DNA from: an uncultured Lachnospiraceae bacterium
GTDB lineage: Bacteria; Bacillota; Clostridia; Lachnospirales; Lachnospiraceae
DNA: 64,000 nt
NCBI GenBank assembly: GCA_947630025.1
Contig: CANRFZ010000008.1
Span: 62,001-126,000, forward strand
Direction of reading: 5' to 3'
The position numbers and the translations under genes were made by a program. Shown in pieces: positions 1 to 64,000 of the stretch. Position 1 is the first letter of the stretch; every line of letters starts with the position of its first letter. The notes below the pieces were generated by a model, which was given only the letters and a program-made list of their open reading frames with translations, was not told the origin of the DNA and made no database searches.

Positions 1-1272
1 CAAAAGCGACGCCATCGTCTCCGTCTGGCCGCCTATGGCGCTGTTGTAAATGATATAGTCCGCGTCTCTGGCCCCTGCGTAAAATTCCTCAAGCTGCATG
101 GAAACCGTGGACGAATGGCTGTCCTCATCCCCGAAGTCCGCAAAGATGTACTGTCCTCCGGCCAGCCCGATCATCTTGGCGACATAGTCGGAAGATTTGC
201 GCACATTGGCGGCGCCGTTGTTGGTAAGATAAAAGAAAGCCACTGTTTTTTTGGCAGGCTGCGCCTGTGCTGCCTCCGACGCGCCGGACGCCTGCCCGCT
301 CTGCGCCGTGTCTGCTTCCTGTCCGTTCTCTGCGCTCTGCGCCGTGTCTGGCGCCTGCCCGTTCTCTGCGCCCTGCGCCTGCTCCTGCTCGATTGCCTGC
401 AGCAGCCTGACCTGCTCGTCAAAAGCGGCGTCGGCCTCCTCCTCCCTGCCGGTGAGAACGCCGTAGAGTTTCACCCATTCCACGCGCCCCAGCGGGTGGC
501 TTTCGTAGCTGGAATAGTCCACCAGCACCGTGATGCCCAGCGCTTCCAGATTTTCCCGGACTTCCGGACTGTGGTCGATCATCAGATTCTCCACCGCCAG
601 ACTGCACCCTTCCGACAGGATCAGCTCATAATCCGGCTCATTGTATTTGCCGGCATACAGAATGTCGCCCGCCTCCATCGCCTGAGCGACCTCGTCCACG
701 TACCAGCCGTCCCGGTCTGTCGCAGACAGCCGGACATTTCCCAGCGCGCCCACCGCCCGGAACATATCCATCGCTGCGGAGGCCGCCACATACAGATGAT
801 CCGCCGGCTGACGGATGACGGCGATATCGTCCTCCAGCCCCGCCGGAACCGCTTGCTCCTCCGGCACTACCAGATACCTGTCCCTGCCGTAGATCGTCAC
901 CAGCACATAGCCGCCGTCGTACCGCTCCATCGTAAACTGTTCGGCGTAGGACAGCGGAATGGTTTCAGTGGCTTCCATATCCTGCCAGTCCGGTGTGCCG
1001 CTCTGTGCCGCACCGCTCTGTGTGCCGGCATCCGCGGCCTGCACGCCGTCGGTCTGTTCTGCCGCGTCCTGCGCCTCTCCGCCGGATAACCCTGTCTCCT
1101 GTGCCGCGCCGCTCTGTACCGCACCGCTCTGTGTGCCGGCATCCGCAGCCGCACGATCCGCCGCACGGTTCTGCCCGCCGCATCCGATCACGAGAAGCCC
1201 CGCCAGCGCTGCCGCCGCCAGCACGGTAAGGTATTTCTGGTTCTTCTGTTCTTTCGGAAATTTTGCTTTCAT
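1..1272 (-). CDS. ABC transporter substrate-binding lipoprotein, partial (C-terminus outside window)
   Basis: The reading frame is open from ATG at 1272 to the window edge, giving 424 codons without a stop. It begins MKAKFPKEQKNQ, followed by a hydrophobic stretch and a lipobox LVIGC near residue 31, so the mature protein should be a membrane-anchored extracytoplasmic lipoprotein. The body resembles the periplasmic-binding-protein family used by iron-siderophore, haem and cobalamin importers: dispersed lobes with VEWVKLYGVLTGREEEAD and a late GLAGGQYIFADFG stretch. Two low-complexity Gln/Ser/Gly/Ala inserts containing repeats such as DAGTQSGA are unusual; one follows the lipobox and the other sits mid-protein. 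The SD is AGGAGT. Substrate is not inferable. Permease and ATPase genes, if present, would lie to the left of the window. Confidence 0.75.
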   Translation of the reverse strand, partial: MKAKFPKEQKNQKYLTVLAAAALAGLLVIGCGGQNRAADRAAADAGTQSGAVQSGAAQETGLSGGEAQDAAEQTDGVQAADAGTQSGAAQSGTPDWQDMEATETIPLSYAEQFTMERYDGGYVLVTIYGRDRYLVVPEEQAVPAGLEDDIAVIRQPADHLYVAASAAMDMFRAVGALGNVRLSATDRDGWYVDEVAQAMEAGDILYAGKYNEPDYELILSEGCSLAVENLMIDHSPEVRENLEALGITVLVDYSSYESHPLGRVEWVKLYGVLTGREEEADAAFDEQVRLLQAIEQEQAQGAENGQAPDTAQSAENGQEADTAQSGQASGASEAAQAQPAKKTVAFFYLTNNGAANVRKSSDYVAKMIGLAGGQYIFADFGDEDSHSSTVSMQLEEFYAGARDADYIIYNSAIGGQTETMASLL

Positions 1273-1285
1273 AATACTCCTGATT

Positions 1286-1366
1286 CCCGAGCGCTTACGC
1301 GACGAAGGCAAAAAGTAAATTCCTTCGGAATTAACTTTGCCAGCAGGGGGATTTGTGACACTCCGA
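1286..1366 (-). repeat. Leader-repeat family A, copy 1
   Basis: This copy shares the core with the copy at 54.4 kb, including the perfect hairpin AATTCC-TTC-GGAATT nested inside a GGCAAA/TTTGCC stem and the GCGTAAGCGCT end. It reads toward the lipoprotein gene and ends about 14 bp before its start codon at 1272. It lacks the 5' half (the CCGGAGCGT-loop hairpin is degraded to GGAGTGT). Confidence 0.75.
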
Positions 1367-1383
1367 TGCCCGCCGCGTAAAGC

Positions 1384-1428
1384 AAAAGACACCACCGCCA
1401 GTTATAAAGCAGTGGTGCCCTGTCTTTT
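1384..1428. terminator. Bidirectional terminator-like hairpin after tsf
   Basis: AAAAGAC (1384-1390) pairs with GTCTTTT (1422-1428), and ACCAC pairs with GTGGT inside it. The T-runs on both strands suit termination of the rpsB-tsf transcript on the minus strand. Confidence 0.55.
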
Positions 1429-1500
1429 CCTCCGGCCCGGACATAATAGCCCGGTCTTCTGTCACAGTCCGGCGTCTCTGCCGCCGGTCCGCTATACCGC

Positions 1501-2439
1501 TTAATTGCCTGCCATCTGCTTGGCAACTTCCTCCGCGAAATTTTCTTCCTTCTTCGCCAGACCTTCGCCCGTCTCAAAACGGACAAATCTCTTGACGGAA
1601 AGGTTTGCGCCGGTCTCCTTCGCCACCTGCTCCAGATATTTGGCAACGGTCTGCTTGCCGTCCTCGGCCTTTACATATACCTGCTCCAGCAGACATACCT
1701 CTTTCAGCTCTTTGTTCAGGCGTCCCGCGATGGCGCCCTCGATCACCTTGTCCGGCTTGCCCGCCATCTTGGGATCGTTCTTGATCTGCTCCGCGATGAT
1801 CTCTTTCTCATGCGCCTTGTAGTCCTCGGGAACTTCGTCCGTGGAAACATACTTGGGATAAAGAGCCGCAACCTGCATCGCAATATTGGTCAGGGCCTCC
1901 TTCACCGCGTCGTTGACCACATCCGTGGCAGCCTCCACGATAACGCCGATCCTGCCGCCGCCGTGCACATAAGATACCGCGCAGCCGTCCGCCGCAACTA
2001 CCTTTTCAAATCTTCTGATCGTCAGGTTCTCACCGATGACCGCGATCTTGTCAACCAGCGCGTCCTTGACCGTCTTGGATGTGTCAAGATGCCATTTCTC
2101 CGCGAGAAAAGCGTCTACATCCGCCGCGTCGGACTCCACCGCCTGCTTTGCAACCGCCTCGACATACGCCTGAAAATCCGCGTTCTTTGCCACAAAATCC
2201 GTCTCGGAATTTACCTCTACTACCGCAGCCGTCTGATCATCCTTGACCGCCACGCGGCAGAGACCTTCCGCTGCGATTCTGCCGGCCTTTCTGTCGGCTT
2301 TGGCCTGCCCGTTCTTTCTCAAAAATTCTACCGCCGCGTCCATATCGCCGTTCGTCTCGCTGAGGGCCTTCTTGCAGTCCATCATGCCCGCGCCGGTCAT
2401 CTCTCTCAACTCTTTTACCATAGATGCTGTGATATCCAT
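1501..2439 (-). CDS. tsf: Translation elongation factor Ts
   Basis: EF-Ts is the cytoplasmic nucleotide-exchange factor that releases GDP from EF-Tu. The 312-residue protein has the N-terminal UBA-like segment (VKELREMTGAGMMDCKKAL) and the diagnostic exchange motif SETDFVAKN near residue 80, followed by the two core subdomains. It starts at ATG 2439 behind AGGAGG with 8-bp spacing. It is the second gene of the rpsB-tsf operon, 50 bp after rpsB, as in most bacteria, and a terminator-like hairpin follows it. Length and order are typical. Confidence 0.97.
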   Translation of the reverse strand: MDITASMVKELREMTGAGMMDCKKALSETNGDMDAAVEFLRKNGQAKADRKAGRIAAEGLCRVAVKDDQTAAVVEVNSETDFVAKNADFQAYVEAVAKQAVESDAADVDAFLAEKWHLDTSKTVKDALVDKIAVIGENLTIRRFEKVVAADGCAVSYVHGGGRIGVIVEAATDVVNDAVKEALTNIAMQVAALYPKYVSTDEVPEDYKAHEKEIIAEQIKNDPKMAGKPDKVIEGAIAGRLNKELKEVCLLEQVYVKAEDGKQTVAKYLEQVAKETGANLSVKRFVRFETGEGLAKKEENFAEEVAKQMAGN

Positions 2440-2489
2440 CTGTTATACCTCCTAAATCATTCTCCGACTAACCATCTGCCCGCGGGCGC

Positions 2490-3266
2490 TTATGCCTCCT
2501 CAGCGGCCTCCGCGACTTCCTCGATATCTGCTGCCTCGGCTTCGCCTGCCGCCTCAGCCATCTCCTCATCCGTCATCGCTTCCTCGCCCTGATTGGCCTC
2601 GATAACCGCGTCTGCCATCTTGGAAACGATCAGCTTGACGGCCCGGATCGCATCGTCGTTGCCGGGGATGATATAGTCCAGTTCTTCCGGATCGCAGTTC
2701 GTATCGCCGATACCGATCAGCGTGATGCCGAGGATATGCGCCTCCTGCACGCAGATCCGCTCCTTCTTGGGATCTACGACAAAGATGCAGTCGGGGATTC
2801 TTTTCATCTCCTTGATGCCGCCCAGATTCTTCTCCAGCTTCTCCCATTCCTTTTTCAGCTTGATGACTTCCTTCTTGGGAAGCACGTCGAAGGTGCCGTC
2901 CTGAGACATCACCTCCAGCGATTTCAGCCGGTCGATTCTGGAACGGATCGTCTTAAAGTTGGTGAGCATACCGCCCAGCCATCTCTCATTGACATAGTAC
3001 ATACCGCAGCGCTCCGCTTCCGTCTTAACCGCGTCCTGCGCCTGCTTCTTGGTGCCTACAAAGAGGATCGTGCCGCCCTGTGATGCCACGTCGAACACCG
3101 CCTTGTAAGCCTCGTCCACCTTCCCCACGGACTTCTGCAAGTCGATAATGTGGATGCCGTTTCTCTCCGTGAAGATGTAAGGCGCCATCTTAGGGTTCCA
3201 TCTTTTCGTCAGATGTCCGAAATGCACGCCCGCTTCCAGTAACTGTTTCATTGAAATAACGCTCAT
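2490..3266 (-). CDS. rpsB: 30S ribosomal protein S2
   Basis: S2 binds the 30S subunit and helps recruit S1 and mRNA. The 258-residue protein starts [18 protein letters not shown] and has the family signatures [12 protein letters not shown] and [14 protein letters not shown], then the DPKKE and [10 protein letters not shown] regions. The C-terminal tail is Glu/Ala-rich, as in many clostridia. ATG at 3266 is chosen because GGAGGTAGAGAC lies directly upstream. The frame stays open a further 33 codons upstream, but that sequence is not S2-like. Confidence 0.97.
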
Positions 3267-3442
3267 GTCTCTACCTCCGTTTGGTTGTTCTTCCATACGC
3301 CTGCACCGCTGCCACTCCAGCGTCAGAAGCACCGGCAGCGTTGTGTGCCGCAGGATTCGCGGCACCGGCCTATGTGATTACTTGTTGCACCGCGCGTCAT
3401 GCTCTGCCGTGGCATCCCACACGCGCTTTACTACCATACCAT
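3267..3442 (-). promoter_or_regulatory. rpsB leader region
   Basis: This G+C-rich 5' region has a short hairpin TGCCGC/GCGGCA around 3340-3370. Many bacteria autoregulate rpsB through an S2-binding leader. Here that is only an inference; no known consensus was recognised. Confidence 0.3.
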
Positions 3443-3468
3443 AAAAAAAACCTTTTGGCAAGGGTTTT
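3443..3468 (-). terminator. Intrinsic terminator of the kinase gene
   Basis: Read on the minus strand, AAAACC pairs with GGTTTT and is followed by a run of eight T. It separates the aldo/keto reductase-kinase operon from rpsB. Confidence 0.7.
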
Positions 3469-3520
3469 CTGTGGGTTCTTGGGTTCTTGGAGTTTGTGGG
3501 GAAGATATGTGAAATTAACT

Positions 3521-4102
3521 TCACCGGTTTTTTTCATCAAAACAAAGCTCGCATCTCTGGGCGATTCGGAATGCCTGAAAATACCGCTCCTCTAACGGAA
3601 TCCATTTCCGCTGAAAAACCATCGCCTGTTCAGCGCCGTTTCGCGCCCGAATGCGTCGCATCTGCTCGTCCGGTGCAACGGATAAAAAGATATGCAGATC
3701 GTAATCGCCCCACAATTCCGGATGGCAGCTATAAGCGCCTTCCACCACGATAAGCCTGTCCGGTATCACCCGGACAGGCTCCCGAAAGTCCCGTATGTGG
3801 CAGTCGTAGGGACGGTAAGAAAAGGGAACGCCCTGTCGGAACGGCGTCAGCACTTCTTCCCTGAAACGTTCCCAATCCACATTTCCGCCCGGCTGCCGTA
3901 ATCGCCCTTCTGTTCGCTGCTCCGGGCGGAGGAAAAAATCGTCCATGTGGATCACATGGCAGTCCAGCTTCTTCTGCATCTGCGCCGCAAGCGTCGTTTT
4001 CCCGGAAGCGCAGCGTCCGTCTATGGCAACCAGAGGGGCTGCATGGGTTTGCAAAATCTTCTGAAGTTCTTCCCGAATGATGTCCAATACCTGCCGGCTC
4101 AT
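3521..4102 (-). CDS. Uridine kinase-like P-loop kinase
   Basis: The 193-residue cytoplasmic protein is a small NTP-dependent kinase. It has a Walker A motif DGRCASGKTT at about residues 28-37, a lid/substrate region HMDDFFL typical of uridine kinase and phosphoribulokinase relatives, and IVVEGAYS as the strand carrying the Walker B-like position. The C-terminal RRIRARNG provides basic residues. Similar proteins are annotated uridine kinase or AAA-family ATPase; the real substrate is unknown. It starts 19 bp after the aldo/keto reductase and is probably co-transcribed with it. A terminator follows at 3443-3468. Confidence 0.8.
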   Translation of the reverse strand: MSRQVLDIIREELQKILQTHAAPLVAIDGRCASGKTTLAAQMQKKLDCHVIHMDDFFLRPEQRTEGRLRQPGGNVDWERFREEVLTPFRQGVPFSYRPYDCHIRDFREPVRVIPDRLIVVEGAYSCHPELWGDYDLHIFLSVAPDEQMRRIRARNGAEQAMVFQRKWIPLEERYFQAFRIAQRCELCFDEKNR

Positions 4103-4121
4103 CTGAAATGCTCCCGTCGTT

Positions 4122-5255
4122 TTACATATGTAATTTTTCGGAAAAATCAGCCATGGCCTCGGAAATCTTAATCTGCTGCGGGCAGACGGCTTCGCAGCTT
4201 CTGCAGCCTACGCAGGCGCTCGGCAGCTTGTCTTTCGCATACGAAGACAGGGCCATCGGCGCGATAAATCCGCCATTGGTGAAGCAGTGCTCATTGTAGA
4301 AAGCCAGCAGAGCCGGAATATCCAGTCCCCGCGGGCAGCGGCTCACACAGTAATGGCAGGCGGTACAGGGCAGCACGATCTTCCGCACCATTTCATCCGC
4401 CATAGCAAGCAGCCCTTTCCTTTCTTCCTCCGACAGCAGTTTTTCTTCTTGGAACGTCCGGATATTTTCTTTCATCTGCTCCATATTGGACATACCGGAC
4501 AGGACGACAGTCACCTCCGGGATGGACTGCAGGAAGCGGAACGCCCATGCAGGAATGTTCTCGTCGGGACGCATGGCTTTTAGTCCGGCTTCTTCCTCCT
4601 CTGTCAGATTTGCCAGACGGCCTCCCCGAAGCGGCTCCATCACCCAGACCGGGAGGTGGTATTTGTTCAGAAGCTCCACCTTTTCCTTGGCGTTCTGAAA
4701 ACTCCAATCCAGGTAATTCAACTGGATCTGGCAGAATTCCATGCTCTTTCCGTATTTCTCCAGGAAACACTCCATCACATCATAGTTTCCATGGGCGGAA
4801 AATCCGAGATGGCGAATCCTGCCGTTTGCTTTCTGCTTCATCAGGTAGTCATAAATCCCATACTTTTCATCCAGATAGGCGTCAATATTCATCTCGCAGA
4901 CATTATGGAACAAATAGAAGTCAAAATATTCCACCTGGCATTTTTCCAACTGCTTCTCAAAAATTTCTTCCACCTTTGTCATGTTGGACAGATCATAGCC
5001 CGGAAATTTGGTGGCCAGATAGAAACTCGCTCTCGGATATTCTTTTAAGGCGCTTCCCATCACCAGCTCGGAATTGCCGTCATGGTAGCCCCATGCGGTA
5101 TCGTAATAATTCACGCCATGTTCCATAGCGTAAGCGACCATTTCTTTCGCGGCTGCTTCATCAATCTTAGCATCGTCTCCGTCCAGCACCGGAAGGCGCA
5201 TGGCGCCCATGCCCAGAGCAGATAATTTCAAATCCTGAAAATCTTTGTAAATCAT
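4122..5255 (-). CDS. Aldo/keto reductase with C-terminal 2x[4Fe-4S] ferredoxin domain
   Basis: The 377-residue cytoplasmic protein has a TIM-barrel aldo/keto reductase domain (GMGAMRLP near the start, YYDTAWGYHDGNSE with the catalytic Tyr, then YFDFYLFHN, LNYLDWS and SGM near the NADP site). Two ferredoxin motifs follow, CTACHYCVSRCP at 297-308 and CVGCRSCEAVCP at 348-359, which should hold two [4Fe-4S] clusters. Members of this fused family are common in anaerobic clostridia as redox enzymes with unassigned substrates. It starts at ATG 5255 behind AAGGAGG and is first in an operon with the P-loop kinase. Confidence 0.92.
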   Translation of the reverse strand: MIYKDFQDLKLSALGMGAMRLPVLDGDDAKIDEAAAKEMVAYAMEHGVNYYDTAWGYHDGNSELVMGSALKEYPRASFYLATKFPGYDLSNMTKVEEIFEKQLEKCQVEYFDFYLFHNVCEMNIDAYLDEKYGIYDYLMKQKANGRIRHLGFSAHGNYDVMECFLEKYGKSMEFCQIQLNYLDWSFQNAKEKVELLNKYHLPVWVMEPLRGGRLANLTEEEEAGLKAMRPDENIPAWAFRFLQSIPEVTVVLSGMSNMEQMKENIRTFQEEKLLSEEERKGLLAMADEMVRKIVLPCTACHYCVSRCPRGLDIPALLAFYNEHCFTNGGFIAPMALSSYAKDKLPSACVGCRSCEAVCPQQIKISEAMADFSEKLHM

Positions 5256-5270
5256 AGTCTTGCCTCCTTG

Positions 5271-5450
5271 TCAAGCCATATAGGTCTGATAGTTATTTGC
5301 TGCATGATATGTGACGGCCTCCCGCAAGGCAGCCGTGACGTCAAACGCCCCGCCGATCTTCTCGGTCTGCGCCGTGTAATCCCCTGTCTCAAAGGCCCGG
5401 TCATAGGCGCTGCAGCGGTACTTCCATGTCTCCTGATATTTTCCTTTCAT
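5271..5450 (-). pseudogene. C-terminal fragment of an unrecognised gene
   Basis: This G+C-rich stretch encodes a plausible protein end (YQETWKYRCSAYDRAF, then GGAFDVTAALREAVTYH). Upstream the same frame runs into A+T-rich sequence with no protein-like composition. It looks like the 3' end of a native gene cut by the left edge of the A+T-rich island. I do not recognise the family. Confidence 0.35.
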
Positions 5451-5697
5451 TAGAGTCATTAACACCAAAAGATATGCTTTTTCTAACAGAACTATCATTG
5501 GAATCTTTCTGCTTGTATGCGAATGCTTTTTCATCAGATATACCCAGATTTTTAATCGGAAACGACGTATATGGACACCCTGTATCAATCTTAACGATCA
5601 CATCATTCGCGTCAAGCACATTTATACTAGGAATAATAATATTTGCTTTCGCTCTGAACTCATTATTCTCATTCGGTGTGTCTCTTGTTGTTATTAA
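5401..5697 (-). pseudogene. Remnant resembling a retropepsin-type aspartic protease
   Basis: After a TAG stop near 5700 the frame reads NEFRAKANIIIPSINV and then VIVKIDTGCPYTSFPIK. This matches the beginning of clan-AA aspartic protease-like proteins, with catalytic D-T-G in KIDTGC. The frame then runs into the G+C-rich fragment in the wrong phase and ends at 5401. Only the first part of such a domain is present and no ATG or ribosome site is visible, so it is read as debris at the island edge. Together with the neighbouring fragment it fills the 5256-5864 interval; I see nothing else there. Confidence 0.35.
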
Positions 5698-5864
5698 CTA
5701 TATTTGTTTAAGTTTTATGTAAACACACGCTGTTTTTTACTTCAATTGCATCATTTATTCTGGCTTGCTGATTTTCTGTTGCCAAAGTGTTGCCACCAAT
5801 ACTATATTAGCAAGCTTTTATAATGCACTGGAACTAAAGATGTTTCTAACATCCATATGTACAT

Positions 5865-6377
5865 TCATTCAAATTGTTTCCTCAAAAAATCTATAAACTT
5901 CTCGGCGGCTTCATTCAGCTTTATAATTTCATCAAATGTTTTTTCAAGTTGATACACCATAAAGTTTTCATGCACCATTTTATTTCTTTCACTTCCTATC
6001 TCTAAAAAAGCATTCATTTGTACTTTAAGTTCTTCATCTTGCGCTATTGTATTTGAAATTTCTTTTTTAAATTCACTTCCAAATAGACCAAGAAAAGTAT
6101 TAATATTCTTTCCATCCCAATTAAAATAAGTATGGTATTGTCTTGCTATCGCTTTATTAATTACAAAATATTTTACTTTCTCATCTTTTGAATTCCGCTC
6201 TATAAACTCTTTAATTATTCTTTGTATTTCATTTTCATAATAACTGGCACATGAAAGTAGCATTACTTTTTTCAGATGATTCTCTATATCATTCTCTAAT
6301 GATATCTTACCATTCTGAATTAAAAATTCTTTTAACTCACGGTAATCCTCAATAAATTCTTTTATAGGAGTATACAT
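5865..6377 (-). CDS. HEPN-domain protein (RiboL-PSP-HEPN-like), partner of DUF262 protein
   Basis: The 170-residue, largely alpha-helical protein has a C-terminal R-x4-H motif, RNKMVH at residues 131-136, typical of HEPN ribonucleases. The LLSCASYYENEIQRIIKEF helix resembles the RiboL-PSP-HEPN subgroup. HEPN proteins commonly act as RNases in toxin-antitoxin and anti-phage systems. It starts 11 bp after the DUF262 gene, so the two are co-transcribed and probably form one module. The coding sequence is A+T-rich, consistent with horizontal transfer. The RNase function is inferred from the motif only. Confidence 0.75.
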   Translation of the reverse strand: MYTPIKEFIEDYRELKEFLIQNGKISLENDIENHLKKVMLLSCASYYENEIQRIIKEFIERNSKDEKVKYFVINKAIARQYHTYFNWDGKNINTFLGLFGSEFKKEISNTIAQDEELKVQMNAFLEIGSERNKMVHENFMVYQLEKTFDEIIKLNEAAEKFIDFLRKQFE

Positions 6378-6388
6378 CCCATTTCTCC

Positions 6389-7549
6389 CTACTGTACAAC
6401 AATTATTTCTTTTGCTCTTCTCATTCGTACTTCTACATTTTTCTTCGAGCTTACACCTTCTTTGTTTGCAAGAGCAAATTCAGAATCCTTCTTTAATACC
6501 TCTATGCTTTCTTGCAAAATTTTTCCTCTTGCAAATTGTTTTTGTTTAAATGATTCTTCACATACTGCCACAAATACAGATTCAAAAAGTGATATACTAA
6601 ATTTTCCGTTAGAATTACAAAAGGCCTTATCTTTTAATCCAGAACAGCAATTAATAAAATGTATAAATACCTGCTCTAAATAATTAATTGTTTCATCATC
6701 AAATCTATTGGCTAACTTTGAAAATTTATTCAAAAAGCGATTCATCGTAGCTTGATATTGCTCGTGCATAAATAACATCGCAAAACCTCTTGCAATTATT
6801 TCTATATCTTTAAAATGTAAATCTACCACCTCTTGTCCTAATATCTTACGCCATTCCACATACTTGTTTAATTTTAGAACCATATTATAAAAATCAGAAT
6901 AAAATAAACTCATCCGAATTTCTTGCGAAGTAAGATTTTGACCTCCTGTGTTGAGTCTATTAAATATCTCATACATTGAAGAATCTTGATCGTCCGGTTC
7001 ATTTTGTTTAATTACAACCGTTCTAATTGTTCTTAGATATTCAAATGTATGCTTATATTCTCCCAAAGTCTCATATTTCAACTTGTCAAATTTGTTTACT
7101 TCCGTTGGTACCGGATTAGAAAGTTTTAATACAAAATTGGAAAAATATTTATCTTCTGCCAATATCGCTGAATCAATTTTTTCCGAACCGGTTAAATAAT
7201 CTCGTAAAATATCCCGCCCTTCTTTATTTGGAAATCTTTGTTTTACAAAAAAATAAATCGTTAAAAGACGTTGCTGCCCATCAATTACATAAAAATTATT
7301 TTTGCCTCTTTCGTACAGAAACACTTGCGGTACTGGCAAACCTAAAATAATAGATTCTATCAACTTCGATGCACGCTTTATGTCCCAAACATAATTTCTT
7401 TGAAATGGAGGCATTTTTATAATGCCATTGTCAATAAGATTAAATATTGTTGCAATATTATAATCATTTGGAGTTGAAGTTATATCATATTCTTTAATTT
7501 CAATATCCTCCTCCAGCTCATACTCCTCTATATCATACCACTTTTTCAT
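6389..7549 (-). CDS. DUF262 (ParB/Srx-fold) protein
   Basis: The 386-residue protein has the DUF262 hallmarks: MPPFQRNYVW at 46-55, a long helix, then YVIDGQQRLLTIYFF with DGQQR at 90-94. A basic helical C-terminal part follows. DUF262 domains are found in GmrSD type IV restriction enzymes, where the DGQQR region belongs to a nucleotide-hydrolysing domain, and in other anti-phage proteins. The usual GmrD-like C-terminal DUF1524 HNH nuclease is not seen here; a separate HEPN protein follows instead. Start is ATG 7549 with GGAGGAATAACATCT upstream. Defence is the best guess. Confidence 0.85.
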   Translation of the reverse strand: MKKWYDIEEYELEEDIEIKEYDITSTPNDYNIATIFNLIDNGIIKMPPFQRNYVWDIKRASKLIESIILGLPVPQVFLYERGKNNFYVIDGQQRLLTIYFFVKQRFPNKEGRDILRDYLTGSEKIDSAILAEDKYFSNFVLKLSNPVPTEVNKFDKLKYETLGEYKHTFEYLRTIRTVVIKQNEPDDQDSSMYEIFNRLNTGGQNLTSQEIRMSLFYSDFYNMVLKLNKYVEWRKILGQEVVDLHFKDIEIIARGFAMLFMHEQYQATMNRFLNKFSKLANRFDDETINYLEQVFIHFINCCSGLKDKAFCNSNGKFSISLFESVFVAVCEESFKQKQFARGKILQESIEVLKKDSEFALANKEGVSSKKNVEVRMRRAKEIIVVQ

Positions 7550-7584
7550 AGATGTTATTCCTCCGTTGTAATATCATTATACCT

Positions 7585-7803
7585 TCAATATATTCCATGT
7601 TTTTGAGCATATCCAACTAATACACCACATATTTCAAACGCAAGTTGCTATTGGTATGCCGGATCGACCTTATCTACACTATCTAAAAAATCGCGCAATT
7701 TAGTTGCACAGTCTATAGTTTGCGAAACCTGTTGATAATGATACTGTTGTCGCTCTTGTTGTTGAATATAGTTATAATTCCATATATTATATACAGGATA
7801 CAT
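7585..7803 (-). pseudogene. Small Gln/Tyr-rich protein gene interrupted by an in-frame TAG
   Basis: From ATG 7803, preceded by a good GGAGGGG site, the frame encodes 51 residues. It begins MYPVYN, has a Gln/Tyr-rich stretch, then KLRDFLDSVDKVDPAYQ, and hits TAG at 7648-7650. The same frame continues with QLAFEICGVLVGYAQKHG to a TGA at 7585. The whole 72-codon product resembles small clostridial proteins with a Gln/Tyr-rich N-terminus and a 'RDFLDS...P.YQ..AF..C' helix pair. Either the gene is recently inactivated or the amber codon is read through. It lies between the restriction enzyme and DUF262 genes. Confidence 0.55.
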
Positions 7804-7840
7804 ATGCAGTTCCCCTCCAGTCTTTACTTTCTATTGGATT

Positions 7841-8761
7841 CTAATTTCTCGGTCCCAAAAACTTGTTCCCATTCAAATGTATCATATGCTCCGGCAATTC
7901 AGCAATCCATACTTCTGTCTCCCAAGCCAATGTTTCTGAAAACTTCTTATATGTCTTGAAATCCAGAAAAGCCGTAACAAAAATCTTTCCGGCCGTAACA
8001 CCCTTTGTCATTTCTGCTATTTCAAGAATCCGCTTCGGGTCCATTGGCCCTACGGAAGTAACCGATTCTACAAAATAAATCCAGTTTTTATCCGCCCGAT
8101 GCAAAACGACATCCGGCATCTTATCATGTAAAGTAATTTCAAATCCCAATTCCGTCAGCTTATCAACATTCTTTACCAAGTCTTTTTCAGTCGTATCACC
8201 GACATACAGGCATTCCGAATTTGGTGCAAATCTCGGCGCAAATTCTTCAATAATTGCTTTCTGCAGTTCATTGTGTTTCCCTGCTGAAAATTTGAAATCC
8301 GCCCCATTGATCTTCACTGGCATCATTGTCATTTTCTTTTTAGAAGCATAAATGTCAACCAACTTATCATGATACATAAGGAAACGGTTCAACGAGCCCT
8401 GCCATTCTGTAGATTGAAATGTTTTCAGTATTTTCAGTGTTTCTTCCGTAAGCCGGTATCTATAATTTGGGCTATTTGTTGCCTTTCCATTATCCTCCAC
8501 CAAAGCAGCGGTTCGAAATCTATGTAACGCCTGCTTACGAAACGTTTCCCGACTGTTTTCTGCATAAGTAGTCCCATAAAAAGCATTAGAAAACTGAATG
8601 ATATCATGGATACGTATCCACTCGTTACTTGCTTCCTCCCATGACATATCCGGTTTCATATCTGCCATCGCCAACAGTACATAACAACATATATCCGCCT
8701 GCTGCGCTTTTGGCATCCCCACCATCTTCAGAAACTCTCGTGCTTCTTCAACTTTACCCAC
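7841..8761 (-). CDS. Type II restriction endonuclease, BsuBI/PstI family
   Basis: The 306-residue protein has an N-terminal helical/HTH-like half and a C-terminal nuclease half. The catalytic-type segment is MPDVVL at about 215-220, then WIYFVESVTSVGPMDPKR. This matches the PD...E-V-T-S-x-GP signature of the BsuBI/PstI family, which cuts CTGCAG. The start codon is GTG at 8761 behind GGAGGG, overlapping the methyltransferase stop by 8 bp, as expected for a coupled restriction-modification pair. CTGCAG specificity is inferred from the family. CTGCAG occurs repeatedly in this window (for example at 4201 and 5410), so the host is not depleted of it. Confidence 0.88.
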   Translation of the reverse strand: MGKVEEAREFLKMVGMPKAQQADICCYVLLAMADMKPDMSWEEASNEWIRIHDIIQFSNAFYGTTYAENSRETFRKQALHRFRTAALVEDNGKATNSPNYRYRLTEETLKILKTFQSTEWQGSLNRFLMYHDKLVDIYASKKKMTMMPVKINGADFKFSAGKHNELQKAIIEEFAPRFAPNSECLYVGDTTEKDLVKNVDKLTELGFEITLHDKMPDVVLHRADKNWIYFVESVTSVGPMDPKRILEIAEMTKGVTAGKIFVTAFLDFKTYKKFSETLAWETEVWIAELPEHMIHLNGNKFLGPRN

Positions 8762-10241
8762 AGTATCCCTCCAAAATCGAATTACAGTTTTTCTCCGACA
8801 GATCTTTTGATTTCATTAACTTTCTTCCCATTTCCTGTATACTTTCCATATCCGGCACAGGCATAGAATTTACCTCCGTAGAGTTTACCTGTGTGGAGCC
8901 GTTCAAAATTCGGTAATACTCATCATATAATGTAGAATTAAAAAGCACATATAAGCCATATACCAGACACTCTGACATTTCTCCCAAAAGCCCATCAATA
9001 AAATTTATTTTATTCTGTGTACTAATTTTCGTATACTGTGGATAATTCTTCGCCAAATAAATTCCGCATTGTAATCTCCGTGGTTCTTCCTTGGCAGTAA
9101 ATCTCTTCACAAATAAATAGTTTTTATTATCCTGCATAAGTCCACGCTGATCTGTTACTACATACTCATTTTCTTTCTGAATAGGGAACTGCACCCTGCC
9201 TTGTTTTATGTGCTGCGAATAAAATAAAGGAATTGCACCTGCTTCTTCCTTATCACGAAGAATATTCCGATTCCGGAAATCTACAGTTAATCCCGTTTTC
9301 ATTTTGACACCAATTTCAGGCAATGTTTTATTAAACTTATGTAGCTGTTTCAATACCGCTATTTCTTCATCATCTGTTACCAGATACACATAATAATCTT
9401 CACCGGACACAACAAGGTCATATGGTGCGGTCAAGAAAGTTAATTCATTAAAATCTTTGTTTGACTTCGATGACGTAATTTTTACTCGTGCTGGATTTAC
9501 ATATGTTTTCCGAACTTTTATAATCATAGTTTCCTGTAACACATCTTCCTTGTCAAAAACTTTATTCCGACTTACAAATAAGTGAATATGTTCCAATTTC
9601 CCTTCTGTCAGAAAATACTGACGAAACCGTTTGAAATACGCTCCCGAGGTCCATGAACGAGGAATAATATAAACCATTTCCCCATCATCTTTTAAATTAA
9701 AAAGTCCCATAGCCGCAAAAATAAAGTACATATTCGGCGCACCATAACAAACTTCCGGCATAGCTATTGCTGCCGGCGCGTCTTTCGCTATTTTCATATA
9801 AGGTGGATTCCCAATTACATAATCATATTTCATTGGATCAGGATTCCCGCCTATCATACAGTTAAAATCTAAATATTGACTTGTAATATAATTTTCTGTC
9901 TGAATATTATATTTAACTATTTTACTTGAATGATTTCTGCAATACTCCAAATTATTCTTCAAAAGTCCCAGAACATTAGCATCATTCTCATAACAAGTCA
10001 ATTCTATTTCTTTTACTGTGTCAAATCCCTCTATCCATTCAATAAAAGCACATGACAATATGCCAGACCCCGCACCGGCATCCAAAACCGTTACACTTTT
10101 CTTATTGGTCGGTATTTCATACAAACTTGTCATAAACTTTGCAGTTTCCATACTTGTAAAAAACTGTCCATATTTTTTACGCTCTTTTTTTGGCATACTA
10201 TCTATATATAAATTTGTGAGTTCAATAATCTTTTCCAGCAT
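8754..10241 (-). CDS. N6-adenine DNA methyltransferase of the BsuBI/PstI-type system
   Basis: The 495-residue methyltransferase should protect host DNA from the adjacent nuclease by methylating adenine with S-adenosylmethionine. Visible motifs are motif X-like YGQFFTS (24-30), SAM-binding DAGAGSG (54-60) and catalytic NPPY (145-148). A long C-terminal target-recognition region resembles Eco57I/M.BsuBI-type enzymes. It is the upstream gene of the pair, so methylation would precede restriction. Codon use is A+T-rich like the rest of the island. Start is ATG 10241 with GGTGAG upstream. Confidence 0.9.
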   Translation of the reverse strand: MLEKIIELTNLYIDSMPKKERKKYGQFFTSMETAKFMTSLYEIPTNKKSVTVLDAGAGSGILSCAFIEWIEGFDTVKEIELTCYENDANVLGLLKNNLEYCRNHSSKIVKYNIQTENYITSQYLDFNCMIGGNPDPMKYDYVIGNPPYMKIAKDAPAAIAMPEVCYGAPNMYFIFAAMGLFNLKDDGEMVYIIPRSWTSGAYFKRFRQYFLTEGKLEHIHLFVSRNKVFDKEDVLQETMIIKVRKTYVNPARVKITSSKSNKDFNELTFLTAPYDLVVSGEDYYVYLVTDDEEIAVLKQLHKFNKTLPEIGVKMKTGLTVDFRNRNILRDKEEAGAIPLFYSQHIKQGRVQFPIQKENEYVVTDQRGLMQDNKNYLFVKRFTAKEEPRRLQCGIYLAKNYPQYTKISTQNKINFIDGLLGEMSECLVYGLYVLFNSTLYDEYYRILNGSTQVNSTEVNSMPVPDMESIQEMGRKLMKSKDLSEKNCNSILEGYCG

Positions 10242-10292
10242 TTTATCTCACCCCATATCCATCTATGTATATCAATCAAATTCAATGATATT

Positions 10293-10556
10293 TTAATGTA
10301 ATGATTCTTCACAGTAAATATCCTCAGTACTATTTATACTGTCATTATATATAGGACAGGTAATATAGTCTTTTAGCAAATTGTCTGATTCCATAGTCGT
10401 ATGCTTTCCTATAAATCCTATTGTATAATCTTCTTCTTTGGATTCTTTATATAATATTATCCATGTGTCAAATATGTTATCAAGCTGGCTCCTGTCTTGA
10501 ATTTTCATGCCTACATATATGTCTGACAAATTATACATTTTCTTTGATGTTGTCAT
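10293..10556 (-). CDS. Conserved small hypothetical protein
   Basis: The 87-residue acidic protein starts MTTSKKMYNLSDIYVGM behind GGGAG with 8-bp spacing; the frame is open further upstream, but no better site exists there. It has no signal peptide or helix-turn-helix. The pattern LYVGMKI...SQL.NI.DTWIIL...IGFIGK and CPIYNDS resembles small Firmicutes proteins of unknown function that I have seen annotated only as hypothetical. It lies 51 bp upstream of the methyltransferase. A controller (C) protein role is conceivable by position, but no HTH is visible. Confidence 0.6.
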   Translation of the reverse strand: MTTSKKMYNLSDIYVGMKIQDRSQLDNIFDTWIILYKESKEEDYTIGFIGKHTTMESDNLLKDYITCPIYNDSINSTEDIYCEESLH

Positions 10557-10661
10557 AATATATGCTCCCTTCAAAGAATAAATTGATACTTTCGGTTCAC
10601 TTATATTATATCTCAACGACATATAAAATACAAACAAAGTTATGATTTTTCATTTGGAAGC

Positions 10662-10703
10662 ACAAAAAAGGCAATCCATATCTTCCGGACTGCCTCTTTT
10701 TTC
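10662..10703. terminator. Bidirectional terminator
   Basis: AAAAAAGGCA pairs with TGCCTCTTTTTT around a 16-nt loop, with T-runs on both strands. It separates the restriction-modification transcript from the Rpn-like remnant. Confidence 0.7.
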
Positions 10704-10809
10704 TTGGTTATTCTACAAACCTGAAATGCCGTACTGCCATTGATAAGCTAACTTCCAACCCTTCCATGCGCCTTTACGCTATTATTTTGATATTAAATTG
10801 TTTTTCCAA

Positions 10810-11400
10810 TTATGCTAACTGCATAACCTCAGCTTCAATCTCCTTTAATTCATCAAAAGATAATGCCGGAACATAATCCGCAATATCTTCCAATGACATT
10901 TTACCTTTTTTTATCATTCTTTCGGCTATTTCTCTGTCTTTCTTGTGAGCAATTTTATCCGTAAGAGTATTTTCCATATCTTTCCAATATGTTTTCATAA
11001 TCTGCTCATTATCAAATAAACTCATCATAATCGTTACAACCTCCATTTCTCTGTTCATCAGATATTCTTTTAGGACATTTCTATCCTTGCAAATGCGGAT
11101 CGTTTCTCTGACTGTCCGCTCTGTCATTCCATATAGCTTTCTCTGTTCGTCAAAAACCTTACAGAAAAGAATGTATTGATTGATAATATCCTCTGTGTCG
11201 CTCTCATAAATAACTTTTGCTTTTACCTCAATATCTATATCAGCACCGCTGAAAAATTCTTCCGAGATTTTTATAAATCTGCAGCAACGGATGTTTAGCC
11301 TTTCTCCAACTGCATCTTCATTATACTGAAAAGCGCCCGGATTTACAATAAAATTCATATTAAATTTATAAGATAAGAAGCAAATCATGCCTCCGTGCAA
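10810..11400 (-). pseudogene. Rpn-family PD-(D/E)XK nuclease/transposase, N-terminally truncated
   Basis: The C-terminal two thirds match Rpn recombination-promoting nuclease/putative transposase proteins: YILFCKVFDEQRKLYG, then TIRICKDRNVLKEYL, REMEVVTIMMSLFD, and a helical tail ending in a KKGKMSLEDIADYV-type segment. The expected N-terminal PD-(D/E)XK catalytic domain is missing. The first 40 residues do not fit the family and the only starts are weak (TTG at 11400). It is read as a decayed gene in the island. Confidence 0.65.
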
Positions 11401-11533
11401 GTCATAGAAAATTTCCCTCCCACATGGGGAACAAATTTATTACTTTATTAAGTAATGAGCAAAATACAACAGGCAGCGGGAAAATAGACTGATCCACCGC
11501 CCATGGTAAATAGTTTGTTGTTATTTCGCCTTG

Positions 11534-11902
11534 CTAGGCTCCATAATAATGCTGAATGGCATGAGCAACATATTCCGAGCAGCCTTTTCCGAACTGGTGA
11601 TCGGTTACTACTGCAAGTTTTTCGCCCTGCAAATATTCTTTTGCCAAATCAAGCAGGAGATTTCTTGCATTATCAAGTGCAAACATTGTTTTGTAATTCT
11701 CTGCAAGCATTTCAACGGCGGAATGTGCCATATCCGTATTACCTGCTTCTTTTGCAGCCATAAACTGTTGATAGATTTTTGCATTTTCCTCTTGCTCATC
11801 AAGGCTTTCTTTGGACATACATTCCAAAGTATGGTCTGCCACTTTCTGTACTTCTTCGTTGCTAAATGCTCCAAAACTCAAAATTATAACAATGATAAAC
11901 AA
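11534..11902 (-). CDS. TipAS-like effector-domain protein, probably truncated
   Basis: The product of up to 122 residues is helical and ends GKGCSEYVAHAIQHYYGA, which resembles the last helix of TipAS antibiotic-binding domains. The preceding LLLDLAKEYLQGEKL and EMLAENYKTMF also fit. The usual N-terminal MerR HTH is missing. The first codons (MFIIVIILSFG from a TTG) look like junction sequence. It begins 9 bp after the MATE stop codon and is much richer in A+T than MATE, so the right island boundary probably falls here. It may be a remnant or a stand-alone drug-binding protein. Confidence 0.4.
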   Translation of the reverse strand: MFIIVIILSFGAFSNEEVQKVADHTLECMSKESLDEQEENAKIYQQFMAAKEAGNTDMAHSAVEMLAENYKTMFALDNARNLLLDLAKEYLQGEKLAVVTDHQFGKGCSEYVAHAIQHYYGA

Positions 11903-11911
11903 ATCCCTCCC

Positions 11912-13237
11912 TCACGCTTTCAGCCGGTTCATCCACCCGCGGCGCTCGAAAACGACTAGGGAAACGGCGAGGCGGATGCACTCCTCCAGCGACAGGGTGA
12001 AATAGACCATCGGGATGGGCCAGCCGAACACGAACGCCGCAAGAAGCCCCAGCGGAACGCCGAAAAGCCAAGTGCCCATCAGGTCGATGACCATAACGTA
12101 TGTTGTTTTTCCGCCGCTGCGCAGGATGCCGCTGCCGATTATCATGTTCAGCACCTTGAACGGCATAACCGCGGCGTAAGCGGTGAGGATCTGCACCGTC
12201 AGTTCCCGGATTCCGGCCTCCACGTTGAAAATGCGCACATACCAAGGGCTGATGCAGAGAATGACCACCGAAAGCGGAAGGGCCGACGCCAAGCCGTAAA
12301 ACAGAAGTTTTTTCGCCTCCCGGTAAGCGTTCTCCCTGTCCCCGTCGCCGAGGCGTTTGCCGATGAGGATCGCCGCGGCCTGACTCAGGCCGCACAGGGC
12401 GCCTATCGCCAAAGACTGTACGGGGTTAGTCAGCGTCATGGCGGCGCAGGCATCAGTGCCCAGATGCCCATAAATGCCCGCGTACACGTTTTCGCCCAGA
12501 ACCCACATAAATTCACTGACCAGAAGCGGCAGCAGCATGGAGAGATACTGTTTCCAGTCAAAGGGGCCTGCCGCAGCGTTCTCCGCCCGCTCATGGTATT
12601 TCGCGTACATTCCGAGAATCATTATGAAATAGACGAGCTGCGAGAGCAGCGTCGCCAGCGCCGCTCCCGTGACGCCGAGGGCCGGCGCGCCCAGCCGTCC
12701 GAAGATCAATATCCAGTTGAGGGCGGTGTTGACCGCCGCCGACGCGATTCCGGCGTAGAGCGGCAGGGACGCCTTTTCCCTGCACCGCAGGTACGTGGAC
12801 AGTATGGTGACTCCCGCCGCCGGGAGGAAAGTGCCGGAGACGATCGACAGATACCGCCCCGCCGTTTCCACGGTCGCGCGGTCTCCGATATAAAGGCTCA
12901 TGATCCGCTCCGGAACGGCGATGCCGGCCACCATGAACAACGCGGCGAGGAGGAAGCATACCCGCAGATTAAAGGTCATGCTGCGGCGCGTTTCGGCGGC
13001 ATTTTTCTGCCCCATATACTGAGAGATCATGATGCCCGTCACGGCGCCCACGGCGGACACGACGACTTGAAATATTCCCGTGAATTTTCCCGCCAGTCCG
13101 ACGGCGGCCACCTCCACGGCACCGAGCTGGCCGATCATGACCTGATCCACCACGCCGAAGGATGCCTGCAGCATGGATTGGAGCGCCACCGGCACGGCCA
13201 GAACAATGACATTTCGCAAAAAAGTTTCCCGTTTCAT
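11912..13237 (-). CDS. MATE family multidrug/sodium antiporter
   Basis: The 441-residue integral membrane protein has about 12 hydrophobic segments in two related halves. It starts MKRETFLRNVIVLAVPVALQ, followed by the family's first-helix pattern SFGVVDQVMIGQLG, and the second half contains SEFMWVLGENVYAGIYGHLG. MATE transporters export cationic drugs or metabolites using Na+ or H+ gradients. It is G+C-rich like the chromosome. The LacI-type regulator 174 bp upstream on the same strand is a candidate regulator, by position only. Start is ATG 13237. Confidence 0.92.
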   Translation of the reverse strand: MKRETFLRNVIVLAVPVALQSMLQASFGVVDQVMIGQLGAVEVAAVGLAGKFTGIFQVVVSAVGAVTGIMISQYMGQKNAAETRRSMTFNLRVCFLLAALFMVAGIAVPERIMSLYIGDRATVETAGRYLSIVSGTFLPAAGVTILSTYLRCREKASLPLYAGIASAAVNTALNWILIFGRLGAPALGVTGAALATLLSQLVYFIMILGMYAKYHERAENAAAGPFDWKQYLSMLLPLLVSEFMWVLGENVYAGIYGHLGTDACAAMTLTNPVQSLAIGALCGLSQAAAILIGKRLGDGDRENAYREAKKLLFYGLASALPLSVVILCISPWYVRIFNVEAGIRELTVQILTAYAAVMPFKVLNMIIGSGILRSGGKTTYVMVIDLMGTWLFGVPLGLLAAFVFGWPIPMVYFTLSLEECIRLAVSLVVFERRGWMNRLKA

Positions 13238-13411
13238 TTGATACCCCTTTCCGGATCGTTTTCATTCGTTGCCGCATCATACAAAAGTCTCCCGGCAGTT
13301 CAACTATAAACTGACGAGAGACCTCTTTTCAAACCTTAAATCCGTAAGTAAAACCAAAAATGAAACGCCCTTTTTGTGGAAAATGACAACAGGCTGCCGC
13401 AGGCAGTCCGC

Positions 13412-14410
13412 TCAGCGGCTGCCGGTGCTTTCCCGGACGACTAACGACGTGGAAAGGGTGATAACCGATTCCGCCGGCTCACCGGCCCGCATCTTGGCAA
13501 TTGCGTCCAGCGCCGCCCTCGCGCGTTCCGCGTTGTCCTGCCGGACAGAGGTCAGGGCCGGGTAGACCATTTGACAGAGGGGTGTATCGTCAAATCCGGC
13601 GACGGAGATTTCGCCCGGTATCTCGACACCGCTGCTTTGCAGAAAATGGATGAGATCCACGGCATAGTAATCCGATACGGCAAAAACGGCGGAGAAGCTC
13701 CTGATCTCCGGCAGTTTCTCCCGGTAGAAAGCCGTCCGCTCCGCTTTGTTAATCGGAATCTTCATAAACGCCGCGCCGCTGCCGAAGCCTTCGCAAAAGC
13801 CCTCCCAGCGCTCCCAATCCATGTCGATCTCATTATCGGACAGGCACAGGGCGCGCCGGTGCCCGCAGAGCCGGAAATACTCTCCCACCTGAAATCCTCC
13901 GCGGCGGTCGTCAATATTCACGGCACAGACGCGCTCCGCTATGGCGCCGCAGGCATCATAGACCGCAAAGGGTACGCGGACATTTTCCCGCAGATGTCCG
14001 TAGTCCGCATGACAAAAGCCGATCAGCACCAGCCCTTCCAGATTCCACATGGTAGCGAACGAAACGATCTCATCGAGGCTGTCTGCGGTTTTGACGATCA
14101 TCTGCAGTCCGCGCCCGGCGGTCTCGGCGCTCAGGGCGTTGAGCGCCGAGGCGATAAACGCATCCTCCAAGACGTGGGCCTCATATTTCTCGTGGGAATT
14201 GATGACCACGCCCACGATTTTCGCCGGATTCTCCGCCAGCAGCACCTCCGCCGCCCGGGGCAGATACCCCCGCTCCTCCAGAGCGCGCCGCACTCTGGCA
14301 GCCGTCCGCTCCGACACCATCCCTGTCTTGCCGTGGAGCACATACGACACCGCCGCCGTGCTGAGCCCCAGCTCCGAAGCAATATCCGAAAGCCGTACTT
14401 TTTCTTCCAT
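13412..14410 (-). CDS. LacI-family transcriptional regulator
   Basis: The 332-residue protein has an N-terminal LacI HTH (VRLSDIASELGLSTAAVSYVL, then the hinge helix with ALEERGYLP) and a periplasmic-binding-like effector domain. Conserved segments include IVGVVINSHE, a GLVLIGFC loop and the late ISVAGFDDTPLCQMVYPALTSV. Start is ATG 14410, preceded by GGAGGTGCGGC. The region upstream is a 42-bp tandem duplication containing GATCC-N-GGATC dyads that could be an autoregulatory operator. The effector (probably a sugar) is unknown. Confidence 0.9.
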   Translation of the reverse strand: MEEKVRLSDIASELGLSTAAVSYVLHGKTGMVSERTAARVRRALEERGYLPRAAEVLLAENPAKIVGVVINSHEKYEAHVLEDAFIASALNALSAETAGRGLQMIVKTADSLDEIVSFATMWNLEGLVLIGFCHADYGHLRENVRVPFAVYDACGAIAERVCAVNIDDRRGGFQVGEYFRLCGHRRALCLSDNEIDMDWERWEGFCEGFGSGAAFMKIPINKAERTAFYREKLPEIRSFSAVFAVSDYYAVDLIHFLQSSGVEIPGEISVAGFDDTPLCQMVYPALTSVRQDNAERARAALDAIAKMRAGEPAESVITLSTSLVVRESTGSR

Positions 14411-14492
14411 GCCGCACCTCCGATCCACGCCGGGATCACTTCCTATATCAATGCCGCACCTCCGATCCACGCTGGGATCGCTTCCTATATCA
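14409..14492. repeat. 42-bp tandem repeat at the LacI-type gene start
   Basis: Two head-to-tail copies (14409-14450 and 14451-14492) differ at two positions. Each holds the ribosome site GGAGGTGCGGC and a GATCC/GGATC dyad. The duplication therefore doubles both the possible operator and the ribosome binding site. Confidence 0.85.
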
Positions 14493-14526
14493 ATGATTTT
14501 TGCCCGGCATCCGCACCCCTGCATCT

Positions 14527-16188
14527 CTAACCCGGTATCCGCAGCACCTGTCCGATGCGCAGCATATCACCCGTCAGGCCGTTCAGCCGCCGGATCTCGT
14601 CTACCGTCGTTCCGTACCGCCGCGCCAGCAGCCACAGTGTGTCGCCGGACCGTACCGTATAGGTGAAATATCCGTCATCCGGTTCCGCCGGAGGCCGGAT
14701 GCCTTGGATGCCCAGATATACGTCATAGAGCGCCTGCCATGTGGCCGGCCCCACGATGCCGTCCGGATTGAGGGACTGCGCCTGCTGGAAGGCGACCACC
14801 GCGCGTCTCGTGTCCGCGCCGAAGATGCCGTCCTGCGCCACGCCCCAGAAGCCGGGATAATATTCGGAAACCAGATTTAACAGATACTGCAGCGTCAGCA
14901 CATCGTTGCCCCGGGAGCCCTGCCGCAGCACCGCCGAGGGCGGAACGGTTCCTATTCCCAGCGACGTCCCCTCACTGTCCAGCTCCGCCAGTCTGGTCAC
15001 CGCCGTATAGATCCGGGACAGTTGGTACCATGTGGCCTTGCCGACGACGCCGTCCGCGCTCAGGTTGAAAATGCTCTGGAACTTGCGTACCGCCTCTCTG
15101 GTGGAAGCGCCGAACACGCCGTCCGGATCGGTGATCGCCGGGATGCCCGGATAGTTGCGCCGTATCCGGTTCAGGTACGTCTGCACCGTCTGTACGTCCA
15201 GCCCCGCGCTGCCGACGCGCAGCGGCGTGCCGGGATAGGAGCCCGCCGTATCCGCCACCGCCTGCGCCTGCGCGATCTCGATATCGTCCGGGTAGTAGGC
15301 GCGCAGAATCTCAATCGGCGTGTACCCCTGATTGGCCAGCGTGACCGTGCCCCACTGGGACAGTCCCGTGCAGGTCACGGTCGTTCCGTTGCAAAAAGCG
15401 GTGAAATAGGGCGCGTACTGTCCCGCGCGCCTGATATAATGGTCAAAGATTTCATCTACGATTTTGTTGATGGATTCGTAGGTCGCCCGGCCATAGACAA
15501 AAGCCTGATCGTAGGCGGTGCTCCCCGTAATGTCAAAGTCATAGCCCTGCCCTCTGTACCACTCCGTATAGATGCGGTTCAGCGCAAAAGTGATGATGGC
15601 ATAGATATTGGCCCGCAGCGCCGCATCCGGCCAAGTCGGGTAGATTTCGCTGCTGGCCGCGTTTTTGACATAATCGGGAAAAGAGACGCGGACGTTGGCC
15701 GCCGGAGACGAGGGGCTTCCCAGATGCACGGTGATCGTCTTGGGGATCACCACCTGCCGCAGCACGATGGGCGCGATGGCAGGCCCCTGCTGCTGCCCTG
15801 ATCCGCCGTGCGCCACTGCGGGTTCTTCCGATGCAATCGTCTCCACGCCGCCCTCACGCGGCTGCATGGCCTGCAGCGGAATGAGCTGCATCGGCAGCAC
15901 CGCCGTCTCGCCCTCATAGATGGGGATGCCCTCCGCCAGCAGGGGTTCAAATCCTTCCGCCTGCGCGTACACCTGATAGCTGACGTAGGGTGTTCCCACG
16001 TAGCCGGGATTTCTGGACAACGAGGCGTCCACCGTCTCCAGCGACACGAGCGGCGTCTCTCCGTTTTCGTTGGTGGTCATACTGTACAGTCTGCGCCCCT
16101 GATCGTCCATCACCCGCACCCGCACGCCGGCGACCGGACGGGCGCCGTTGGCGATCCACGCCTGTACCGTCAAATAGCCAATAGCCAT
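14527..16188 (-). CDS. SpoIID-like cell-wall protein with two peptidoglycan-binding domains and LysM
   Basis: The 553-residue protein has an N-terminal beta-sandwich (residues about 3-95, like carboxypeptidase-regulatory or SpaA folds). A SpoIID/LytB-like core of about 170-310 follows (FPDYVKNAASSEIYPTW, ALNRIYTEWYRGQGYDF, TGLSQWG). After it come two PG_binding_1 domains (about 330-395 and 430-492, each with a DGVFG or DGIFG turn) and a C-terminal LysM (YTVRSGDTLWLLARRYGTT, ending LRIGQVLRIPG). SpoIID itself is a lytic transglycosylase of engulfment. No signal peptide is seen, so secretion or forespore location is unclear. A shorter paralogue lies at 39155-40420. Confidence 0.85.
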   Translation of the reverse strand: MAIGYLTVQAWIANGARPVAGVRVRVMDDQGRRLYSMTTNENGETPLVSLETVDASLSRNPGYVGTPYVSYQVYAQAEGFEPLLAEGIPIYEGETAVLPMQLIPLQAMQPREGGVETIASEEPAVAHGGSGQQQGPAIAPIVLRQVVIPKTITVHLGSPSSPAANVRVSFPDYVKNAASSEIYPTWPDAALRANIYAIITFALNRIYTEWYRGQGYDFDITGSTAYDQAFVYGRATYESINKIVDEIFDHYIRRAGQYAPYFTAFCNGTTVTCTGLSQWGTVTLANQGYTPIEILRAYYPDDIEIAQAQAVADTAGSYPGTPLRVGSAGLDVQTVQTYLNRIRRNYPGIPAITDPDGVFGASTREAVRKFQSIFNLSADGVVGKATWYQLSRIYTAVTRLAELDSEGTSLGIGTVPPSAVLRQGSRGNDVLTLQYLLNLVSEYYPGFWGVAQDGIFGADTRRAVVAFQQAQSLNPDGIVGPATWQALYDVYLGIQGIRPPAEPDDGYFTYTVRSGDTLWLLARRYGTTVDEIRRLNGLTGDMLRIGQVLRIPG

Positions 16189-16288
16189 AACAATCTATTC
16201 TCCTTTTCCCCGGTCATTGTGAAACTTTAGTTCCACAATCCGCGATATGTTCTATTATATGAACCTTCGGGAAAAAGGTCTCTCGCCG

Positions 16289-17026
16289 CTATAGTCCGGC
16301 AGGCTGCCGCTTCGCTTTCTGCTCTTTAAAATACTGCACCGCGCTCTGGCAGACCTGCGCGTACAGGGCGCGGTTGATCGAAATCCTGCTGCCGTTGCGC
16401 ATCTCGATCCACGATCGGGTGATGCGGCGGATCTTGTCCAGCCGGCACAGATACGCCTTGTGGCATCTGACAAATCCCGCTCCCAGTCTTTGCTCCAGCA
16501 CGGCGATGTCGTCCGTTGACTCCACCTGAAACGTGCTGGTGCCGTAAGGACAGAATTCGATTCTGCTGCCGCTTCCCACCGCCTCGATATACATGATCCT
16601 GTCCGCCGCGATTTTTAACAGGCCCTCCTTCGTCCTCGCCAGCAGATATCTCTCGCGGACGCTTTCCAGAAGCGCCCGGTCCATGCAGCGTGCGATATCG
16701 TCCCGGCCCGCGCCGGCAGGCAGCACATGGACGGCCTCCTCCGCGCTCCTGCCGTTCTCCCCGCCGCCCGTGATGCGCACCGCCGCCAGATCCTCGTTCC
16801 GCTCCCGGAGCAGTCTGACCATGTCGCCGACGCTGGCTTTTTGCGCGGGGATGTTCCAGAACAGCATCGCGTAGTTCTGCTCCTTCACCCATTCCAGCAG
16901 AAAATGTTCCATGCCTTCAAACACGATAACGTCCGTGTGAATATTTTTGTCCTCGCTCCATGCGCGTATCCCCTGCTTTAAAACGGCGGGACGTATCTGT
17001 TCGTCGCCAATAATCGCTAATTTCAT
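16289..17026 (-). CDS. LytTR-family DNA-binding regulator with degenerate receiver
   Basis: The 245-residue protein has an N-terminal receiver-like fold and a C-terminal LytTR DNA-binding domain (IMYIEAVGSGSRIEF, then VRCHKAYLCRLDKIRRI and NGSRISINRALYAQV). At the position where receivers carry the phosphorylated aspartate, the sequence reads AMLFWNIP with Asn58. Acidic pocket residues near the start are reduced (IIGDEQ). It may therefore work without phosphorylation. It sits 102 bp downstream of the amidase, whose promoter region carries an 11-bp direct-repeat array (18061-18126). LytTR proteins bind direct repeats, so the amidase is a plausible target. Confidence 0.87.
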   Translation of the reverse strand: MKLAIIGDEQIRPAVLKQGIRAWSEDKNIHTDVIVFEGMEHFLLEWVKEQNYAMLFWNIPAQKASVGDMVRLLRERNEDLAAVRITGGGENGRSAEEAVHVLPAGAGRDDIARCMDRALLESVRERYLLARTKEGLLKIAADRIMYIEAVGSGSRIEFCPYGTSTFQVESTDDIAVLEQRLGAGFVRCHKAYLCRLDKIRRITRSWIEMRNGSRISINRALYAQVCQSAVQYFKEQKAKRQPAGL

Positions 17027-17128
17027 CTTTTGTCACCTTAGGCTTTATATGCAGAAGTATAGCATAAGATGACTGATTGCTCAACCTGTGCGGTGCCCGA
17101 AAAGTGCCGATTTTTGCGGAAAAATGGA

Positions 17129-18016
17129 CTACAGGTTTAAGTATGCGGCGATCCCTTGCGCGATCCCGGAGGCGATCTTTTCCTGATATTCGTCGCTGCA
17201 CAGTTTCTTCCGTTCCTCCTTGTTGGAAAGGAAGCCGGTTTCGATCAGGCAGGAGGGCATCCGGCTTCTGTTGACGACGCACAGTTCGTCGTCCGCCACC
17301 AGCTCCCTCTCGTTGGCGTCCGTGGCGCGGACAACCGCCTTTTCGATAAGCTGCGCCAGCTTTTGGCTGCTCTCCGTCAGGTCGTTTTCGCCGTACCATG
17401 TCTCGATGCCGGAGACGTCCGCCAGCTCGCAGGAGTTCTGATGGATGCTGACATAGACCGCCGCTTTCCTCTCGTTGGCGCTCTCTACCCGCTCCGCCTT
17501 GTCGATCCATTCGTCGCCCTCTCTGGTCAGAACAACCTGATAGCCCTGCTCCTGCAGAATGAGCGCCGTCCGCTGCGCGATCTTTAGGTTGATGTCCTTT
17601 TCCAAAACGCCGCCGCACACGCAGCCGCCGTCTCTGCCGCCGTGTCCGGGATCAAGGACGATCACGCCGCCCTCCGCGGCAGCCTCCTCTCCGGTGTCCT
17701 CCGCGTCGGTGTCTTCGTCTCCTGCATTCTCCGCGTCGGCATCTCCGTCTCCCGCATTCTCCGTATCGGTGTCTCCGTCTCCTGCATTCTCTGCATCGGC
17801 GTCTCCGTCTCCCACGCTCTCTGTTCCGGCGGTAACGTCCTGCGCTGCCTCCGCCTCCGCCGCCACGACCTGCGACGCTTTGGTCTGCACCGCCGCGGCC
17901 ATGCAGACAATGATAATGCAGATGACCGTCACAACCCATACTACCTTTTTCAGATACCCGCGGATTCTGTCTTTTTTCCTCTGCGCCTGATAATAATGAC
18001 TCGACTCTGCGTACAT
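17129..18016 (-). CDS. N-acetylmuramoyl-L-alanine amidase (Amidase_3)
   Basis: The zinc amidase cleaves the bond between muramic acid and the stem peptide. The 295-residue protein has a cytoplasmic basic N-terminus, one membrane segment (about 24-42), an acidic repeat linker (69-108) and an Amidase_3 domain. Visible zinc-site and catalytic elements are VLDPGHGGRDGG (His125), VSIHQNS and the late CLIETGFLSN with Glu. The single anchor suggests it stays at the membrane, facing the wall. Start is ATG 18016 behind GAGAGGGG. The linker is an unusual 10-residue tandem repeat. Confidence 0.93.
   Translation of the reverse strand: MYAESSHYYQAQRKKDRIRGYLKKVVWVVTVICIIIVCMAAAVQTKASQVVAAEAEAAQDVTAGTESVGDGDADAENAGDGDTDTENAGDGDADAENAGDEDTDAEDTGEEAAAEGGVIVLDPGHGGRDGGCVCGGVLEKDINLKIAQRTALILQEQGYQVVLTREGDEWIDKAERVESANERKAAVYVSIHQNSCELADVSGIETWYGENDLTESSQKLAQLIEKAVVRATDANERELVADDELCVVNRSRMPSCLIETGFLSNKEERKKLCSDEYQEKIASGIAQGIAAYLNL
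17693..17812 (-). repeat. 30-bp tandem repeat in the amidase linker
   Basis: Four 10-codon units of the form GDGDADAENA encode an acidic spacer between membrane anchor and catalytic domain. The copies are nearly identical in DNA, so the number is likely to vary between strains. Confidence 0.85.
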
Positions 18017-18060
18017 AAAAATGATGCCCCTCTCTTTGGTATGCCATAAGCATAGCGGAG

Positions 18061-18126
18061 AGGTGCATCATATTTTCATCATTTTTGCATCATAATCTCA
18101 TCAAATTTGCATCATTTTTGCATCAT
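18061..18126 (-). promoter_or_regulatory. Six-unit 11-bp phased direct-repeat array upstream of the amidase
   Basis: Read toward the amidase, the array is six consecutive 11-mers: ATGATGCAAAA, ATGATGCAAAT, TTGATGAGATT, ATGATGCAAAA, ATGATGAAAAT and ATGATGCACCT. It begins inside the stop codon region of the preceding gene and ends 45 bp before the amidase ATG. A possible -10 (TATGCT) follows. The period is close to one DNA turn, so bound proteins would line up on one face. Confidence 0.6.
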
Positions 18127-18947
18127 CTGGAGATTTTTAAAAAGAGCTCGCCGATCCCTTCATAGAACCCCACCGTCACGATCGTCCGATCGCCGTTCTC
18201 GTTGGTAAAAACGTACTTCTGATAGCAGGGCGTCGTCTCTAACAGCGGGTTCTCGCTCTCGTAGTCTTCCGGCGTGGACAGTCCCATATAATCTGCCCAC
18301 TGCCGCACCAGACGATCCGCGTCGATCTCCTCCCACTTCATCTGGGAGCGCACATAGAACTCGTAGATTCTGCCGTCGTCCGCATCGATATAGGCGTCGA
18401 TCAGGCGGTTCTCCTTGTCGGTATTCCTCGGCGTTCCGATCAGGCTCAGTTTCCAGACCGCCACATTGTTGCGCGGTTCCGGCACGTCGATGGCGGAGTA
18501 GAGCGCGGCGTCATAAGCGCCCGCCTGCACGTCCCGGATCTCCTCCGGCAGAATCCCCAGCTCCTTGAGCCGCGCCAGTCCGTCGTTTGCGGCCTCGTAG
18601 ATCTCCTCGCCGGTGATCTCGCTGTCCGAGGGATCGTTGCGGTTGGCGATGAAAGCATAACTCCCCGCCAGCTCCTGATAGGCGGCGTCCGGCTCTCTGG
18701 TCAGCGCGCTCTGCTCGGTGCCGGGCGCATCCTGCGAATCAAGGCACCGGGACAGAATATACAGCTTGTCGTCCGGCGACAACTGATAGCGGTAGCCGGA
18801 GCCCTCCGTCTCCTCCGTAGCCACATTGACGGTATCGAACATATCCCGGTCGCGATACTTGGCCATCGCCTCCGGCCCCCAGACCGATAGCGCCACCACG
18901 ACCACGGTCAGCGCCACAAGCGCCAGATTAAGAATGTGTTTCTTCAT
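18123..18947 (-). CDS. Membrane-anchored protein of a two-component operon, function unknown
   Basis: The 274-residue protein starts MKKHILNLALVALTVVVVA, a signal-anchor helix, and the rest is predicted to be extracytoplasmic. The acidic body contains LSPDDKLYILSRCL and ends with QKYVFTNENGDRTIVTVGFYEG, a beta-rich region. I do not recognise the family. Start ATG 18947 is preferred over upstream starts because SD-like GGAGG precedes it; this gives a 20-bp overlap with the histidine kinase stop. It is the fourth gene of an operon (secreted protein, response regulator, kinase, this) and could modulate the kinase, as YycH/YycI-type partners do; that is inference. Confidence 0.65.
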   Translation of the reverse strand: MKKHILNLALVALTVVVVALSVWGPEAMAKYRDRDMFDTVNVATEETEGSGYRYQLSPDDKLYILSRCLDSQDAPGTEQSALTREPDAAYQELAGSYAFIANRNDPSDSEITGEEIYEAANDGLARLKELGILPEEIRDVQAGAYDAALYSAIDVPEPRNNVAVWKLSLIGTPRNTDKENRLIDAYIDADDGRIYEFYVRSQMKWEEIDADRLVRQWADYMGLSTPEDYESENPLLETTPCYQKYVFTNENGDRTIVTVGFYEGIGELFLKISR

Positions 18948-20358
18948 CTTCCGCCTCCCTGCCTGCATCCGCCAGCACAAATCCCGCTCTCGTGCCCTCG
19001 CCGGGCGTACTGTCTATCTCCAACTCGGTGTGGTGCAGCGCCAGAATCTCCGTGCAGAGCGCCAAGCCCAGCCCCGCTCCGTTGCGGCTGCGGGATCTGG
19101 ACTTGTCCACCATATAGAAAGCCTGCGTGATCTTGGACAACTCCTGCGCGGGGATGCCGATGCCGTGATCCTCCACCTGGAAACGGTAGCCGCCCGGCAC
19201 GCGCCGCCCCGTCACTTCGATCCTGCCGCCGTTCTCCGACGCTTTGCAGGCATTGTCGATCAGATTCGCCAGCACGGTCTGGATCAGACCGGCATCCGCG
19301 GACACAACCGCCCTGTCATAGTCGAATACGAGCTCCATGCCCTCCTGCGTGGAAAACAGGCTGCGCACATAGGCAAACAGGACTTCCGCCGGCGTCTCCT
19401 GTATCTTCGCGCCCTCCTTCCTGGTCACGATGATGTCGAGAAGCCGCAGCGACATCGTTTCCAGCCGCTTGCCCTCCGTGTAGATATAGTTGGCGGACAG
19501 GATGCTCTGCTCCTCATCCAGCCTGCGGGAGCGCAGCATATCCGCGTAGCCGATGATCGACGTCAGCGGCGTCTTCAGCTCATGCGCAAAAGCGCCGACG
19601 AAGTCCTCCCGCGCCTGCACCTCATGTTCCAGACTCTCGATATTTTGCTCCAGCGTCTCCGCCATACGGTTGTAGTCCTGCGTCAGACTGCCCAGCTCGT
19701 CATCGCTGACCTGACGCGCCCGATACCCATAGTCTCCCGCGGCGATCCGCTTCGTCGCGTGCACCAAGAGCCTGATCGGTTTGGTCAGCCGGGAAGATAT
19801 GATATACATGATGATAATGTCCAGCAATAACATCAGGGCCGTCAGCCGCCTGTAAACGGCGAAGCCCGTCTCCCGCTCCTCAAACACCTGCGATACATCC
19901 CGAAGCGTCTCCAGATACAACACCCGCCCCAGCGCGTTGATGGTGCTGCCGGTGTGTATGTAGTATCTGCCGTTTAAGCTGATCACGCAGTAGGAATACT
20001 GATCCTCCCCGGACAGTTCCAGCAGGGTGTCGTCCGCGTCAAAGCCGTCGCCCGCATAAAGCGTCTGCCGGTACTCGTCGGAAATGCGCAATAGCCGCCT
20101 GCCGCCCTGCCCGCCGGATTCGAGGTTTGCGGCGATCTGCTCCACGGAGCTGTTCTGCAGAATATCGTACTTGACCGGCACATTCAGCGCCGCCGTCTCG
20201 AAGGCGAACCGCAGTATGTTGTTTTCATCCATCGCCTGCCCCGCCTCACGCTCCAGAGACGTCTGAAATACATGACTGACAAAAAAGTAACCGCTGAAGC
20301 CGAGCGTCAGGGCGATGATGATCGTCGTCCACAACAAAAGTTTCTGTGAAAACTTCAT
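18928..20358 (-). CDS. Membrane sensor histidine kinase
   Basis: The 476-residue kinase has TM1 at about 7-28, an extracytoplasmic sensor of roughly 130 residues, TM2 near 175-193 and a HAMP segment (TKPIRLLVHATKRIAAGD). A HisKA box AHELKTPLTSIIGYADML carries the phospho-His, and a HATPase_c domain follows (NLIDNACKASE, VEDHGIGIP, GAGLGLALC). It would autophosphorylate and pass phosphate to the regulator encoded 10 bp upstream. Signal unknown. Its 3' end overlaps the next gene, so the operon is translationally tight. Confidence 0.93.
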   Translation of the reverse strand: MKFSQKLLLWTTIIIALTLGFSGYFFVSHVFQTSLEREAGQAMDENNILRFAFETAALNVPVKYDILQNSSVEQIAANLESGGQGGRRLLRISDEYRQTLYAGDGFDADDTLLELSGEDQYSYCVISLNGRYYIHTGSTINALGRVLYLETLRDVSQVFEERETGFAVYRRLTALMLLLDIIIMYIISSRLTKPIRLLVHATKRIAAGDYGYRARQVSDDELGSLTQDYNRMAETLEQNIESLEHEVQAREDFVGAFAHELKTPLTSIIGYADMLRSRRLDEEQSILSANYIYTEGKRLETMSLRLLDIIVTRKEGAKIQETPAEVLFAYVRSLFSTQEGMELVFDYDRAVVSADAGLIQTVLANLIDNACKASENGGRIEVTGRRVPGGYRFQVEDHGIGIPAQELSKITQAFYMVDKSRSRSRNGAGLGLALCTEILALHHTELEIDSTPGEGTRAGFVLADAGREAEDEETHS

Positions 20359-20368
20359 GATGGCTCTC

Positions 20369-21022
20369 CTATATCTCCAGTCTGTAGCCTACCTTATACA
20401 CCGCCACCAGATTTTTCTCCCAGCCCAGCTTCTTTCTGAGCCGCTGCACGTGCAGATCCAGCGTCCTGCTGTTGGCGTAATACTCGTCGTCCCAGACCTT
20501 TTCATAAAGGTTCTCCCGGAACAGGGCGATATTCCTGTTCTCCGCAAAGAGCAGCAGAAGGTCGAACTCCTTGCTCGTAAGCGGCACCGGCTGCCCGGCG
20601 CGCATCACCCGTCTGGCCTCCCGGTCGATCACCACGTCGCCGACGGCCAGCTCCCTGTCCGTCTTGTGATACCGCCGCAGCACCGCTTCCACCCTCGCCA
20701 GCAGCTCCGTCACGTCAAAAGGCTTCACGAGATAGTCGTCCGCGCCCAGCCTAAGCCCCTTGACGCGGTCCCTGACCTCATGCTTGGCGGAGATAAAGAT
20801 AACCGGAATCCCGCGCGGTTTGAGATATTCGATCACGTCATACCCGTCCGCGCCGGGCAGCATGATGTCCAACAGTACCAAGTCAAAGGACTGCCGCTCC
20901 ACCTCGTCTATCGCCGCCAGTCCGTCCGCCGCGGCCACGCAGCAGTACCCCGCCGCCGACAGATTCATGTCGATTAAGTCCCGTATCGGTTTTTCATCGT
21001 CTACGATCAGTATTTTAATCAT
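20369..21022 (-). CDS. OmpR-family response regulator
   Basis: The 217-residue regulator has a receiver (IKILIVDDEKPIRDL, phospho-acceptor Asp in DLVLLDIMLPGADG, ISAKHEV, then LVKPFDVTELLARV) and a winged-helix C-terminus (LTSKEFDLLLLFAENRNIALFRENLYEKVW, then VHVQRLRKKLG-like recognition region LDLHVQRLRKKLG). The start at ATG 21022 overlaps the upstream stop by 4 bp (ATGA). It is paired with the kinase downstream. Confidence 0.95.
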   Translation of the reverse strand: MIKILIVDDEKPIRDLIDMNLSAAGYCCVAAADGLAAIDEVERQSFDLVLLDIMLPGADGYDVIEYLKPRGIPVIFISAKHEVRDRVKGLRLGADDYLVKPFDVTELLARVEAVLRRYHKTDRELAVGDVVIDREARRVMRAGQPVPLTSKEFDLLLLFAENRNIALFRENLYEKVWDDEYYANSRTLDLHVQRLRKKLGWEKNLVAVYKVGYRLEI

Positions 21023-22167
21023 GTCTCCGGACTCCATCCCCAATAAGCTCTCGCCTTTTCCACCAGACCGGCTACGGTATCGTCGTTCCCGCATACCACC
21101 CGGCGTTTCACTTCCGTATCCGTCTCAAACCCGCCGGTGCGCTGGTAGTAGATCTCATAGGAACTTGCCACCGCCATCTCGCTGACATCGGCGGAATTAC
21201 TGTATCTGCCCAGCACCAGCAGGTCTTTCATCCCGTCGCCGTCGATGTCCTTACAGGCGATGCCCCGGAGCGCGTACAGATTGTCGTAGTCGCCCATGGG
21301 CTGAAAACTCCACACGATATCGCCCTGCTCGTCGATCAGATAGATCATAAAAAAAGTAAACCTGCCGATGTCGTAAGTCACCGGCATGACTTCCAGACTC
21401 CCCAGCTTCTCAAACTGCCGGACGTAATCCTGCTCCTCGACGACTTTGGCGCCGTTCTGCAGAAGCTCCGTCTTGGTGGAGGCGGTGTAGAGAAACTTCG
21501 TGGAAAAGCCGTCCCGGACATAGGCGATGATACAGTCCGCGCTTTTGTTCATGCCGAACCGGTTGATCTCGTCGGAGATGCGGTAGTCCCGGTAGAAGCC
21601 GCCGTCCCCCTGAAAAAGCACGTCTCCCATCTGGTAGTCCCGGGCGGCGTAAGCGCCTGTCCGGTTCCGGCACTTGGCGATCAGGATGATGTCCAGCCTG
21701 CCGTCCCGATTTAAGTCCTGAAAGGCCACCGCCGACAGCGACCGGAACGGCTGCTCCATGCTGCCCGCGTACCACGTATTCACCGCCAGATAATCTGTCC
21801 TGTCCAATATCCTGCCGTCCGTCTGCACCCAGAACAACACCAGCCTGTGATACTGCGGCTCGACGGCGGGCACCAGCAGAACCGTGCCGAACACCTCCGT
21901 CTCGATGGGAAACATCTGCTCCTCGATCACTTCAAAGCCGTTGTCGTCGATCTCCCACTGCCAAGCTATGCCGTCGAGACGCTCTGTGTATTCCTCGTAG
22001 GCGGCCCTGACCTGCCTGTCGGCGGACGGATCGGCCTCCTGCGCCCTCTCCTCTGCGGCGAGGGCCGTCAGCGGCGCAGACATCCAAACGACGGTCATGA
22101 CGGCAGCCATGCCCGCGGCAAACCCTGTCCTTCGTCTTTTCCTTTGTTCCTTACGCGCTCCGTTCAT
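21019..22167 (-). CDS. Secreted protein with FG-GAP/VCBS-like repeats
   Basis: The 382-residue protein has a basic N-terminus and a signal peptide (GFAAGMAAVMTVVWMSAPLTA, then cleavage near ALA-AEE). The body holds two Ca2+-binding FG-GAP/VCBS-like turns, FQDLNRDGRLDIILI and DIDGDGMKDLLVLG, suggesting a partial beta-propeller outside the membrane. The start ATG 22167 follows AGGAAGAACG. It is first in the operon with the response regulator and kinase, so it may be part of the sensing apparatus. Function unknown. Confidence 0.7.
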   Translation of the reverse strand: MNGARKEQRKRRRTGFAAGMAAVMTVVWMSAPLTALAAEERAQEADPSADRQVRAAYEEYTERLDGIAWQWEIDDNGFEVIEEQMFPIETEVFGTVLLVPAVEPQYHRLVLFWVQTDGRILDRTDYLAVNTWYAGSMEQPFRSLSAVAFQDLNRDGRLDIILIAKCRNRTGAYAARDYQMGDVLFQGDGGFYRDYRISDEINRFGMNKSADCIIAYVRDGFSTKFLYTASTKTELLQNGAKVVEEQDYVRQFEKLGSLEVMPVTYDIGRFTFFMIYLIDEQGDIVWSFQPMGDYDNLYALRGIACKDIDGDGMKDLLVLGRYSNSADVSEMAVASSYEIYYQRTGGFETDTEVKRRVVCGNDDTVAGLVEKARAYWGWSPET

Positions 22168-22263
22168 CGTTCTTCCTATGTGCTCCGCTGCACGCCGTAC
22201 ATCAATTACTACTGACACTATAACAAAGTATGACTCATTTGACAAGCGAGCCGCCTGCACGCA

Positions 22264-22302
22264 AAAAATCCCAGCATAAGATGCGCCGCATCTTACGTTG
22301 GG
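22264..22302 (-). terminator. Terminator of the RelE/Phd-type operon
   Basis: Read on the minus strand, CCCAAC...TAAGATGC pairs with GCATCTTA...GCTGGG around a 3-nt loop, followed by TTTTTT. The surrounding 22168-22336 gap holds nothing else recognised. Confidence 0.7.
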
Positions 22303-22336
22303 AGACAAAAGACTGCATTATAAAAAAGACTGCATT

Positions 22337-22642
22337 TCAGGAAAAAAGTTTCGGATATTCTTTTTTGCCGTCGGCGATATGATACACATACCTCGTACCG
22401 CCCGCGTCCCGGCAGATCGCGATATAGCCGCCGCAGACGGCCATTCGATACCCCTGCCTGTTCAGCCACTCGTCCGGCGTCAGGGAGACGGCGTCGCAGG
22501 ACAGGCACAGACGCTCCAGCGCACCCAGTATGCGATCTACGGCCCGCAGCGCCGCGGCTGCGCCGTACTGCACCGAACAGATATCCTCGATCCGTTTCAG
22601 ATCTTCCCACGCGGCGGGGAGAATCGCTGCCCTACATACCAT
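22337..22642 (-). CDS. RelE/ParE-family toxin
   Basis: The 101-residue basic protein has the RelE/ParE fold pattern: an N-terminal LPAAWEDLKRIEDI helix region, ALERLCLSCDAVSL, then the beta-strand run YRMAVCGGYIAICRD and RYVYHIADGKKEYPKLF. RelE-type toxins cleave mRNA on the ribosome; ParE-type inhibit gyrase. The sequence alone does not say which. It overlaps the antitoxin gene by 11 bp. Confidence 0.8.
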   Translation of the reverse strand: MVCRAAILPAAWEDLKRIEDICSVQYGAAAALRAVDRILGALERLCLSCDAVSLTPDEWLNRQGYRMAVCGGYIAICRDAGGTRYVYHIADGKKEYPKLFS

Positions 22643-22898
22643 GCGCCCGCTCCTTCAGCCGTTCCCTCGCCCCGGAGATCTCCAGCGTCTCCGCGCCGTC
22701 CGTCCGCTCCTGCTCGGCCTGCAGGACTCTGGCGCGCAGATTCAGGATCTGCTCCCGCTTTTCAAACGCGCCGATGTCCATCAGCACTAGGTCGCCTTCA
22801 CCGTTTTTGGTAATATAGATAGGCTCCTTCGTCTCTTTTGCCAGACTGGATACGGCGGCATAATCGTTCCGCAAAGAAGCCGACGCTTTGATAATCAT
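22632..22898 (-). CDS. Phd/YefM-type antitoxin
   Basis: The 88-residue protein starts MIIKASASLRNDYAAVSSLA and continues with KEPIYITKNGEGDLVLMDIGAFEKRE, the Phd/YefM DNA-binding fold. The rest is the helical toxin-neutralising tail. It lies upstream of and overlaps the toxin gene, the normal order for this family. It should repress its own promoter. Confidence 0.85.
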   Translation of the reverse strand: MIIKASASLRNDYAAVSSLAKETKEPIYITKNGEGDLVLMDIGAFEKREQILNLRARVLQAEQERTDGAETLEISGARERLKERAHGM

Positions 22899-23075
22899 AA
22901 AAACCTCTTTTTCTAAACATCTTTGTTATGAGAGCCTGCGCTTATAATATCATATTCTCCCCCTTTTTACAACTTATAGTTTTTGTTTTATGTATTTTTC
23001 ATTAACTATCAGTTAGTTATCTTATCAAAGGTATGCGTTTAAAATATAAATGTCATTGTTAATAGGTGAGCGACT

Positions 23076-23405
23076 ATGAATAGAAGAACATTGGGAAAAC
23101 GTATCCGCGAAGAACGGCTGCGGATTGGGCTGACACAGGAGCAGCTTGCGGAATGTGTGGATGTGTCCACGACTTATATCGGATTCATCGAACGCGGCGA
23201 GCGCTCCGTCACGCTGGAAAAGCTGGTTCTGCTGGCGCAGTGTTTCCGCGTGTCGGTTGACTCCCTGCTATGCGATCCCGGATCGGACGAGACGGCGGAG
23301 GAGCCGGACCAGCGGCTGCTGGCCCTGTGGCAGTCCGCCTCTCCCGAAGAAAAGCGGCTGATCTGCTCCATCTGCGATACCGTAATCAACAAAAGATACC
23401 GATAA
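23076..23405 (+). CDS. XRE-family HTH regulator
   Basis: The 109-residue protein has an N-terminal HTH_3 (LGKRIREERLRIGLTQEQLA, then VSTTYIGFIERGERSVTLEKL) and a short C-terminal helix that ends NKRYR. The start ATG 23076 has AGGTGAG upstream. The A+T-rich promoter region includes the dyad TAACT-ATC-AGTTA (23003-23015), a candidate operator. It is transcribed divergently from the toxin-antitoxin pair. Targets are unknown. Confidence 0.87.
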   Translation: MNRRTLGKRIREERLRIGLTQEQLAECVDVSTTYIGFIERGERSVTLEKLVLLAQCFRVSVDSLLCDPGSDETAEEPDQRLLALWQSASPEEKRLICSICDTVINKRYR

Positions 23406-23455
23406 GCGCCGGAAACCCTGATGGACAAAAAAGCCCGTCTTTATCCTTTCCACAT

Positions 23456-24907
23456 TTAAACATTGATCTCCGCCTTCACGCCCAGCAGCTCTCTGTTACG
23501 CTCCAGAATAGGCGTGACCACTTCCTGCAGGAACTGATCTACCTGCAGCGGCGCCCGACCCACATATCTGGCGGGCTCCATCGTCTCCTGCAGCTTCTCC
23601 GGCGTCATATGGAACGCCTCGTCCTGCGCGATCAGCTCCAGCAGATTGTTCTCCCTGCCCTCGCGCTTCACATTGGCGCCCGCCTGCATGGACAGCTCGC
23701 GGATCTTCTCGTGCAGTTCCTGACGGTTGCCGCCCAGCTTGACCGCATCCATCATAATATTTTCCGTCGCCATAAAGGGCAGTTCGCTCATCAGCCGTTT
23801 GGCAATCACCTTGTCGTACACCACCAGTCCGTCCACCACGTTCAGGCACAGATCCAGTATGCCGTCCACTGCCAGGAAAGCCTCCGGGATGGACAGGCGT
23901 TTGTTGGCGGAGTCGTCCAGCGTTCTCTCGAACCACTGCGTCGCGGAAGTGACCGCCGGGTTCAGCGCGTCGATCATCACGTACCGGGCCAGCGACGCGA
24001 TGCGCTCGCTGCGCATCGGATTGCGCTTGTACGCCATCGCCGAGGAACCGATCTGGTTCTTTTCAAAAGGCTCCTCCACCTCTTTGAGATGCTGGAGCAG
24101 TCTGATGTCGTTGGACATCTTGTGGGCGGATGCGGCAATCCCCGCCAGCACGTTGCAGACTCTCGTGTCCACCTTGCGGGAATAGGTCTGTCCCGACACC
24201 GGATAGCACTGCGCGAAGCCCATCTTCTCGGCGATCATCGGATCGATCCTGTCGATCTTCTCCTGATCGCCGTCGAACAGTTCCAAAAAGGACGCCTGCG
24301 TACCCGTCGTTCCCTTGGAGCCCAGCAGCTTCATCGTGGAGAGCACGTAGTCCAGATCTTCCAGATCCATACAGAATTCCTGCGTCCACAGGGTAGCGCG
24401 CTTGCCTACCGTCGTGGGCTGCGCAGGCTGGAAATGCGTAAACGCCAGCGTCGGCAGATCGCGGTACGTGCGGGCAAAATCCGCCAGCTCCGCAATCACG
24501 TTGACCAGCTTCTTCTTCACCAGCTTCAGCGCTTCCGTCATAACGATGATGTCCGTGTTGTCGCCCACGTAGCAGGACGTGGCGCCCAGATGGATGATGC
24601 CCGCCGCCTTGGGGCACTGCTGCCCGTAGGCGTACACGTGGCTCATGACGTCGTGGCGCACTTCCTTTTCCCGCGCCCGGGCCACATCATAATTGATATC
24701 CTCCGCGTGGGCCTTCATCTCGTCGATCTGCTCCTGCGTGATGACGGGCCTGCCATCCTGACATAACCCCAGCTCCATTTCCGTCTCCGCCAGCGCAATC
24801 CACAGTTTCCTCCACGTCCTGAATTTCATGTCCTGCGAAAAGATATACTGCATCTCCCGGCTGGCATAACGTTCCGATAACGGACTTACATATCTGTCTG
24901 TACTCAT
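23456..24907 (-). CDS. purB: Adenylosuccinate lyase
   Basis: PurB catalyses two fumarate-releasing steps in purine synthesis (SAICAR to AICAR, adenylosuccinate to AMP). The 483-residue protein has the superfamily signature GSSAMAYKRNPMRSERI near residue 285, the HLGATSCYVGDN region, and TTGTQASFLELF. The start is taken at ATG 24907 because GGAGAGG precedes it; the frame stays open upstream through leader-repeat copy A5. It lies 98 bp after purF on the same strand, probably one purine operon. Confidence 0.96.
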   Translation of the reverse strand: MSTDRYVSPLSERYASREMQYIFSQDMKFRTWRKLWIALAETEMELGLCQDGRPVITQEQIDEMKAHAEDINYDVARAREKEVRHDVMSHVYAYGQQCPKAAGIIHLGATSCYVGDNTDIIVMTEALKLVKKKLVNVIAELADFARTYRDLPTLAFTHFQPAQPTTVGKRATLWTQEFCMDLEDLDYVLSTMKLLGSKGTTGTQASFLELFDGDQEKIDRIDPMIAEKMGFAQCYPVSGQTYSRKVDTRVCNVLAGIAASAHKMSNDIRLLQHLKEVEEPFEKNQIGSSAMAYKRNPMRSERIASLARYVMIDALNPAVTSATQWFERTLDDSANKRLSIPEAFLAVDGILDLCLNVVDGLVVYDKVIAKRLMSELPFMATENIMMDAVKLGGNRQELHEKIRELSMQAGANVKREGRENNLLELIAQDEAFHMTPEKLQETMEPARYVGRAPLQVDQFLQEVVTPILERNRELLGVKAEINV

Positions 24908-24920
24908 TTTCCTCTCCATT

Positions 24921-25008
24921 CTGAAGCGTTTCATGTAAGCGGCAGGAAGCGGTTCCCGCGGAAATTTCCTCCGCCTTGGGAAAATCTGTGACGCTCCGCA
25001 CAGATTTA
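24921..25008 (-). repeat. Leader-repeat family A, copy 5 (diverged) before purB
   Basis: It contains the characteristic hairpin AAATCTGTG-loop-CACAGATTT with loop CGGAGCGT on the minus strand. A different second hairpin follows (TTCC-GCG-GGAA within an AGGAA/TTCCT stem), and the copy ends AACGCTTCAGAATGGAG. Stem base pair T-A of the other copies is C-G here, a covariation. It spans the purF stop and ends at the purB ribosome site. Confidence 0.55.
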
Positions 25009-26442
25009 CCGTTCATATTCCCCGCGGATGTCCTCCGTCGGCGTCTCCATCGGATAACGCCCCGTAAAGCACCCCATACAGATGCCCAGCCCGTCCACAA
25101 GTTCCGGGAGGCGCTCCGGTCTCAGATAGGCCAGAGAATCCGCGCCGATGATCTGACGGATCTCCTCCACCGAACGGTTGTAGGCGATGAGCTGCTCTCT
25201 GGCGGGAACGTCCGTGCCGAAGTAACAGGGCCACAGAAACGGCGGCGAGCTGACGCGCATATGTACTTCTCTCGCGCCCGCATCGCGCAGCATCTTGACG
25301 ATCCTGTCCGATGTCGTCCCGCGCACAATGGAATCGTCTATCATAATAATGCGCTTGCCCCTGACGGCTTCCCGGATAGCGTTCAGCTTCACCTGTACGC
25401 TGCTCTCCCGGCTCTTTTGGCCGGGCTTGATAAAGGTACGCCCGACGTAAGCGTTTTTGACAAACGCCTGTCCGTTGGGTATTCCCGACTCCATGGCGTA
25501 TCCCAGCGCGGCGCAGTTGCCGGACTCCGGCACGCCCACCACCAGATCCGCCTCCACCGGGGAGTCCATGGCCAGAAATCTGCCCGCCCGGATGCGGGAT
25601 TCGTAGACGCTGACGCCGTCCAGCCTGCTGTCCGGTCTGGCGAAATAGATATACTCAAACACGCATCTGCCGTGCGCTTTTTCGGGAAGGCACATACTTC
25701 TGTCCGATTCGATCCCCTTTTCCGGCGAGATCGTGACGATCTCTCCCGGCTCCACGTCCCGCACGAACTCTGCGCCGATCGTATCCAGCGCGCAGGTCTC
25801 CGACGCGAGGATATAGGCGTTGTCGCGTCTGCCGATGCAGAGCGGCCTGAAGCCGTAGGGATCTCTAGCGCCGATCAGCTTGCGGGGCGACATCACGATC
25901 AGGGAATAGGCGCCCTTGATCTTCTTCATCGCGCGGCCCACCGCCTCCTCTACGGTCTTGCTGTTCAGACGCTCTCTGGCGATATGGTACGCGATGACCT
26001 CCGAGTCGATGGTCGTCTGAAAGATCGCGCCGGTGTACTCCAGCTCGTGCCGAAGCTGCAGGGCGTTGATCAGATTGCCGTTGTGCGCCAGCGCCAGCGT
26101 GCCTTTCACATAATTCAATACCAGCGGCTGGGCGTTCTCCCGGGTGCTGCTGCCCGCCGTGGAATACCGCACATGGCCCACGCCGATATCGCCCTGCAGC
26201 CTGTCCAGAATATCCGGCGTAAAGTTCTCGTTGAGCAGTCCCATCTCCTTGACGCTCAGCACCTTTCCCTTGGGGCCGGCGGTGTCGCTGACCGCGATGC
26301 CGCAGCTCTCCTGCCCTCTGTGCTGCAGGGCAAAGAGCCCGTAATAGACCGTGGATGCGACGTTGTTGCCGTCAAAGTCATAAATGCCGAATACGCCGCA
26401 CTCCTCGCCGGGCTTTTCCGCTTGTTCCGTCTCCGTGTTCAT
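25006..26442 (-). CDS. purF: Amidophosphoribosyltransferase
   Basis: PurF makes phosphoribosylamine from PRPP and glutamine, the first committed step of purine synthesis. The 478-residue protein starts MNTETEQAEKPGEECGVFGI; Cys15 should become the N-terminal nucleophile after removal of a short propeptide. The PRPP loop appears as IIMIDDSIVRGTT. C-terminal CMGCFTGRYP and upstream cysteines fit the [4Fe-4S] type-B enzymes. ATG 26442 is the first with a reasonable site (GAGAGGATGCAGT). Confidence 0.96.
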   Translation of the reverse strand: MNTETEQAEKPGEECGVFGIYDFDGNNVASTVYYGLFALQHRGQESCGIAVSDTAGPKGKVLSVKEMGLLNENFTPDILDRLQGDIGVGHVRYSTAGSSTRENAQPLVLNYVKGTLALAHNGNLINALQLRHELEYTGAIFQTTIDSEVIAYHIARERLNSKTVEEAVGRAMKKIKGAYSLIVMSPRKLIGARDPYGFRPLCIGRRDNAYILASETCALDTIGAEFVRDVEPGEIVTISPEKGIESDRSMCLPEKAHGRCVFEYIYFARPDSRLDGVSVYESRIRAGRFLAMDSPVEADLVVGVPESGNCAALGYAMESGIPNGQAFVKNAYVGRTFIKPGQKSRESSVQVKLNAIREAVRGKRIIMIDDSIVRGTTSDRIVKMLRDAGAREVHMRVSSPPFLWPCYFGTDVPAREQLIAYNRSVEEIRQIIGADSLAYLRPERLPELVDGLGICMGCFTGRYPMETPTEDIRGEYER

Positions 26443-26527
26443 ACTGCATCCTCTCTTTCGATTTGAATTTCCACGTATACCGTCCCTCGCTTGTCTATTC
26501 ATGATCCGCCGTCAGCAGGCTTCCACC

Positions 26528-27715
26528 CTACTGCTGGTATTTCTTCTCATATTCCTCCACGGCTGCCATGACCTCCGCGGCGTACTGGGGATATTTTTCC
26601 ACCAGCTCCTTGATCTCCCGCTGGGATTTGCCCGCCACCGTCTCCCGGTTATATTCCATCCTGCGCCGCAGGGACTGCCGCCTGATAATCAGGTTGTGCC
26701 GGATCTCCACCATCTCCTTGGGATCGAGGATCGCCTCCGTCTGGTGGAGCCAGATCGCGGGGTCTTTGATCTGATAGCGCTTCAACATCTGCAGAAGCTC
26801 CTGCTGGCTATAGTCCAGCTCCAGCTCCGCCTTGCGCATCTTCTCCCGCTCCTCTTTTTCGGTCTTATAGTTCTCCCACAGATCCAGAAGCTCCTGCGCG
26901 CCGGAGACGCCGTATTTCAGATACAGATAGTCCAGCAGATTGGTGTTATTGACATACCGTATCTTCACCTTGTTCTGCAGGAGGATGATCTTATTGATGC
27001 CGATCTCCACCCGGCGCAGCTCCCTTCTGGCGTCCACATGGCGCACATAGACCAGCGTGATGGCCAGCGCCGCGGCAGCCGCCGTCACGAAGTAGCCCGC
27101 CTTGGTCTCCATATCCAGAAAGAACTGCAGGAAAAGCAGCAGCAGAACGCACAACGCCAGCGCCGCCACACAGATCACCGCCATGCCCCTTGTATCGGAG
27201 ATAATGCGCATCACTTCTTTTTTGCGGTACAGATAAGCGTATTTCTCGCCTTCCAGCCTGCTCAGATCCTGCCGGATCAAGCCCTGATAGTCCTCCGTCT
27301 CTTTCAACTTCTGATAGCCTTCCTCTACCTCGTCTTCGATCTTTTCCATATGTTGGAACTGCTCGTCCGTGATGCGGCGCGGGCGCTCCATAAAGCCGCT
27401 CTTACTGTCCTGCAGCTTGGCGACCTGTCCGGCGCACTCTTTCAGCTCGTCGCTCTCCTCGGGCGGCAGCGCCTCGATCTCCTCCATGTCTTTCAGATAG
27501 GAAGTGACCATGTCGTATTCGTAGGTCAGATTTTCCAGCTCTTTGGTGGCGTCCGCCATCCGCTCCAGACAGTTGCGCACATAGTCGTCGCGCTGCTCTT
27601 TGTTGTGGAAGTCGATCTGGTAGGGGGCCTGTTCCTCGCCCCACTCCCATTCCGCCTCGTCTGCTTCCTGTCCGCCACGCCTAAACAACCCGGTTATCTT
27701 CCGAAACAAACCCAT
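26528..27715 (-). CDS. Coiled-coil membrane protein of the DUF5716/DUF5717 operon
   Basis: The 395-residue protein has a basic N-terminus (MGLFRKITGLFRRGG) and a long acidic coiled-coil region (about 40-165). Two adjacent membrane helices follow (GMAVICVAALALCVLLLLF and AGYFVTAAAAALAITLVYV, about 177-225), then a second charged helical region to the end. Both long domains should face the cytoplasm. I do not recognise a named family. It is the last gene of a four-gene operon, 18 bp after the 281-residue protein, and may anchor the complex to the membrane. Confidence 0.75.
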   Translation of the reverse strand: MGLFRKITGLFRRGGQEADEAEWEWGEEQAPYQIDFHNKEQRDDYVRNCLERMADATKELENLTYEYDMVTSYLKDMEEIEALPPEESDELKECAGQVAKLQDSKSGFMERPRRITDEQFQHMEKIEDEVEEGYQKLKETEDYQGLIRQDLSRLEGEKYAYLYRKKEVMRIISDTRGMAVICVAALALCVLLLLFLQFFLDMETKAGYFVTAAAAALAITLVYVRHVDARRELRRVEIGINKIILLQNKVKIRYVNNTNLLDYLYLKYGVSGAQELLDLWENYKTEKEEREKMRKAELELDYSQQELLQMLKRYQIKDPAIWLHQTEAILDPKEMVEIRHNLIIRRQSLRRRMEYNRETVAGKSQREIKELVEKYPQYAAEVMAAVEEYEKKYQQ

Positions 27716-27733
27716 CGTTCTCTCCGTTCCGTA

Positions 27734-28579
27734 TCAATGATACATATCCCGATATGCCGCCTTCAGCTCTACGGCCAGCTTTTCGATCTCCTGATAATAT
27801 TTCACGCTGGCGCCGCCCGCGCCGCTGCCCTCCTCTTTAAAGACCTGCAGCGTAAAGAGCATCCGGTTCTCGTCCGTGCCCTCGAACTGGCCGTAGGCGC
27901 GGTTCATCTGCCGCTCCACCTGCAGCGACGCGCTATGGTACTCCGGGTGGGCGGCGATGTATGCCAGATAGTCCTGCTCGCTGCCCTTGATCCGCAGCGA
28001 CGCCAAGTGCATCTGCAGGCTCTCCTCGCTCCCGTCCGCCTCGTAAGCCTCCAGAAACCTCTGTGCCGCCGCATCGAACAGAAACAGATTGGCGCAGGCC
28101 ACACCCATATTGTGCAGTATTTTGGCCCGAAATATCACATCCGCCTCCGGAATCTTCTCCAAGAGCCCGTGATACTGCCCCAGCGCGGTAAAATATTTCC
28201 GGTTCTGCAGCATATAGTCCGCCTTGGCCTTGGCCCGCTCGAGAGGGCTGAGCCCTTCGTTGTTCTTGACGGTCTGCTCGGCGTAATTGATGATCTCCGG
28301 CGGGTACAGGCGGACATACTCCAATATGGCGCCCACAAACGCCATCGTGGAGCCGTTCTGGTTCATCAGCGACGAGAGCGTGTGCGCCAGCTCGCTGAGC
28401 CCGCACTGCTCGTCCAGCCATTGTACCAGCTCGCGCCTCATGATGTCCTCGTCCAGAAGCTCCGCCCTCTCCACAAAGAGGTAGCACAGTTCTTCCACCG
28501 AATGCAGGTTTACATAAAATTTTTCCACATAGTAAGGCACTTCGGCCTCTCTGCCGGTTTCCAGTATCGCTTGGCCCAT
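27734..28579 (-). CDS. Helical (TPR-like) protein of the DUF5716/DUF5717 operon
   Basis: The 281-residue protein starts MGQAILETGREAEVPYYVEK. It has no signal peptide or membrane helix. The middle resembles TPR helices: RAKADYMLQNRKYFTALGQYHGLLE, then AKILHNMGVACANLFLFDAAAQRFLEAYEAD. This suggests a scaffold or adaptor. Start ATG 28579 has GGAGG 14 bp upstream, a long spacing, but no alternative start exists in the open frame. It lies between the Hsp70-like gene (113 bp) and the membrane protein (18 bp). Function unknown. Confidence 0.7.
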   Translation of the reverse strand: MGQAILETGREAEVPYYVEKFYVNLHSVEELCYLFVERAELLDEDIMRRELVQWLDEQCGLSELAHTLSSLMNQNGSTMAFVGAILEYVRLYPPEIINYAEQTVKNNEGLSPLERAKAKADYMLQNRKYFTALGQYHGLLEKIPEADVIFRAKILHNMGVACANLFLFDAAAQRFLEAYEADGSEESLQMHLASLRIKGSEQDYLAYIAAHPEYHSASLQVERQMNRAYGQFEGTDENRMLFTLQVFKEEGSGAGGASVKYYQEIEKLAVELKAAYRDMYH

Positions 28580-28692
28580 GTCGTCCGCTTTATCCTCCGT
28601 ACTGCCGCCGCCGTATCTTCTGTTATGCCGCGTTTCTCCGGACTGCCCTCCCGCTATGCAGCGCCGGCTTCTCCCGCCGGCCTGTTCTCCTG

Positions 28693-30006
28693 TTATGGCA
28701 GTTCCAGCGTCTCCTTCCAGACCTGCCCGGAAGCGGGATAGAAATCCCCGAAGCCTAAATCCGTCACCGTGACGTGCACCGTCTCCGGCGCGCTCATCTC
28801 CATCTCCAGACGATATTTGGTATAAGGCGCGCCGTCGCTGCCCGCGCCCGTCAGCGTCATTTCCCTCGTCTCCGCGTTCCGGCCCGTGAGGGGCGTGATC
28901 ACAAAGGCAAGTTTCCGCTCTCCCGTCAGCAGGATCTCGCAGCGCTTCTCCACATCGTACCAGTTCTCGCCGGCGTCCAGCAGCGCATAGTAGGACTCCT
29001 TGCCCCGGCGCAGGACGTGCATCCCGATATTGGATTTCAGCTTGTCCCGGCCGAGAAAGACGTGGCCGCTCCCGATTTCGCCCGGCTCCAGTCTCTCCAG
29101 CAGGCCATAACACGCGCCCTTGCTGAAAAGGTTATTTCCTTGAAAAACTCTCCTATTACGGCAGAGAAATTGCAGCGATTCCTTCTGCCACTCGCCCTTG
29201 AAGCCGTCTCCAAGCAGATAGGCGGAAGATACGATCCTGCCCCGGCACATTTCCTGCAGGATGCCCAGCAGACGCTCATCCGCCAGCCTGTAGGCGTCTT
29301 CCCGGACCGTCTCCTCCTCGTTCTCGTCCGGCACGACCAGCGTCTCACATACCTGCTCGTCGATCAGCACCACGACCGGCGTCGTCTTCCTGTTGCACTC
29401 CATGCGGTACGTCTTCAGGCGCGTGCCGTCGTGCTCGCAGGCGATTACCTGATAATGCCACAGTTCGGCGGGCTGGTGCAGCATAAAATAATAGAAACTC
29501 TCCGTGTGCCCCTGAAAGTAGATCCGCTTCGTCTTCAGCCCCAGATTGGCCGTAACCCGCGACAGAATCTCCACCATCCGGTCGTCCGGCGCATCCACCG
29601 TAAACATGATCGCATCGATCCTGTCAATGGGCGCGATCAGATTCATCAGCGTCAGGCTCCGTTTCAGGAACAGCGTCAGCAGCGCCACCGGATCATAGCT
29701 CTCCCCGTCCAGCTCTACCTGCTCTCCCTTCCGGGCCAGCGACAACAGGCCGTCCACCGGGATCATGTCCTCGTCGCCGGCGCATTTGACGGCGTCCTTG
29801 CCGTAAAGCCACTGGTTCGTGCCTGCCCGCTTACATAACATCGTCGGGATATTGTACTGCTTCGTCCCCACCACGGTGGCGACGGTGTCCGGCTCCTCCT
29901 CGCCGTAGAGCAGATAGCTGATCTGGGAATACTTCTCGCCCAGATCGTAGCCAGCCAGCACGCTTCCCTTATGCAGTTTTTCTTTTTCCTTCTTCTCAGA
30001 AAACAT
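28693..30006 (-). CDS. Hsp70/actin-like protein, DUF5716 family
   Basis: The 437-residue protein has the start of the actin/Hsp70 ATPase fold: phosphate-1 loop VLAGYDLGEKYSQISY, then KQYNIPTMLCKR and WLYGKDA as in Hsp70. IDAIMFTVDAP follows, and late SAYLLGDGFKGEW plus NNLFSKGACYGLL matches the adenosine motif. The phosphate-2 motif (normally D-x-G-G-G) is replaced by ACEHDGTRLK, so hydrolysis may be weak or absent. A beta-rich C-terminal region (about 360-437) looks like a DUF5716 C-terminal domain. It lies 9 bp after the 1190-residue gene, with SD AGGAG. Confidence 0.8.
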   Translation of the reverse strand: MFSEKKEKEKLHKGSVLAGYDLGEKYSQISYLLYGEEEPDTVATVVGTKQYNIPTMLCKRAGTNQWLYGKDAVKCAGDEDMIPVDGLLSLARKGEQVELDGESYDPVALLTLFLKRSLTLMNLIAPIDRIDAIMFTVDAPDDRMVEILSRVTANLGLKTKRIYFQGHTESFYYFMLHQPAELWHYQVIACEHDGTRLKTYRMECNRKTTPVVVLIDEQVCETLVVPDENEEETVREDAYRLADERLLGILQEMCRGRIVSSAYLLGDGFKGEWQKESLQFLCRNRRVFQGNNLFSKGACYGLLERLEPGEIGSGHVFLGRDKLKSNIGMHVLRRGKESYYALLDAGENWYDVEKRCEILLTGERKLAFVITPLTGRNAETREMTLTGAGSDGAPYTKYRLEMEMSAPETVHVTVTDLGFGDFYPASGQVWKETLELP

Positions 30007-30015
30007 ATCCTGCTC

Positions 30016-33000
30016 CTAGCGCATCCGGAAGATCTCCCGCGTCATATAGTCGCATACATAATACTCCCGCATCAGGCCGTCCACCGTATTGTAGTCGTGC
30101 ATCGTCATGCCGATCATGATGTCGTTGAGCACCGAAAAGCGGCTGCCCGTGCTCTCCTGCCCGATCTCGCTCCTGTTGACGGCGCCGCTCAGCGTGAGCT
30201 GCTCGCCTCCCGCCGTCTCCTCCGTGATGTAATACTGCAGCCTCTCCCCGAAAAACAGGATAAACTCCTTGACGCACAGGCCGGCGAACACATCCCGCAT
30301 TTCCTCCCTGCGGTACTGCGCCTCCCCGCCGCCGTCGGTCTGTATCACGTAATGAATGACGGCTCTGGCGCCCGGCCCGGCGTGGTACTCCACGATGGTC
30401 TTGTCCTGATACTCGTCCATCTGCGGAATATATCCCTGATATTCCTTGTAGACTTCCAGCACGACGCCCTGATCCGTCAGCTCCGTCAGAAAATCGCAGC
30501 ACACGGCCCGGATGCCCTCGTCCTGCTCCTCCTTATTCTCCGCGTAATACCGCAGAAAAGCGATCTTGCACACGAGGGGAACCGGCGCGTCCTCCCGGTA
30601 CTGCTGCCTGACCACCGCAAAGAGATACGGCTCGATGATCTGTCCGCCGATCACATGGTCATAGCAGCACTGCGCCGCAAAAGCGGAGACCAGCGTCTCG
30701 TTACCGCCGCTCTGCACATAGGCGCGGAAAATATCCATCTTTTCTCCCACGTGCGCCCCTGTATAGAGCATCTGGATAATCATCCGCTCGCACAGTTCCC
30801 GCGTGTCCATCCGGAAATCGTCTGCGATTTTCCATATGTCGCGCATCTCCTTCAAACTGCCGTTAAAATGGCGGATCAGATATTGCAGCACGTTTTCGTC
30901 GTACTTTCCTTTTCTGACCACATAACAGAGGATGCCCGTCATCGTCTCGTCCTCCGGGAAGTCCTCCTGGTCCAGCAGACGGCTGCAGAGCTTCACCAGC
31001 ATCTTGGCGTCCACGCCGTAGGGCCCGAAGCGGCACACCCATGCGTATGCCTCCTCGTACATCCCCCGCACGATCATATAGCGGATGATCTCTTTGCGGT
31101 CGTGTCTGGACACATCCTGCGGCGTCAGCTCCAGCAGATAGTCGTCCAGCTCCCGCATCCTGTCTTTTTCATAATAAAACCGCACCAGCATCATGCGGAT
31201 CTCCCGCCGGAGAGGTTCCTCCACCCGGTCGGAGGCGGCCAGCAGCGCGAACAGATCCGCGTTGTCATCCTGCACCGCGAACGTGTTCTGGTATTCAAAG
31301 CAGATATAGACCGCATAGCCCGGATCGTCCCGCACAAAAGGCGCGATCATAAGCGCCAGTTTCGCCGGACTGATGAGCTGCTGCACGCCGTACTCCACCG
31401 TGGCCGTGTAGCGGTTGCCCTCCGCGTCGCCCAGCAGGATGCGGCAGTCGGAATCATAGACGGAAACCTGCGCCCTGCCGTCCGCCAGCGGATAACACTC
31501 CTCGCCGACGCCGTGGGGGTACACGAGGAACAGACGGTCGATCCGCTCGTTGTCCACGGTGACTTCCCGCCGGAAAAGCAGCGCCGCCAGATGCCGCGCG
31601 GTCTCCTCGTCTATCATCGTCAGGCTGACCAGATGCCGGTACAGATAGGCCAGATCCGGATTGATCCGCTCCCGCCTGATCTGCTCCGTGACAAACCGCT
31701 CCATCGCCGCGTGGTAACTCACATAGACGTCCGTCATCGTCTCCCGGTGCCTGTGCACATAGGCGTACAGATAGGCCGTGATCTCATAGCTTAAATCGCT
31801 TTGGTAGGCAAAATAGAGCAGCACCGCCTTGGGCAGCGGGCCGTCGTACTGCGGCGGCAGAGACATCATATAATATTCGTAGAGCCGCGTAATCCTGAGA
31901 TTCTGTTCCACGCCCGCCCGATACCATTTGAAATAGTCCGCTCCGCAGCGGCTGCCCTTGATCAGCAGCGTGCAGATCGCGTGCAGGATGTCGCTCTTAG
32001 GCTGCATCTCGTAGAAGCCCTGCAGGATGGCAAAGACGTTGTCGGAATAGTTTTTCATCTTCTGGGCCAGATAGACCGTCTGCATGACCAGTTCTTCCTG
32101 CATCAGCCCTTTTTTGACGGCGTAGCGGAGCACCTGAATCTCCATCTCGTCCAGTTTCAGCAGCATGGACGGATTCGCGCACAGAAGATTCCACGCCTCG
32201 ACATAGATCACCGGCGACCGGCAGCGGTACCGGAACAGTTCCTCCAGAAGTTCCCATCTGCGGGCGGGATTCCGCACATACTCCTCCGACAGATACATCA
32301 TCAGCCATGCGATCCGCCAGTTGCCCCGGTTCCGCTGATAGACTTCGGCCACCTCCGCAGCCGCCTCGTCCACATAGCGCTCATCCCGGCTGTAGAGCGT
32401 CGTCAGATACAGATAATAGCACCACAGTTCCGGCTGCTCCCGCTGCGCGGCCATCGCCTGCGCTTCCTGCTTCTCGATCATCCACTTGGCTTCGTTGTAC
32501 CGTTCTTCCGTCAGGAGAAGCTGCGCCCGGAATAGCTGATAGACCGTCTCCTTGCCGTCCAGCTCCGTCAGTCCGGCCAGCACCTTGTCCGTCTCCGTCA
32601 TCCACGTTTTCGTGCCGATCTTTTTTAACCGGAACGACTGGTAATATTCCATCAGCTCCACCGTCAGGCGGTTCTTTTCCCGGTGAATGCCAAGCGCCTT
32701 GTGCCCGCTCGCATGAAGGACGACAGTGACGGGGATTCTGACCGACGTATGCTCCTGAGACAGGACGATACATCCGTAGTTGCTGCCGCCGTGCAGCTTT
32801 TCCAGATCCACATAATAATAGACACGGTAGATATTGCCCAGAAAATCCGCATCCAAGACCGTATTCTGCTCCACCCGCAGAAATCCGCCCTCCGTCTCCA
32901 CCCGCAGGCGGGTATAGCCCCAGCCGTTCCTGTTCACCACCAGCGCATAGCGCGCCGACTCCTCCGGGTTCTCGATCCGGACGGACGTCTCCTCGGGGAG

Positions 33001-33588
33001 AAACTCCACCGGCTTTTTCTTGTTGATCTCTATCAGAAATTCCTCGACGTTGTGCTCGTTGCCGGGCACGGCGGATAGCCCTTTATAGGCGGCATAGAAT
33101 TTTCTGTCGCTGCCGGACAGAACCGTCCGGAACTCCTCCGAATAAAACAGTCTGACGGCCTCGTCCCAACTGCTCTTGGCCAGATTCGTAAAGTGGAACA
33201 GATTCTTGACGCTGCCCATGCTGGAAACCACGGCGGGCGCCGCGACCGAAACGGTAAAGGGCAGATAGTATTCTCCCCGGTTGGAGATCATATGGAACGC
33301 GCCGCGGACTTCCTCGCCCTCCTCCATGCCGTGGGAGTCAAACCGGTAGTGGATCTCGTCCTCGCTGCCGGAAAACGTCCTGGTCAGGCATTCCATCCGC
33401 AGATCCGTGGACAGAACGCGGCCCTCCGTCACCTGTCCCTCCGGCCCGTACACGCCGAAGAAATCCTCCACGACCTCATCCGCATGGAGGGACAGTTCGA
33501 TGCGCGGACAGGAAAAGTCCAGCGATCCGTTGTCGGTATGAAATTTTCCGTTCAGAATTTCTTCCGCCGCCTGCCGCACGCTTCCCAC
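30016..33588 (-). CDS. Large DUF5717-family protein
   Basis: The 1190-residue protein starts at GTG 33588 behind AAAGGATC. The first ~340 residues are beta-rich (repeated short strands such as YYLPFTVSVAAPAVVSSMG and IPVTVVLHASGHK), suggesting immunoglobulin-like sandwiches. Residues about 340-1190 are long alpha-helical, with helix pairs reminiscent of TPR or HEAT solenoids (RYGVKKG-type segments, VYLAQKMKNYSDNVFAILQGF, YMIVRGMYEEAYAWV). No signal peptide or membrane helix is seen. It leads the four-gene operon and probably works with the Hsp70-like protein. The activity is unknown. Confidence 0.75.
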   Translation of the reverse strand: MGSVRQAAEEILNGKFHTDNGSLDFSCPRIELSLHADEVVEDFFGVYGPEGQVTEGRVLSTDLRMECLTRTFSGSEDEIHYRFDSHGMEEGEEVRGAFHMISNRGEYYLPFTVSVAAPAVVSSMGSVKNLFHFTNLAKSSWDEAVRLFYSEEFRTVLSGSDRKFYAAYKGLSAVPGNEHNVEEFLIEINKKKPVEFLPEETSVRIENPEESARYALVVNRNGWGYTRLRVETEGGFLRVEQNTVLDADFLGNIYRVYYYVDLEKLHGGSNYGCIVLSQEHTSVRIPVTVVLHASGHKALGIHREKNRLTVELMEYYQSFRLKKIGTKTWMTETDKVLAGLTELDGKETVYQLFRAQLLLTEERYNEAKWMIEKQEAQAMAAQREQPELWCYYLYLTTLYSRDERYVDEAAAEVAEVYQRNRGNWRIAWLMMYLSEEYVRNPARRWELLEELFRYRCRSPVIYVEAWNLLCANPSMLLKLDEMEIQVLRYAVKKGLMQEELVMQTVYLAQKMKNYSDNVFAILQGFYEMQPKSDILHAICTLLIKGSRCGADYFKWYRAGVEQNLRITRLYEYYMMSLPPQYDGPLPKAVLLYFAYQSDLSYEITAYLYAYVHRHRETMTDVYVSYHAAMERFVTEQIRRERINPDLAYLYRHLVSLTMIDEETARHLAALLFRREVTVDNERIDRLFLVYPHGVGEECYPLADGRAQVSVYDSDCRILLGDAEGNRYTATVEYGVQQLISPAKLALMIAPFVRDDPGYAVYICFEYQNTFAVQDDNADLFALLAASDRVEEPLRREIRMMLVRFYYEKDRMRELDDYLLELTPQDVSRHDRKEIIRYMIVRGMYEEAYAWVCRFGPYGVDAKMLVKLCSRLLDQEDFPEDETMTGILCYVVRKGKYDENVLQYLIRHFNGSLKEMRDIWKIADDFRMDTRELCERMIIQMLYTGAHVGEKMDIFRAYVQSGGNETLVSAFAAQCCYDHVIGGQIIEPYLFAVVRQQYREDAPVPLVCKIAFLRYYAENKEEQDEGIRAVCCDFLTELTDQGVVLEVYKEYQGYIPQMDEYQDKTIVEYHAGPGARAVIHYVIQTDGGGEAQYRREEMRDVFAGLCVKEFILFFGERLQYYITEETAGGEQLTLSGAVNRSEIGQESTGSRFSVLNDIMIGMTMHDYNTVDGLMREYYVCDYMTREIFRMR

Positions 33589-33675
33589 CGATCCTTTACA
33601 TAGATATTAAAATTATACCATTTATCTGCCGATCTGTCCAACAGATTGCATTTTTTCATGCGGCTTAAAAAATGG

Positions 33676-33724
33676 TTGACAAGTGTCTACCTATTTGCTA
33701 ATATGATAGTCATGCAGGTAGACA
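33676..33724 (+). promoter_or_regulatory. blaI-type promoter and operator
   Basis: A -35 TTGACA (33676-33681) and -10 TAATAT (33699-33704) are 17 bp apart. The inverted repeat TGTCTACCT (33684-33692) / AGGTAGACA (33716-33724) brackets the -10, a fitting site for the repressor encoded just downstream. Confidence 0.75.
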
Positions 33725-33764
33725 TATGTATACCTTTTTTAAGAATGCAGGAGGAACAGAGAAA

Positions 33765-34139
33765 ATGGTCGGTTTATCGGACGGGGAATGGAAGATCATG
33801 AATTATCTGTGGGAGAGTCAGGGCGGCACGGTCACGGAGATCACGGCGGCGCTGCTGGACGAGACGGCATGGGACAGACACAGTATCATCACCATGCTGA
33901 GCCGCATGGAGAAAAAGGGCGCGGTGGCGCACAGGCAGGGAAGCCGCGCCAAAGTCTTCTATCCCGTCGTGTCCCGCAGTGAAGTTTCGATGGAGGAGAC
34001 GCGGGGATTTCTGCAGAAGGTGTACCGCGGCAGTCTGGGCATGATGGTCAATGCCATGGTGGAAGATCAGGCGTTGTCGCAGGAGGAAATCCAAGAATTG
34101 TACGATATTCTCGAACAGGCGAAGCACAGAGACAAATAG
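33765..34139 (+). CDS. BlaI/MecI-family repressor
   Basis: The 124-residue winged-helix repressor starts MVGLSDGEWKIMNYLWESQG and includes DRHSIITMLSRMEKKGAVAHRQ (recognition region) and VFYPVVSR. The C-terminal helices form the dimer interface cut during induction in BlaI. ATG 33765 is chosen over upstream starts because GCAGGAGGAACAG precedes it. It is followed by the M56 peptidase gene, with leader-repeat copy A3 inserted between them. Confidence 0.93.
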   Translation: MVGLSDGEWKIMNYLWESQGGTVTEITAALLDETAWDRHSIITMLSRMEKKGAVAHRQGSRAKVFYPVVSRSEVSMEETRGFLQKVYRGSLGMMVNAMVEDQALSQEEIQELYDILEQAKHRDK

Positions 34140-34144
34140 GGGCG

Positions 34145-34300
34145 GCGTAAACGCTCCGGAAAGAGGCTAAGTGTGAAAAATCACGCTGATGCGCTGATTT
34201 TTCACACGGGAATTTGTGCCGGAGCGTCACAAATTCCCCTGATGGCAGACGCGAATTTGAGATTCGCGTCGCCCCGTCGCGTAAACGCTCCGGAAAGAGG
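34145..34300 (+). repeat. Leader-repeat family A, copy 3, between the repressor and M56 genes
   Basis: The element is bounded by a 22-bp direct repeat (34145-34166 and 34279-34300, containing GTAAACGCTCCGGAAAGAGG). Inside, a TGTGAAAAATCA/TGATTTTTCACA hairpin comes first. Next is the hairpin GGGAATTTGTG-CCGGAGCGT-CACAAATTCCC (34208-34238), and then GACGCGAAT/ATTCGCGTC, which replaces the AATTCC/GGAATT hairpin of copies 1 and 2. It ends 6 bp before the M56 start. Confidence 0.85.
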
Positions 34301-34310
34301 AATAGTATGA
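34173..34310 (+). CDS. Possible leader peptide in repeat copy A3
   Basis: GTG 34173, with GAGG 6 bp upstream, opens a 45-codon frame beginning MKNHADALIF and ending PRRVNAPERGIV. Its TGA overlaps the M56 ATG (ATGA). Copy A2 has a matching start (MKNHTDVLI), but the two frames diverge afterwards. Translation is unproven; coupling to the downstream start is the likely role if it is read. Confidence 0.35.
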   Translation: MKNHADALIFHTGICAGASQIPLMADANLRFASPRRVNAPERGIV

Positions 34311-36145
34311 AAGAAATCATCATCACTTCTTCGGTGCTGATACTTTGTATTCTGTTGATCCGGAAGATTTTCCGTGGGAAAATCAGCGGCAGGCTGCAGT
34401 ATGCCCTCTGGCTTTTGGCGGCGCTGCGGCTGATGCTGCCGGTGGCGGCGGTGCCGGTGGCAGTCGGTTCTCTGGAGTCGTTCCGCGTGGTGGATCTGAC
34501 ACAGGCGTTGGAAATGCAGATGGGAGACTTGGAGACACTGCTGGAGAAACCCGTCCCATTTACGGCGGCCCTGCCCAGCGTCATCGGAAAACCGGAAGGC
34601 AAAACGCTATCCGCCGTCTCAATGCCGGACGAAGCGGCGGCGGAAGCGACTTCCATATTTGATGCAGGAAAGGCCGGCCTGACATGGCTTACTGTCCTGC
34701 GCGGCCTTTGGCAGGGCGGCATGGTCGTTACGGCACTGTGGATCATAGGCGTCAATCTCCTGTTTGCGCGCAGACTGCACCGGAACAGAACAGAATATGT
34801 GCAGGACACGTCGGCGGAACAGGCGAATGCCGGCATCTGCCGCATAGAGGCGCATCGCAGATCGACGGCGCATTTAAAAGAAAAGCGGGCTTCCGGCAGG
34901 ACAAAACGATATATCGCAGACGGATTAAAATCGCCCTGCCTGTATGGGCTGCCGTTCCGGGAGGCAGTCTATTTCCCGCCGGATATCGCCGCGGACGAAA
35001 CGCGGCTGCGCCATGTGCTGGTGCATGAAATGTGCCATAAGAGACACGGCGACGGCTTCTGGTCTCTCCTGCGGAGTCTGCTGGTCATCGTGTACTGGTT
35101 CAACCCGCTGGTGTGGGCGGCGGCGCTATTGTCCAAGCAGGACTGTGAACTGGCGTGCGATGAGGCCGCGATCAAGGCGCTCGGCGAGACGGAAAGAATA
35201 TCCTATGGCGAGACGCTGCTCTCCATCCTCACACGGCGGGGCAGTATGTCGGATGTCGTCTGTACGGCTACGACGATGACGGGAAACGGCAGAAATATCA
35301 AAGAGCGGATACGCCTGATTGCAGAGAGACCTCGCGCGCTTGGCGCTGCGGCGGTATTGACGGCGGTGGCTGCCGCAGCCGCTGCGGTGATCGTGTTCAC
35401 AAAAGATCCCTCGTTTCACGGCGCCACCTGGAGCGGCGAAACTTTTGTCAAAATGCCTGTCGCCGCCGGCAGCATACAGATCGCACTGCCGGAGACCGTA
35501 GAGGGCATCTGCGGCTATGCAGCCGACAAAGGCGGGGATCTGGTTCTGTATCAGGTCTCCTCCCAAAAAGAGGTAGGGAGATTCTGCGAATTGTCCTACG
35601 GAGAGGCGGTCGTTCTCTGGGAACAGGGAAAGGAAATCGTGCCCGCGGGCGATTACGGACAGAATCGGTATCTGAAAGAGTATATCGACAGGCAGACTAA
35701 CGGCGGCACGGAGGTGACGCATCATAGCGGTGCAGATGCGGCAAAAGAGAGTATGTCGCAGGACTATCAGCCCGCCGAGAATGCGAAAGAAAACACAGGC
35801 CCGGTGTATCTGCCGGATGAGAAGATCACGACGACCTATACCGTCGCAGAAGATAGCAGTGAGACGACCTATATCATCGTAGACGATAACGATAAGACAG
35901 GGAATGCGGCAGAAGGGAGTGCGGCACAGGACTATCAGCCCGCCGAGAATACGGAGGGGAACGCAGGCCCGGTGTATCTGCCGGACGAGAAGATCACGAC
36001 GACCTATACGCCGGCGGCGACAGGAAACTGTTACGTCTATGTGAAAGGCAGCTATGCCGGCGTAGCCGAACAATATCTGAACGAAATGGAATTTATCAAC
36101 AGTGAACTGGAAGCCGCCGCGGAGCGGGCGGCGGCTTCCCCTTAA
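34307..36145 (+). CDS. M56-family BlaR1/MecR1-like membrane metallopeptidase
   Basis: The 612-residue protein has N-terminal membrane helices (start MKEIIITSSVLILCILLIRK) and a cytoplasmic-loop zinc peptidase HEMCHKRHG with ELACDEAAI, the M56 signature. A helix follows at about 345-365 (GAAAVLTAVAAAAAAVIVF). In BlaR1 the extracellular C-terminus is a penicillin-binding sensor; here it is about 245 residues with no SxxK/KTG pattern, and it carries two copies of QDYQPAEN...GPVYLPDEKITTTYT (about 484-512 and 541-569). The signal sensed is therefore probably not a beta-lactam bound covalently. It should inactivate the upstream repressor. Confidence 0.85.
   Translation: MKEIIITSSVLILCILLIRKIFRGKISGRLQYALWLLAALRLMLPVAAVPVAVGSLESFRVVDLTQALEMQMGDLETLLEKPVPFTAALPSVIGKPEGKTLSAVSMPDEAAAEATSIFDAGKAGLTWLTVLRGLWQGGMVVTALWIIGVNLLFARRLHRNRTEYVQDTSAEQANAGICRIEAHRRSTAHLKEKRASGRTKRYIADGLKSPCLYGLPFREAVYFPPDIAADETRLRHVLVHEMCHKRHGDGFWSLLRSLLVIVYWFNPLVWAAALLSKQDCELACDEAAIKALGETERISYGETLLSILTRRGSMSDVVCTATTMTGNGRNIKERIRLIAERPRALGAAAVLTAVAAAAAAVIVFTKDPSFHGATWSGETFVKMPVAAGSIQIALPETVEGICGYAADKGGDLVLYQVSSQKEVGRFCELSYGEAVVLWEQGKEIVPAGDYGQNRYLKEYIDRQTNGGTEVTHHSGADAAKESMSQDYQPAENAKENTGPVYLPDEKITTTYTVAEDSSETTYIIVDDNDKTGNAAEGSAAQDYQPAENTEGNAGPVYLPDEKITTTYTPAATGNCYVYVKGSYAGVAEQYLNEMEFINSELEAAAERAAASP
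36113..36138. repeat. 26-bp direct repeat, left copy
   Basis: GCCGCCGC-GGAGCG-GGCGGCGGC followed by TTC is a G+C hairpin at the very end of the M56 coding region. The identical 26 bp recur at 37112-37137. The two copies bracket the A+T-rich GNAT toxin-antitoxin-like pair. Confidence 0.85.
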
Positions 36146-36155
36146 GAACTTTTAC

Positions 36156-36770
36156 TTAGAGCAATCGCAGTAACTGCACCAGTTCATGAGACTTATCCGT
36201 GTCTGATGCGGCCTCTCTGGTAGCAAACTGCCGGAATCTATTATCTTTATAAAACGATAATAGCTTTTCTTCGTTGTTTGCTTCCAAAAAGACCACCATT
36301 CCACCGCCCATATACTGCATATTCTCCACAACGCTCCATGCCAATTCGAGCAATTCTTCTCCTGAAATGCGTTTATAGGCATCATCTGTATAATTTTTTC
36401 CAAGCTGAGCAATCAGGAACGCCGACATTGTGTAGGATTTTGTTTGCTCGTCAAACTCGCTGATTCTCTTGATCTTCTTTTTTACTGTATTACTGACCGT
36501 TTCATCCCGAACCGTCAAAGGTTTCAGCGCTATTGTGAAATAAGCGACTAATGCTCCATCCTCCATGTCATGCACCAAATATGTAACTGACTGGTTCTTC
36601 TTGGTAAATTCTACGCAGCTCTTTTTTAAAAATTGTTCAACATCCGGATTCTTAGGACAAGAAAAGCCGGAGATCATTCTCATCAGTTCCGGCTCTCCGA
36701 CTTTTTCATTATTCCCTTGTGCCAAATACTCACGAATGTTGACAAACATAAATCTGTCACTTGCTTCCAT
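36156..36770 (-). CDS. GNAT acetyltransferase, toxin-like
   Basis: The 204-residue protein has a GNAT pattern: SVTYLVHDMEDGALVAYFTIALKPL (beta2-beta4), SAFLIAQLGKNY (beta4/acetyl-CoA loop), the ELLELAWSVVENM helix, and GGGMVVFLEANNEEKLLSFYKDNRFRQF, the usual C-terminal strand-helix of GNATs. The small upstream gene overlaps it by 14 bp. This arrangement resembles TacT/AtaT-type toxins, which acetylate aminoacyl-tRNA. The overlap supports a toxin reading; substrate is unknown. It is A+T-rich against G+C-rich neighbours. Confidence 0.65.
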   Translation of the reverse strand: MEASDRFMFVNIREYLAQGNNEKVGEPELMRMISGFSCPKNPDVEQFLKKSCVEFTKKNQSVTYLVHDMEDGALVAYFTIALKPLTVRDETVSNTVKKKIKRISEFDEQTKSYTMSAFLIAQLGKNYTDDAYKRISGEELLELAWSVVENMQYMGGGMVVFLEANNEEKLLSFYKDNRFRQFATREAASDTDKSHELVQLLRLL

Positions 36771-36948
36771 TCGCTTTCTCCCTTTTCATTCTAAGAAACA
36801 TCAGGTCATCTTTCCCTTTTAACTGTCTGGCAGCCACAGGGATGCGGTTTGGACGGTCATTGGCAGACGCTTCAATGGCATCAGCAAACATCTCCACCTG
36901 CCGTTTACCCGATATAACAAAATTTTTCGTAATACTTGAAGTTGCCAT
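36757..36948 (-). CDS. Small antitoxin-like protein paired with the GNAT gene
   Basis: The 63-residue protein from ATG 36948 begins MATSSITKNFVISGKRQVEMFADAI and ends in a basic tail. GGAG lies 7 bp upstream. The frame extends upstream into repeat copy A4 (giving MAKFIPMEFTFVRRV), but the internal start fits the ribosome site better and matches related small clostridial proteins beginning MATSSIT. Its stop overlaps the GNAT start. No clear ribbon-helix-helix is seen; the antitoxin role is inferred from position. Confidence 0.55.
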   Translation of the reverse strand: MATSSITKNFVISGKRQVEMFADAIEASANDRPNRIPVAARQLKGKDDLMFLRMKREKANGSK

Positions 36949-36966
36949 AAACATCTCCATTTCAAA

Positions 36967-37022
36967 AACATTTACACGACGGACAAAGGTAAATTCCATC
37001 GGAATGAACTTTGCCATCAAGG
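36967..37022 (-). repeat. Leader-repeat family A, copy 4 (degenerate)
   Basis: Read on the minus strand it runs GATGGCAAAGTTCATTCC, then GATGGAATTTACCTTTG and CGTCGTGTAAATG. It aligns with copies 1 and 2 and keeps the ATTCC-GAT-GGAAT hairpin. It again sits directly upstream of and co-oriented with a gene start. Confidence 0.65.
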
Positions 37023-37111
37023 ATTTCCTAACTATATTTTATGATGATTCCGCCGTTTTTACAATAAAAAATTTATGAAATTTATATGACTATGATTCAT
37101 TCATAACCTTG

Positions 37112-37137
37112 GCCGCCGCGGAGCGGGCGGCGGCTTC
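37112..37137. repeat. 26-bp direct repeat, right copy
   Basis: Identical to 36113-36138. Copy-to-copy distance is 999 bp. Except for this repeat and repeat copy A4, the 36949-37154 gap holds nothing recognised. Confidence 0.85.
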
Positions 37138-37154
37138 TATGCGGTAGGGCGATA

Positions 37155-38327
37155 TCACAAATAGCTTTTGATCTGCTCGATCAAATCCTCGATACTGTCT
37201 GCCTGCACATAGGTATGCTCCGTCTGTTCCTTCTTTTCTGCCTGTTCCTTCTTTTCTGCCTGTTCTTTCTCTGCTGCCTGTTCTTGTTCTGCCGCCTGCT
37301 CTTTTGCTGCTGCCCGCTTTTCCTCCAGCCGCTCCCGCTGCTGCTGATTGGATTTTTCAAGCTCTGCAAAAAATGTGGTGACGCCGTTATCATCGATCGC
37401 GATTCCGATCTTGCTGACATGGATGCCGCCCGTTTCGCCGGACGCAGACGTAAAGCCAAATTCCCGACGGATGCGCTCCGCCATACGGATAGCGCCCTGC
37501 ACCTTATCCATGCACGCCGCCGCATACTTTTCATCCGCCGCCATTTTTTCTATTTCGTCCACGGAAAAAATAACGGAATACTCATGCTTCGCCCCGGCCA
37601 GAATATCCTTTGCGCTATCCCCGCCGCCAAAGTCGGCTACAAAGAAATCCATATTTCCATAGGATGCGCGGAGTTTTTGTAAAAATTCCTGCGCCGTCTT
37701 GGATAGCTGCGCTTCGCCAGCCGCAGCCGCGGATCTGCTGCTTTCGTTTTTCACTTCTTTTCCGGCATATCCTGAGATGGCCGCTTCCGCTTTCTGCACC
37801 AGCCTGATAAACTCATCGCCAAAGTTTTCACCGTCGTCTCTGTGATGAACCGCATGGTCAAAAATGCGGGCCATAAGGCCGTCCAGCTCATCGCATACAT
37901 CCGGCGCCGCTGCTTTCAGCTTACTGTGCCATGTCGCCTTCATACGCTCCAGATCACTGTCCGAAACTTTCTGATAAGTGCCTTCCGCCTGCGTGATCAT
38001 GTCATCGGGGATGGCTCTCTGCGCCGTCCTTTTCTGCATGATCTCATCAAGATTCCCGCTATTTTTGCCTTCCACCAGAGCCGCCATGCCGTCACCGGAA
38101 AACTCCACGATCACGTCATCGCCATACTGTGCGCGGATTTCCTTCATCGTCTGAAGGGTTTCTTCCTTTGACATTTTATCCATGATCTTGTTGCCGTTCG
38201 CATCATGGGTGTTAAATTCATACTTTACCAGCTTATCTTTCTTTCCTTTTGTGTTAGAACCATAGCTTTTCAGGACTTCCGTTCCTTTGTAAAACCGGCC
38301 ATAGTTCTGATCGATCATTGTTGACAT
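37155..38327 (-). CDS. DUF6033-like protein with charged coiled-coil tail
   Basis: The 390-residue protein starts MSTMIDQNYGRFYKGTEVLK behind AGGAGGATGCGTC. The centre contains FLQKLRASYGNMDFFVADFGG, then EYSVIFSVDEIEKMAADEKYA. The last ~70 residues are a charged repeat of EQAEKKEQ type, strongly coiled-coil. No signal peptide is present. I recognise it as a Lachnospiraceae hypothetical of the DUF6033 type, possibly used in type III-like or flagellar contexts elsewhere, but nothing here supports that. Function unknown. Confidence 0.65.
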   Translation of the reverse strand: MSTMIDQNYGRFYKGTEVLKSYGSNTKGKKDKLVKYEFNTHDANGNKIMDKMSKEETLQTMKEIRAQYGDDVIVEFSGDGMAALVEGKNSGNLDEIMQKRTAQRAIPDDMITQAEGTYQKVSDSDLERMKATWHSKLKAAAPDVCDELDGLMARIFDHAVHHRDDGENFGDEFIRLVQKAEAAISGYAGKEVKNESSRSAAAAGEAQLSKTAQEFLQKLRASYGNMDFFVADFGGGDSAKDILAGAKHEYSVIFSVDEIEKMAADEKYAAACMDKVQGAIRMAERIRREFGFTSASGETGGIHVSKIGIAIDDNGVTTFFAELEKSNQQQRERLEEKRAAAKEQAAEQEQAAEKEQAEKKEQAEKKEQTEHTYVQADSIEDLIEQIKSYL

Positions 38328-38470
38328 GACGCATCCTCCTTGATGTGTTTCTTTTTGAAATCCGTTTCCATTCCCGCTCCAGGTATTAACTTTAGCTGCT
38401 TCCGCATCCTGCCGGCCATACCGCTTTCCTATTATATCGGCGCTTTTCCGCAAAAGTTTTAGTGCCGAGG

Positions 38471-38737
38471 TTAAAAGCGTTCTAAAATATCATGGTGTCC
38501 CACATCAAGCAGTATGATCAGCTTGTCGCCCTCATAGTACCAGATGATGCGAATGTCCATATTAACGCTGCACTCAAACAAGTCCGTAGTTCCCTGTATA
38601 CGCTTGGTACGCAGCGACGGATGCGCCGGGTTTTGGGCAAGAAGCCGAAGTTTATTTTGAAGCTGCTTCTTTTCCTGCGCGGTCAGCGCCTTATAATGTT
38701 TTTCAAAACGATTTGTAAAAGTAATCTGATAAGCCAT
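38471..38737 (-). CDS. RelE/YafQ-family toxin
   Basis: The 88-residue protein reads MAYQITFTNRFEKHYKALTA, LRLLAQNPAHPSLRTKRIQG, then LFECSVNMDIRIIWYYEGDKLIILLDVGHHD. This is the RelE-superfamily pattern with the C-terminal GxHD-like end seen in YafQ relatives, likely an mRNA endonuclease. The start ATG 38737 shares one base with the antitoxin stop (TGATG), so translation is coupled. Confidence 0.85.
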   Translation of the reverse strand: MAYQITFTNRFEKHYKALTAQEKKQLQNKLRLLAQNPAHPSLRTKRIQGTTDLFECSVNMDIRIIWYYEGDKLIILLDVGHHDILERF

Positions 38738-38997
38738 CAATCACTCTCCAGCTTCTCGAATAACGCATCTACATTGTCAAAAACAGGCTGCTCTCCTGAA
38801 GCGATTTTTTCTTTTACCGCGTTCAGTTCTCCTCGAAGTTCGTCGAGATATTTTTTGGGATAAACAACAACCGGTAACATATAAATCGCTCCGCCGCGTT
38901 CAAAGACATCCAATTTGTCACCTTCCGAAAGTCCCAGTTTAACGACGATTTCCTTTGGTATCGTAATCTGTGATTTTTGACGTAATTCTGCCAGCAT
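38737..38997 (-). CDS. AbrB/MazE-type antitoxin
   Basis: The 86-residue protein begins MLAELRQKSQITIPKEIVVKL, followed by GLSEGDKLDVFERGGAIYM, the swapped-hairpin AbrB DNA-binding fold. A helical C-terminal tail (about 55-86) should bind the toxin. It precedes the RelE-like gene. AbrB-type antitoxins paired with RelE-type toxins are a common mixed arrangement. Confidence 0.87.
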   Translation of the reverse strand: MLAELRQKSQITIPKEIVVKLGLSEGDKLDVFERGGAIYMLPVVVYPKKYLDELRGELNAVKEKIASGEQPVFDNVDALFEKLESD

Positions 38998-39154
38998 ACA
39001 AACATCTCCTTTTGCTAAATTGAAAGTGTGAATTTCTTATTTTCTTACTAATATTATATCCATCTTTTGAAAAAAATGCAACAGTCCCGCCGGGGAACGC
39101 GGGCTGGCGGCGCACATATCCTAATAGGGAAAACGCTTTGCGAGGATTTACATT

Positions 39155-40420
39155 ATGGATGAGCCTATCTTACAGAGCGCCCGGACGGAAAGCCCATCGC
39201 GGGGCAGGCTGCAGATCAGCGTCACCGCGGACACAGGGATGATACCGATCCCGGACGCCCGCATAACCCTGTCGTTTACCGGAGATCCTTCCGGCGCCGT
39301 CGAGACCTTGACCACGGATTCCTCCGGCCAGACCGAAACCGTATCGCTGGACGCGCCGCCGCCGGAGTACAGTATGACGCCCAATTCCCCTATGCCCTAT
39401 GCGGAATATACCGTCAGCGTTACCGCGCCCGGCTACGAACCTGTCACCGTGTCCGGCGTGGAGGTGCTGCCCGACGTGACGGCGCTGCAGCACATCCGCA
39501 TGACGCCCACGGAGACTTCTCAGAGCTCCGGCGGGGCCATCGTCATTCCCGACCACACGCTCTACGGCGATTATCCGCCCAAGATACCCGAGGACGAAAT
39601 CAAGCCCATAGACGAGTCCGGGGAGATCGTGCTGAGCCGCGTCGTGATCCCGGAATATATCGTGGTGCACGACGGCGCGCCCACCGACTCCACGGCGGCC
39701 GATTACTATGTGCGCTATACGGATTATATCAAAAATGTGGTCTCCTCGGAGATCTACGCCACTTGGCCGGAGAGCACGATATACGCCAATACGCTCGCCA
39801 TTATGTCCTTTACGCTGAACCGTGTCTACACGGAATGGTACAGGAACAAGGGATATTCTTTTACCGTCACATCATCGACGGCGTATGACCAGAAATGGGT
39901 TTACGGCAGAAATATCTATAGCAATATCGACCGGCTTGTGGACACCGTTTTTGCCAATTACCTCTCCAGGCCCGGCGTGCGCCAGCCGATCTTCACCTCC
40001 TACTGCGACGGCAGGAACACCACCTGCAGCGGCCTGAGCCAGTGGGGTTCCAAGTATCTCGGCGACGAGGGCTACTCCGCCGTCGAGATCCTGCGCTACT
40101 ATTACGGCAGCGATATGTATATCAACACCGCCGCCGCCATATCCGGCGTTCCCTCCTCATGGCCCGGCTACAATCTGTCCGCGGGCGCATCAGGCGGCAA
40201 GGTGCTGCAGATCCAGCAGCAGCTAAACCGCATCGGCCAGAACTATCCCGCCATCCCCCGGATCGCGGAGGACGGCATCTACGGGCAGCATACCGCGGAC
40301 GCGGTGCGCGCCTTTCAGGGGATCTTCAATCTCCCGCAGTCGGGCATCGTGGACTATCCCACATGGTATAAGATCTCGGAGATCTATGTGGGCGTCAGCC
40401 GGATCTCCGAGCCGGGCTGA
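39155..40420 (+). CDS. SpoIID-like cell-wall protein with one peptidoglycan-binding domain
   Basis: The 421-residue paralogue of the protein at 14527-16188 has an N-terminal beta-sandwich (about 20-120). A SpoIID-like core follows at about 180-330 (YTDYIKNVVSSEIYATWPES, LNRVYTEWYRNKGYSFT, CSGLSQWGSKYLG). One PG_binding_1 domain ends the protein (GGKVLQIQQQLNRIGQNYP, then DGIYGQHTADAVRAFQ). It lacks the second binding domain and the LysM. The start at ATG 39155 has GAGGA upstream. No signal peptide is evident. Its role is probably in wall remodelling or sporulation, by family. Confidence 0.83.
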   Translation: MDEPILQSARTESPSRGRLQISVTADTGMIPIPDARITLSFTGDPSGAVETLTTDSSGQTETVSLDAPPPEYSMTPNSPMPYAEYTVSVTAPGYEPVTVSGVEVLPDVTALQHIRMTPTETSQSSGGAIVIPDHTLYGDYPPKIPEDEIKPIDESGEIVLSRVVIPEYIVVHDGAPTDSTAADYYVRYTDYIKNVVSSEIYATWPESTIYANTLAIMSFTLNRVYTEWYRNKGYSFTVTSSTAYDQKWVYGRNIYSNIDRLVDTVFANYLSRPGVRQPIFTSYCDGRNTTCSGLSQWGSKYLGDEGYSAVEILRYYYGSDMYINTAAAISGVPSSWPGYNLSAGASGGKVLQIQQQLNRIGQNYPAIPRIAEDGIYGQHTADAVRAFQGIFNLPQSGIVDYPTWYKISEIYVGVSRISEPG

Positions 40421-40434
40421 GTCAAAGCGGAGGC

Positions 40435-40468
40435 AAAAAAGGAACCGCCGAATCGAATCGGCGGTTCC
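40435..40468 (-). terminator. Intrinsic terminator of htpG
   Basis: GGAACCGCCGA (40441-40451) pairs perfectly with TCGGCGGTTCC (40458-40468). On the minus strand it is followed by TTTTTT. Confidence 0.9.
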
Positions 40469-40484
40469 TGCCTGACTGCGCTCT

Positions 40485-42581
40485 CTACTTCGTCAGCAGC
40501 ATCATGATGTCGTTGCTGCGCGCCACGAATTTGGTCATCTCCTCCGGCTCCAGCGGCGCCTGCTGCAGCATCGCCAGATCATATAGCTGCTCGCAGATCA
40601 TCTTGACATTGTCGCCGTCCTGATGCGCCAGCACATATTCCACCAGCGGATGGTTCGCGTTCAGGATCAGCGTCTCGCCCTCCTTGCCGAACATCCCCAT
40701 ATCCATGCCCTGCATCGAGTACATCTTCATCATGTCCTGCATACGGCGGCTCTCCTCCGCCAGCGTGATCATCGAGGCGATCTTCTTGTTTTTCAGCTTC
40801 TCGACTTTCACCTTGATCTTGTCCTTTTTCAGCACTTTCTTCATCAGCTTGGCCACCGCCTCGCTCTGCTCCTCCAGCTCTTTCTCGGCCTTCTTGGACG
40901 TCTTGGAACGGAACACATCGGTCAGGTCGGCGTCGATGCGCTGGAACTTGATGCCCTCGTTCTTGGCCTCCAACTGGGAGACAAAAGGCTGGTCGATATT
41001 GTGCGTCAGCACTACCGCGTCCATCTTGGCCGCGCGGAACATATTGATATACTGGCTCTGCTGCTTTTCGTCGGTCACATAGTAGATGACTTTTTCTTTC
41101 TTCTCCTCGGCCTCTCCGTTATCTTCCGGCGCATCGGAGCCGCCGTCCGCTCCGACCACTTCCGCCTCTACTTTATCGCCGTTTTCGTCCACCGCTTCCG
41201 CGCTGCCGCCGTCCTCCGACGCAGCGTTTTCCTCCGCTTCGTCGGGATCGATCTTATTGACTTCCAGACACTCGGGCAGCGTCATATACACGCCGTCGAT
41301 ATTTTTAAACAGAATATAATCGGTCATCTTCTCGCAGAACTTGTCGTCCTTTAAGCAGCCGAACTTGATAAACGGGCTGATGTCGTCCCAATATTTCTCG
41401 TACTCCTCTTTCTCGGTCTTGCACATACCGGAGAGTTTGTCCGCCACCTTCTTGGTGATGTATTCGCTGATCTTCTTGACGAAACCGTCGTTCTGCAGCG
41501 CGCTTCTGGACACGTTGAGGGGCAGGTCGGGACAGTCGATCACACCTTTTAACAGAAGCAGGAACTCAGGGATGACTTCCTTGATATTGTCCGCGATAAA
41601 CACCTGATTGTTATACAGCTTGATCGTGCCTTCGATGGACTCGTACTCCATGTTAATCTTAGGGAAATACAGGATGCCCTTCATGTTAAACGGATAGTCC
41701 ATGTTCAGATGAATCCAGAACAACGGCTCCTTATAGTCCTGAAATACCTTGCGGTAAAACTCCAGATACTCCTCCTTGGTGCACTCGCTGGGGTGCTTCG
41801 TCCAGAGGGGCTGCGTCTCGTTCAAAAGCTCCGGACGCTTCTTGATCTTCAGCCGCTGCTCGTCCTCGTCTTTCTCCTTCTTGATCTCCTCCACCACTTC
41901 GTCCGTATCCAGCTTTTCGCTGGCCTTGATGGTCTGCGTGTCCGTGTTGTTGGCCTTGGAGAGATAGATTTCGGTAGGCATGAAAGAACAGTATTTTTTG
42001 ATGACTTCCCTAGCCTTGTACTCGTTGCAGAACTCCAGGCAGTCCTCGTTGATGTAGAGCGTGATCTCCGTGCCGACCTCGGTGCGGGTGCCCGCCTCCA
42101 TGTCAAACTCCGTGCCGCCGTCGCATTCCCAGTGAACCGCCTCGGCGCCGTCCCGATAGGAAAGCGTGTCGATATGCACCGCGTCCGCCACCATAAATGC
42201 GGAGTAGAAGCCCAGACCGAAATGGCCTATGATCTGGTCCTCGTTCGCCTTGTCCTTATATTTCTCGATGAAATCCGTCGCGCCGGAAAAGGCGATCTGG
42301 TTGATGTACTCCTCCACCTCGTCCGCCGTCATACCCAGCCCGTTATCGATGACTTTCAGCGTCTTTTCTTCCGGGTTGACGATCACCTGAATCTTGGCCT
42401 TATAATCGTCCGGGAGCGTATACTCTCCCATCATGTCCAGCTTTTTCAGCTTGGTAATGGCGTCGCATCCGTTGGAAATCAGCTCACGGAAGAAAATATC
42501 GTGATCCGAATAGAGCCACTTCTTGATGATCGGAAAGATATTGTCGCTGTTGATCGATAGATTGCCATGTTTTGCTGCCAT
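40485..42581 (-). CDS. htpG: Hsp90 chaperone HtpG
   Basis: HtpG is an ATP-dependent cytosolic chaperone. The 698-residue protein has the GHKL ATPase start (ELISNGCDAITKLKKLD), DNGLGMTADEVEEY and GHFGLGFYSAFMVAD, then the middle and dimerisation domains. It is longer than typical HtpG (about 620-640) because of a Glu/Asp/Ala/Gly-rich insert around residues 455-505 (EENAASEDGGSAEAVDENGD onward) and an acidic stretch near 225. A CIRCE operator lies upstream (42699-42725), so HrcA control is likely. Confidence 0.97.
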   Translation of the reverse strand: MAAKHGNLSINSDNIFPIIKKWLYSDHDIFFRELISNGCDAITKLKKLDMMGEYTLPDDYKAKIQVIVNPEEKTLKVIDNGLGMTADEVEEYINQIAFSGATDFIEKYKDKANEDQIIGHFGLGFYSAFMVADAVHIDTLSYRDGAEAVHWECDGGTEFDMEAGTRTEVGTEITLYINEDCLEFCNEYKAREVIKKYCSFMPTEIYLSKANNTDTQTIKASEKLDTDEVVEEIKKEKDEDEQRLKIKKRPELLNETQPLWTKHPSECTKEEYLEFYRKVFQDYKEPLFWIHLNMDYPFNMKGILYFPKINMEYESIEGTIKLYNNQVFIADNIKEVIPEFLLLLKGVIDCPDLPLNVSRSALQNDGFVKKISEYITKKVADKLSGMCKTEKEEYEKYWDDISPFIKFGCLKDDKFCEKMTDYILFKNIDGVYMTLPECLEVNKIDPDEAEENAASEDGGSAEAVDENGDKVEAEVVGADGGSDAPEDNGEAEEKKEKVIYYVTDEKQQSQYINMFRAAKMDAVVLTHNIDQPFVSQLEAKNEGIKFQRIDADLTDVFRSKTSKKAEKELEEQSEAVAKLMKKVLKKDKIKVKVEKLKNKKIASMITLAEESRRMQDMMKMYSMQGMDMGMFGKEGETLILNANHPLVEYVLAHQDGDNVKMICEQLYDLAMLQQAPLEPEEMTKFVARSNDIMMLLTK

Positions 42582-42662
42582 GTTGTCACGTCCTTTTCTG
42601 ATATTGATTTTATAAATTGGTTTCTATAAGTTGTTACAAAAGAATGCCGCTTACCAAAAAAC

Positions 42663-42691
42663 AGTTTAATACCTGTGATTTTAGAAGTCAA
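42663..42691 (-). promoter_or_regulatory. htpG promoter
   Basis: On the minus strand, -35 TTGACT (42686-42691) and -10 TAAACT (42663-42668) are 17 bp apart. The preceding ATTTTGTCTTGACTT is identical to the -35 region of ilvE at 45065-45079. Confidence 0.65.
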
Positions 42692-42698
42692 GACAAAA

Positions 42699-42725
42699 TT
42701 AGCACTCAATCGCATTGAGTGCTAA
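42699..42725. promoter_or_regulatory. CIRCE operator (HrcA site)
   Basis: TTAGCACTC (42699-42707), nine-base spacer, GAGTGCTAA (42717-42725): an exact match to the CIRCE consensus. It lies just upstream of the htpG -35 box rather than downstream of the start site. Confidence 0.95.
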
Positions 42726-42779
42726 TAATTTGCCTTTTATGATGTCCAAACCGCCTTTTTATGCGGCCTGCGGGATTTC

Positions 42780-43883
42780 TTAACTTTTTATAAAATCGCT
42801 GAAATACGATCCGTATACGTCAAAGAAATCCTGCGTCGTAACGTTTTCGTCATGGATGAAAGCCACGCTGTCCCACAACTCCTCGTTCAGATCTCTGGTC
42901 AGCGTCTCCACATAGGCGTCGTACTCCTGTCCGAACGCCTCGGCCCTGCGTCTGTCTACGATTTTGACTTTGTTGGCGTCCGTCTCCTCGCGGTCAAAGG
43001 CGCTCAGGCACTTGATGATATGATACCCGTCCTCCGTCTCCACGATGTCGCTGATCTCGTCTTTGCCCAGATTAAAGGCCGCCGTCTCAAAAGCCTCGTC
43101 CATCTCGCCTTTGCCGAAAGAATAAGTGGCCGTGTCGTCCTCGCTATAGCGGCGGATCAGTTCGTCAAAATCCGAGCCCTCCCGCGCCAGTTCTAACACC
43201 TCGCAGGCTTCCTCATAGGCTTCCTCTCTGGCGTGCTCCGTGTAGGCGATCCGCTTGCCCGTGCCGTCCAGCGCATAAGTGCGGATCAGGATATGCTGCA
43301 CGGTGATGGTCCGCGCCTCGTCGTCGCTGATTTCCGGGTTGATGTCGCGGATGGTATACTGATACACCTTCTGTGCCAGCGCAAACTCCTTATACATATC
43401 GCAGATCGTCTTCTCCGTGACGCCCAACAGCTCGATCTCGGTCGCGTTCAACGAGCCGTAATAGGCTGCGGCGGCATTCTCGGCCTGCTCTTTTTCCTCG
43501 TCTGTCAGCTCCACCTGATACCGGTCCGCCATCAGGCTCATTGTCTTGATCCGCGCGATCTGCGCCAGCGCGATATCCTTTACGTTCTGCTCCAGCGTCA
43601 CGCCGTCCATGTCGGTATCCCAGATCTCCGCGCCAAACACGCTCTCGTAGCGGTTCTGGATGTTGGTCAGATAGACCATGATCTCCGGCAGCCTGCAGAC
43701 GCTGGACTCGATCCGGAAGACCTCGTCCTTCTCAAAGCCCGTCGTCAGGACGACCTTTGTGCCGCTTCCGTCTGTGCCGCGGCTGCCGCAGCCGGCCATG
43801 CCTGCCAGACAGACCGCCGCCAGACAGACCGCCGCCGTTTTTCGCCATCTCCTGCTTTTATCCATCATCCCGTGCCGCGCCAT
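42780..43883 (-). CDS. Peptidylprolyl isomerase lipoprotein (SurA/PrsA-like)
   Basis: The 367-residue protein has a basic N-terminus and a lipobox (AVCLAGMAGC, Cys about residue 32), so it is anchored outside the membrane. A helical chaperone region follows, then a parvulin-type domain (ISDDEARTITVQHILIRTY, then REGSDFDELIRRYSED, FGKGEM and DGYHIIKCL). PrsA/SurA proteins fold exported proteins. ATG 43883 has GGAG 5 bp upstream; an in-frame ATG at 43868 is possible. It follows ilvE by 15 bp, probably co-transcribed. Confidence 0.88.
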   Translation of the reverse strand: MARHGMMDKSRRWRKTAAVCLAAVCLAGMAGCGSRGTDGSGTKVVLTTGFEKDEVFRIESSVCRLPEIMVYLTNIQNRYESVFGAEIWDTDMDGVTLEQNVKDIALAQIARIKTMSLMADRYQVELTDEEKEQAENAAAAYYGSLNATEIELLGVTEKTICDMYKEFALAQKVYQYTIRDINPEISDDEARTITVQHILIRTYALDGTGKRIAYTEHAREEAYEEACEVLELAREGSDFDELIRRYSEDDTATYSFGKGEMDEAFETAAFNLGKDEISDIVETEDGYHIIKCLSAFDREETDANKVKIVDRRRAEAFGQEYDAYVETLTRDLNEELWDSVAFIHDENVTTQDFFDVYGSYFSDFIKS

Positions 43884-43898
43884 CCAAACTCCGACTTG

Positions 43899-44924
43899 TT
43901 ATTCGATCACCTGTATCCAGCCTTCCGGCGCCTCGATGCGTCCCATCTGGATACCTGTCAGTGTGTCGTACAGTTTCTTCGTGACCGGCCCCATCTCGTT
44001 CATGCCGCTGGGGAACGCGATCTCTTTGCCGTGATCCACGATCTTGCCCACCGGCGAGATGACCGCCGCCGTGCCGCACAGACCGCACTCCGCAAACTCC
44101 TTGACTTCCTCGAACGGAACAGGTCTCTCCTCGACTTCCAGACCGAGATAGTCCTTGGCAACGACCATCAGCGAACGTCTCGTGATGGACGGCAGGATAC
44201 TCCCGGACTTGGGCGTTACGATCTTGTTATCCTTGGTGACGAACAGGAAATTGGCGCCGCCCGTCTCCTCGACGTTGGTTCTGGTGCCCGCATCCAGATA
44301 CATATTTTCGTCATACCCTTCCTCGTGGGCGGTGACGATTGCATGGAGGCTCATCGCATAGTTGAGGCCCGCCTTGATGTGGCCCGTGCCGTGCGGCGCC
44401 GCCCGATCAAAATCGCTCACTTTGATCGTGAGGGGCTTGATGCCGCCCTTGAAATAAGGGCCTACCGGCGTCGTAAAGATTCTGAACTGATATTCCTCGG
44501 CGGGCTTGACGCCGATCACCGCGGAACTGCCGAACATATACGGACGAATGTAGAGCGTCGCGCCGGAGCCGTAGGGCGGCACGTACGCTGCGTTGGCGGC
44601 CACCGCATCGATTACCGCCTGCACGAAGCGCTCCTTGGGGAATACCGGCATCTCCAGTCTCCGGCAGGAATCCTCCATGCGCTGCGCGTTTAAGTCGGGG
44701 CGGAACGTCACGATGCGGCCATCCTGCGTCGTGTACGCCTTCATTCCCTCGAAACAGGTCTGCGCATACTGGAGCACGCCCGCGCATTCGTTGATCACGA
44801 TGTTGGCGTCGGACACCAGCGCGCCCTCGTCCCATGCGCCGTTTTTATAGTTGGCCACGAACCTCTTGTCCGTCTCATGATAGCCGAACCCGAGATTGGC
44901 CCAGTCGATGTTTTTCTTTTCCAT
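43899..44924 (-). CDS. ilvE: Branched-chain amino acid aminotransferase
   Basis: The PLP enzyme interconverts Leu/Ile/Val and their keto acids. The 341-residue protein belongs to the fold-IV class II group: CFEGMKAYTTQDGRIVTFRP near the start, HIKAGLNYAMSL with the PLP-binding Lys near 192, and EETGGANFLFV, then GTAAVISPVG. The start ATG 44924 follows GGAGGAAGAAGGGG. The 5' leader carries a terminator-like hairpin (44983-45000) among A+T repeats, which suggests attenuation. Confidence 0.96.
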   Translation of the reverse strand: MEKKNIDWANLGFGYHETDKRFVANYKNGAWDEGALVSDANIVINECAGVLQYAQTCFEGMKAYTTQDGRIVTFRPDLNAQRMEDSCRRLEMPVFPKERFVQAVIDAVAANAAYVPPYGSGATLYIRPYMFGSSAVIGVKPAEEYQFRIFTTPVGPYFKGGIKPLTIKVSDFDRAAPHGTGHIKAGLNYAMSLHAIVTAHEEGYDENMYLDAGTRTNVEETGGANFLFVTKDNKIVTPKSGSILPSITRRSLMVVAKDYLGLEVEERPVPFEEVKEFAECGLCGTAAVISPVGKIVDHGKEIAFPSGMNEMGPVTKKLYDTLTGIQMGRIEAPEGWIQVIE

Positions 44925-44939
44925 GATACCCCTTCTTCC

Positions 44940-45079
44940 TCCGTGTTGTTTTGGTTTTAAAAATTTTTAAAATTTTGATTTTAAAAAGCAGGCTGCCTGC
45001 CGTTTTCGATTTTAAAATTTTGGTTTTAAAAATTTCTGTTTTAATATTATACCTTTGCCCTTAAAAGTCAAGACAAAAT
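44940..45079 (-). promoter_or_regulatory. ilvE promoter and leader with terminator-like hairpin
   Basis: The -35 TTGACT lies at 45066-45071, with -10 TAATAT at 45044-45049. Read toward ilvE, the leader has TTTTAAAA-type repeats on both sides of GCAGG-CAG-CCTGC-TTTTT (45000 down to 44983), an intrinsic terminator placed before the gene. No T-box motif was recognised. Confidence 0.5.
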
Positions 45080-45195
45080 CCGCCGCCCGGCAGTGCGGCA
45101 CAGACGATTCCCACAGACCGCTCCCACCCGGCAGTGCGGCGCGGATGGCTCCCTACGGGCTGCGCAGACTACAGCCGGCATAAGGCAGCCCTGCA

Positions 45196-47076
45196 TCACA
45201 GTACGGCGTTGACGATCTCCAGCGCCACGTCGTAGGCGTAATCTTTCACCGCCTTCTCGCACAACCTGAGCATCTTGCGGTCCGCCTCCGGGCGGTCGTA
45301 CCGTTTCAGCTCCTCCAGCTTCAGGTTCACGCTGTCGCCGTCGAAGTCGTCCAGCCGGCCCGCCAGCTCCCGCAGCGCCTTCTTCCACTCGTCGTCCGAG
45401 ATCCGCACTTTGGGTTCTTCCTTCGCGGGCTTGGCGGCCTTGCCGCTCTTTTTCGCGTTGCCGTCGAGATAGGTTTTCAGATCCTTGCTCATGCTTTTCA
45501 TCAGGTTGAACAGGATGGGCGAGCGCACCTCCACGTCCTCCAACTGCCCCGCCTTGCTCATCTTTTCCAGTTCAAAAGCCTCGTCCGCCAGATCGTCGGC
45601 GCCGACGTTGCGGGCGTTGCCTTTCAGCGAGTGCACGATGATCGCGAAGCCGGACATATCCCGTTTCTTTAGGAAATCCTGCAGCGCCTCCTCCTTTTCC
45701 TTCAGGATCGTGTGGAAATCGTTGAGCACCTTGCCGTAGAGCTCCCTGTTATTGCCCATATATTTCAGGCCGTTGCGCATATTGAAGCCGATGCCGCGCA
45801 GCTTCGTCTCCTGCATACTGACTTCCGCCTCGTCCTCCTCGTCGCCGCCGGCGCCTTTCTGCTCGTCCTTGGTCAGATAGACCAGATTGGCGGGGAGATA
45901 CCGGATCAGCATTTCCTCGAACTTCTCGGAGTCAATGGGCTTCGTCAGGTAATCTTGGAAGCCTTCCTCCAGATAATATTCCCTTGCGCCCGTCACCGCG
46001 TTGGCCGTCAGTGCGATCACCGGCGTATTCACGGCGGGATTGCCCTCCATCTCCTTGATCGCATGGAGCGTCTCGACGCCGTCCATAACGGGCATCATAT
46101 GGTCTAAGCAGATCACGTCGTACGTCTTGCGTTTCAGCAGCTCCAGACATTCCTGTCCGCTGCCCGCCACGTCCACCTGCAGCCGCGTCTCCTTGAGCAG
46201 TCCCTGCGCCACCGCCAGATTCATCGCGTTATCGTCCACCACCAGCACCCGGCCCATGGGCGCGATAAATTTCTGCCTGTAATTTTTGGCGCTTACCAGA
46301 CTCTCGTTATACTGCTGCTCGAAGTCCCCCAGCGGCTCCTTGTCGATGACCTTCTGCACCAGCGTAAAAGAGAAGACCGAGCCTTTGCCGTAAGTGCTCT
46401 GCACTTCCAGCTTGCCGCCCAGCATCGTCACCAGACGGTTGGTGATGGCCAGCCCCAGTCCGGTTCTGTCGTTGGTATCACGTCTGGCCATGTCCATGCG
46501 CTGAAATGCGCCGAACAGTTTCGACAGATCTTTCTCCCGGATGCCTACGCCGGTGTCCTCTACCGCCAGCTTCAGCGTGACCGCATCGTCTCCGGCCCAC
46601 TCCCAGCCCAGATGGAGCGTGACCTTGCCCTTCTCGGTGTACTTGACGGCGTTGGTGAGCAGGTTGTTGAGAATCTGTCTGATATGCAGCTCGTCGCCGG
46701 ACAGTTTATGGGGAACGTCTCTGGCGATGTCCAGCTCCAGATCCAGCTTCTTTTTGCGCAGATGCACCGAGATGCCGTTGATCAGATCGTTCAGCATGGA
46801 GCTGATGTCATACACGCCTTCCGAAAGCGTCATCTGTCCGGCCTCCAGCTTCGTGAAGTCCAGAATATCGCTGACCAGCGTCAGCAGCACGTTGCCCGCG
46901 TGCCGGATATCCAGCGCGTATTCTTTGATCGCATCCTCCTGACTCTCCCTGAGAATCAGTTCGTTCAGCCCCAGGATCGTGTTGATCGGCGTGCGCAGTT
47001 CATGCGACATATTGGCCAGAAAGATATCCTGTGAATTGACGGCCTCGACGTTATTTTTCTGTTTCTCCTGACTCAT
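45196..47076 (-). CDS. Soluble hybrid histidine kinase with receiver and HPt domains
   Basis: The 626-residue protein has no signal, membrane or PAS domain before the kinase. It begins directly with HisKA (LANMSHELRTPINTILGLNEL, His25) and HATPase_c (NNLLTNAVKYTE, DRTGLGLAI). A receiver follows (VLVVDDNAMNLAVAQGL, Asp in DVICLDHMMPVMDG) and then an HPt domain with IIVHSLKGNARNVGA. It is a self-contained phosphorelay that must receive its input from a partner. ATG 47076 has AGGGG upstream. The C-terminal charged tail after the HPt is unusual. No cognate regulator gene is adjacent. Confidence 0.92.
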   Translation of the reverse strand: MSQEKQKNNVEAVNSQDIFLANMSHELRTPINTILGLNELILRESQEDAIKEYALDIRHAGNVLLTLVSDILDFTKLEAGQMTLSEGVYDISSMLNDLINGISVHLRKKKLDLELDIARDVPHKLSGDELHIRQILNNLLTNAVKYTEKGKVTLHLGWEWAGDDAVTLKLAVEDTGVGIREKDLSKLFGAFQRMDMARRDTNDRTGLGLAITNRLVTMLGGKLEVQSTYGKGSVFSFTLVQKVIDKEPLGDFEQQYNESLVSAKNYRQKFIAPMGRVLVVDDNAMNLAVAQGLLKETRLQVDVAGSGQECLELLKRKTYDVICLDHMMPVMDGVETLHAIKEMEGNPAVNTPVIALTANAVTGAREYYLEEGFQDYLTKPIDSEKFEEMLIRYLPANLVYLTKDEQKGAGGDEEDEAEVSMQETKLRGIGFNMRNGLKYMGNNRELYGKVLNDFHTILKEKEEALQDFLKKRDMSGFAIIVHSLKGNARNVGADDLADEAFELEKMSKAGQLEDVEVRSPILFNLMKSMSKDLKTYLDGNAKKSGKAAKPAKEEPKVRISDDEWKKALRELAGRLDDFDGDSVNLKLEELKRYDRPEADRKMLRLCEKAVKDYAYDVALEIVNAVL

Positions 47077-47163
47077 AATTTTCCCCTTCCCTGATGTATT
47101 GCCCGTGATACATCCCCTCATCCGCCCGCGGCGTCCCTGCAGGCTGCGGGCTGGCGCGGCTGT

Positions 47164-47655
47164 TCAGCCTTTTCTCTCATATTTGACAAACCGGTAGACC
47201 AGATCGAAATACGTCTGTTCCTCGCTCTCCGCGGTGATCTCCCACGCCTCGTCCTCGTCCAGATTCGGCACGTAGGCGTCCGCCTCGTAGACATGGTCGA
47301 TCTTCGTCACATGGGCCACGCTGCAGTAGGGCAGCATCATGCGGTACACGCTCTCGCCGCCGATAATGTAGATCTCCTCGTCCGGGTACGCTTTCAGCCT
47401 GTCCAGCAGCTCCTCCTGACTGTGTACGACGATCGCGCCCTTTACCTGATAATCGGGATGGGACGACAGAATAATATTGGTGCGGTTCTGTAACGGCTGC
47501 TTCTGCGGAAATGTCTCCAGCGTCTTGCGCCCCAGCACCACCACTTTGCCGGTGGTCTCCTGCCGGAAAAACTTGTGATCCGCCGGTATGCTGACGAGCA
47601 GGCTGTTCCGGCAGCCGATGGCCCAGTTATTGTCCACCGCTACGATCATGTTCAT
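47164..47655 (-). CDS. folA: Dihydrofolate reductase
   Basis: The 163-residue enzyme reduces dihydrofolate with NADPH, regenerating the folate consumed by ThyA. Visible signatures are MNMIVAVDNNWAIGCRNSLL, the VVVLGRKTLETFP cofactor loop and IYIIGGESVYRMML. ATG 47655 is chosen because GGAGGAAAGCAC precedes it. It follows thyA by 25 bp, the classic thyA-folA order. Confidence 0.95.
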   Translation of the reverse strand: MNMIVAVDNNWAIGCRNSLLVSIPADHKFFRQETTGKVVVLGRKTLETFPQKQPLQNRTNIILSSHPDYQVKGAIVVHSQEELLDRLKAYPDEEIYIIGGESVYRMMLPYCSVAHVTKIDHVYEADAYVPNLDEDEAWEITAESEEQTYFDLVYRFVKYERKG

Positions 47656-47680
47656 GTGCTTTCCTCCGTCTCTCCCACGA

Positions 47681-48529
47681 CTATATCGCAATGGGGATAT
47701 TCTCGATCTGCGGCCCTGTGACATAATTCTCCACGGACACGTCGTTTCTCGTAAACTGATAAAAATCCGTGACGTCCGGATTTAAGTGGAACACCGGCGC
47801 GTCGTAAACAGGTCTGGCAATCAGCTCCTCGATGATCGGGATGTGCCTGTCATAGATATGGGCGTCGGCGATCACGTGCACCAGCTCGCCCGGCTCCATC
47901 CCGCACACCTGCGCCAGCATATGTACGAGCACCGCATACTGCACCACGTTCCAGTTATTGGCCGCCAGCACGTCCTGAGAACGCTGGTTCAGCACCGCGT
48001 TCAGCGTCAGCTTCTCATGCCCCTTCTTCTGCGTCACGTTAAAAGTCATACTGTACGCACACGGATACAGATTCATCTCGCTAAGATCCTGATGCACATA
48101 CAGGTTGGTGATGATGCGGCGGCTGAACGGATTGTTTTTCAGGTCATAAATCACCCTGTCCACCTGATCCATCATGCCTTCCCGGTAACGGTGTTTGACG
48201 CCCATCTGATAGCCGTAAGCCTTGCCGATGGAGCCGTCCTCGTCCGCCCACTGATCCCAGATATGACTGTGCAGGTCGTGTATGTTATTGGACTTCTGCT
48301 GCCAGATCCATAGCATCTCGTCGGTGGCGCTTTTCAGCGCCGTCCTCCTCAGCGTCAGGATCGGAAACTCCTGCGACAGATCATAACGGTTCACGACGCC
48401 GAACTTCTTCACCGTGTAGGCGGGCGTTCCGTCCTCCCAATGGGGGCGCACCTTCTCGCCCTCCGTGCTGGTGCCGTTCTCCAGAATATCCCGGCACATC
48501 GCTATAAAAATATTGTCCGCCAGACTCAT
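47681..48529 (-). CDS. thyA: Thymidylate synthase
   Basis: The 282-residue enzyme converts dUMP to dTMP using methylene-tetrahydrofolate. It has the phosphate-binding RRIITNLY region, the catalytic Cys in LYPCAYSMTFNV, LNQRSQDVLAANNWNVVQYA and IADAHIYDRHIP. The active-site motif normally reads P-P-C-H; here it is Y-P-C-A, and the FN loop is NNWNV. This is a divergent ThyA group rather than the E. coli type. It is followed by folA and preceded by the beta-CASP gene (28 bp). Confidence 0.93.
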   Translation of the reverse strand: MSLADNIFIAMCRDILENGTSTEGEKVRPHWEDGTPAYTVKKFGVVNRYDLSQEFPILTLRRTALKSATDEMLWIWQQKSNNIHDLHSHIWDQWADEDGSIGKAYGYQMGVKHRYREGMMDQVDRVIYDLKNNPFSRRIITNLYVHQDLSEMNLYPCAYSMTFNVTQKKGHEKLTLNAVLNQRSQDVLAANNWNVVQYAVLVHMLAQVCGMEPGELVHVIADAHIYDRHIPIIEELIARPVYDAPVFHLNPDVTDFYQFTRNDVSVENYVTGPQIENIPIAI

Positions 48530-48557
48530 TTTAATCCCCGTTCCTCACACATTTCCC

Positions 48558-50159
48558 TTACGGCTTATCCCACTTGTCGCAGAGGGAATTGATCTGATCC
48601 GCAAATTTCGCCAGATCTTTGTTGGCGCCGCCCTCGTTCCTGTGGATGACCGCCAGTAATCTCTGCCCGCTGGCCAGCAGTCTGGCAAAGACGTCGGACA
48701 CCGTGCGTGCTTTCTTCTTCACCGCCACCGGCTCCGCCTCATGGATAAAGCTGCCGGAAATCAGGTCAAACCGCGTGCCGCTATAGGGCGCGTATGCGTC
48801 GATGCCGTGCTCGATTTTCAGGCTCTCCGTAAACAGTTTGCACACACTGTCCTCGCCGTGCACGACGAACACCTTGCGCGGCTTCTTTTCAAACGAATCA
48901 ATCCAGCGGAACAGGCCGTCTCTGTCGGCGTGGCCGCTCATCCCGGTCAACTGGGCGATCTGCGCCCGCACCTCGATGGGCTCCCCGAACAGCCTGACCT
49001 CCCGGCTTCCCTCTACGATGGCCCGCCCCAGCGTGCCCGCCGCCTGATATCCCACAAAGAGCACCGTGCACTCCGGCCTCCAGAGGTTGTGTTTCAGATG
49101 GTGCCTGATCCGCCCCGCGTCGCACATACCGGAAGCGGAGATAATCACCTTGGGCGTGCTCTCAAAATTGATCGCACGGGACTCGTCGCTGGTGATCGCC
49201 AGCCGCAGCCCCGGAAAAGCGATCGGGTTGATGCCCTGTCTGACCAGCGCCATCGCCTCGTCGTCAAAACAGGCGTATTCGTTTTTCTGGAAAATACCGG
49301 TGGCCTCCACCGCCAGCGGACTGTCCACATAGACAGGGAAATTGCCGTGCCCCTGCACCCGCTTCTCCGCCTTGATCTGCCGCAGGAAATACAACATCTC
49401 CTGCGTCCTGCCCACCGCGAACGAGGGAATCACCACATTACCGCCCCGGTCGAACGTCGTCTGCAGTATTTCGGTCAGCTCCCCTATGTAATCGGGCTTC
49501 TCAGCACTGTGCAGCCTGTCGCCGTAGGTGGACTCCATGACCACATAATCCGCCTGCGCCGTTGGTTTGGGATCTTTGATAAGGGGCTGGCCATGATTGC
49601 CGATGTCGCCGGAAAAGACGAGCTTCTTCGTGACGTTCCCCTCCGTCGCCCAGACCTCGATGCTGGCGGAGCCGAGCAGATGGCCGATATCCGTAAAACG
49701 GATCTGCACGCCTTCGCAGACCGTAATCATACTGTCGTAGTCGCAGGGCACGAGCCGCCTGATCGTGCCGTCCGCGTCCTCCATCGTATAGACCGGCTCC
49801 GTCACCACGCTCCCGGCGCTCCGTCTGGCCTTGCGGTTCTTCCATTCCGCCTCCTGCATCTGGATATGCGCACAGTCGCGCAGCATGATACTGCACAGGT
49901 CGCAGGTGGCCGCCGTCGCGTAGATGCCGCCCCGGAATCCGCGGGCGTACAGAAGCGGCAGCATACCCGAATGGTCTATGTGGGCGTGTGTCAGAAATAC
50001 ATAGTCCACCGCCGCCGCGTCCACCGGCAGCTCGCAGTTTTCAAATACATTGGCGCCCTGCTCCATGCCGTAATCGATCAGGATATTGCGGTCTCCCACC
50101 CTCAGATAGTGGCAGCTCCCCGTCACTTCATGGTCGGCGCCGATAAACATCAGTTCCAT
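48558..50159 (-). CDS. Beta-CASP metallo-beta-lactamase RNA exonuclease-like protein
   Basis: The 533-residue protein has the MBL start MELMFIGADHEVTGSCHYL and metal motif THAHIDHSG. Further metal-site segments are FTDIGHLLGSASIE and FSGDIGN, and the beta-CASP and RMMBL elements appear as SGMCDAGRIRHHL and MSGHADRDGLFRW. It matches archaeal/bacterial CPSF-like proteins, which process RNA. A C-terminal extension of about 60 residues follows. The start ATG 50159 has a GGAG upstream. It heads the thyA-folA group; a link to nucleotide metabolism is not obvious. Confidence 0.9.
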   Translation of the reverse strand: MELMFIGADHEVTGSCHYLRVGDRNILIDYGMEQGANVFENCELPVDAAAVDYVFLTHAHIDHSGMLPLLYARGFRGGIYATAATCDLCSIMLRDCAHIQMQEAEWKNRKARRSAGSVVTEPVYTMEDADGTIRRLVPCDYDSMITVCEGVQIRFTDIGHLLGSASIEVWATEGNVTKKLVFSGDIGNHGQPLIKDPKPTAQADYVVMESTYGDRLHSAEKPDYIGELTEILQTTFDRGGNVVIPSFAVGRTQEMLYFLRQIKAEKRVQGHGNFPVYVDSPLAVEATGIFQKNEYACFDDEAMALVRQGINPIAFPGLRLAITSDESRAINFESTPKVIISASGMCDAGRIRHHLKHNLWRPECTVLFVGYQAAGTLGRAIVEGSREVRLFGEPIEVRAQIAQLTGMSGHADRDGLFRWIDSFEKKPRKVFVVHGEDSVCKLFTESLKIEHGIDAYAPYSGTRFDLISGSFIHEAEPVAVKKKARTVSDVFARLLASGQRLLAVIHRNEGGANKDLAKFADQINSLCDKWDKP

Positions 50160-50206
50160 AGAGGATCTCCAATCTTGTATATTTAAATCAATCTGCGATT
50201 ACTATA

Positions 50207-50283
50207 TTTTATCTCTGATGCCAGTAAAGTAAACCACTCCGGGAGAATTGCGAAGCAATTCTCTTAGCGCAGATTGCTGAATC
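50207..50283 (-). repeat. Repeat family B, copy 1
   Basis: On the minus strand it reads AGAATTGC-TTC-GCAATTCT, CCCGGAGTGG, TTTACTTTACTGG and CATCAGAGATAAAATA. An AGCGCAGATT/AATCTGCGCT hairpin precedes it. It lies 50 bp before the start of the beta-CASP gene and is co-oriented with it. Copy 2 is at 61555-61625. Confidence 0.8.
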
Positions 50284-50391
50284 TGCGCTTATTATATCAT
50301 TTTTCTGACGCCGCGTAAATAAATTTCGGCAACCGTCTCCTATTTTTCCATACAATATCCATATAAGCTCTGTTTCGAGGTATTTCGTGCC

Positions 50392-51027
50392 ATGTCTCAT
50401 TCTCCTGCAGCGTTTCTTTTGTTTCTCACGGCAGTGTCGATAGATTCCCTGACCGCCGGGCTGCCCTACGGCGCCCGCCGCGTGCGCATCCCCTTCGGCT
50501 CATGGCTGATTCTGGCCTGTGTGCCCGCCCTGCTGATCACCGCCGCCAACCGCGCCGGCTTCTGGCTGCTGCGCCCGGCCCCGCCGTCCGTCCTCTCCGC
50601 CGTGTCGTTCTCCCTGCTGGCGCTTCTGGGCGTCAGCAAGCTGGCGGAAAGCCTGATCCGCCTGCTGGCGCGCAAACGCCCCGGCCTGACGAGGAACCGG
50701 GGCTATCGTTTCAAACAACTGCATATTATTTTCACCGTATATCTGTCGCCGGAGGACGCCAACGGCGGCGATCCGGAACTGCTCAGCCCCAAGGAAGCGC
50801 TGCTGCTCTCCCTCGCCCTGTCGCTGGACAGCGTGATGGCGGGCATGGCGCTGGCCGCCGCGCCGTTCTCCGCCGCCGGACTGTTCCTGTCGGCGGCCCT
50901 GTTTAACCTCCTGTTCTTCTGCGCAGGGCGGCGCATTGGTCAACTGGTCTCCTCCGTGCTGCACATCGACCTGTCGTGGCTCAGCGGCATCTTCCTGATC
51001 GCGCTGGCGGTGACGGCGCTGGTGTGA
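50392..51027 (+). CDS. ytaF: Sporulation membrane protein YtaF / MntP-like
   Basis: The 211-residue protein has six hydrophobic segments in two repeats, each with the YtaF/MntP-type motif: AVSIDSLTAGLPYGARR near residue 15 and SLALSLDSVMAGMALAAA near 145. A hydrophilic loop (about 92-125) separates the halves. YtaF is a sporulation-associated membrane protein of unknown activity; MntP relatives export Mn2+. Start is ATG 50392. The last 88 bp overlap the convergent P-ATPase gene. Confidence 0.82.
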   Translation: MSHSPAAFLLFLTAVSIDSLTAGLPYGARRVRIPFGSWLILACVPALLITAANRAGFWLLRPAPPSVLSAVSFSLLALLGVSKLAESLIRLLARKRPGLTRNRGYRFKQLHIIFTVYLSPEDANGGDPELLSPKEALLLSLALSLDSVMAGMALAAAPFSAAGLFLSAALFNLLFFCAGRRIGQLVSSVLHIDLSWLSGIFLIALAVTALV

Positions 51028-53723
51028 GTTTCGCGTGTCTCCCTCCGGCGGCTATGGGGTACTGCCAGCAGCTCATGCACGATCAGCGGCGTGGCGGACA
51101 GGGCTAAGAGCTGCGCCCACTCCATCAGCCCCAGACGCACCGTGCCGAACAGACCGACCAGCGGGCCGATCTCCGTGACGGCTGCCTGCAGCGCGATCCC
51201 GATGCCCACCGCGCCGATCATATAGGGATTGTTCCGATGATTCATCCGAAAGACCGACCGGTTCACATCCCGCATACCGACGGCGTGAAAGAGCTGGCTC
51301 ACCGCCAGCACCACGAAAGCGTGCGTCTGGGCTCTGGCCAGCACTGCCGAGATCCGCAGCCCTTCGATCACATTGTGCAGCGTGACGGGAAGCCCCTCCG
51401 CCACGATCCGGTCATAGGGCACTTTCAAAAAGGCCGCCAGACTGACACCGCCGATGACCAGACCGTAACACAGGACGCAGAGCAGCCCGCCTCTGGCAAA
51501 AAGGGAATCGTCCCTGCCGCGCGGCTTCTCCCGCATCAGCCGCTCGCCCGCATTGTCGTCCACGCCCAGCGCCAGCGCCGGAAGCGAATCGGTAATCAGA
51601 TTGATCCACAGGATAGAACTCGCTTTCAGCGGGCTGGGGAGCCCCGCCACGATGGTGACGAGCATCGTCATGATCTCGCCCAGATTGGAGGATAGCAGGA
51701 ACAACACCGACTTTCTGATATTTTCATAGATGCCCCGGCCCTCCCGGATCGCCGTGCGGATCGTCGCAAAATTGTCGTCCATCAGCACGAAATCCGCCGC
51801 GCCCCGCGCCACATCCGTACCGTTTAACCCCATCGCGATGCCTACGTCCGCAGCCTGCAGGGAAGGCGCATCGTTTACGCCGTCTCCCGTCATCGCCACC
51901 GTCCGGCCCAGCGTGCGGTAGCCCTCCACGATCCTTACCTTGTGCTCCGGCGTCACTCTGGCAAACACACGGATCTGTTCCAGCCGCCCCAGAAAATCAT
52001 GCGCCGACATCCGATCCAGCTCGCTGCCCGTGAGACACTGCCGCCGGCTATCCGCAATCCCCAGCTCTCTGGCGATGAAAAAGGCGGTGTCCGGATGATC
52101 GCCCGTGATCATAACCGTGGTGATGCCAGCCTGTCCGAAATCCCTGACCGCCTGTGCTGCCTCCGGCCTCACCGGATCGCGCATACCGTACAGGCCGATC
52201 AATACCATGTCCTTCTCTCGGAGGCTGCCTCCGGCATCCATGGCCATACCCATGACGCGCAGGCCCCGCGCCATCATCTCTTTCTGCACGCCGCTGATCC
52301 GCTCCCTGTCGCGCTGCGTCAGCGGACGGATTCCGCCATCCTGCAGGATGGCGCCGCAGCCGTCCAGAATCCGCTCGGCGGCGCCTTTCGTGTAGGAGAT
52401 CATCCCGTCGTCCATACGCGAGACTACGGTCATCATCTTGCGGTTTGCGTCAAACCCCTTTTCCGCGATGCGGGGATGCGACGCCCGGAGACGCTCCGTA
52501 TCCGCCCCGCCCGACTGTGCCAGCCCCAGAAGCGCCAGCTCCGAGGGATCGCCCATCCGCTCCGTCTCCGACAGGATGCCGTCGCTGCACAGGACGCTGC
52601 CCGCCAGAAAATGCGCCGCGGCAGAGCCGGGCTGCCCGCAGCCGTCCCATGCGCCGCCCACGGCAGCCGCCGCGTCCTCTCCGGTGAAAAGCCTGCCGTC
52701 GAGATAACACGCCGTCACGGTCATCCGGTTCTGTGTCAGCGTTCCGGTCTTGTCCGAGCAGACCACCTCCACGGCGCCCAGCGTCTCCACGGAAGACAGT
52801 CTGCGCACAATCGTCCTGACGCGCACCATGCGGGACACGCTCAAGGCCAGCACGATCGTCACGATGGCCGGAAGTCCCTCCGGCACGGCTGCCACCGCCA
52901 GCGAGACGGAGGTGAGCAGCATATCTCCCACATTACGCTTCTGCAGAACGGCCACTACAAATAGAAACACGCAGATCCCCACCGCCAGAAAGCTGAGAGC
53001 CCGCCCCAGTTCGCCCAGCTTGCGCTGCAGCGGCGTCAGCCTCTCCCTGTCCTGATGCAGCATCCCCGCGATATGCCCGATCCGCGTCTCCATCCCCGTG
53101 GCCGTCACCACGCCTAAACCGCGCCCTTTGGCCACATAGGTGGACATATAGGCCATATTCGGGCTGCTATTGTCTCCGGCGCGCTCCGCCAGAAAACCGG
53201 CGTCCTTTTCCACCGGTTCAGACTCTCCCGTTAGGGCAGACTCCTCTGCATAAATCCCACTTGAATCAATAAGTCTGATATCAGCCGGAACCAGATTTCC
53301 GGCTTCCAGCAGCACCAGATCGCCGGGCACCAGTTCCTGTGCCGGAATCTTACTGTGTCTGCCGTCCCGCACTACGGACGCCTGCGGCGCCGAGATCTGC
53401 CGCAGCGCTTCCACCGCCCTGTCCGCCTTGCCCTCCTGCACGATCCCTACCGCGGCGTTCAGGATGACCACCGCCACTATGATGGCCGCGTCGCCCGCCT
53501 CGTGCAACAGTAGCGAAATCCCCATGGCCACCGCCAGAATCAGGATCAGCGGATCGTTGAGCTGCCCGGCGATCCTCCGGGCGATGCTCTTATGCGCCTG
53601 CTCTTTCAGCCTGTTAGGGCCGCAGCGCTCCCTGCGCGCCAGAGCCTCCCCGCGCGGCAGACCCCTGTCTCTGTCCGTCTCCAGCAGCCTGAGTGTCTCG
53701 TCTATCGTTTTCGTCTCATACAT
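50940..53723 (-). CDS. Ca2+-type P-IIA cation-transporting ATPase
   Basis: The 927-residue pump has the P-type signature SDKTGTLTQN (phospho-Asp), TGESEPVEK in the actuator domain, the M4 ion-site motif VPEGLPAIV, MITGDHPDT and MTGDGVNDAPSL, plus about ten membrane helices. The PEGL motif and overall plan fit Ca2+ (SERCA/PMR1-like) exporters. ATG 53723 (MYETKTIDETLRLL) is preferred; upstream codons are not family-like. The final ~30 residues (RETRETHTSA onward) extend past the last helix and overlap ytaF on the other strand. Confidence 0.92.
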   Translation of the reverse strand: MYETKTIDETLRLLETDRDRGLPRGEALARRERCGPNRLKEQAHKSIARRIAGQLNDPLILILAVAMGISLLLHEAGDAAIIVAVVILNAAVGIVQEGKADRAVEALRQISAPQASVVRDGRHSKIPAQELVPGDLVLLEAGNLVPADIRLIDSSGIYAEESALTGESEPVEKDAGFLAERAGDNSSPNMAYMSTYVAKGRGLGVVTATGMETRIGHIAGMLHQDRERLTPLQRKLGELGRALSFLAVGICVFLFVVAVLQKRNVGDMLLTSVSLAVAAVPEGLPAIVTIVLALSVSRMVRVRTIVRRLSSVETLGAVEVVCSDKTGTLTQNRMTVTACYLDGRLFTGEDAAAAVGGAWDGCGQPGSAAAHFLAGSVLCSDGILSETERMGDPSELALLGLAQSGGADTERLRASHPRIAEKGFDANRKMMTVVSRMDDGMISYTKGAAERILDGCGAILQDGGIRPLTQRDRERISGVQKEMMARGLRVMGMAMDAGGSLREKDMVLIGLYGMRDPVRPEAAQAVRDFGQAGITTVMITGDHPDTAFFIARELGIADSRRQCLTGSELDRMSAHDFLGRLEQIRVFARVTPEHKVRIVEGYRTLGRTVAMTGDGVNDAPSLQAADVGIAMGLNGTDVARGAADFVLMDDNFATIRTAIREGRGIYENIRKSVLFLLSSNLGEIMTMLVTIVAGLPSPLKASSILWINLITDSLPALALGVDDNAGERLMREKPRGRDDSLFARGGLLCVLCYGLVIGGVSLAAFLKVPYDRIVAEGLPVTLHNVIEGLRISAVLARAQTHAFVVLAVSQLFHAVGMRDVNRSVFRMNHRNNPYMIGAVGIGIALQAAVTEIGPLVGLFGTVRLGLMEWAQLLALSATPLIVHELLAVPHSRRRETRETHTSAVTASAIRKMPLSHDRSMCSTEETS

Positions 53724-53844
53724 ATCCCCGCCATACCTCCGTTCCGGCAGCGTCTCTACACGCGCTTGGTAAGGTATATGCAAGGGCTGTCCCAATTATT
53801 CCCGCAGCTTTTTGATCCCCGAAAGACCGTAGTAAGTCTCTGTC

Positions 53845-54348
53845 TCAGAAACTCCTGATCCGATCCGTTCCGTCGTCCACGGTATTTTCGATCGATTTCA
53901 CCACCACGTAGTAGCCGTTGCCCGGACTGATCTCCACATAGACCCGGTCGCCTGCCTTGTGCCCCAATAGCGCCCGTCCCAGCGGCGACTCCGTGCTGAT
54001 CAGCCCCGCGAGGGAATCGCCCCGGACGGTGGTGACGATCTTGTACTTCTCCGTCGTCTGGTCGTCCTCGAAGTAGACCTCCACGGTATTGTTCATCCCC
54101 ACTTCGTCATCCGGCGACTCATCGGAGACGATCACCGCCGTCTTAATCATGCGCTCCAGATAGCGTATCCGGCTCTCGTTCTGGTTCTTGAATTTTTTGG
54201 CGGCGTGGTACTCGAAGTTCTCGCTCAAGTCGCCGTGGGCGCGCGCTGCTTTCACGTCCTCCAGCGCGTCCCGGCGCACCACCAGCTTTCTGTATTCGAT
54301 TTCCTCCTGCATCTTCTCTATGTCTTTTTGTGTCAGTTCGTTGTGCAT
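53845..54348 (-). CDS. greA: Transcription elongation factor GreA
   Basis: GreA rescues backtracked RNA polymerase by stimulating transcript cleavage. The 167-residue protein has the N-terminal coiled-coil (ELTQKDIEKMQEEIEYRKLV, then ARAHGDLSENFEYHAAK with the acidic tip D-L-S-E-N) and the C-terminal FKBP-like domain (STESPLGRALLGHKAGD). The start ATG 54348 has GGAG upstream within leader-repeat copy A2. Its 5' region is unusually long and structured. Confidence 0.95.
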   Translation of the reverse strand: MHNELTQKDIEKMQEEIEYRKLVVRRDALEDVKAARAHGDLSENFEYHAAKKFKNQNESRIRYLERMIKTAVIVSDESPDDEVGMNNTVEVYFEDDQTTEKYKIVTTVRGDSLAGLISTESPLGRALLGHKAGDRVYVEISPGNGYYVVVKSIENTVDDGTDRIRSF

Positions 54349-54509
54349 TCGTTAATCTCCATTCCGGAGCGTTTACGCGACGAAGGCAAAAAGTAAATTC
54401 CTTCGGAATTAACTTTGCCATCAGGGGAATTTGTGACGCTCCGGCACAAATTCCCAAACGAACAAGGTTCGTTTTGTGAAACAATCAGCACATCAGTGTG
54501 ATTTTTCAT
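54333..54509 (-). CDS. Possible leader peptide in repeat copy A2
   Basis: ATG 54509, preceded by GAAGGATAGT, opens 58 codons starting MKNHTDVLIVSQNE. The TGA lies 14 bases inside greA in another frame. The start matches the MKNHADALIF frame of copy A3, but an indel puts the later part in a different frame. This argues that the act of translation or the RNA structure matters more than the peptide. Confidence 0.3.
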   Translation of the reverse strand: MKNHTDVLIVSQNEPCSFGNLCRSVTNSPDGKVNSEGIYFLPSSRKRSGMEINECTTN

Positions 54510-54510
54510 A
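54364..54510 (-). repeat. Leader-repeat family A, copy 2, before greA
   Basis: In transcription order: an AAATCACACTGATGTGCTGATT hairpin region, then AAACGAAC-CTT-GTTCGTTT. Next comes GGAATTTGTG-CCGGAGCGT-CACAAATTCC (54454 down to 54426), then GGCAAAGTTAATTCC-GAA-GGAATT..TTTTTGCC. The element ends CGTAAACGCTCCGG, 15 bp before the greA start. Confidence 0.85.
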
Positions 54511-54540
54511 CTATCCTTCTCTTATTTTCATAAGCCGCGC

Positions 54541-54683
54541 AGCCCGCAAAGTCTCTCTCATATAAGCCGTGCACCCCTCGTGAATCTTCGATTCACTCGG
54601 TTGCGGGCTTACGCCCTATGAATCTGCCGTCTGACAAAACTGCCTGCAAGCAGTCATTTTGTCATCCGACAGATTCGCACGGC
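54541..54683. ncRNA. Structured region upstream of greA leader, possible pseudoknot
   Basis: AGCCCGCAA (54541-54549) pairs with TTGCGGGCT (54601-54609), and GCCGTGC (54566-54572) pairs with GCACGGC (54677-54683). These stems cross. Inside are GTGAATC-TTC-GATTCAC (54580-54596) and a nested stem GAATCTG/CAGATTC with TGACAAAA/TTTTGTCA and CTGC/GCAG. This explains most of the 534-bp gap between greA and the amidohydrolase; nothing recognised lies in 54684-54882 apart from a ribosome site. Confidence 0.4.
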
Positions 54684-54882
54684 CTAATATTTCAAATAGT
54701 ATATCATATTTTCCCCTGATTGTGCACCCTCCGAATCCGGCATCCGTATGAACGGCGTGAATTGTTTGTTTTTGGATATTGTGGAAAATCTTCTTTTGTG
54801 CTACGTTGGAATCAAAAAGAAAACCGTGCCGGAAATGAGAAGCCGTCATGACGGCACGCCCGACGGAAGGAAGGAAAAGCCT

Positions 54883-56100
54883 ATGAAACCGGAAGAAATC
54901 CTGAACGAAGCGGCGGCCCTGCAGGAAGAACTGCAGGCTATCCGCCATGATCTGCACCGACACCCCGAGCTGGGGTTTGACCTCGACTACACGCTGCCCT
55001 ATGTGCGCGGCAAGCTGACCGCGATGGGATACGAACCGACGCCGTGCGGCAGAGCCGGCCTCGTCGCGACAACGGGCGGCAGGAAGCCCGGCAGAACGCT
55101 CCTGTTGCGCGCCGACATGGACGCGCTTCCCATCACGGAGGAGGCGGACGTCGATTTCGCCAGCCTGACGCCGGGCCGGATGCACGGCTGCGGCCACGAT
55201 ATGCACACCGCCATGCTGCTGGGAGCGGCCAGACTGCTCAAAGCGCATGAGGACGAGCTGGAGGGCACCGTGAAGCTGGCCTTTCAGCCTGCGGAGGAAA
55301 TCTTTCAGGGTTCGCCCGATATGCTGGCCAATGGCCTGCTGGAAAATCCCAGCGTAGACGCCGCCGCGATGATTCACGTTATGGCCGGGATGCCGCTCCC
55401 CAGCGGCAGCGTGCTGGTGGCGGGCGGAGGCGTTTCCACCGCTTCCTGCGAGCAGTACCACATCACGGTGCAGGGCAAGGGAGGGCACGGCGCTTCGCCG
55501 CATCTGGCCATCGATCCCATCACCGCTGCCGCACACATTCATCTGGCGCTGCAGGAGATCAGCGCCAGAGAGCTGGACGGCAACGAATTCGGCATCTTTA
55601 CAACGGGACGTTTCGCAGCGGGCGAAGTGAGCAACGTGATCCCGGACAAAGCCGAGATGTGGGGCACCATCCGCACCACCGACCCGGAGAACGCCGTCGG
55701 AGAGCGGATCAAGGCGCGTATGCAGGAGATCTGCTCCGGCGTGGCGGCTGCCATGCGCTGTCAGGCCACGGTTTCCTTTTACGACTACTGTCCCTGCATG
55801 AACGTTGATCCGGCGCTGGCTGCAGATACACTGTCCTATGCGCGGGAGCTGCTGGGGCCGGCTGCCATCGATTTAAGCGTTGTCAGCGGCGGCAAGGCGG
55901 GCGGCGGCAGCGAAGATTTCTCCTTTGTGAGCCACCGTGTCCCCACCGTGACGATGTTTCTGGTGGCGGGTGACATGGACAAGGGCTACTGCTATGCGCA
56001 GCATCACCCCAAGGCAAAGTTTGACGACGCGGTGCTGAGCCGCGGGGCAGCCGTCCACACGTGGCTGGCGCTGCGCTGGCTGGCGGCGCACAAAAGCTGA
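54883..56100 (+). CDS. M20D-family amidohydrolase (hippurate hydrolase/N-acyl amino acid deacylase type)
   Basis: The 405-residue cytoplasmic metal hydrolase cleaves amide bonds of N-acyl amino acids or similar substrates. It has the family start IRHDLHRHPELGFDL and metal-site motifs LLRADMDALPI, MHGCGHDMHTAMLLG and FQPAEEIFQG. GGHGASPHLAIDP (dimerisation/active-site His) and the late GGGSEDFSF with the last metal ligand follow. ATG 54883 has AAGGAAGGAAAAG upstream. Substrate is unknown. Confidence 0.93.
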   Translation: MKPEEILNEAAALQEELQAIRHDLHRHPELGFDLDYTLPYVRGKLTAMGYEPTPCGRAGLVATTGGRKPGRTLLLRADMDALPITEEADVDFASLTPGRMHGCGHDMHTAMLLGAARLLKAHEDELEGTVKLAFQPAEEIFQGSPDMLANGLLENPSVDAAAMIHVMAGMPLPSGSVLVAGGGVSTASCEQYHITVQGKGGHGASPHLAIDPITAAAHIHLALQEISARELDGNEFGIFTTGRFAAGEVSNVIPDKAEMWGTIRTTDPENAVGERIKARMQEICSGVAAAMRCQATVSFYDYCPCMNVDPALAADTLSYARELLGPAAIDLSVVSGGKAGGGSEDFSFVSHRVPTVTMFLVAGDMDKGYCYAQHHPKAKFDDAVLSRGAAVHTWLALRWLAAHKS

Positions 56101-56214
56101 TCCCTCTGTGATGCGATACCGCTTGGGAGCGCATCGCGATCTGTGGAAAAGGCTGAATAGCAGGATGATTAAGGCCACAGGAGAAGCTGAGACGATAGGA
56201 AGGACTAAGACCGT

Positions 56215-56913
56215 ATGGAAGCCAACCGGAAAACCGCATCCATTTTAATCATAGAGGACGATACGGCGCTGGCGCAGGGCCTCGTGCGCGCGCTGGCCAC
56301 GGACGAGAGGCAGGTCGCGTGCTGCGCCACTCTGCGGGATGCGGACAGAATACTGCGCGCGGCCCCCTGTGACCTGATCCTGCTGGACGTCAATCTGCCC
56401 GACGGAAACGGCTACGACCATCTGCCCATCTTCCGGGAGAGATACCCCGCCGTCTCCGTGGTCATGCTCACCGCCAACGATCTGGAATCCGACATCGTGG
56501 CGGGACTGGAGCGGGGCGCGGACGACTATATCACGAAGCCTTTCAGTCTGGCCGTCCTGCGCGCCCGCATCGACACGCAGCTCCGCAGGCGGAATGCAGA
56601 GACCGCCGAAACGGAGGGAACGGTGTGCGCCGGAGACTGCCGTTTCGATTTTGACCGCATGGAATTTTACCGTGCGGGAAGGCCCATCGCGCTGAGCAGG
56701 AGCGAACAGAAGCTGCTGCGCGTCCTGACGGCCAATCCGGGAATCACGCTGACACGCGACAGGCTGCGGGACGCCGTGTGGTCGGCGGATAGCGCTTTTG
56801 TGGACGAAAACGCCCTCTCCGTCACCGTCAAGAGGCTGCGGGACAAGCTGGGGCCGGACGGCACCTGCATCAAAACCGTCTACGGCATCGGCTACGTGTG
56901 GTCGCAGCAATAA
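56215..56913 (+). CDS. OmpR-family response regulator of the ABC transporter module
   Basis: The 232-residue regulator has a receiver (SILIIEDDTALAQGL, phospho-Asp in DLILLDVNLPDGNGY, MLTANDL, ITKPFSLAVLRARI) and a winged-helix domain (LSRSEQKLLRVLTANPGITL, then VTVKRLRDKLG). It is immediately followed by a histidine kinase, ABC ATPase and FtsX-type permease, an order typical of Bce/Vex-type modules responding to cell-wall antibiotics or peptides. Start is ATG 56215 behind a GGAAGGA site. Confidence 0.94.
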   Translation: MEANRKTASILIIEDDTALAQGLVRALATDERQVACCATLRDADRILRAAPCDLILLDVNLPDGNGYDHLPIFRERYPAVSVVMLTANDLESDIVAGLERGADDYITKPFSLAVLRARIDTQLRRRNAETAETEGTVCAGDCRFDFDRMEFYRAGRPIALSRSEQKLLRVLTANPGITLTRDRLRDAVWSADSAFVDENALSVTVKRLRDKLGPDGTCIKTVYGIGYVWSQQ

Positions 56914-56953
56914 GCGTAAACGCGGAAGCGGCAGAGAAAGGATTTTTTTCCTC

Positions 56954-57952
56954 ATGAGCAGCATGATTCCATCGCCGGGCGGCACACCCGTTCCCGGCAC
57001 AATTCCCATCCCTTATGCCATCGCCCTGATGTTTGGCACGGTCATCCTCTCCGCCCTGATCGCCCGGGCGGTCTGGAAAATCCATATCCGCAGGCTCCAT
57101 GCGTCCCTGATGCGTATGCTGGACGCCGCCATGAAAGGCTCCCTGACGGAAGAAACCTTTGACGAATCCCTGCACTCCGCGCTGGAGAGCCGGATGCACG
57201 ACTATCTCGCCGCGGCGGAGACTTCCGTGCAGGCGGCAGCGGCGGAGCGGGCGCATATCAAGGAGCTGATCTCCGACATCTCCCACCAGACTAAGACACC
57301 AGTCTCCAACATCCTGCTCTACGCGGCGCTTCTGTCGGAACAGGAGCTGCCAGCGGATAGCGCCGCCTATGTCAAGGAACTGTCCGCGCAGGCCGAGAAG
57401 CTGCGCTTCCTGACAGACGTGCTGGTCAAGATGTCCCGTCTGGAGACCGGCGTTTTCACCCTGCAGCCCGCGGACACGCCTCTGGAGCCGATGCTTGCGT
57501 CGCTGCAGACACAGTGGGAGCCGTCCGCCCGCCGGAAAGGGCTTGCGCTGACCTATGCGCCCACCGGCGCGCACGCTTTCTTTGACGCAAAGTGGACGCA
57601 GGAGGCGCTGGGAAATATCCTCGACAACGCCGTGAAATACACGGACAAGGGAAGCGTCTCTATGGAAGTCATCCCCTACGAGCTCTTTGTCTGCGTCAAA
57701 ATCACCGACACGGGCATCGGCATCCCAGAGGAGGAGCTCGCCCTGATCTTCCGGCGTTTTTACCGTTCCCAAGCCGTCCGTTCCGAGGACGGTCTCGGCA
57801 TCGGCCTGTATCTGGCCAGAGAGATCGTTTCGCGGGAAGGCGGCTACATCAAAGTATCCTCCGCCGTGGGAACAGGCTCGTCCTTTCAGGTCTTTCTGCC
57901 CGCCGGTGCGCGGAAGGACGCCGCCGGCGCACAGATTCTTTCCAAACTGTAA
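56954..57952 (+). CDS. Sensor histidine kinase of the ABC transporter module
   Basis: The 332-residue kinase has one clear N-terminal membrane helix (IPYAIALMFGTVILSALIARA, about 21-40) and almost no extracellular sensor. A linker is followed by the H-box SDISHQTKTPVSNILLYAAL and HATPase motifs (GNILDNAVKYTD, ITDTGIGIPEEE, EDGLGIGLYL). Such intramembrane-type kinases usually sense through their partner ABC permease. The ribosome site (AAAGGA) is 12-13 bp from the chosen ATG, so the start is less certain. Confidence 0.88.
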   Translation: MSSMIPSPGGTPVPGTIPIPYAIALMFGTVILSALIARAVWKIHIRRLHASLMRMLDAAMKGSLTEETFDESLHSALESRMHDYLAAAETSVQAAAAERAHIKELISDISHQTKTPVSNILLYAALLSEQELPADSAAYVKELSAQAEKLRFLTDVLVKMSRLETGVFTLQPADTPLEPMLASLQTQWEPSARRKGLALTYAPTGAHAFFDAKWTQEALGNILDNAVKYTDKGSVSMEVIPYELFVCVKITDTGIGIPEEELALIFRRFYRSQAVRSEDGLGIGLYLAREIVSREGGYIKVSSAVGTGSSFQVFLPAGARKDAAGAQILSKL

Positions 57953-57991
57953 GAATCTTTTTTCTCCTGACATTCCGTGGAAAGTTTTGTC

Positions 57992-58010
57992 CTATATACT
58001 GAGCATATAG
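57992..58010. promoter_or_regulatory. Dyad upstream of the ABC transporter genes
   Basis: CTATAT-ACTGAGC-ATATAG lies between the kinase stop and the ABC ATPase start. It may be an operator for the adjacent response regulator or overlap a promoter; there is no consensus to compare against. Confidence 0.3.
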
Positions 58011-58099
58011 AGGAAATGAGCAGCAGCCGCGACACGCAGGCATGGCGGTGACTGCGCACCATCCGATACTCAAACAACAGGAGGAAACAAACAAAAACC

Positions 58100-58849
58100 A
58101 TGACGATCTTATCTGTCAAAAATCTCAGGAAACAGTATGGCGAGGGCGAAACCGCCGTGCACGCGCTGGCGGGCGTCGATCTGTCCGTGGAAAAGGGAGA
58201 GTTCGTCGCCATCGTCGGCACCAGCGGCAGCGGCAAATCCACGCTGCTTCATATGCTGGGCGGTCTGGACAGGCCCACCTCCGGCAGCGTCACCGTGGAC
58301 GGCAGGGACATCTTTGCCCTGAAAGACGAGGAGCTGACCATCTTCCGCCGCCGCAGAATCGGCTTTGTATTCCAGAGCTACAACCTCATACCCGTGTTAA
58401 ATGTCTATGAAAACATCGTGCTGCCGCTGCAGTTGGACGGCCAGAAAATCGACAGGGATTACATCGGTTCCCTGACGGACACGCTGGGGCTTACGGACCG
58501 GCTGGCCAATCTCCCCAACAATCTCTCCGGCGGCCAGCAGCAGCGCGTCGCCATCGCCCGCGCACTGGCAGCCAAGCCAGCCATTATTCTGGCGGACGAG
58601 CCCACCGGCAATCTGGACAGCCGCACGTCACAGGATGTGCTGGGCCTGTTAAAAATCACGGGCAGGCAGTACGCCCAGACTATCGTGATGATCACCCACA
58701 ACGAGGAGATCGCGCAATTGGCCGACCGCATCATCCGGATCGAAGACGGCCTGATCGTGTCGGGCGCCCGACGGCCCGCCGTCTGCCATCCTGTCGGCGT
58801 CAGGACAGGCGCCGATCCGAGCAGCGACGCTGCGGAAAGGCAGGTGTGA
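58100..58849 (+). CDS. ABC transporter ATP-binding protein (MacB/BceA-like)
   Basis: The 249-residue ATPase has Walker A GTSGSGKST, a Q-loop in FVFQSYNLIPVLNVYEN, signature LSGGQQQRVAIARAL and Walker B IILADEPTGNLD, followed by the switch His in MITHNEE. The EPTGNLD ending is typical of the LolD/MacB/BceA export group. It is 4 bp from the permease gene. The last ~30 residues (GVRTGADPSSDAAERQV) are a non-conserved tail. Confidence 0.96.
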   Translation: MTILSVKNLRKQYGEGETAVHALAGVDLSVEKGEFVAIVGTSGSGKSTLLHMLGGLDRPTSGSVTVDGRDIFALKDEELTIFRRRRIGFVFQSYNLIPVLNVYENIVLPLQLDGQKIDRDYIGSLTDTLGLTDRLANLPNNLSGGQQQRVAIARALAAKPAIILADEPTGNLDSRTSQDVLGLLKITGRQYAQTIVMITHNEEIAQLADRIIRIEDGLIVSGARRPAVCHPVGVRTGADPSSDAAERQV

Positions 58850-58853
58850 ACAG

Positions 58854-61475
58854 ATGAAAACTACCGTTGCCAACCGATCGTGCATCCGCCGGATCAGCTT
58901 CCGGCACATGAGGGCGGCATCCGCCCGCAGCCTGATCACCGTCACCGCCATCGCGCTGACTTCGCTGCTTTTTACGACGATCTTTACCATCGCCTCGTCC
59001 GTCCTGTATAGTACGGAACAGTCTAATTTCCGACAGGTGGGCGGCTATGAACACGGCGGCTTCAAATACCTGACCAAGGAGCAGGCGGAGGAGCTCAAAG
59101 ACGATCCGCTGATCCGGGAGTACGGTCTCCGCCATATGTTAGGCATGGCGGCGGACGACGTTTTCCGCAAATCCCAAGTGGAAGTCTCCTATAAGGACGC
59201 GGCGACGGCCCGGTTCAACTACAATACCCCCGACGTCGGCAGACTGCCCGCGGAACATACCGACGAGGCTGCCGCGGACACACAGGTGCTTTCGCTTTTG
59301 GGCGTGCCCGCCGAAATCGGAACGCAGTTTACCGTCACCATCGAGGCCGACGGCGTGCAGACTGCGCAGACCTTTACGCTGAGCGGTTATTGGAAAGCGG
59401 ACGCCGCCATGCCCTCCTATAACATTCTGCTGCCGGACAGCCGTGTCGATGAGATTCTGGCCGAAATCGAGCCGGAACGTCTCCATATCTCCTACGAGAC
59501 GGACGCATGGTTCCTGGACGTGATGTTTGCCGACGCCTCCCATATCGAGGACGATCTGAACGCCGTGCTGCAGCGCCACGGCTATGTGGCGGCGGAGCGC
59601 AACGGACTGGGCGGACGCTATATTTCCACCGGCGTCAACTGGGGGTATCTGGGCGCGCAGTTCTCCGGTACGGCGGACGCCTCCACCGTGCTGTCGGTGG
59701 CCTTTCTGCTGCTCCTGATTGCCGCCGCGGGCTATCTGATCATCTACAATATTTTTCAGATCTCCGTCTCTGCCGACATACGGTTCTACGGACTGTTAAA
59801 GACCATCGGTACCACCGGGCGGCAGTTGAAACGGATCGTGCTGCTCCACGCGCTGACACTCTCTGCGGCGGGCATCCCGGCGGGCCTGTTACTGGGATAC
59901 GGCATAGGCGCGCTGCTTCTGCCGGTCATCCTGTCGGAGACTACGCTGGAGCATTACGACCTGTCCGCCAGCCCGCTTATCTTTGTCGGCGCGTCGGCTT
60001 TCTCCCTGGCCACCGTGCTGCTCTCCTGCCGCAGGCCCCGCAGGATGGCGGCCAAGGTGTCTCCCATCGAGGCGATGCGCTACACGGAAAACACCGTCTT
60101 CCACGGCAGGCGCAGCCGCAGGGCCGGACGACAGGGCGGCGCATCACTGGCGTCCATGGCTTGGGCGAATCTGGGCCGCAGCAGGAAAAAGACCGCCGTC
60201 ACCGTACTGTCGCTGTCCTTTTCCGTAGTGCTCCTGACGCTCACCGTCACCATTGTGCGCGGGTTTGATCTGGAAACCTATGTCTCCTCGCAAATACAGA
60301 CAGACTTCCACGTGGCGGAGGCCTCCTACTACCAGCCCGGCAACCTCCTCAGTGCGATCGGCGCCGTCCCGGAGGACGTCATCGCCATGCTGAACGACAG
60401 GGGCGGCATCACGGACGGCGGCTGCACTTATACGGATGAATCCGCGGGGGAGGGGTATGGCGTGACGATCGTCGATGACGATCCGGAAAGTTTTTTCCGA
60501 CGGAACCAATCTTACCAACTGGCCGGAATAACCGACGAAGAATCCCGACAAACCTACCTCAATATCAGGCAGAACGAGGACGGCACCTACTCCACCCTGA
60601 CTAACAGCTACGGCATGGAGCCGTTCTGCTTGGACCAACTGACCGTTCTGGAAGGCAGTCTGGAGCCGTTGTATACGGATGGCCATTATGCCGCCGCCGT
60701 TGTCCGGGAGGACGATTACGGCAATCCCATGTGGAAGCTGCGATGGGCCGGCGTGGGCGATCAAGTGACGCTGCGCTATGAGAGTCCGTCGCGCCCCGCC
60801 GAAGATGTGACTTACGAAATCGCCGCCACCGTCGTGATTCCGACGCCGTTGTCCAAGCGATATTTCGGCCTTCCCGAGCTGGTGGTAAACAGTGAAGACT
60901 ACACCTCACATCTGGGCACGGCAGCCGCATTGTATTATGTCTTTGATATGGAGCCGGATGCGGTGCAGGATATGGATAGCTTTCTGGCGGCATATACAAA
61001 CGGCGCAGGGGCGGACTACGATTACGAGAGCCGCCTGACTGCGGAAAAGTCCTTTGAGGATCTGCGGAACACTTTCCTGCTGGCGGGCGCCGCCCTGAGC
61101 CTGATCATCGGTCTGATCGGCGTGCTGAATTTTCTCAACACGATTCTCACGGGCATCAACGCAAGACGCCGGGAATTCGCCGTGCTGCAGTCCGTCGGCA
61201 TGACCGGCAGACAGTTGAAGCGGATGCTGGGCTTGGAAGGCATCTTCTACGCGATGGCGGCGCTGGCGCTGTCTTTTGCGGTTGTGGTCGCATCCGCGCC
61301 CTTGATGTCGGCGTTTCTGGATTCGATGTTCTGGTTTTTCCGCTACCGCTTCACGATAACGCCCGCCGTCGCGCTGACGCCGCTCTTGATCCTGCTGGGT
61401 GTGGCGACGCCCCGCGTTGTCTACCGGCTGGCCATGCGCAGGTCGATCGTGGAACGGATACGCGACGCGGAATAA
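58854..61475 (+). CDS. FtsX-type ABC transporter permease
   Basis: The 873-residue membrane protein has an N-terminal helix (about 28-52) and a large extracellular domain (about 53-275). Three helices follow (FLLLLIAAAGYLIIYNIFQI and after), then a second extracellular domain (about 480-735) and three C-terminal helices with the FtsX pattern NTILTGINARRREFAVLQSVGMT. Two FtsX cores suggest export, lipid extraction or peptide sensing. It completes the regulator-kinase-ATPase-permease module. A terminator-like hairpin follows. Confidence 0.92.
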   Translation: MKTTVANRSCIRRISFRHMRAASARSLITVTAIALTSLLFTTIFTIASSVLYSTEQSNFRQVGGYEHGGFKYLTKEQAEELKDDPLIREYGLRHMLGMAADDVFRKSQVEVSYKDAATARFNYNTPDVGRLPAEHTDEAAADTQVLSLLGVPAEIGTQFTVTIEADGVQTAQTFTLSGYWKADAAMPSYNILLPDSRVDEILAEIEPERLHISYETDAWFLDVMFADASHIEDDLNAVLQRHGYVAAERNGLGGRYISTGVNWGYLGAQFSGTADASTVLSVAFLLLLIAAAGYLIIYNIFQISVSADIRFYGLLKTIGTTGRQLKRIVLLHALTLSAAGIPAGLLLGYGIGALLLPVILSETTLEHYDLSASPLIFVGASAFSLATVLLSCRRPRRMAAKVSPIEAMRYTENTVFHGRRSRRAGRQGGASLASMAWANLGRSRKKTAVTVLSLSFSVVLLTLTVTIVRGFDLETYVSSQIQTDFHVAEASYYQPGNLLSAIGAVPEDVIAMLNDRGGITDGGCTYTDESAGEGYGVTIVDDDPESFFRRNQSYQLAGITDEESRQTYLNIRQNEDGTYSTLTNSYGMEPFCLDQLTVLEGSLEPLYTDGHYAAAVVREDDYGNPMWKLRWAGVGDQVTLRYESPSRPAEDVTYEIAATVVIPTPLSKRYFGLPELVVNSEDYTSHLGTAAALYYVFDMEPDAVQDMDSFLAAYTNGAGADYDYESRLTAEKSFEDLRNTFLLAGAALSLIIGLIGVLNFLNTILTGINARRREFAVLQSVGMTGRQLKRMLGLEGIFYAMAALALSFAVVVASAPLMSAFLDSMFWFFRYRFTITPAVALTPLLILLGVATPRVVYRLAMRRSIVERIRDAE

Positions 61476-61492
61476 CCGCGTTACATAATCAC

Positions 61493-61524
61493 GAAAAAGG
61501 CGTCCGGCGCGGGCGTCTTTTTCG
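61493..61524 (+). terminator. Terminator after the permease gene
   Basis: AAAAAGGCGTCC is followed by a short loop, GGGCGTC and TTTTT; the stem needs G-U pairs. It closes the transporter operon. Confidence 0.6.
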
Positions 61525-61554
61525 TTAGTATTTCTCTTGCTAAAAGATATGCCC

Positions 61555-61625
61555 CGATGTAAAATATGAGTAAATTGCTTCGCAATTCTTCCGGAATGAT
61601 TTATAGTACTGGCATCAGAGATATG
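61555..61625 (+). repeat. Repeat family B, copy 2
   Basis: It shares AAATTGCTTCGCAATTCT, CCGGAATGATTTATAG and TACTGGCATCAGAGATA with the copy at 50.2 kb. It sits about 27 bp before the LTA-synthase-like gene, in the same orientation. TATGAT in its end could be a -10. Confidence 0.8.
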
Positions 61626-61651
61626 ATAAAGTACAAAGGACAAAGAAAGAG

Positions 61652-63859
61652 ATGTGGATCTTATTGGCGGTATTGGCGGGCGAAGCGGTCTGGCTGGAGC
61701 TCGTCTATCATTTCAGCGGTTTCGGATGGGCCAGTCTGTGCCCGGTGCCCGGTCTTTTTCTCATCATGGCATGGACGGGTCTCTGGTCTGCCGTAATCTG
61801 CCTGCTCAAAAACAAACCCCAAAAAATCCTGTACTATATAGCGCTCTGGCTGCCGGTGGTGTGGGCCGGCGCGCAGCTTGTCTATCTGCGCATCTTTAAG
61901 CAGCCCCTTCTCTGGGAGGCGGTCATCTATCAGGGAAACGACGCGCTGACGACCTACTGGCGCGAAGCGCTGGCGGGCATCGCGGGCGCGCTGCCTTTTC
62001 TCCTGCTGATGGCCCTGCCCGCGGCCATACTCCCCATCATCCTGAAGAAACGTCAGTGGACGCTGCCGCAGTGCAGTCTGCGCCGGACGCTACCCCTGCT
62101 GGCCGTGATCCTCGCCGGCATCGCCGGAAGCGCGGCATCCCTCCTCATCGGCAGCGCAGCCGGACAGGAGTACGCGGACGAACTGACGGAATTTTATGAT
62201 CCGCTGGCGGTGGCCGAGGACATGGGCGTTCTGGCCACTCTCCACGGCGATACCGCGCTGCGGCTCCGCAGCCTTGCCGCCGGTATGACACAGGGAACCG
62301 TGACGCAGGCTTCCGGCTATGTTCCCGCCGTAAGCGCCGACACCGCGGCCCCCGCAGCCGCCTCCCGGAACGGACTGCAGGCGCAGGCCGATCCCGCCGG
62401 GGAGGGAACCGCGCAGGCAGACACACAGGACGGCGCGGCACAGTCCGGCGCAAACGCCGCCCCGTCCGGCACGGATGCCGATACAGACGCCGGCGCTGAC
62501 ACAGAGACGGACGCAGACGAACCCGAGACGCCGCAGATCGTGCCGCACCAATTCGACATCGACTATGCGCTGCTCCATGAGCTGGCGGACAACGACCACC
62601 AGACTTGGCTGGCAGACTACATCGAAGGACAGACGCCCACCGACAGCAACGAGTATACCGGTATCTTTGAAGGCTATAACCTGATCTTTCTCACCGCCGA
62701 AGGCTTCAGCACCTATGCCATCGACGAGGAACTGACGCCCACGCTCTACCGGCTCAGTCACAGCGGCTTCGTGTTCAACAACTACTATGTACCGATCTGG
62801 CAGACCAGCACCAGCGACGGCGAGTACGTCAATATGACGGGCCTGATCCCCGACCAGCAGTTCAGTATGCGCAAAAGCGCCGCCAACGTCCAGCCCTTCG
62901 TGATGCCCGCTTTTTTTGCCGCAGACGGCGTAAAATCCTACGCCTACCACGACAATTCCCTCTCTTACTATGAACGGCAGAATACCCATCCCAATATGGG
63001 ATACGATTTCAGGGCCAGCTCATTGGGCAATCTGAGCGAGGCCGAATGGGGCAGCCACGTTTTCGAGATGGAGAACCCCGGCCAGTGGCCCGCCTCCGAC
63101 TACAACATGATGAAAGCCACCGTGCCGGAATATGTGCACGACGAACGGTTCCACGTCTATTACATGACGGTCTCCGGGCATATGAATTATAACTTCAAAG
63201 GCAACGCCATGTCCGCCAAGAACAAAGAGGCGGTGGCGGATCTGGAGCTCTCCGAAGGCCCCCGCGCATACATCGCCTGCAATATCGAGCTGGACAAGGC
63301 GCTGGAAAATCTGCTGGAGCAGCTCGAAGACGCCGGGCAGCTCGAAAAAACCGTGATCTGCCTCAGCGCCGACCACTACCCTTACGGACTGACGGACGAG
63401 CAGTACACCGAGCTGGCGGGCCGGGATCTGTCGCAGGGCAAAGACCTGTTCCGCAACACGCTGATCCTGTGGAATGCGGGAATGGAGGACGAACCCGTCT
63501 ATGTGGACAAAGCCTGCTGCTCCATCGATCTGCTCCCTACGCTGCTGAATCTGTTCGGATTCCCTTTTGATTCGCGTATGTACGCCGGACGCGATATCTT
63601 TTCCGACCGGGAGGGCATGGTAATCTTTAACAACCGGGATTTTCTGACGGATTCCGTCATCTTTATCGAAAGGGGCGACATCACCACATGGCTGCAGGAT
63701 GAGAACGGCAGCGACATCATTCCGGACGCGGACAAGGAAGCCTACCTCGAGGCGATGCGCGCCGAAGTGAAGCAGCGCTATACTTTCAGCGCGTATATTC
63801 TGCAGGAAAATTACTATAGCGACGTGCTGCAGGCGATGCGGGAGCCGGACGCTGGTTGA
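61652..63859 (+). CDS. LTA synthase-like membrane sulfatase-fold protein
   Basis: The 735-residue protein has about five N-terminal membrane helices (to ~170), a low-complexity Ala/Asp/Thr/Gly linker (about 222-295) and an extracellular alkaline-phosphatase-fold domain. The likely catalytic Thr lies in IWQTSTSDGEYVNMTGL, metal-site segments include FLTAEGFSTYA and LSADHYPYGL, and MTVSGHMNY is another conserved block. Family members transfer glycerol- or ethanolamine-phosphate to lipids or wall polymers. ATG 61652 has AAAGGA upstream. The long linker is atypical for LtaS. Confidence 0.88.
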   Translation: MWILLAVLAGEAVWLELVYHFSGFGWASLCPVPGLFLIMAWTGLWSAVICLLKNKPQKILYYIALWLPVVWAGAQLVYLRIFKQPLLWEAVIYQGNDALTTYWREALAGIAGALPFLLLMALPAAILPIILKKRQWTLPQCSLRRTLPLLAVILAGIAGSAASLLIGSAAGQEYADELTEFYDPLAVAEDMGVLATLHGDTALRLRSLAAGMTQGTVTQASGYVPAVSADTAAPAAASRNGLQAQADPAGEGTAQADTQDGAAQSGANAAPSGTDADTDAGADTETDADEPETPQIVPHQFDIDYALLHELADNDHQTWLADYIEGQTPTDSNEYTGIFEGYNLIFLTAEGFSTYAIDEELTPTLYRLSHSGFVFNNYYVPIWQTSTSDGEYVNMTGLIPDQQFSMRKSAANVQPFVMPAFFAADGVKSYAYHDNSLSYYERQNTHPNMGYDFRASSLGNLSEAEWGSHVFEMENPGQWPASDYNMMKATVPEYVHDERFHVYYMTVSGHMNYNFKGNAMSAKNKEAVADLELSEGPRAYIACNIELDKALENLLEQLEDAGQLEKTVICLSADHYPYGLTDEQYTELAGRDLSQGKDLFRNTLILWNAGMEDEPVYVDKACCSIDLLPTLLNLFGFPFDSRMYAGRDIFSDREGMVIFNNRDFLTDSVIFIERGDITTWLQDENGSDIIPDADKEAYLEAMRAEVKQRYTFSAYILQENYYSDVLQAMREPDAG

Positions 63860-63860
63860 A

Positions 63861-63977
63861 ATGCAAAAACTTTATTTTTTTTACACTTTTTGCACTGAAA
63901 TGCAAAAACTTTATTTTTCTGACAGTTTTTGCACCAAAATGCAAAAACTTTACTTTTTTGACAGTTTTTGCAATATT
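63861..63977. repeat. Three tandem 39-bp hairpin repeats
   Basis: Units start at 63861, 63900 and 63939. Units 2 and 3 contain TGCAAAAACT and AGTTTTTGCA arms; unit 1 has a slightly altered right arm. They begin two bases after the stop of the LTA-synthase-like gene and could terminate transcription or bind a regulator. The remaining 23 bases of the window hold nothing recognised. Confidence 0.85.
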
Positions 63978-64000
63978 ACTATGATAAAAGCTCCAGTTTC

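Follow-up and report, generated by a model that had tools for sequence, protein, structure and literature searches.

The start codon (34307-34309) of an M56 (BlaR1-type) peptidase gene (34307-36145; Pfam PF05569) lies on the forward strand of the 64,000-nucleotide stretch of Lachnospiraceae DNA analysed here (hereafter the window), immediately behind a full copy of a folded repeat. The match of our covariance model, R1, to this copy spans 34155-34312 on the same strand. It opens with a left flank (34155-34169) carrying an older Shine-Dalgarno sequence (SD), AAAGAGG, and this flank seems to be what is left of the 3' end of an earlier copy (34145-34169), as indicated by a direct repeat (D17, 34145-34178 and 34279-34312) and by the empty site in relatives. 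The element starts with an A followed by hairpin 1 (34170-34207; GTGTGAAAAATC...GATTTTTCACAC, with a bulged C), recognised by its fold and by covariation helices 1-2, and a GTG codon stands here 6 nt past the upstream SD. Hairpin 2 (34208-34238) has an 11-bp stem, supported by folding and by helix 3 of the alignment, in which 9 of 11 pairs changed on both sides. Its loop, CCGGAGCGT (34219-34227), is the 5' strand of a pseudoknot whose 3' strand, ACGCTCCGG, lies at 34285-34293, both strands being assigned from loop complementarity and covariation. Hairpin 2 is followed by a linker with hairpin 3 (GACGCGAATTTGAGATTCGCGTC, 34239-34278; fold and covariation helices 5-7), which is swapped for another hairpin in other copies, and by a small hairpin 4 (GCGT-AA-ACGC, 34279-34288), which was assigned from stem counts against shuffles and competes with the pseudoknot for ACGC. 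The element's 3' end, read directly from the letters, is a new SD, AAAGAGG, with a 6-nt spacer (34294-34306).

Full copies of the element, which measures about 120-150 bp, share one order: an older SD, 2-4 nt, three hairpins, a small fourth hairpin, the new SD, 6 nt and the start codon. Written out in the gene-sense direction, the layout comprises an SD-like flank, an A with hairpin 1, an optional extra hairpin, hairpin 2 with its 9-nt loop, the linker TGATGGCA, hairpin 3, hairpin 4, ACGCTCCGG, the SD, ATTANN and ATG. The consensus of the 3' end is CGCTCCGG-AATGGAG-ATTANN-ATG, where AATGGAG is the SD. Hairpin 1 has 13 bp or more, with the bulged C in its main version, and hairpin 3 occurs in more than one sequence version. 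Terminal inverted repeats were not found, the left end AGTGTGAAAAATC and the right end GGAATGGAGATT not being inverted copies of each other.

A preliminary description of the window had reported at least five copies in 64 kb, and all five places proved to belong to one repeat family, each oriented with the following gene. The other four are on the reverse strand. A 5'-truncated copy (1267-1408; R1) precedes an ORF earlier called a lipoprotein (start codon 1272-1270), a diverged copy (24902-25031; R1) precedes purB, whose product has an adenylosuccinate lyase Pfam match, and a full copy with an extra hairpin (54345-54527; R1) precedes greA, likewise with its Pfam match. Of the fourth (36946-37022), identified by eye and from repeat family D6, a short, decayed 3' portion remains, which includes the SD and the start codon of an ORF earlier called antitoxin-like; the copy listed there at 36967-37022 is absent from the R1 hits at E<=0.01.

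The source genome (2.64 Mb in 30 contigs, 81.6% complete) belongs to a large genus and contains 58 BLAST matches to the copy at 34140-34312. R1, built from 24 full copies, returned 84 rows at E<=0.01, and the 66 forward hits among them were analysed after exclusion of 16 antisense hits, which reflect the hairpin-2 palindrome, and two weak rows (E 0.0027 and 0.0029). Forms truncated at the 5' side retain the 3' end, and some internally deleted forms retain hairpin 1 and the 3' SD. Loci L206, L201, L074 and L017 appear to hold tandem or nested copies in which the right end of one copy is the left flank of the next. Near-identical own copies (L006, L010 and L011) differ in hairpin 1 by paired changes in both arms; single-arm intermediates numbered zero in the 15 copies counted, and 195 of 195 cells were Watson-Crick, as if one arm had templated the other.

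Conserved base pairing, on which the preliminary description had made its proposal depend, was found in a structure of 45 pairs. The alignment comprised 51 diverse copies and was made with MAFFT without structure, and the structure was written by hand after reading it. These 51 rows remained from 64 matches when 13 were set aside, namely the near-duplicates L003 and L340, the second L339 copy, the cut L073 copy and the weaker L079-L087; among the latter, loop complementarity reaches 6-8 bp in L079, L081 and L082 and is not notable in L080 and L083-L087. Over the 45-pair structure, pseudoknot included, 95.6% of cells are paired and 33 pairs changed on both sides, with 273 both-side-changed cells versus 69.9 in shuffles; slid controls stayed below 49% paired. 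The shuffles leave relatedness in, and the slid controls keep it too.

The pseudoknot, formed by the hairpin-2 loop and the segment immediately 5' of the new SD, covaries across genera. Taken alone it is 93.2% paired, with 43 both-side-changed cells versus 7.6 in shuffles, and its five pairs outside hairpin 4 are 96.1% paired, with 28 versus 4.7. Judged by the number of pairs altered on both sides, the pseudoknot is not clearly above shuffles (55 of 500; 240 of 500 for the five unshared pairs). Its versions, given as loop and 3' strand, include CCGGAGCGT/ACGCTCCGG, CCGAAGCGT/ACGCTTCGG, TTCTGAGCGA/TCGCTCAGAA and CGCAGACGT/ACGTCTGCG, and three scaffolds found by BLAST outside the alignment carry the loop CCGCAGGCG and the 3' strand CGCCTGCGG in full match. 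Column counts for hairpin 4 are weaker (75.5% paired, two of five measures not above shuffles); its stems counted row by row average 4.0, against a maximum of 3.69 in 300 shuffles. Copying between the arms could likewise preserve a perfect palindrome like hairpin 1, but it does not account for the pseudoknot, the arms of which are 57 nt apart in the copy at 34170.

The kind of departure from pairing bears on which strand folds. Across genera, the seven pseudoknot pairs contain 15 G-U versus 2 A-C cells, all helices together 36 versus 17, and hairpin 3 seven of each; among the copies of the source genome, the pseudoknot has 7 G-U versus 8 A-C cells and all helices 10 versus 11. The gene-sense strand thus seems to be the folded one, under a constraint that seems to operate at the level of the lineage and hardly on individual copies.

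With respect to genes, an ORF of at least 40 codons starts within -14 to +5 nt of the match end in 52 of the 66 own copies, and 41 share one identical offset. Among the 38 strongest copies, 33 have an ORF of at least 80 codons starting no more than 6 nt from the expected place, versus four with an antisense start near the 5' end; R1 itself includes the ATG columns, an effect estimated to be small for hits above 60 bits. The orientation is therefore strongly one-sided, as had been claimed for the copies in the window. Over all loci examined, 174 pattern matches left 125 right ends, and the start codon stands at +5 in 90 of these; 13 have no start codon between +3 and +10, about six of them being real element ends by eye. 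On the left, an SD-like core lies no more than 15 nt before the element in 65 of 71 copies, at a distance of 2-4 nt in 50 of the 65, and in 46 of 63 copies the left and right flank lengths together give a normal spacing of 5-7 nt from SD to start. A control within the source genome found the SD-like core in 23 of 30 left flanks versus 30 of 150 windows further upstream. The SD before the left end, the normal summed spacing and the start codon at the right end together place the insertion point in the SD-start spacer. The earlier placement of the repeats 6-30 bp before the ribosome site was wrong, since the 3' end of the element is itself the ribosome site and the older SD usually abuts its 5' end.

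An ordinary palindromic repeat of the REP/MITE type could in principle insert anywhere and acquire a start-codon bias through loss of its other insertions. The 14 of 66 own copies whose end lacks an ORF of at least 40 codons agree with such a history, as do the roughly six genuine right ends that lack a start codon. However, random insertion should leave copies in 3' intergenic sites as well, and in both orientations, yet 33 of the 38 strong copies end at a start codon, and the SD-like core that precedes nearly every left end also argues against it. We regard this explanation as very improbable.

Orthologous loci were read and searched with R1 at three junctions (blaI-blaR1, greA and purN), thirty loci each. 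The blaI-blaR1 junction holds a strong copy in one of 30 loci, that of the source genome, with a weak match in the same gap in G009 (L095, E 0.0004), and the nearest relatives have a plain SD and start. At greA the element is present in three of 30 loci (the source genome, G031 and G061), and these copies are of different versions, so that they probably represent separate insertions. At purN it is present in two of 30 (the source genome and G028), the copy in G028 being followed by a second SD; L304 was unreadable, the match having begun inside the gene. No element was found upstream of purB in three readable relatives. Because orthologous loci are mostly empty, the copies are taken as insertions, and movement is accordingly suggested by these between-species sequence comparisons. 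The native SD-spacer could not be recognised behind the element in the blaR1 and greA loci, so replacement at insertion or later change may be involved, and flank identity in the source genome, examined for target-site duplication, is not above shuffles. The proposal of a mobile, co-oriented, structured 5' leader placed at start codons is supported by these observations.

The covariance model detected copies in 28 of 36 other genomes of the genus and in one of 24 genomes from other families of the order (G043). Searches with stricter filters, in which 7 candidates were scored per genome, gave 52 of 397 genomes and 47 of 334 genera across the family, and 3 of 391 genomes across the class, all three in Lachnospiraceae. 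An exact 26-base core occurs at no fewer than 80 loci; among the matches listed, the metagenome-assembled genomes are mostly labelled Eisenbergiella, Acetatifactor, Lachnospira or Lachnospiraceae, with one Clostridium sp. and one Eubacteriales, and many are from rabbit or chicken by isolate name. A scan of viral contigs with the element pattern gave 0 matches, and no element match was found on plasmids. Three GenBank records labelled Bacteriophage sp. (MT838414, MT836788 and MT837007; L373-L375), which are unverified fecal scaffolds, contain the element. On one of them the ORF behind it is what we take to be an enolase-like gene, and these scaffolds are therefore probably bacterial.

We consider it probable that the family is a non-autonomous mobile element of about 120-150 bp, which inserts in one orientation into the SD-start spacer and restores a working SD. 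Insertion would take place 2-4 nt past the SD and about 3 nt before the start codon, in the gene-sense orientation, with a right end made of the SD plus three bases. Because the 3' end brings a new SD at the right distance, the interrupted gene would keep a ribosome-binding site. The mover would presumably require the folded strand, either as RNA or as single-stranded DNA, and the SD-like sequence may serve both as the insertion target and as the element's own right end; regulation of the host gene would then be a side effect and not the reason for spread. A longer autonomous version with the same ends was looked for among 87 left ends, with 170 nt inspected for each, and no ORF-sized insert was seen. 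A right end follows within 230 nt in 59 of the 87, and the 28 farther cases are, by eye, mostly misses of the right-end pattern, with two that run off the contig (L186 and L187) and a few short or decayed ones.

As a mechanism for this explanation, and not as its opposite, transposition of single-stranded DNA by an HUH (Y1) enzyme of the IS200/IS605 or REP-associated type was weighed, with the SD-like sequence acting as target and as cleavage site of the right end. The imperfect hairpin at the left end and the single orientation speak for it. So does a resemblance between left flank and right end, which across lineages is greater within than between loci (6.45 versus 5.87 of 11 positions, 0 of 2000 shuffles, 44 rows) and would agree with target and right end being recognised by one module, as happens in single-strand transposition; shared lineage can also explain this cross-lineage resemblance, however, and in the source genome alone it was not significant (P 0.15, 23 rows). 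The Y1 enzyme was found in 12 of 29 carriers versus 1 of 8 non-carriers among the 37 genomes in both searches, and its domain (PF01797) is present in 15 of 41 genomes of the genus. Yet PF01797 was not found in the source genome (81.6% complete), nor in G002, G006, G009, G028 and G030, which have 36 to 48 element matches each. On balance such a mechanism appears unlikely. A Y1 transposase as the present mover was rejected, being missing from the source genome and several high-copy genomes; several genomes in the Y1 and reverse transcriptase searches are incomplete.

Considerably less likely still is a route by way of RNA and reverse transcription, in which the insertion site would be selected on the mRNA. 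The fixed 3' end with truncated 5' ends and the G-U excess of the pseudoknot are consistent with it, and reverse transcriptase (PF00078) occurred in 7 of 13 carriers versus 2 of 8 non-carriers tested. However, 5' truncation is expected anyway because the gene needs the 3' SD, and PF00078 was not found in G002, G006, G009, G034, G003 and G019, with 21 to 46 element matches. The absence from these six carriers makes reverse transcriptase a doubtful mover.

The non-autonomous mobile element that we favour also has to be compared with a cis-regulatory RNA (riboswitch- or leader-peptide-like) of one regulon, in which pseudoknot and hairpin 4 would compete beside the SD and switch translation. Several features favour such a role: the two structures overlap at ACGC, both with covarying partners, and strong copies sit at start codons (33 of 38). 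Besides, an NTG codon lies shortly past the upstream SD in 46 of the 51 diverse copies, and in 27 of 51 its frame runs on without a stop beyond the pseudoknot strand, versus 1 and 0 of 51 for the other frames. The NTG behind the old SD and the open frame suggest that many copies may have a translated leader ORF, and the predicted competition for ACGC could form a switch.

Against one regulon stand the downstream genes, as the ten scanned proteins belong to ten different Pfam families (carbamoyltransferase, purN-type formyltransferase, HisG, TrkA, ATP synthase epsilon, M56 peptidase, GreA, sigma factor, GTPase and PurB). Moreover, occupancy varies between species at the four loci read, neither the leader frame nor its end is conserved, and departures in the pseudoknots of own copies are as often A-C as G-U. 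Computed SD accessibility was also like that of shuffled elements, being higher in 15 of 25 copies (P 0.30). The mean unpaired probability of the SD was 0.463 with the element, 0.442 with shuffled elements and 0.464 when the native upstream sequence was used (P 0.30, 25 copies), in nested folding, with pseudoknots outside the model. A regulon RNA of this kind is thus doubtful. Insulation of the SD by the element was rejected, with no accessibility change in nested folding. A leader peptide as a conserved coding gene was also rejected; in 45 of 74 copies its frame stays open as far as the region of the gene start, and frame and modules vary.

The preliminary description had further suggested that the leader gives unrelated genes a shared translational control. 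This was not established: occupancy varies between species at the loci read, the pseudoknot departures in own copies are 8 A-C and 7 G-U, and the computed accessibility of the SD is unchanged. These departures, species differences and unchanged accessibility fit selection on the element's own spread at least as well as host regulation, and shared control of downstream genes is possible. A broader reading would make the family its own class of mobile RNA, recognising ribosome-binding sites as such and inserting between SD and start codon. The old SD would then open a leader ORF and the new SD would lie behind a pseudoknot/hairpin switch, so that dozens of unrelated genes would come under one translational switch; we hold this to be tentative, with a chance slightly better than that of the regulon RNA.

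The element appears to be undescribed and new among small interspersed repeats. Rfam gave no match for the whole window at the gathering threshold, for 34000-34420 up to E=1, or for eight diverse loci at gathering, and literature searches turned up no description of it. HEARO/OMEGA RNA elements are mobile structured RNAs that typically carry a nuclease ORF, and the copies of our element that were searched had no Rfam match. Unlike riboswitches and ribosomal-protein leaders, it precedes ten downstream families and not one pathway, and the orthologous sites at four loci are mostly empty. It differs from MITEs in lacking terminal inverted repeats and, in the source genome, a significant target-site duplication. 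Small interspersed repeats can alter the transcription, termination or RNA stability of their neighbours.

Closer comparisons are offered by repeat families with described placement or mobility. REP/RAYT palindromes, as portrayed in the parts of the sources consulted, are short and have many copies, many of them with a short tag at one end, and are thought to be moved in trans (PMC3733652, PMC8266576); our element resembles them as a short palindromic repeat in many copies. According to the same portions, however, REPs are extragenic and 20-40 bp long, whereas the element has 120-150 bp, several hairpins and a pseudoknot, and lies in the SD-start spacer; no Y1 enzyme was found in several of its high-copy genomes either. 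Among the marks of REP/RAYT or IS200/IS605 systems, an SD-like target and one orientation are present, and the resemblance of left flank and right end is significant across lineages and not in the source genome. The pneumococcal BOX, RUP and SPRITE repeats are, in the consulted part of their description, small interspersed repeats judged parasitic, with BOX modular and transcribed and some copies holding ORFs (PMC3049150). That part describes neither placement in the SD-start spacer nor delivery of an SD, and the BOX ORFs lacked good SD candidates (PMC3049150). In marine Beggiatoaceae, TAACTGA direct repeats form 169 sets, mostly in one orientation and immediately 5' of the start codons of unrelated genes, as far as the excerpt consulted describes them (PMC4679880). 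These are heptamer direct repeats overlapping the expected SD, with few SDs left, in contrast to a folded insertion that brings its own SD (PMC4679880, same excerpt).

By landing in the gap between the SD and the start codon and restoring the SD, a repeat of this kind would offer a natural means of rewiring the translation of many genes at once. Its targeting rule would have to differ from the rules of the repeat families compared here. The covarying pseudoknot can be tested directly, and copies in many gut species allow strain comparisons.

Other repeats were also observed in the window. A second pair at 50200-50260 and 61573-61633 is 85% alike in inverted orientation and contains a GAATTGC-TTCG-CAATTC hairpin with CTGGCATCAGAGATA, and one of its copies stands just before the ORF at 61652. 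Directly 3' of that ORF (61652-63859), three tandem 39-bp units (TGCAAAAACTTTATTTTT...TTTTTGCA) occupy 63857-63973. Two 106-bp direct repeats, 88% alike, lie at 35736-36009 within the M56 peptidase ORF, and 30-bp tandem units in 4 overlapping copies lie within an ORF at 17677-17826.
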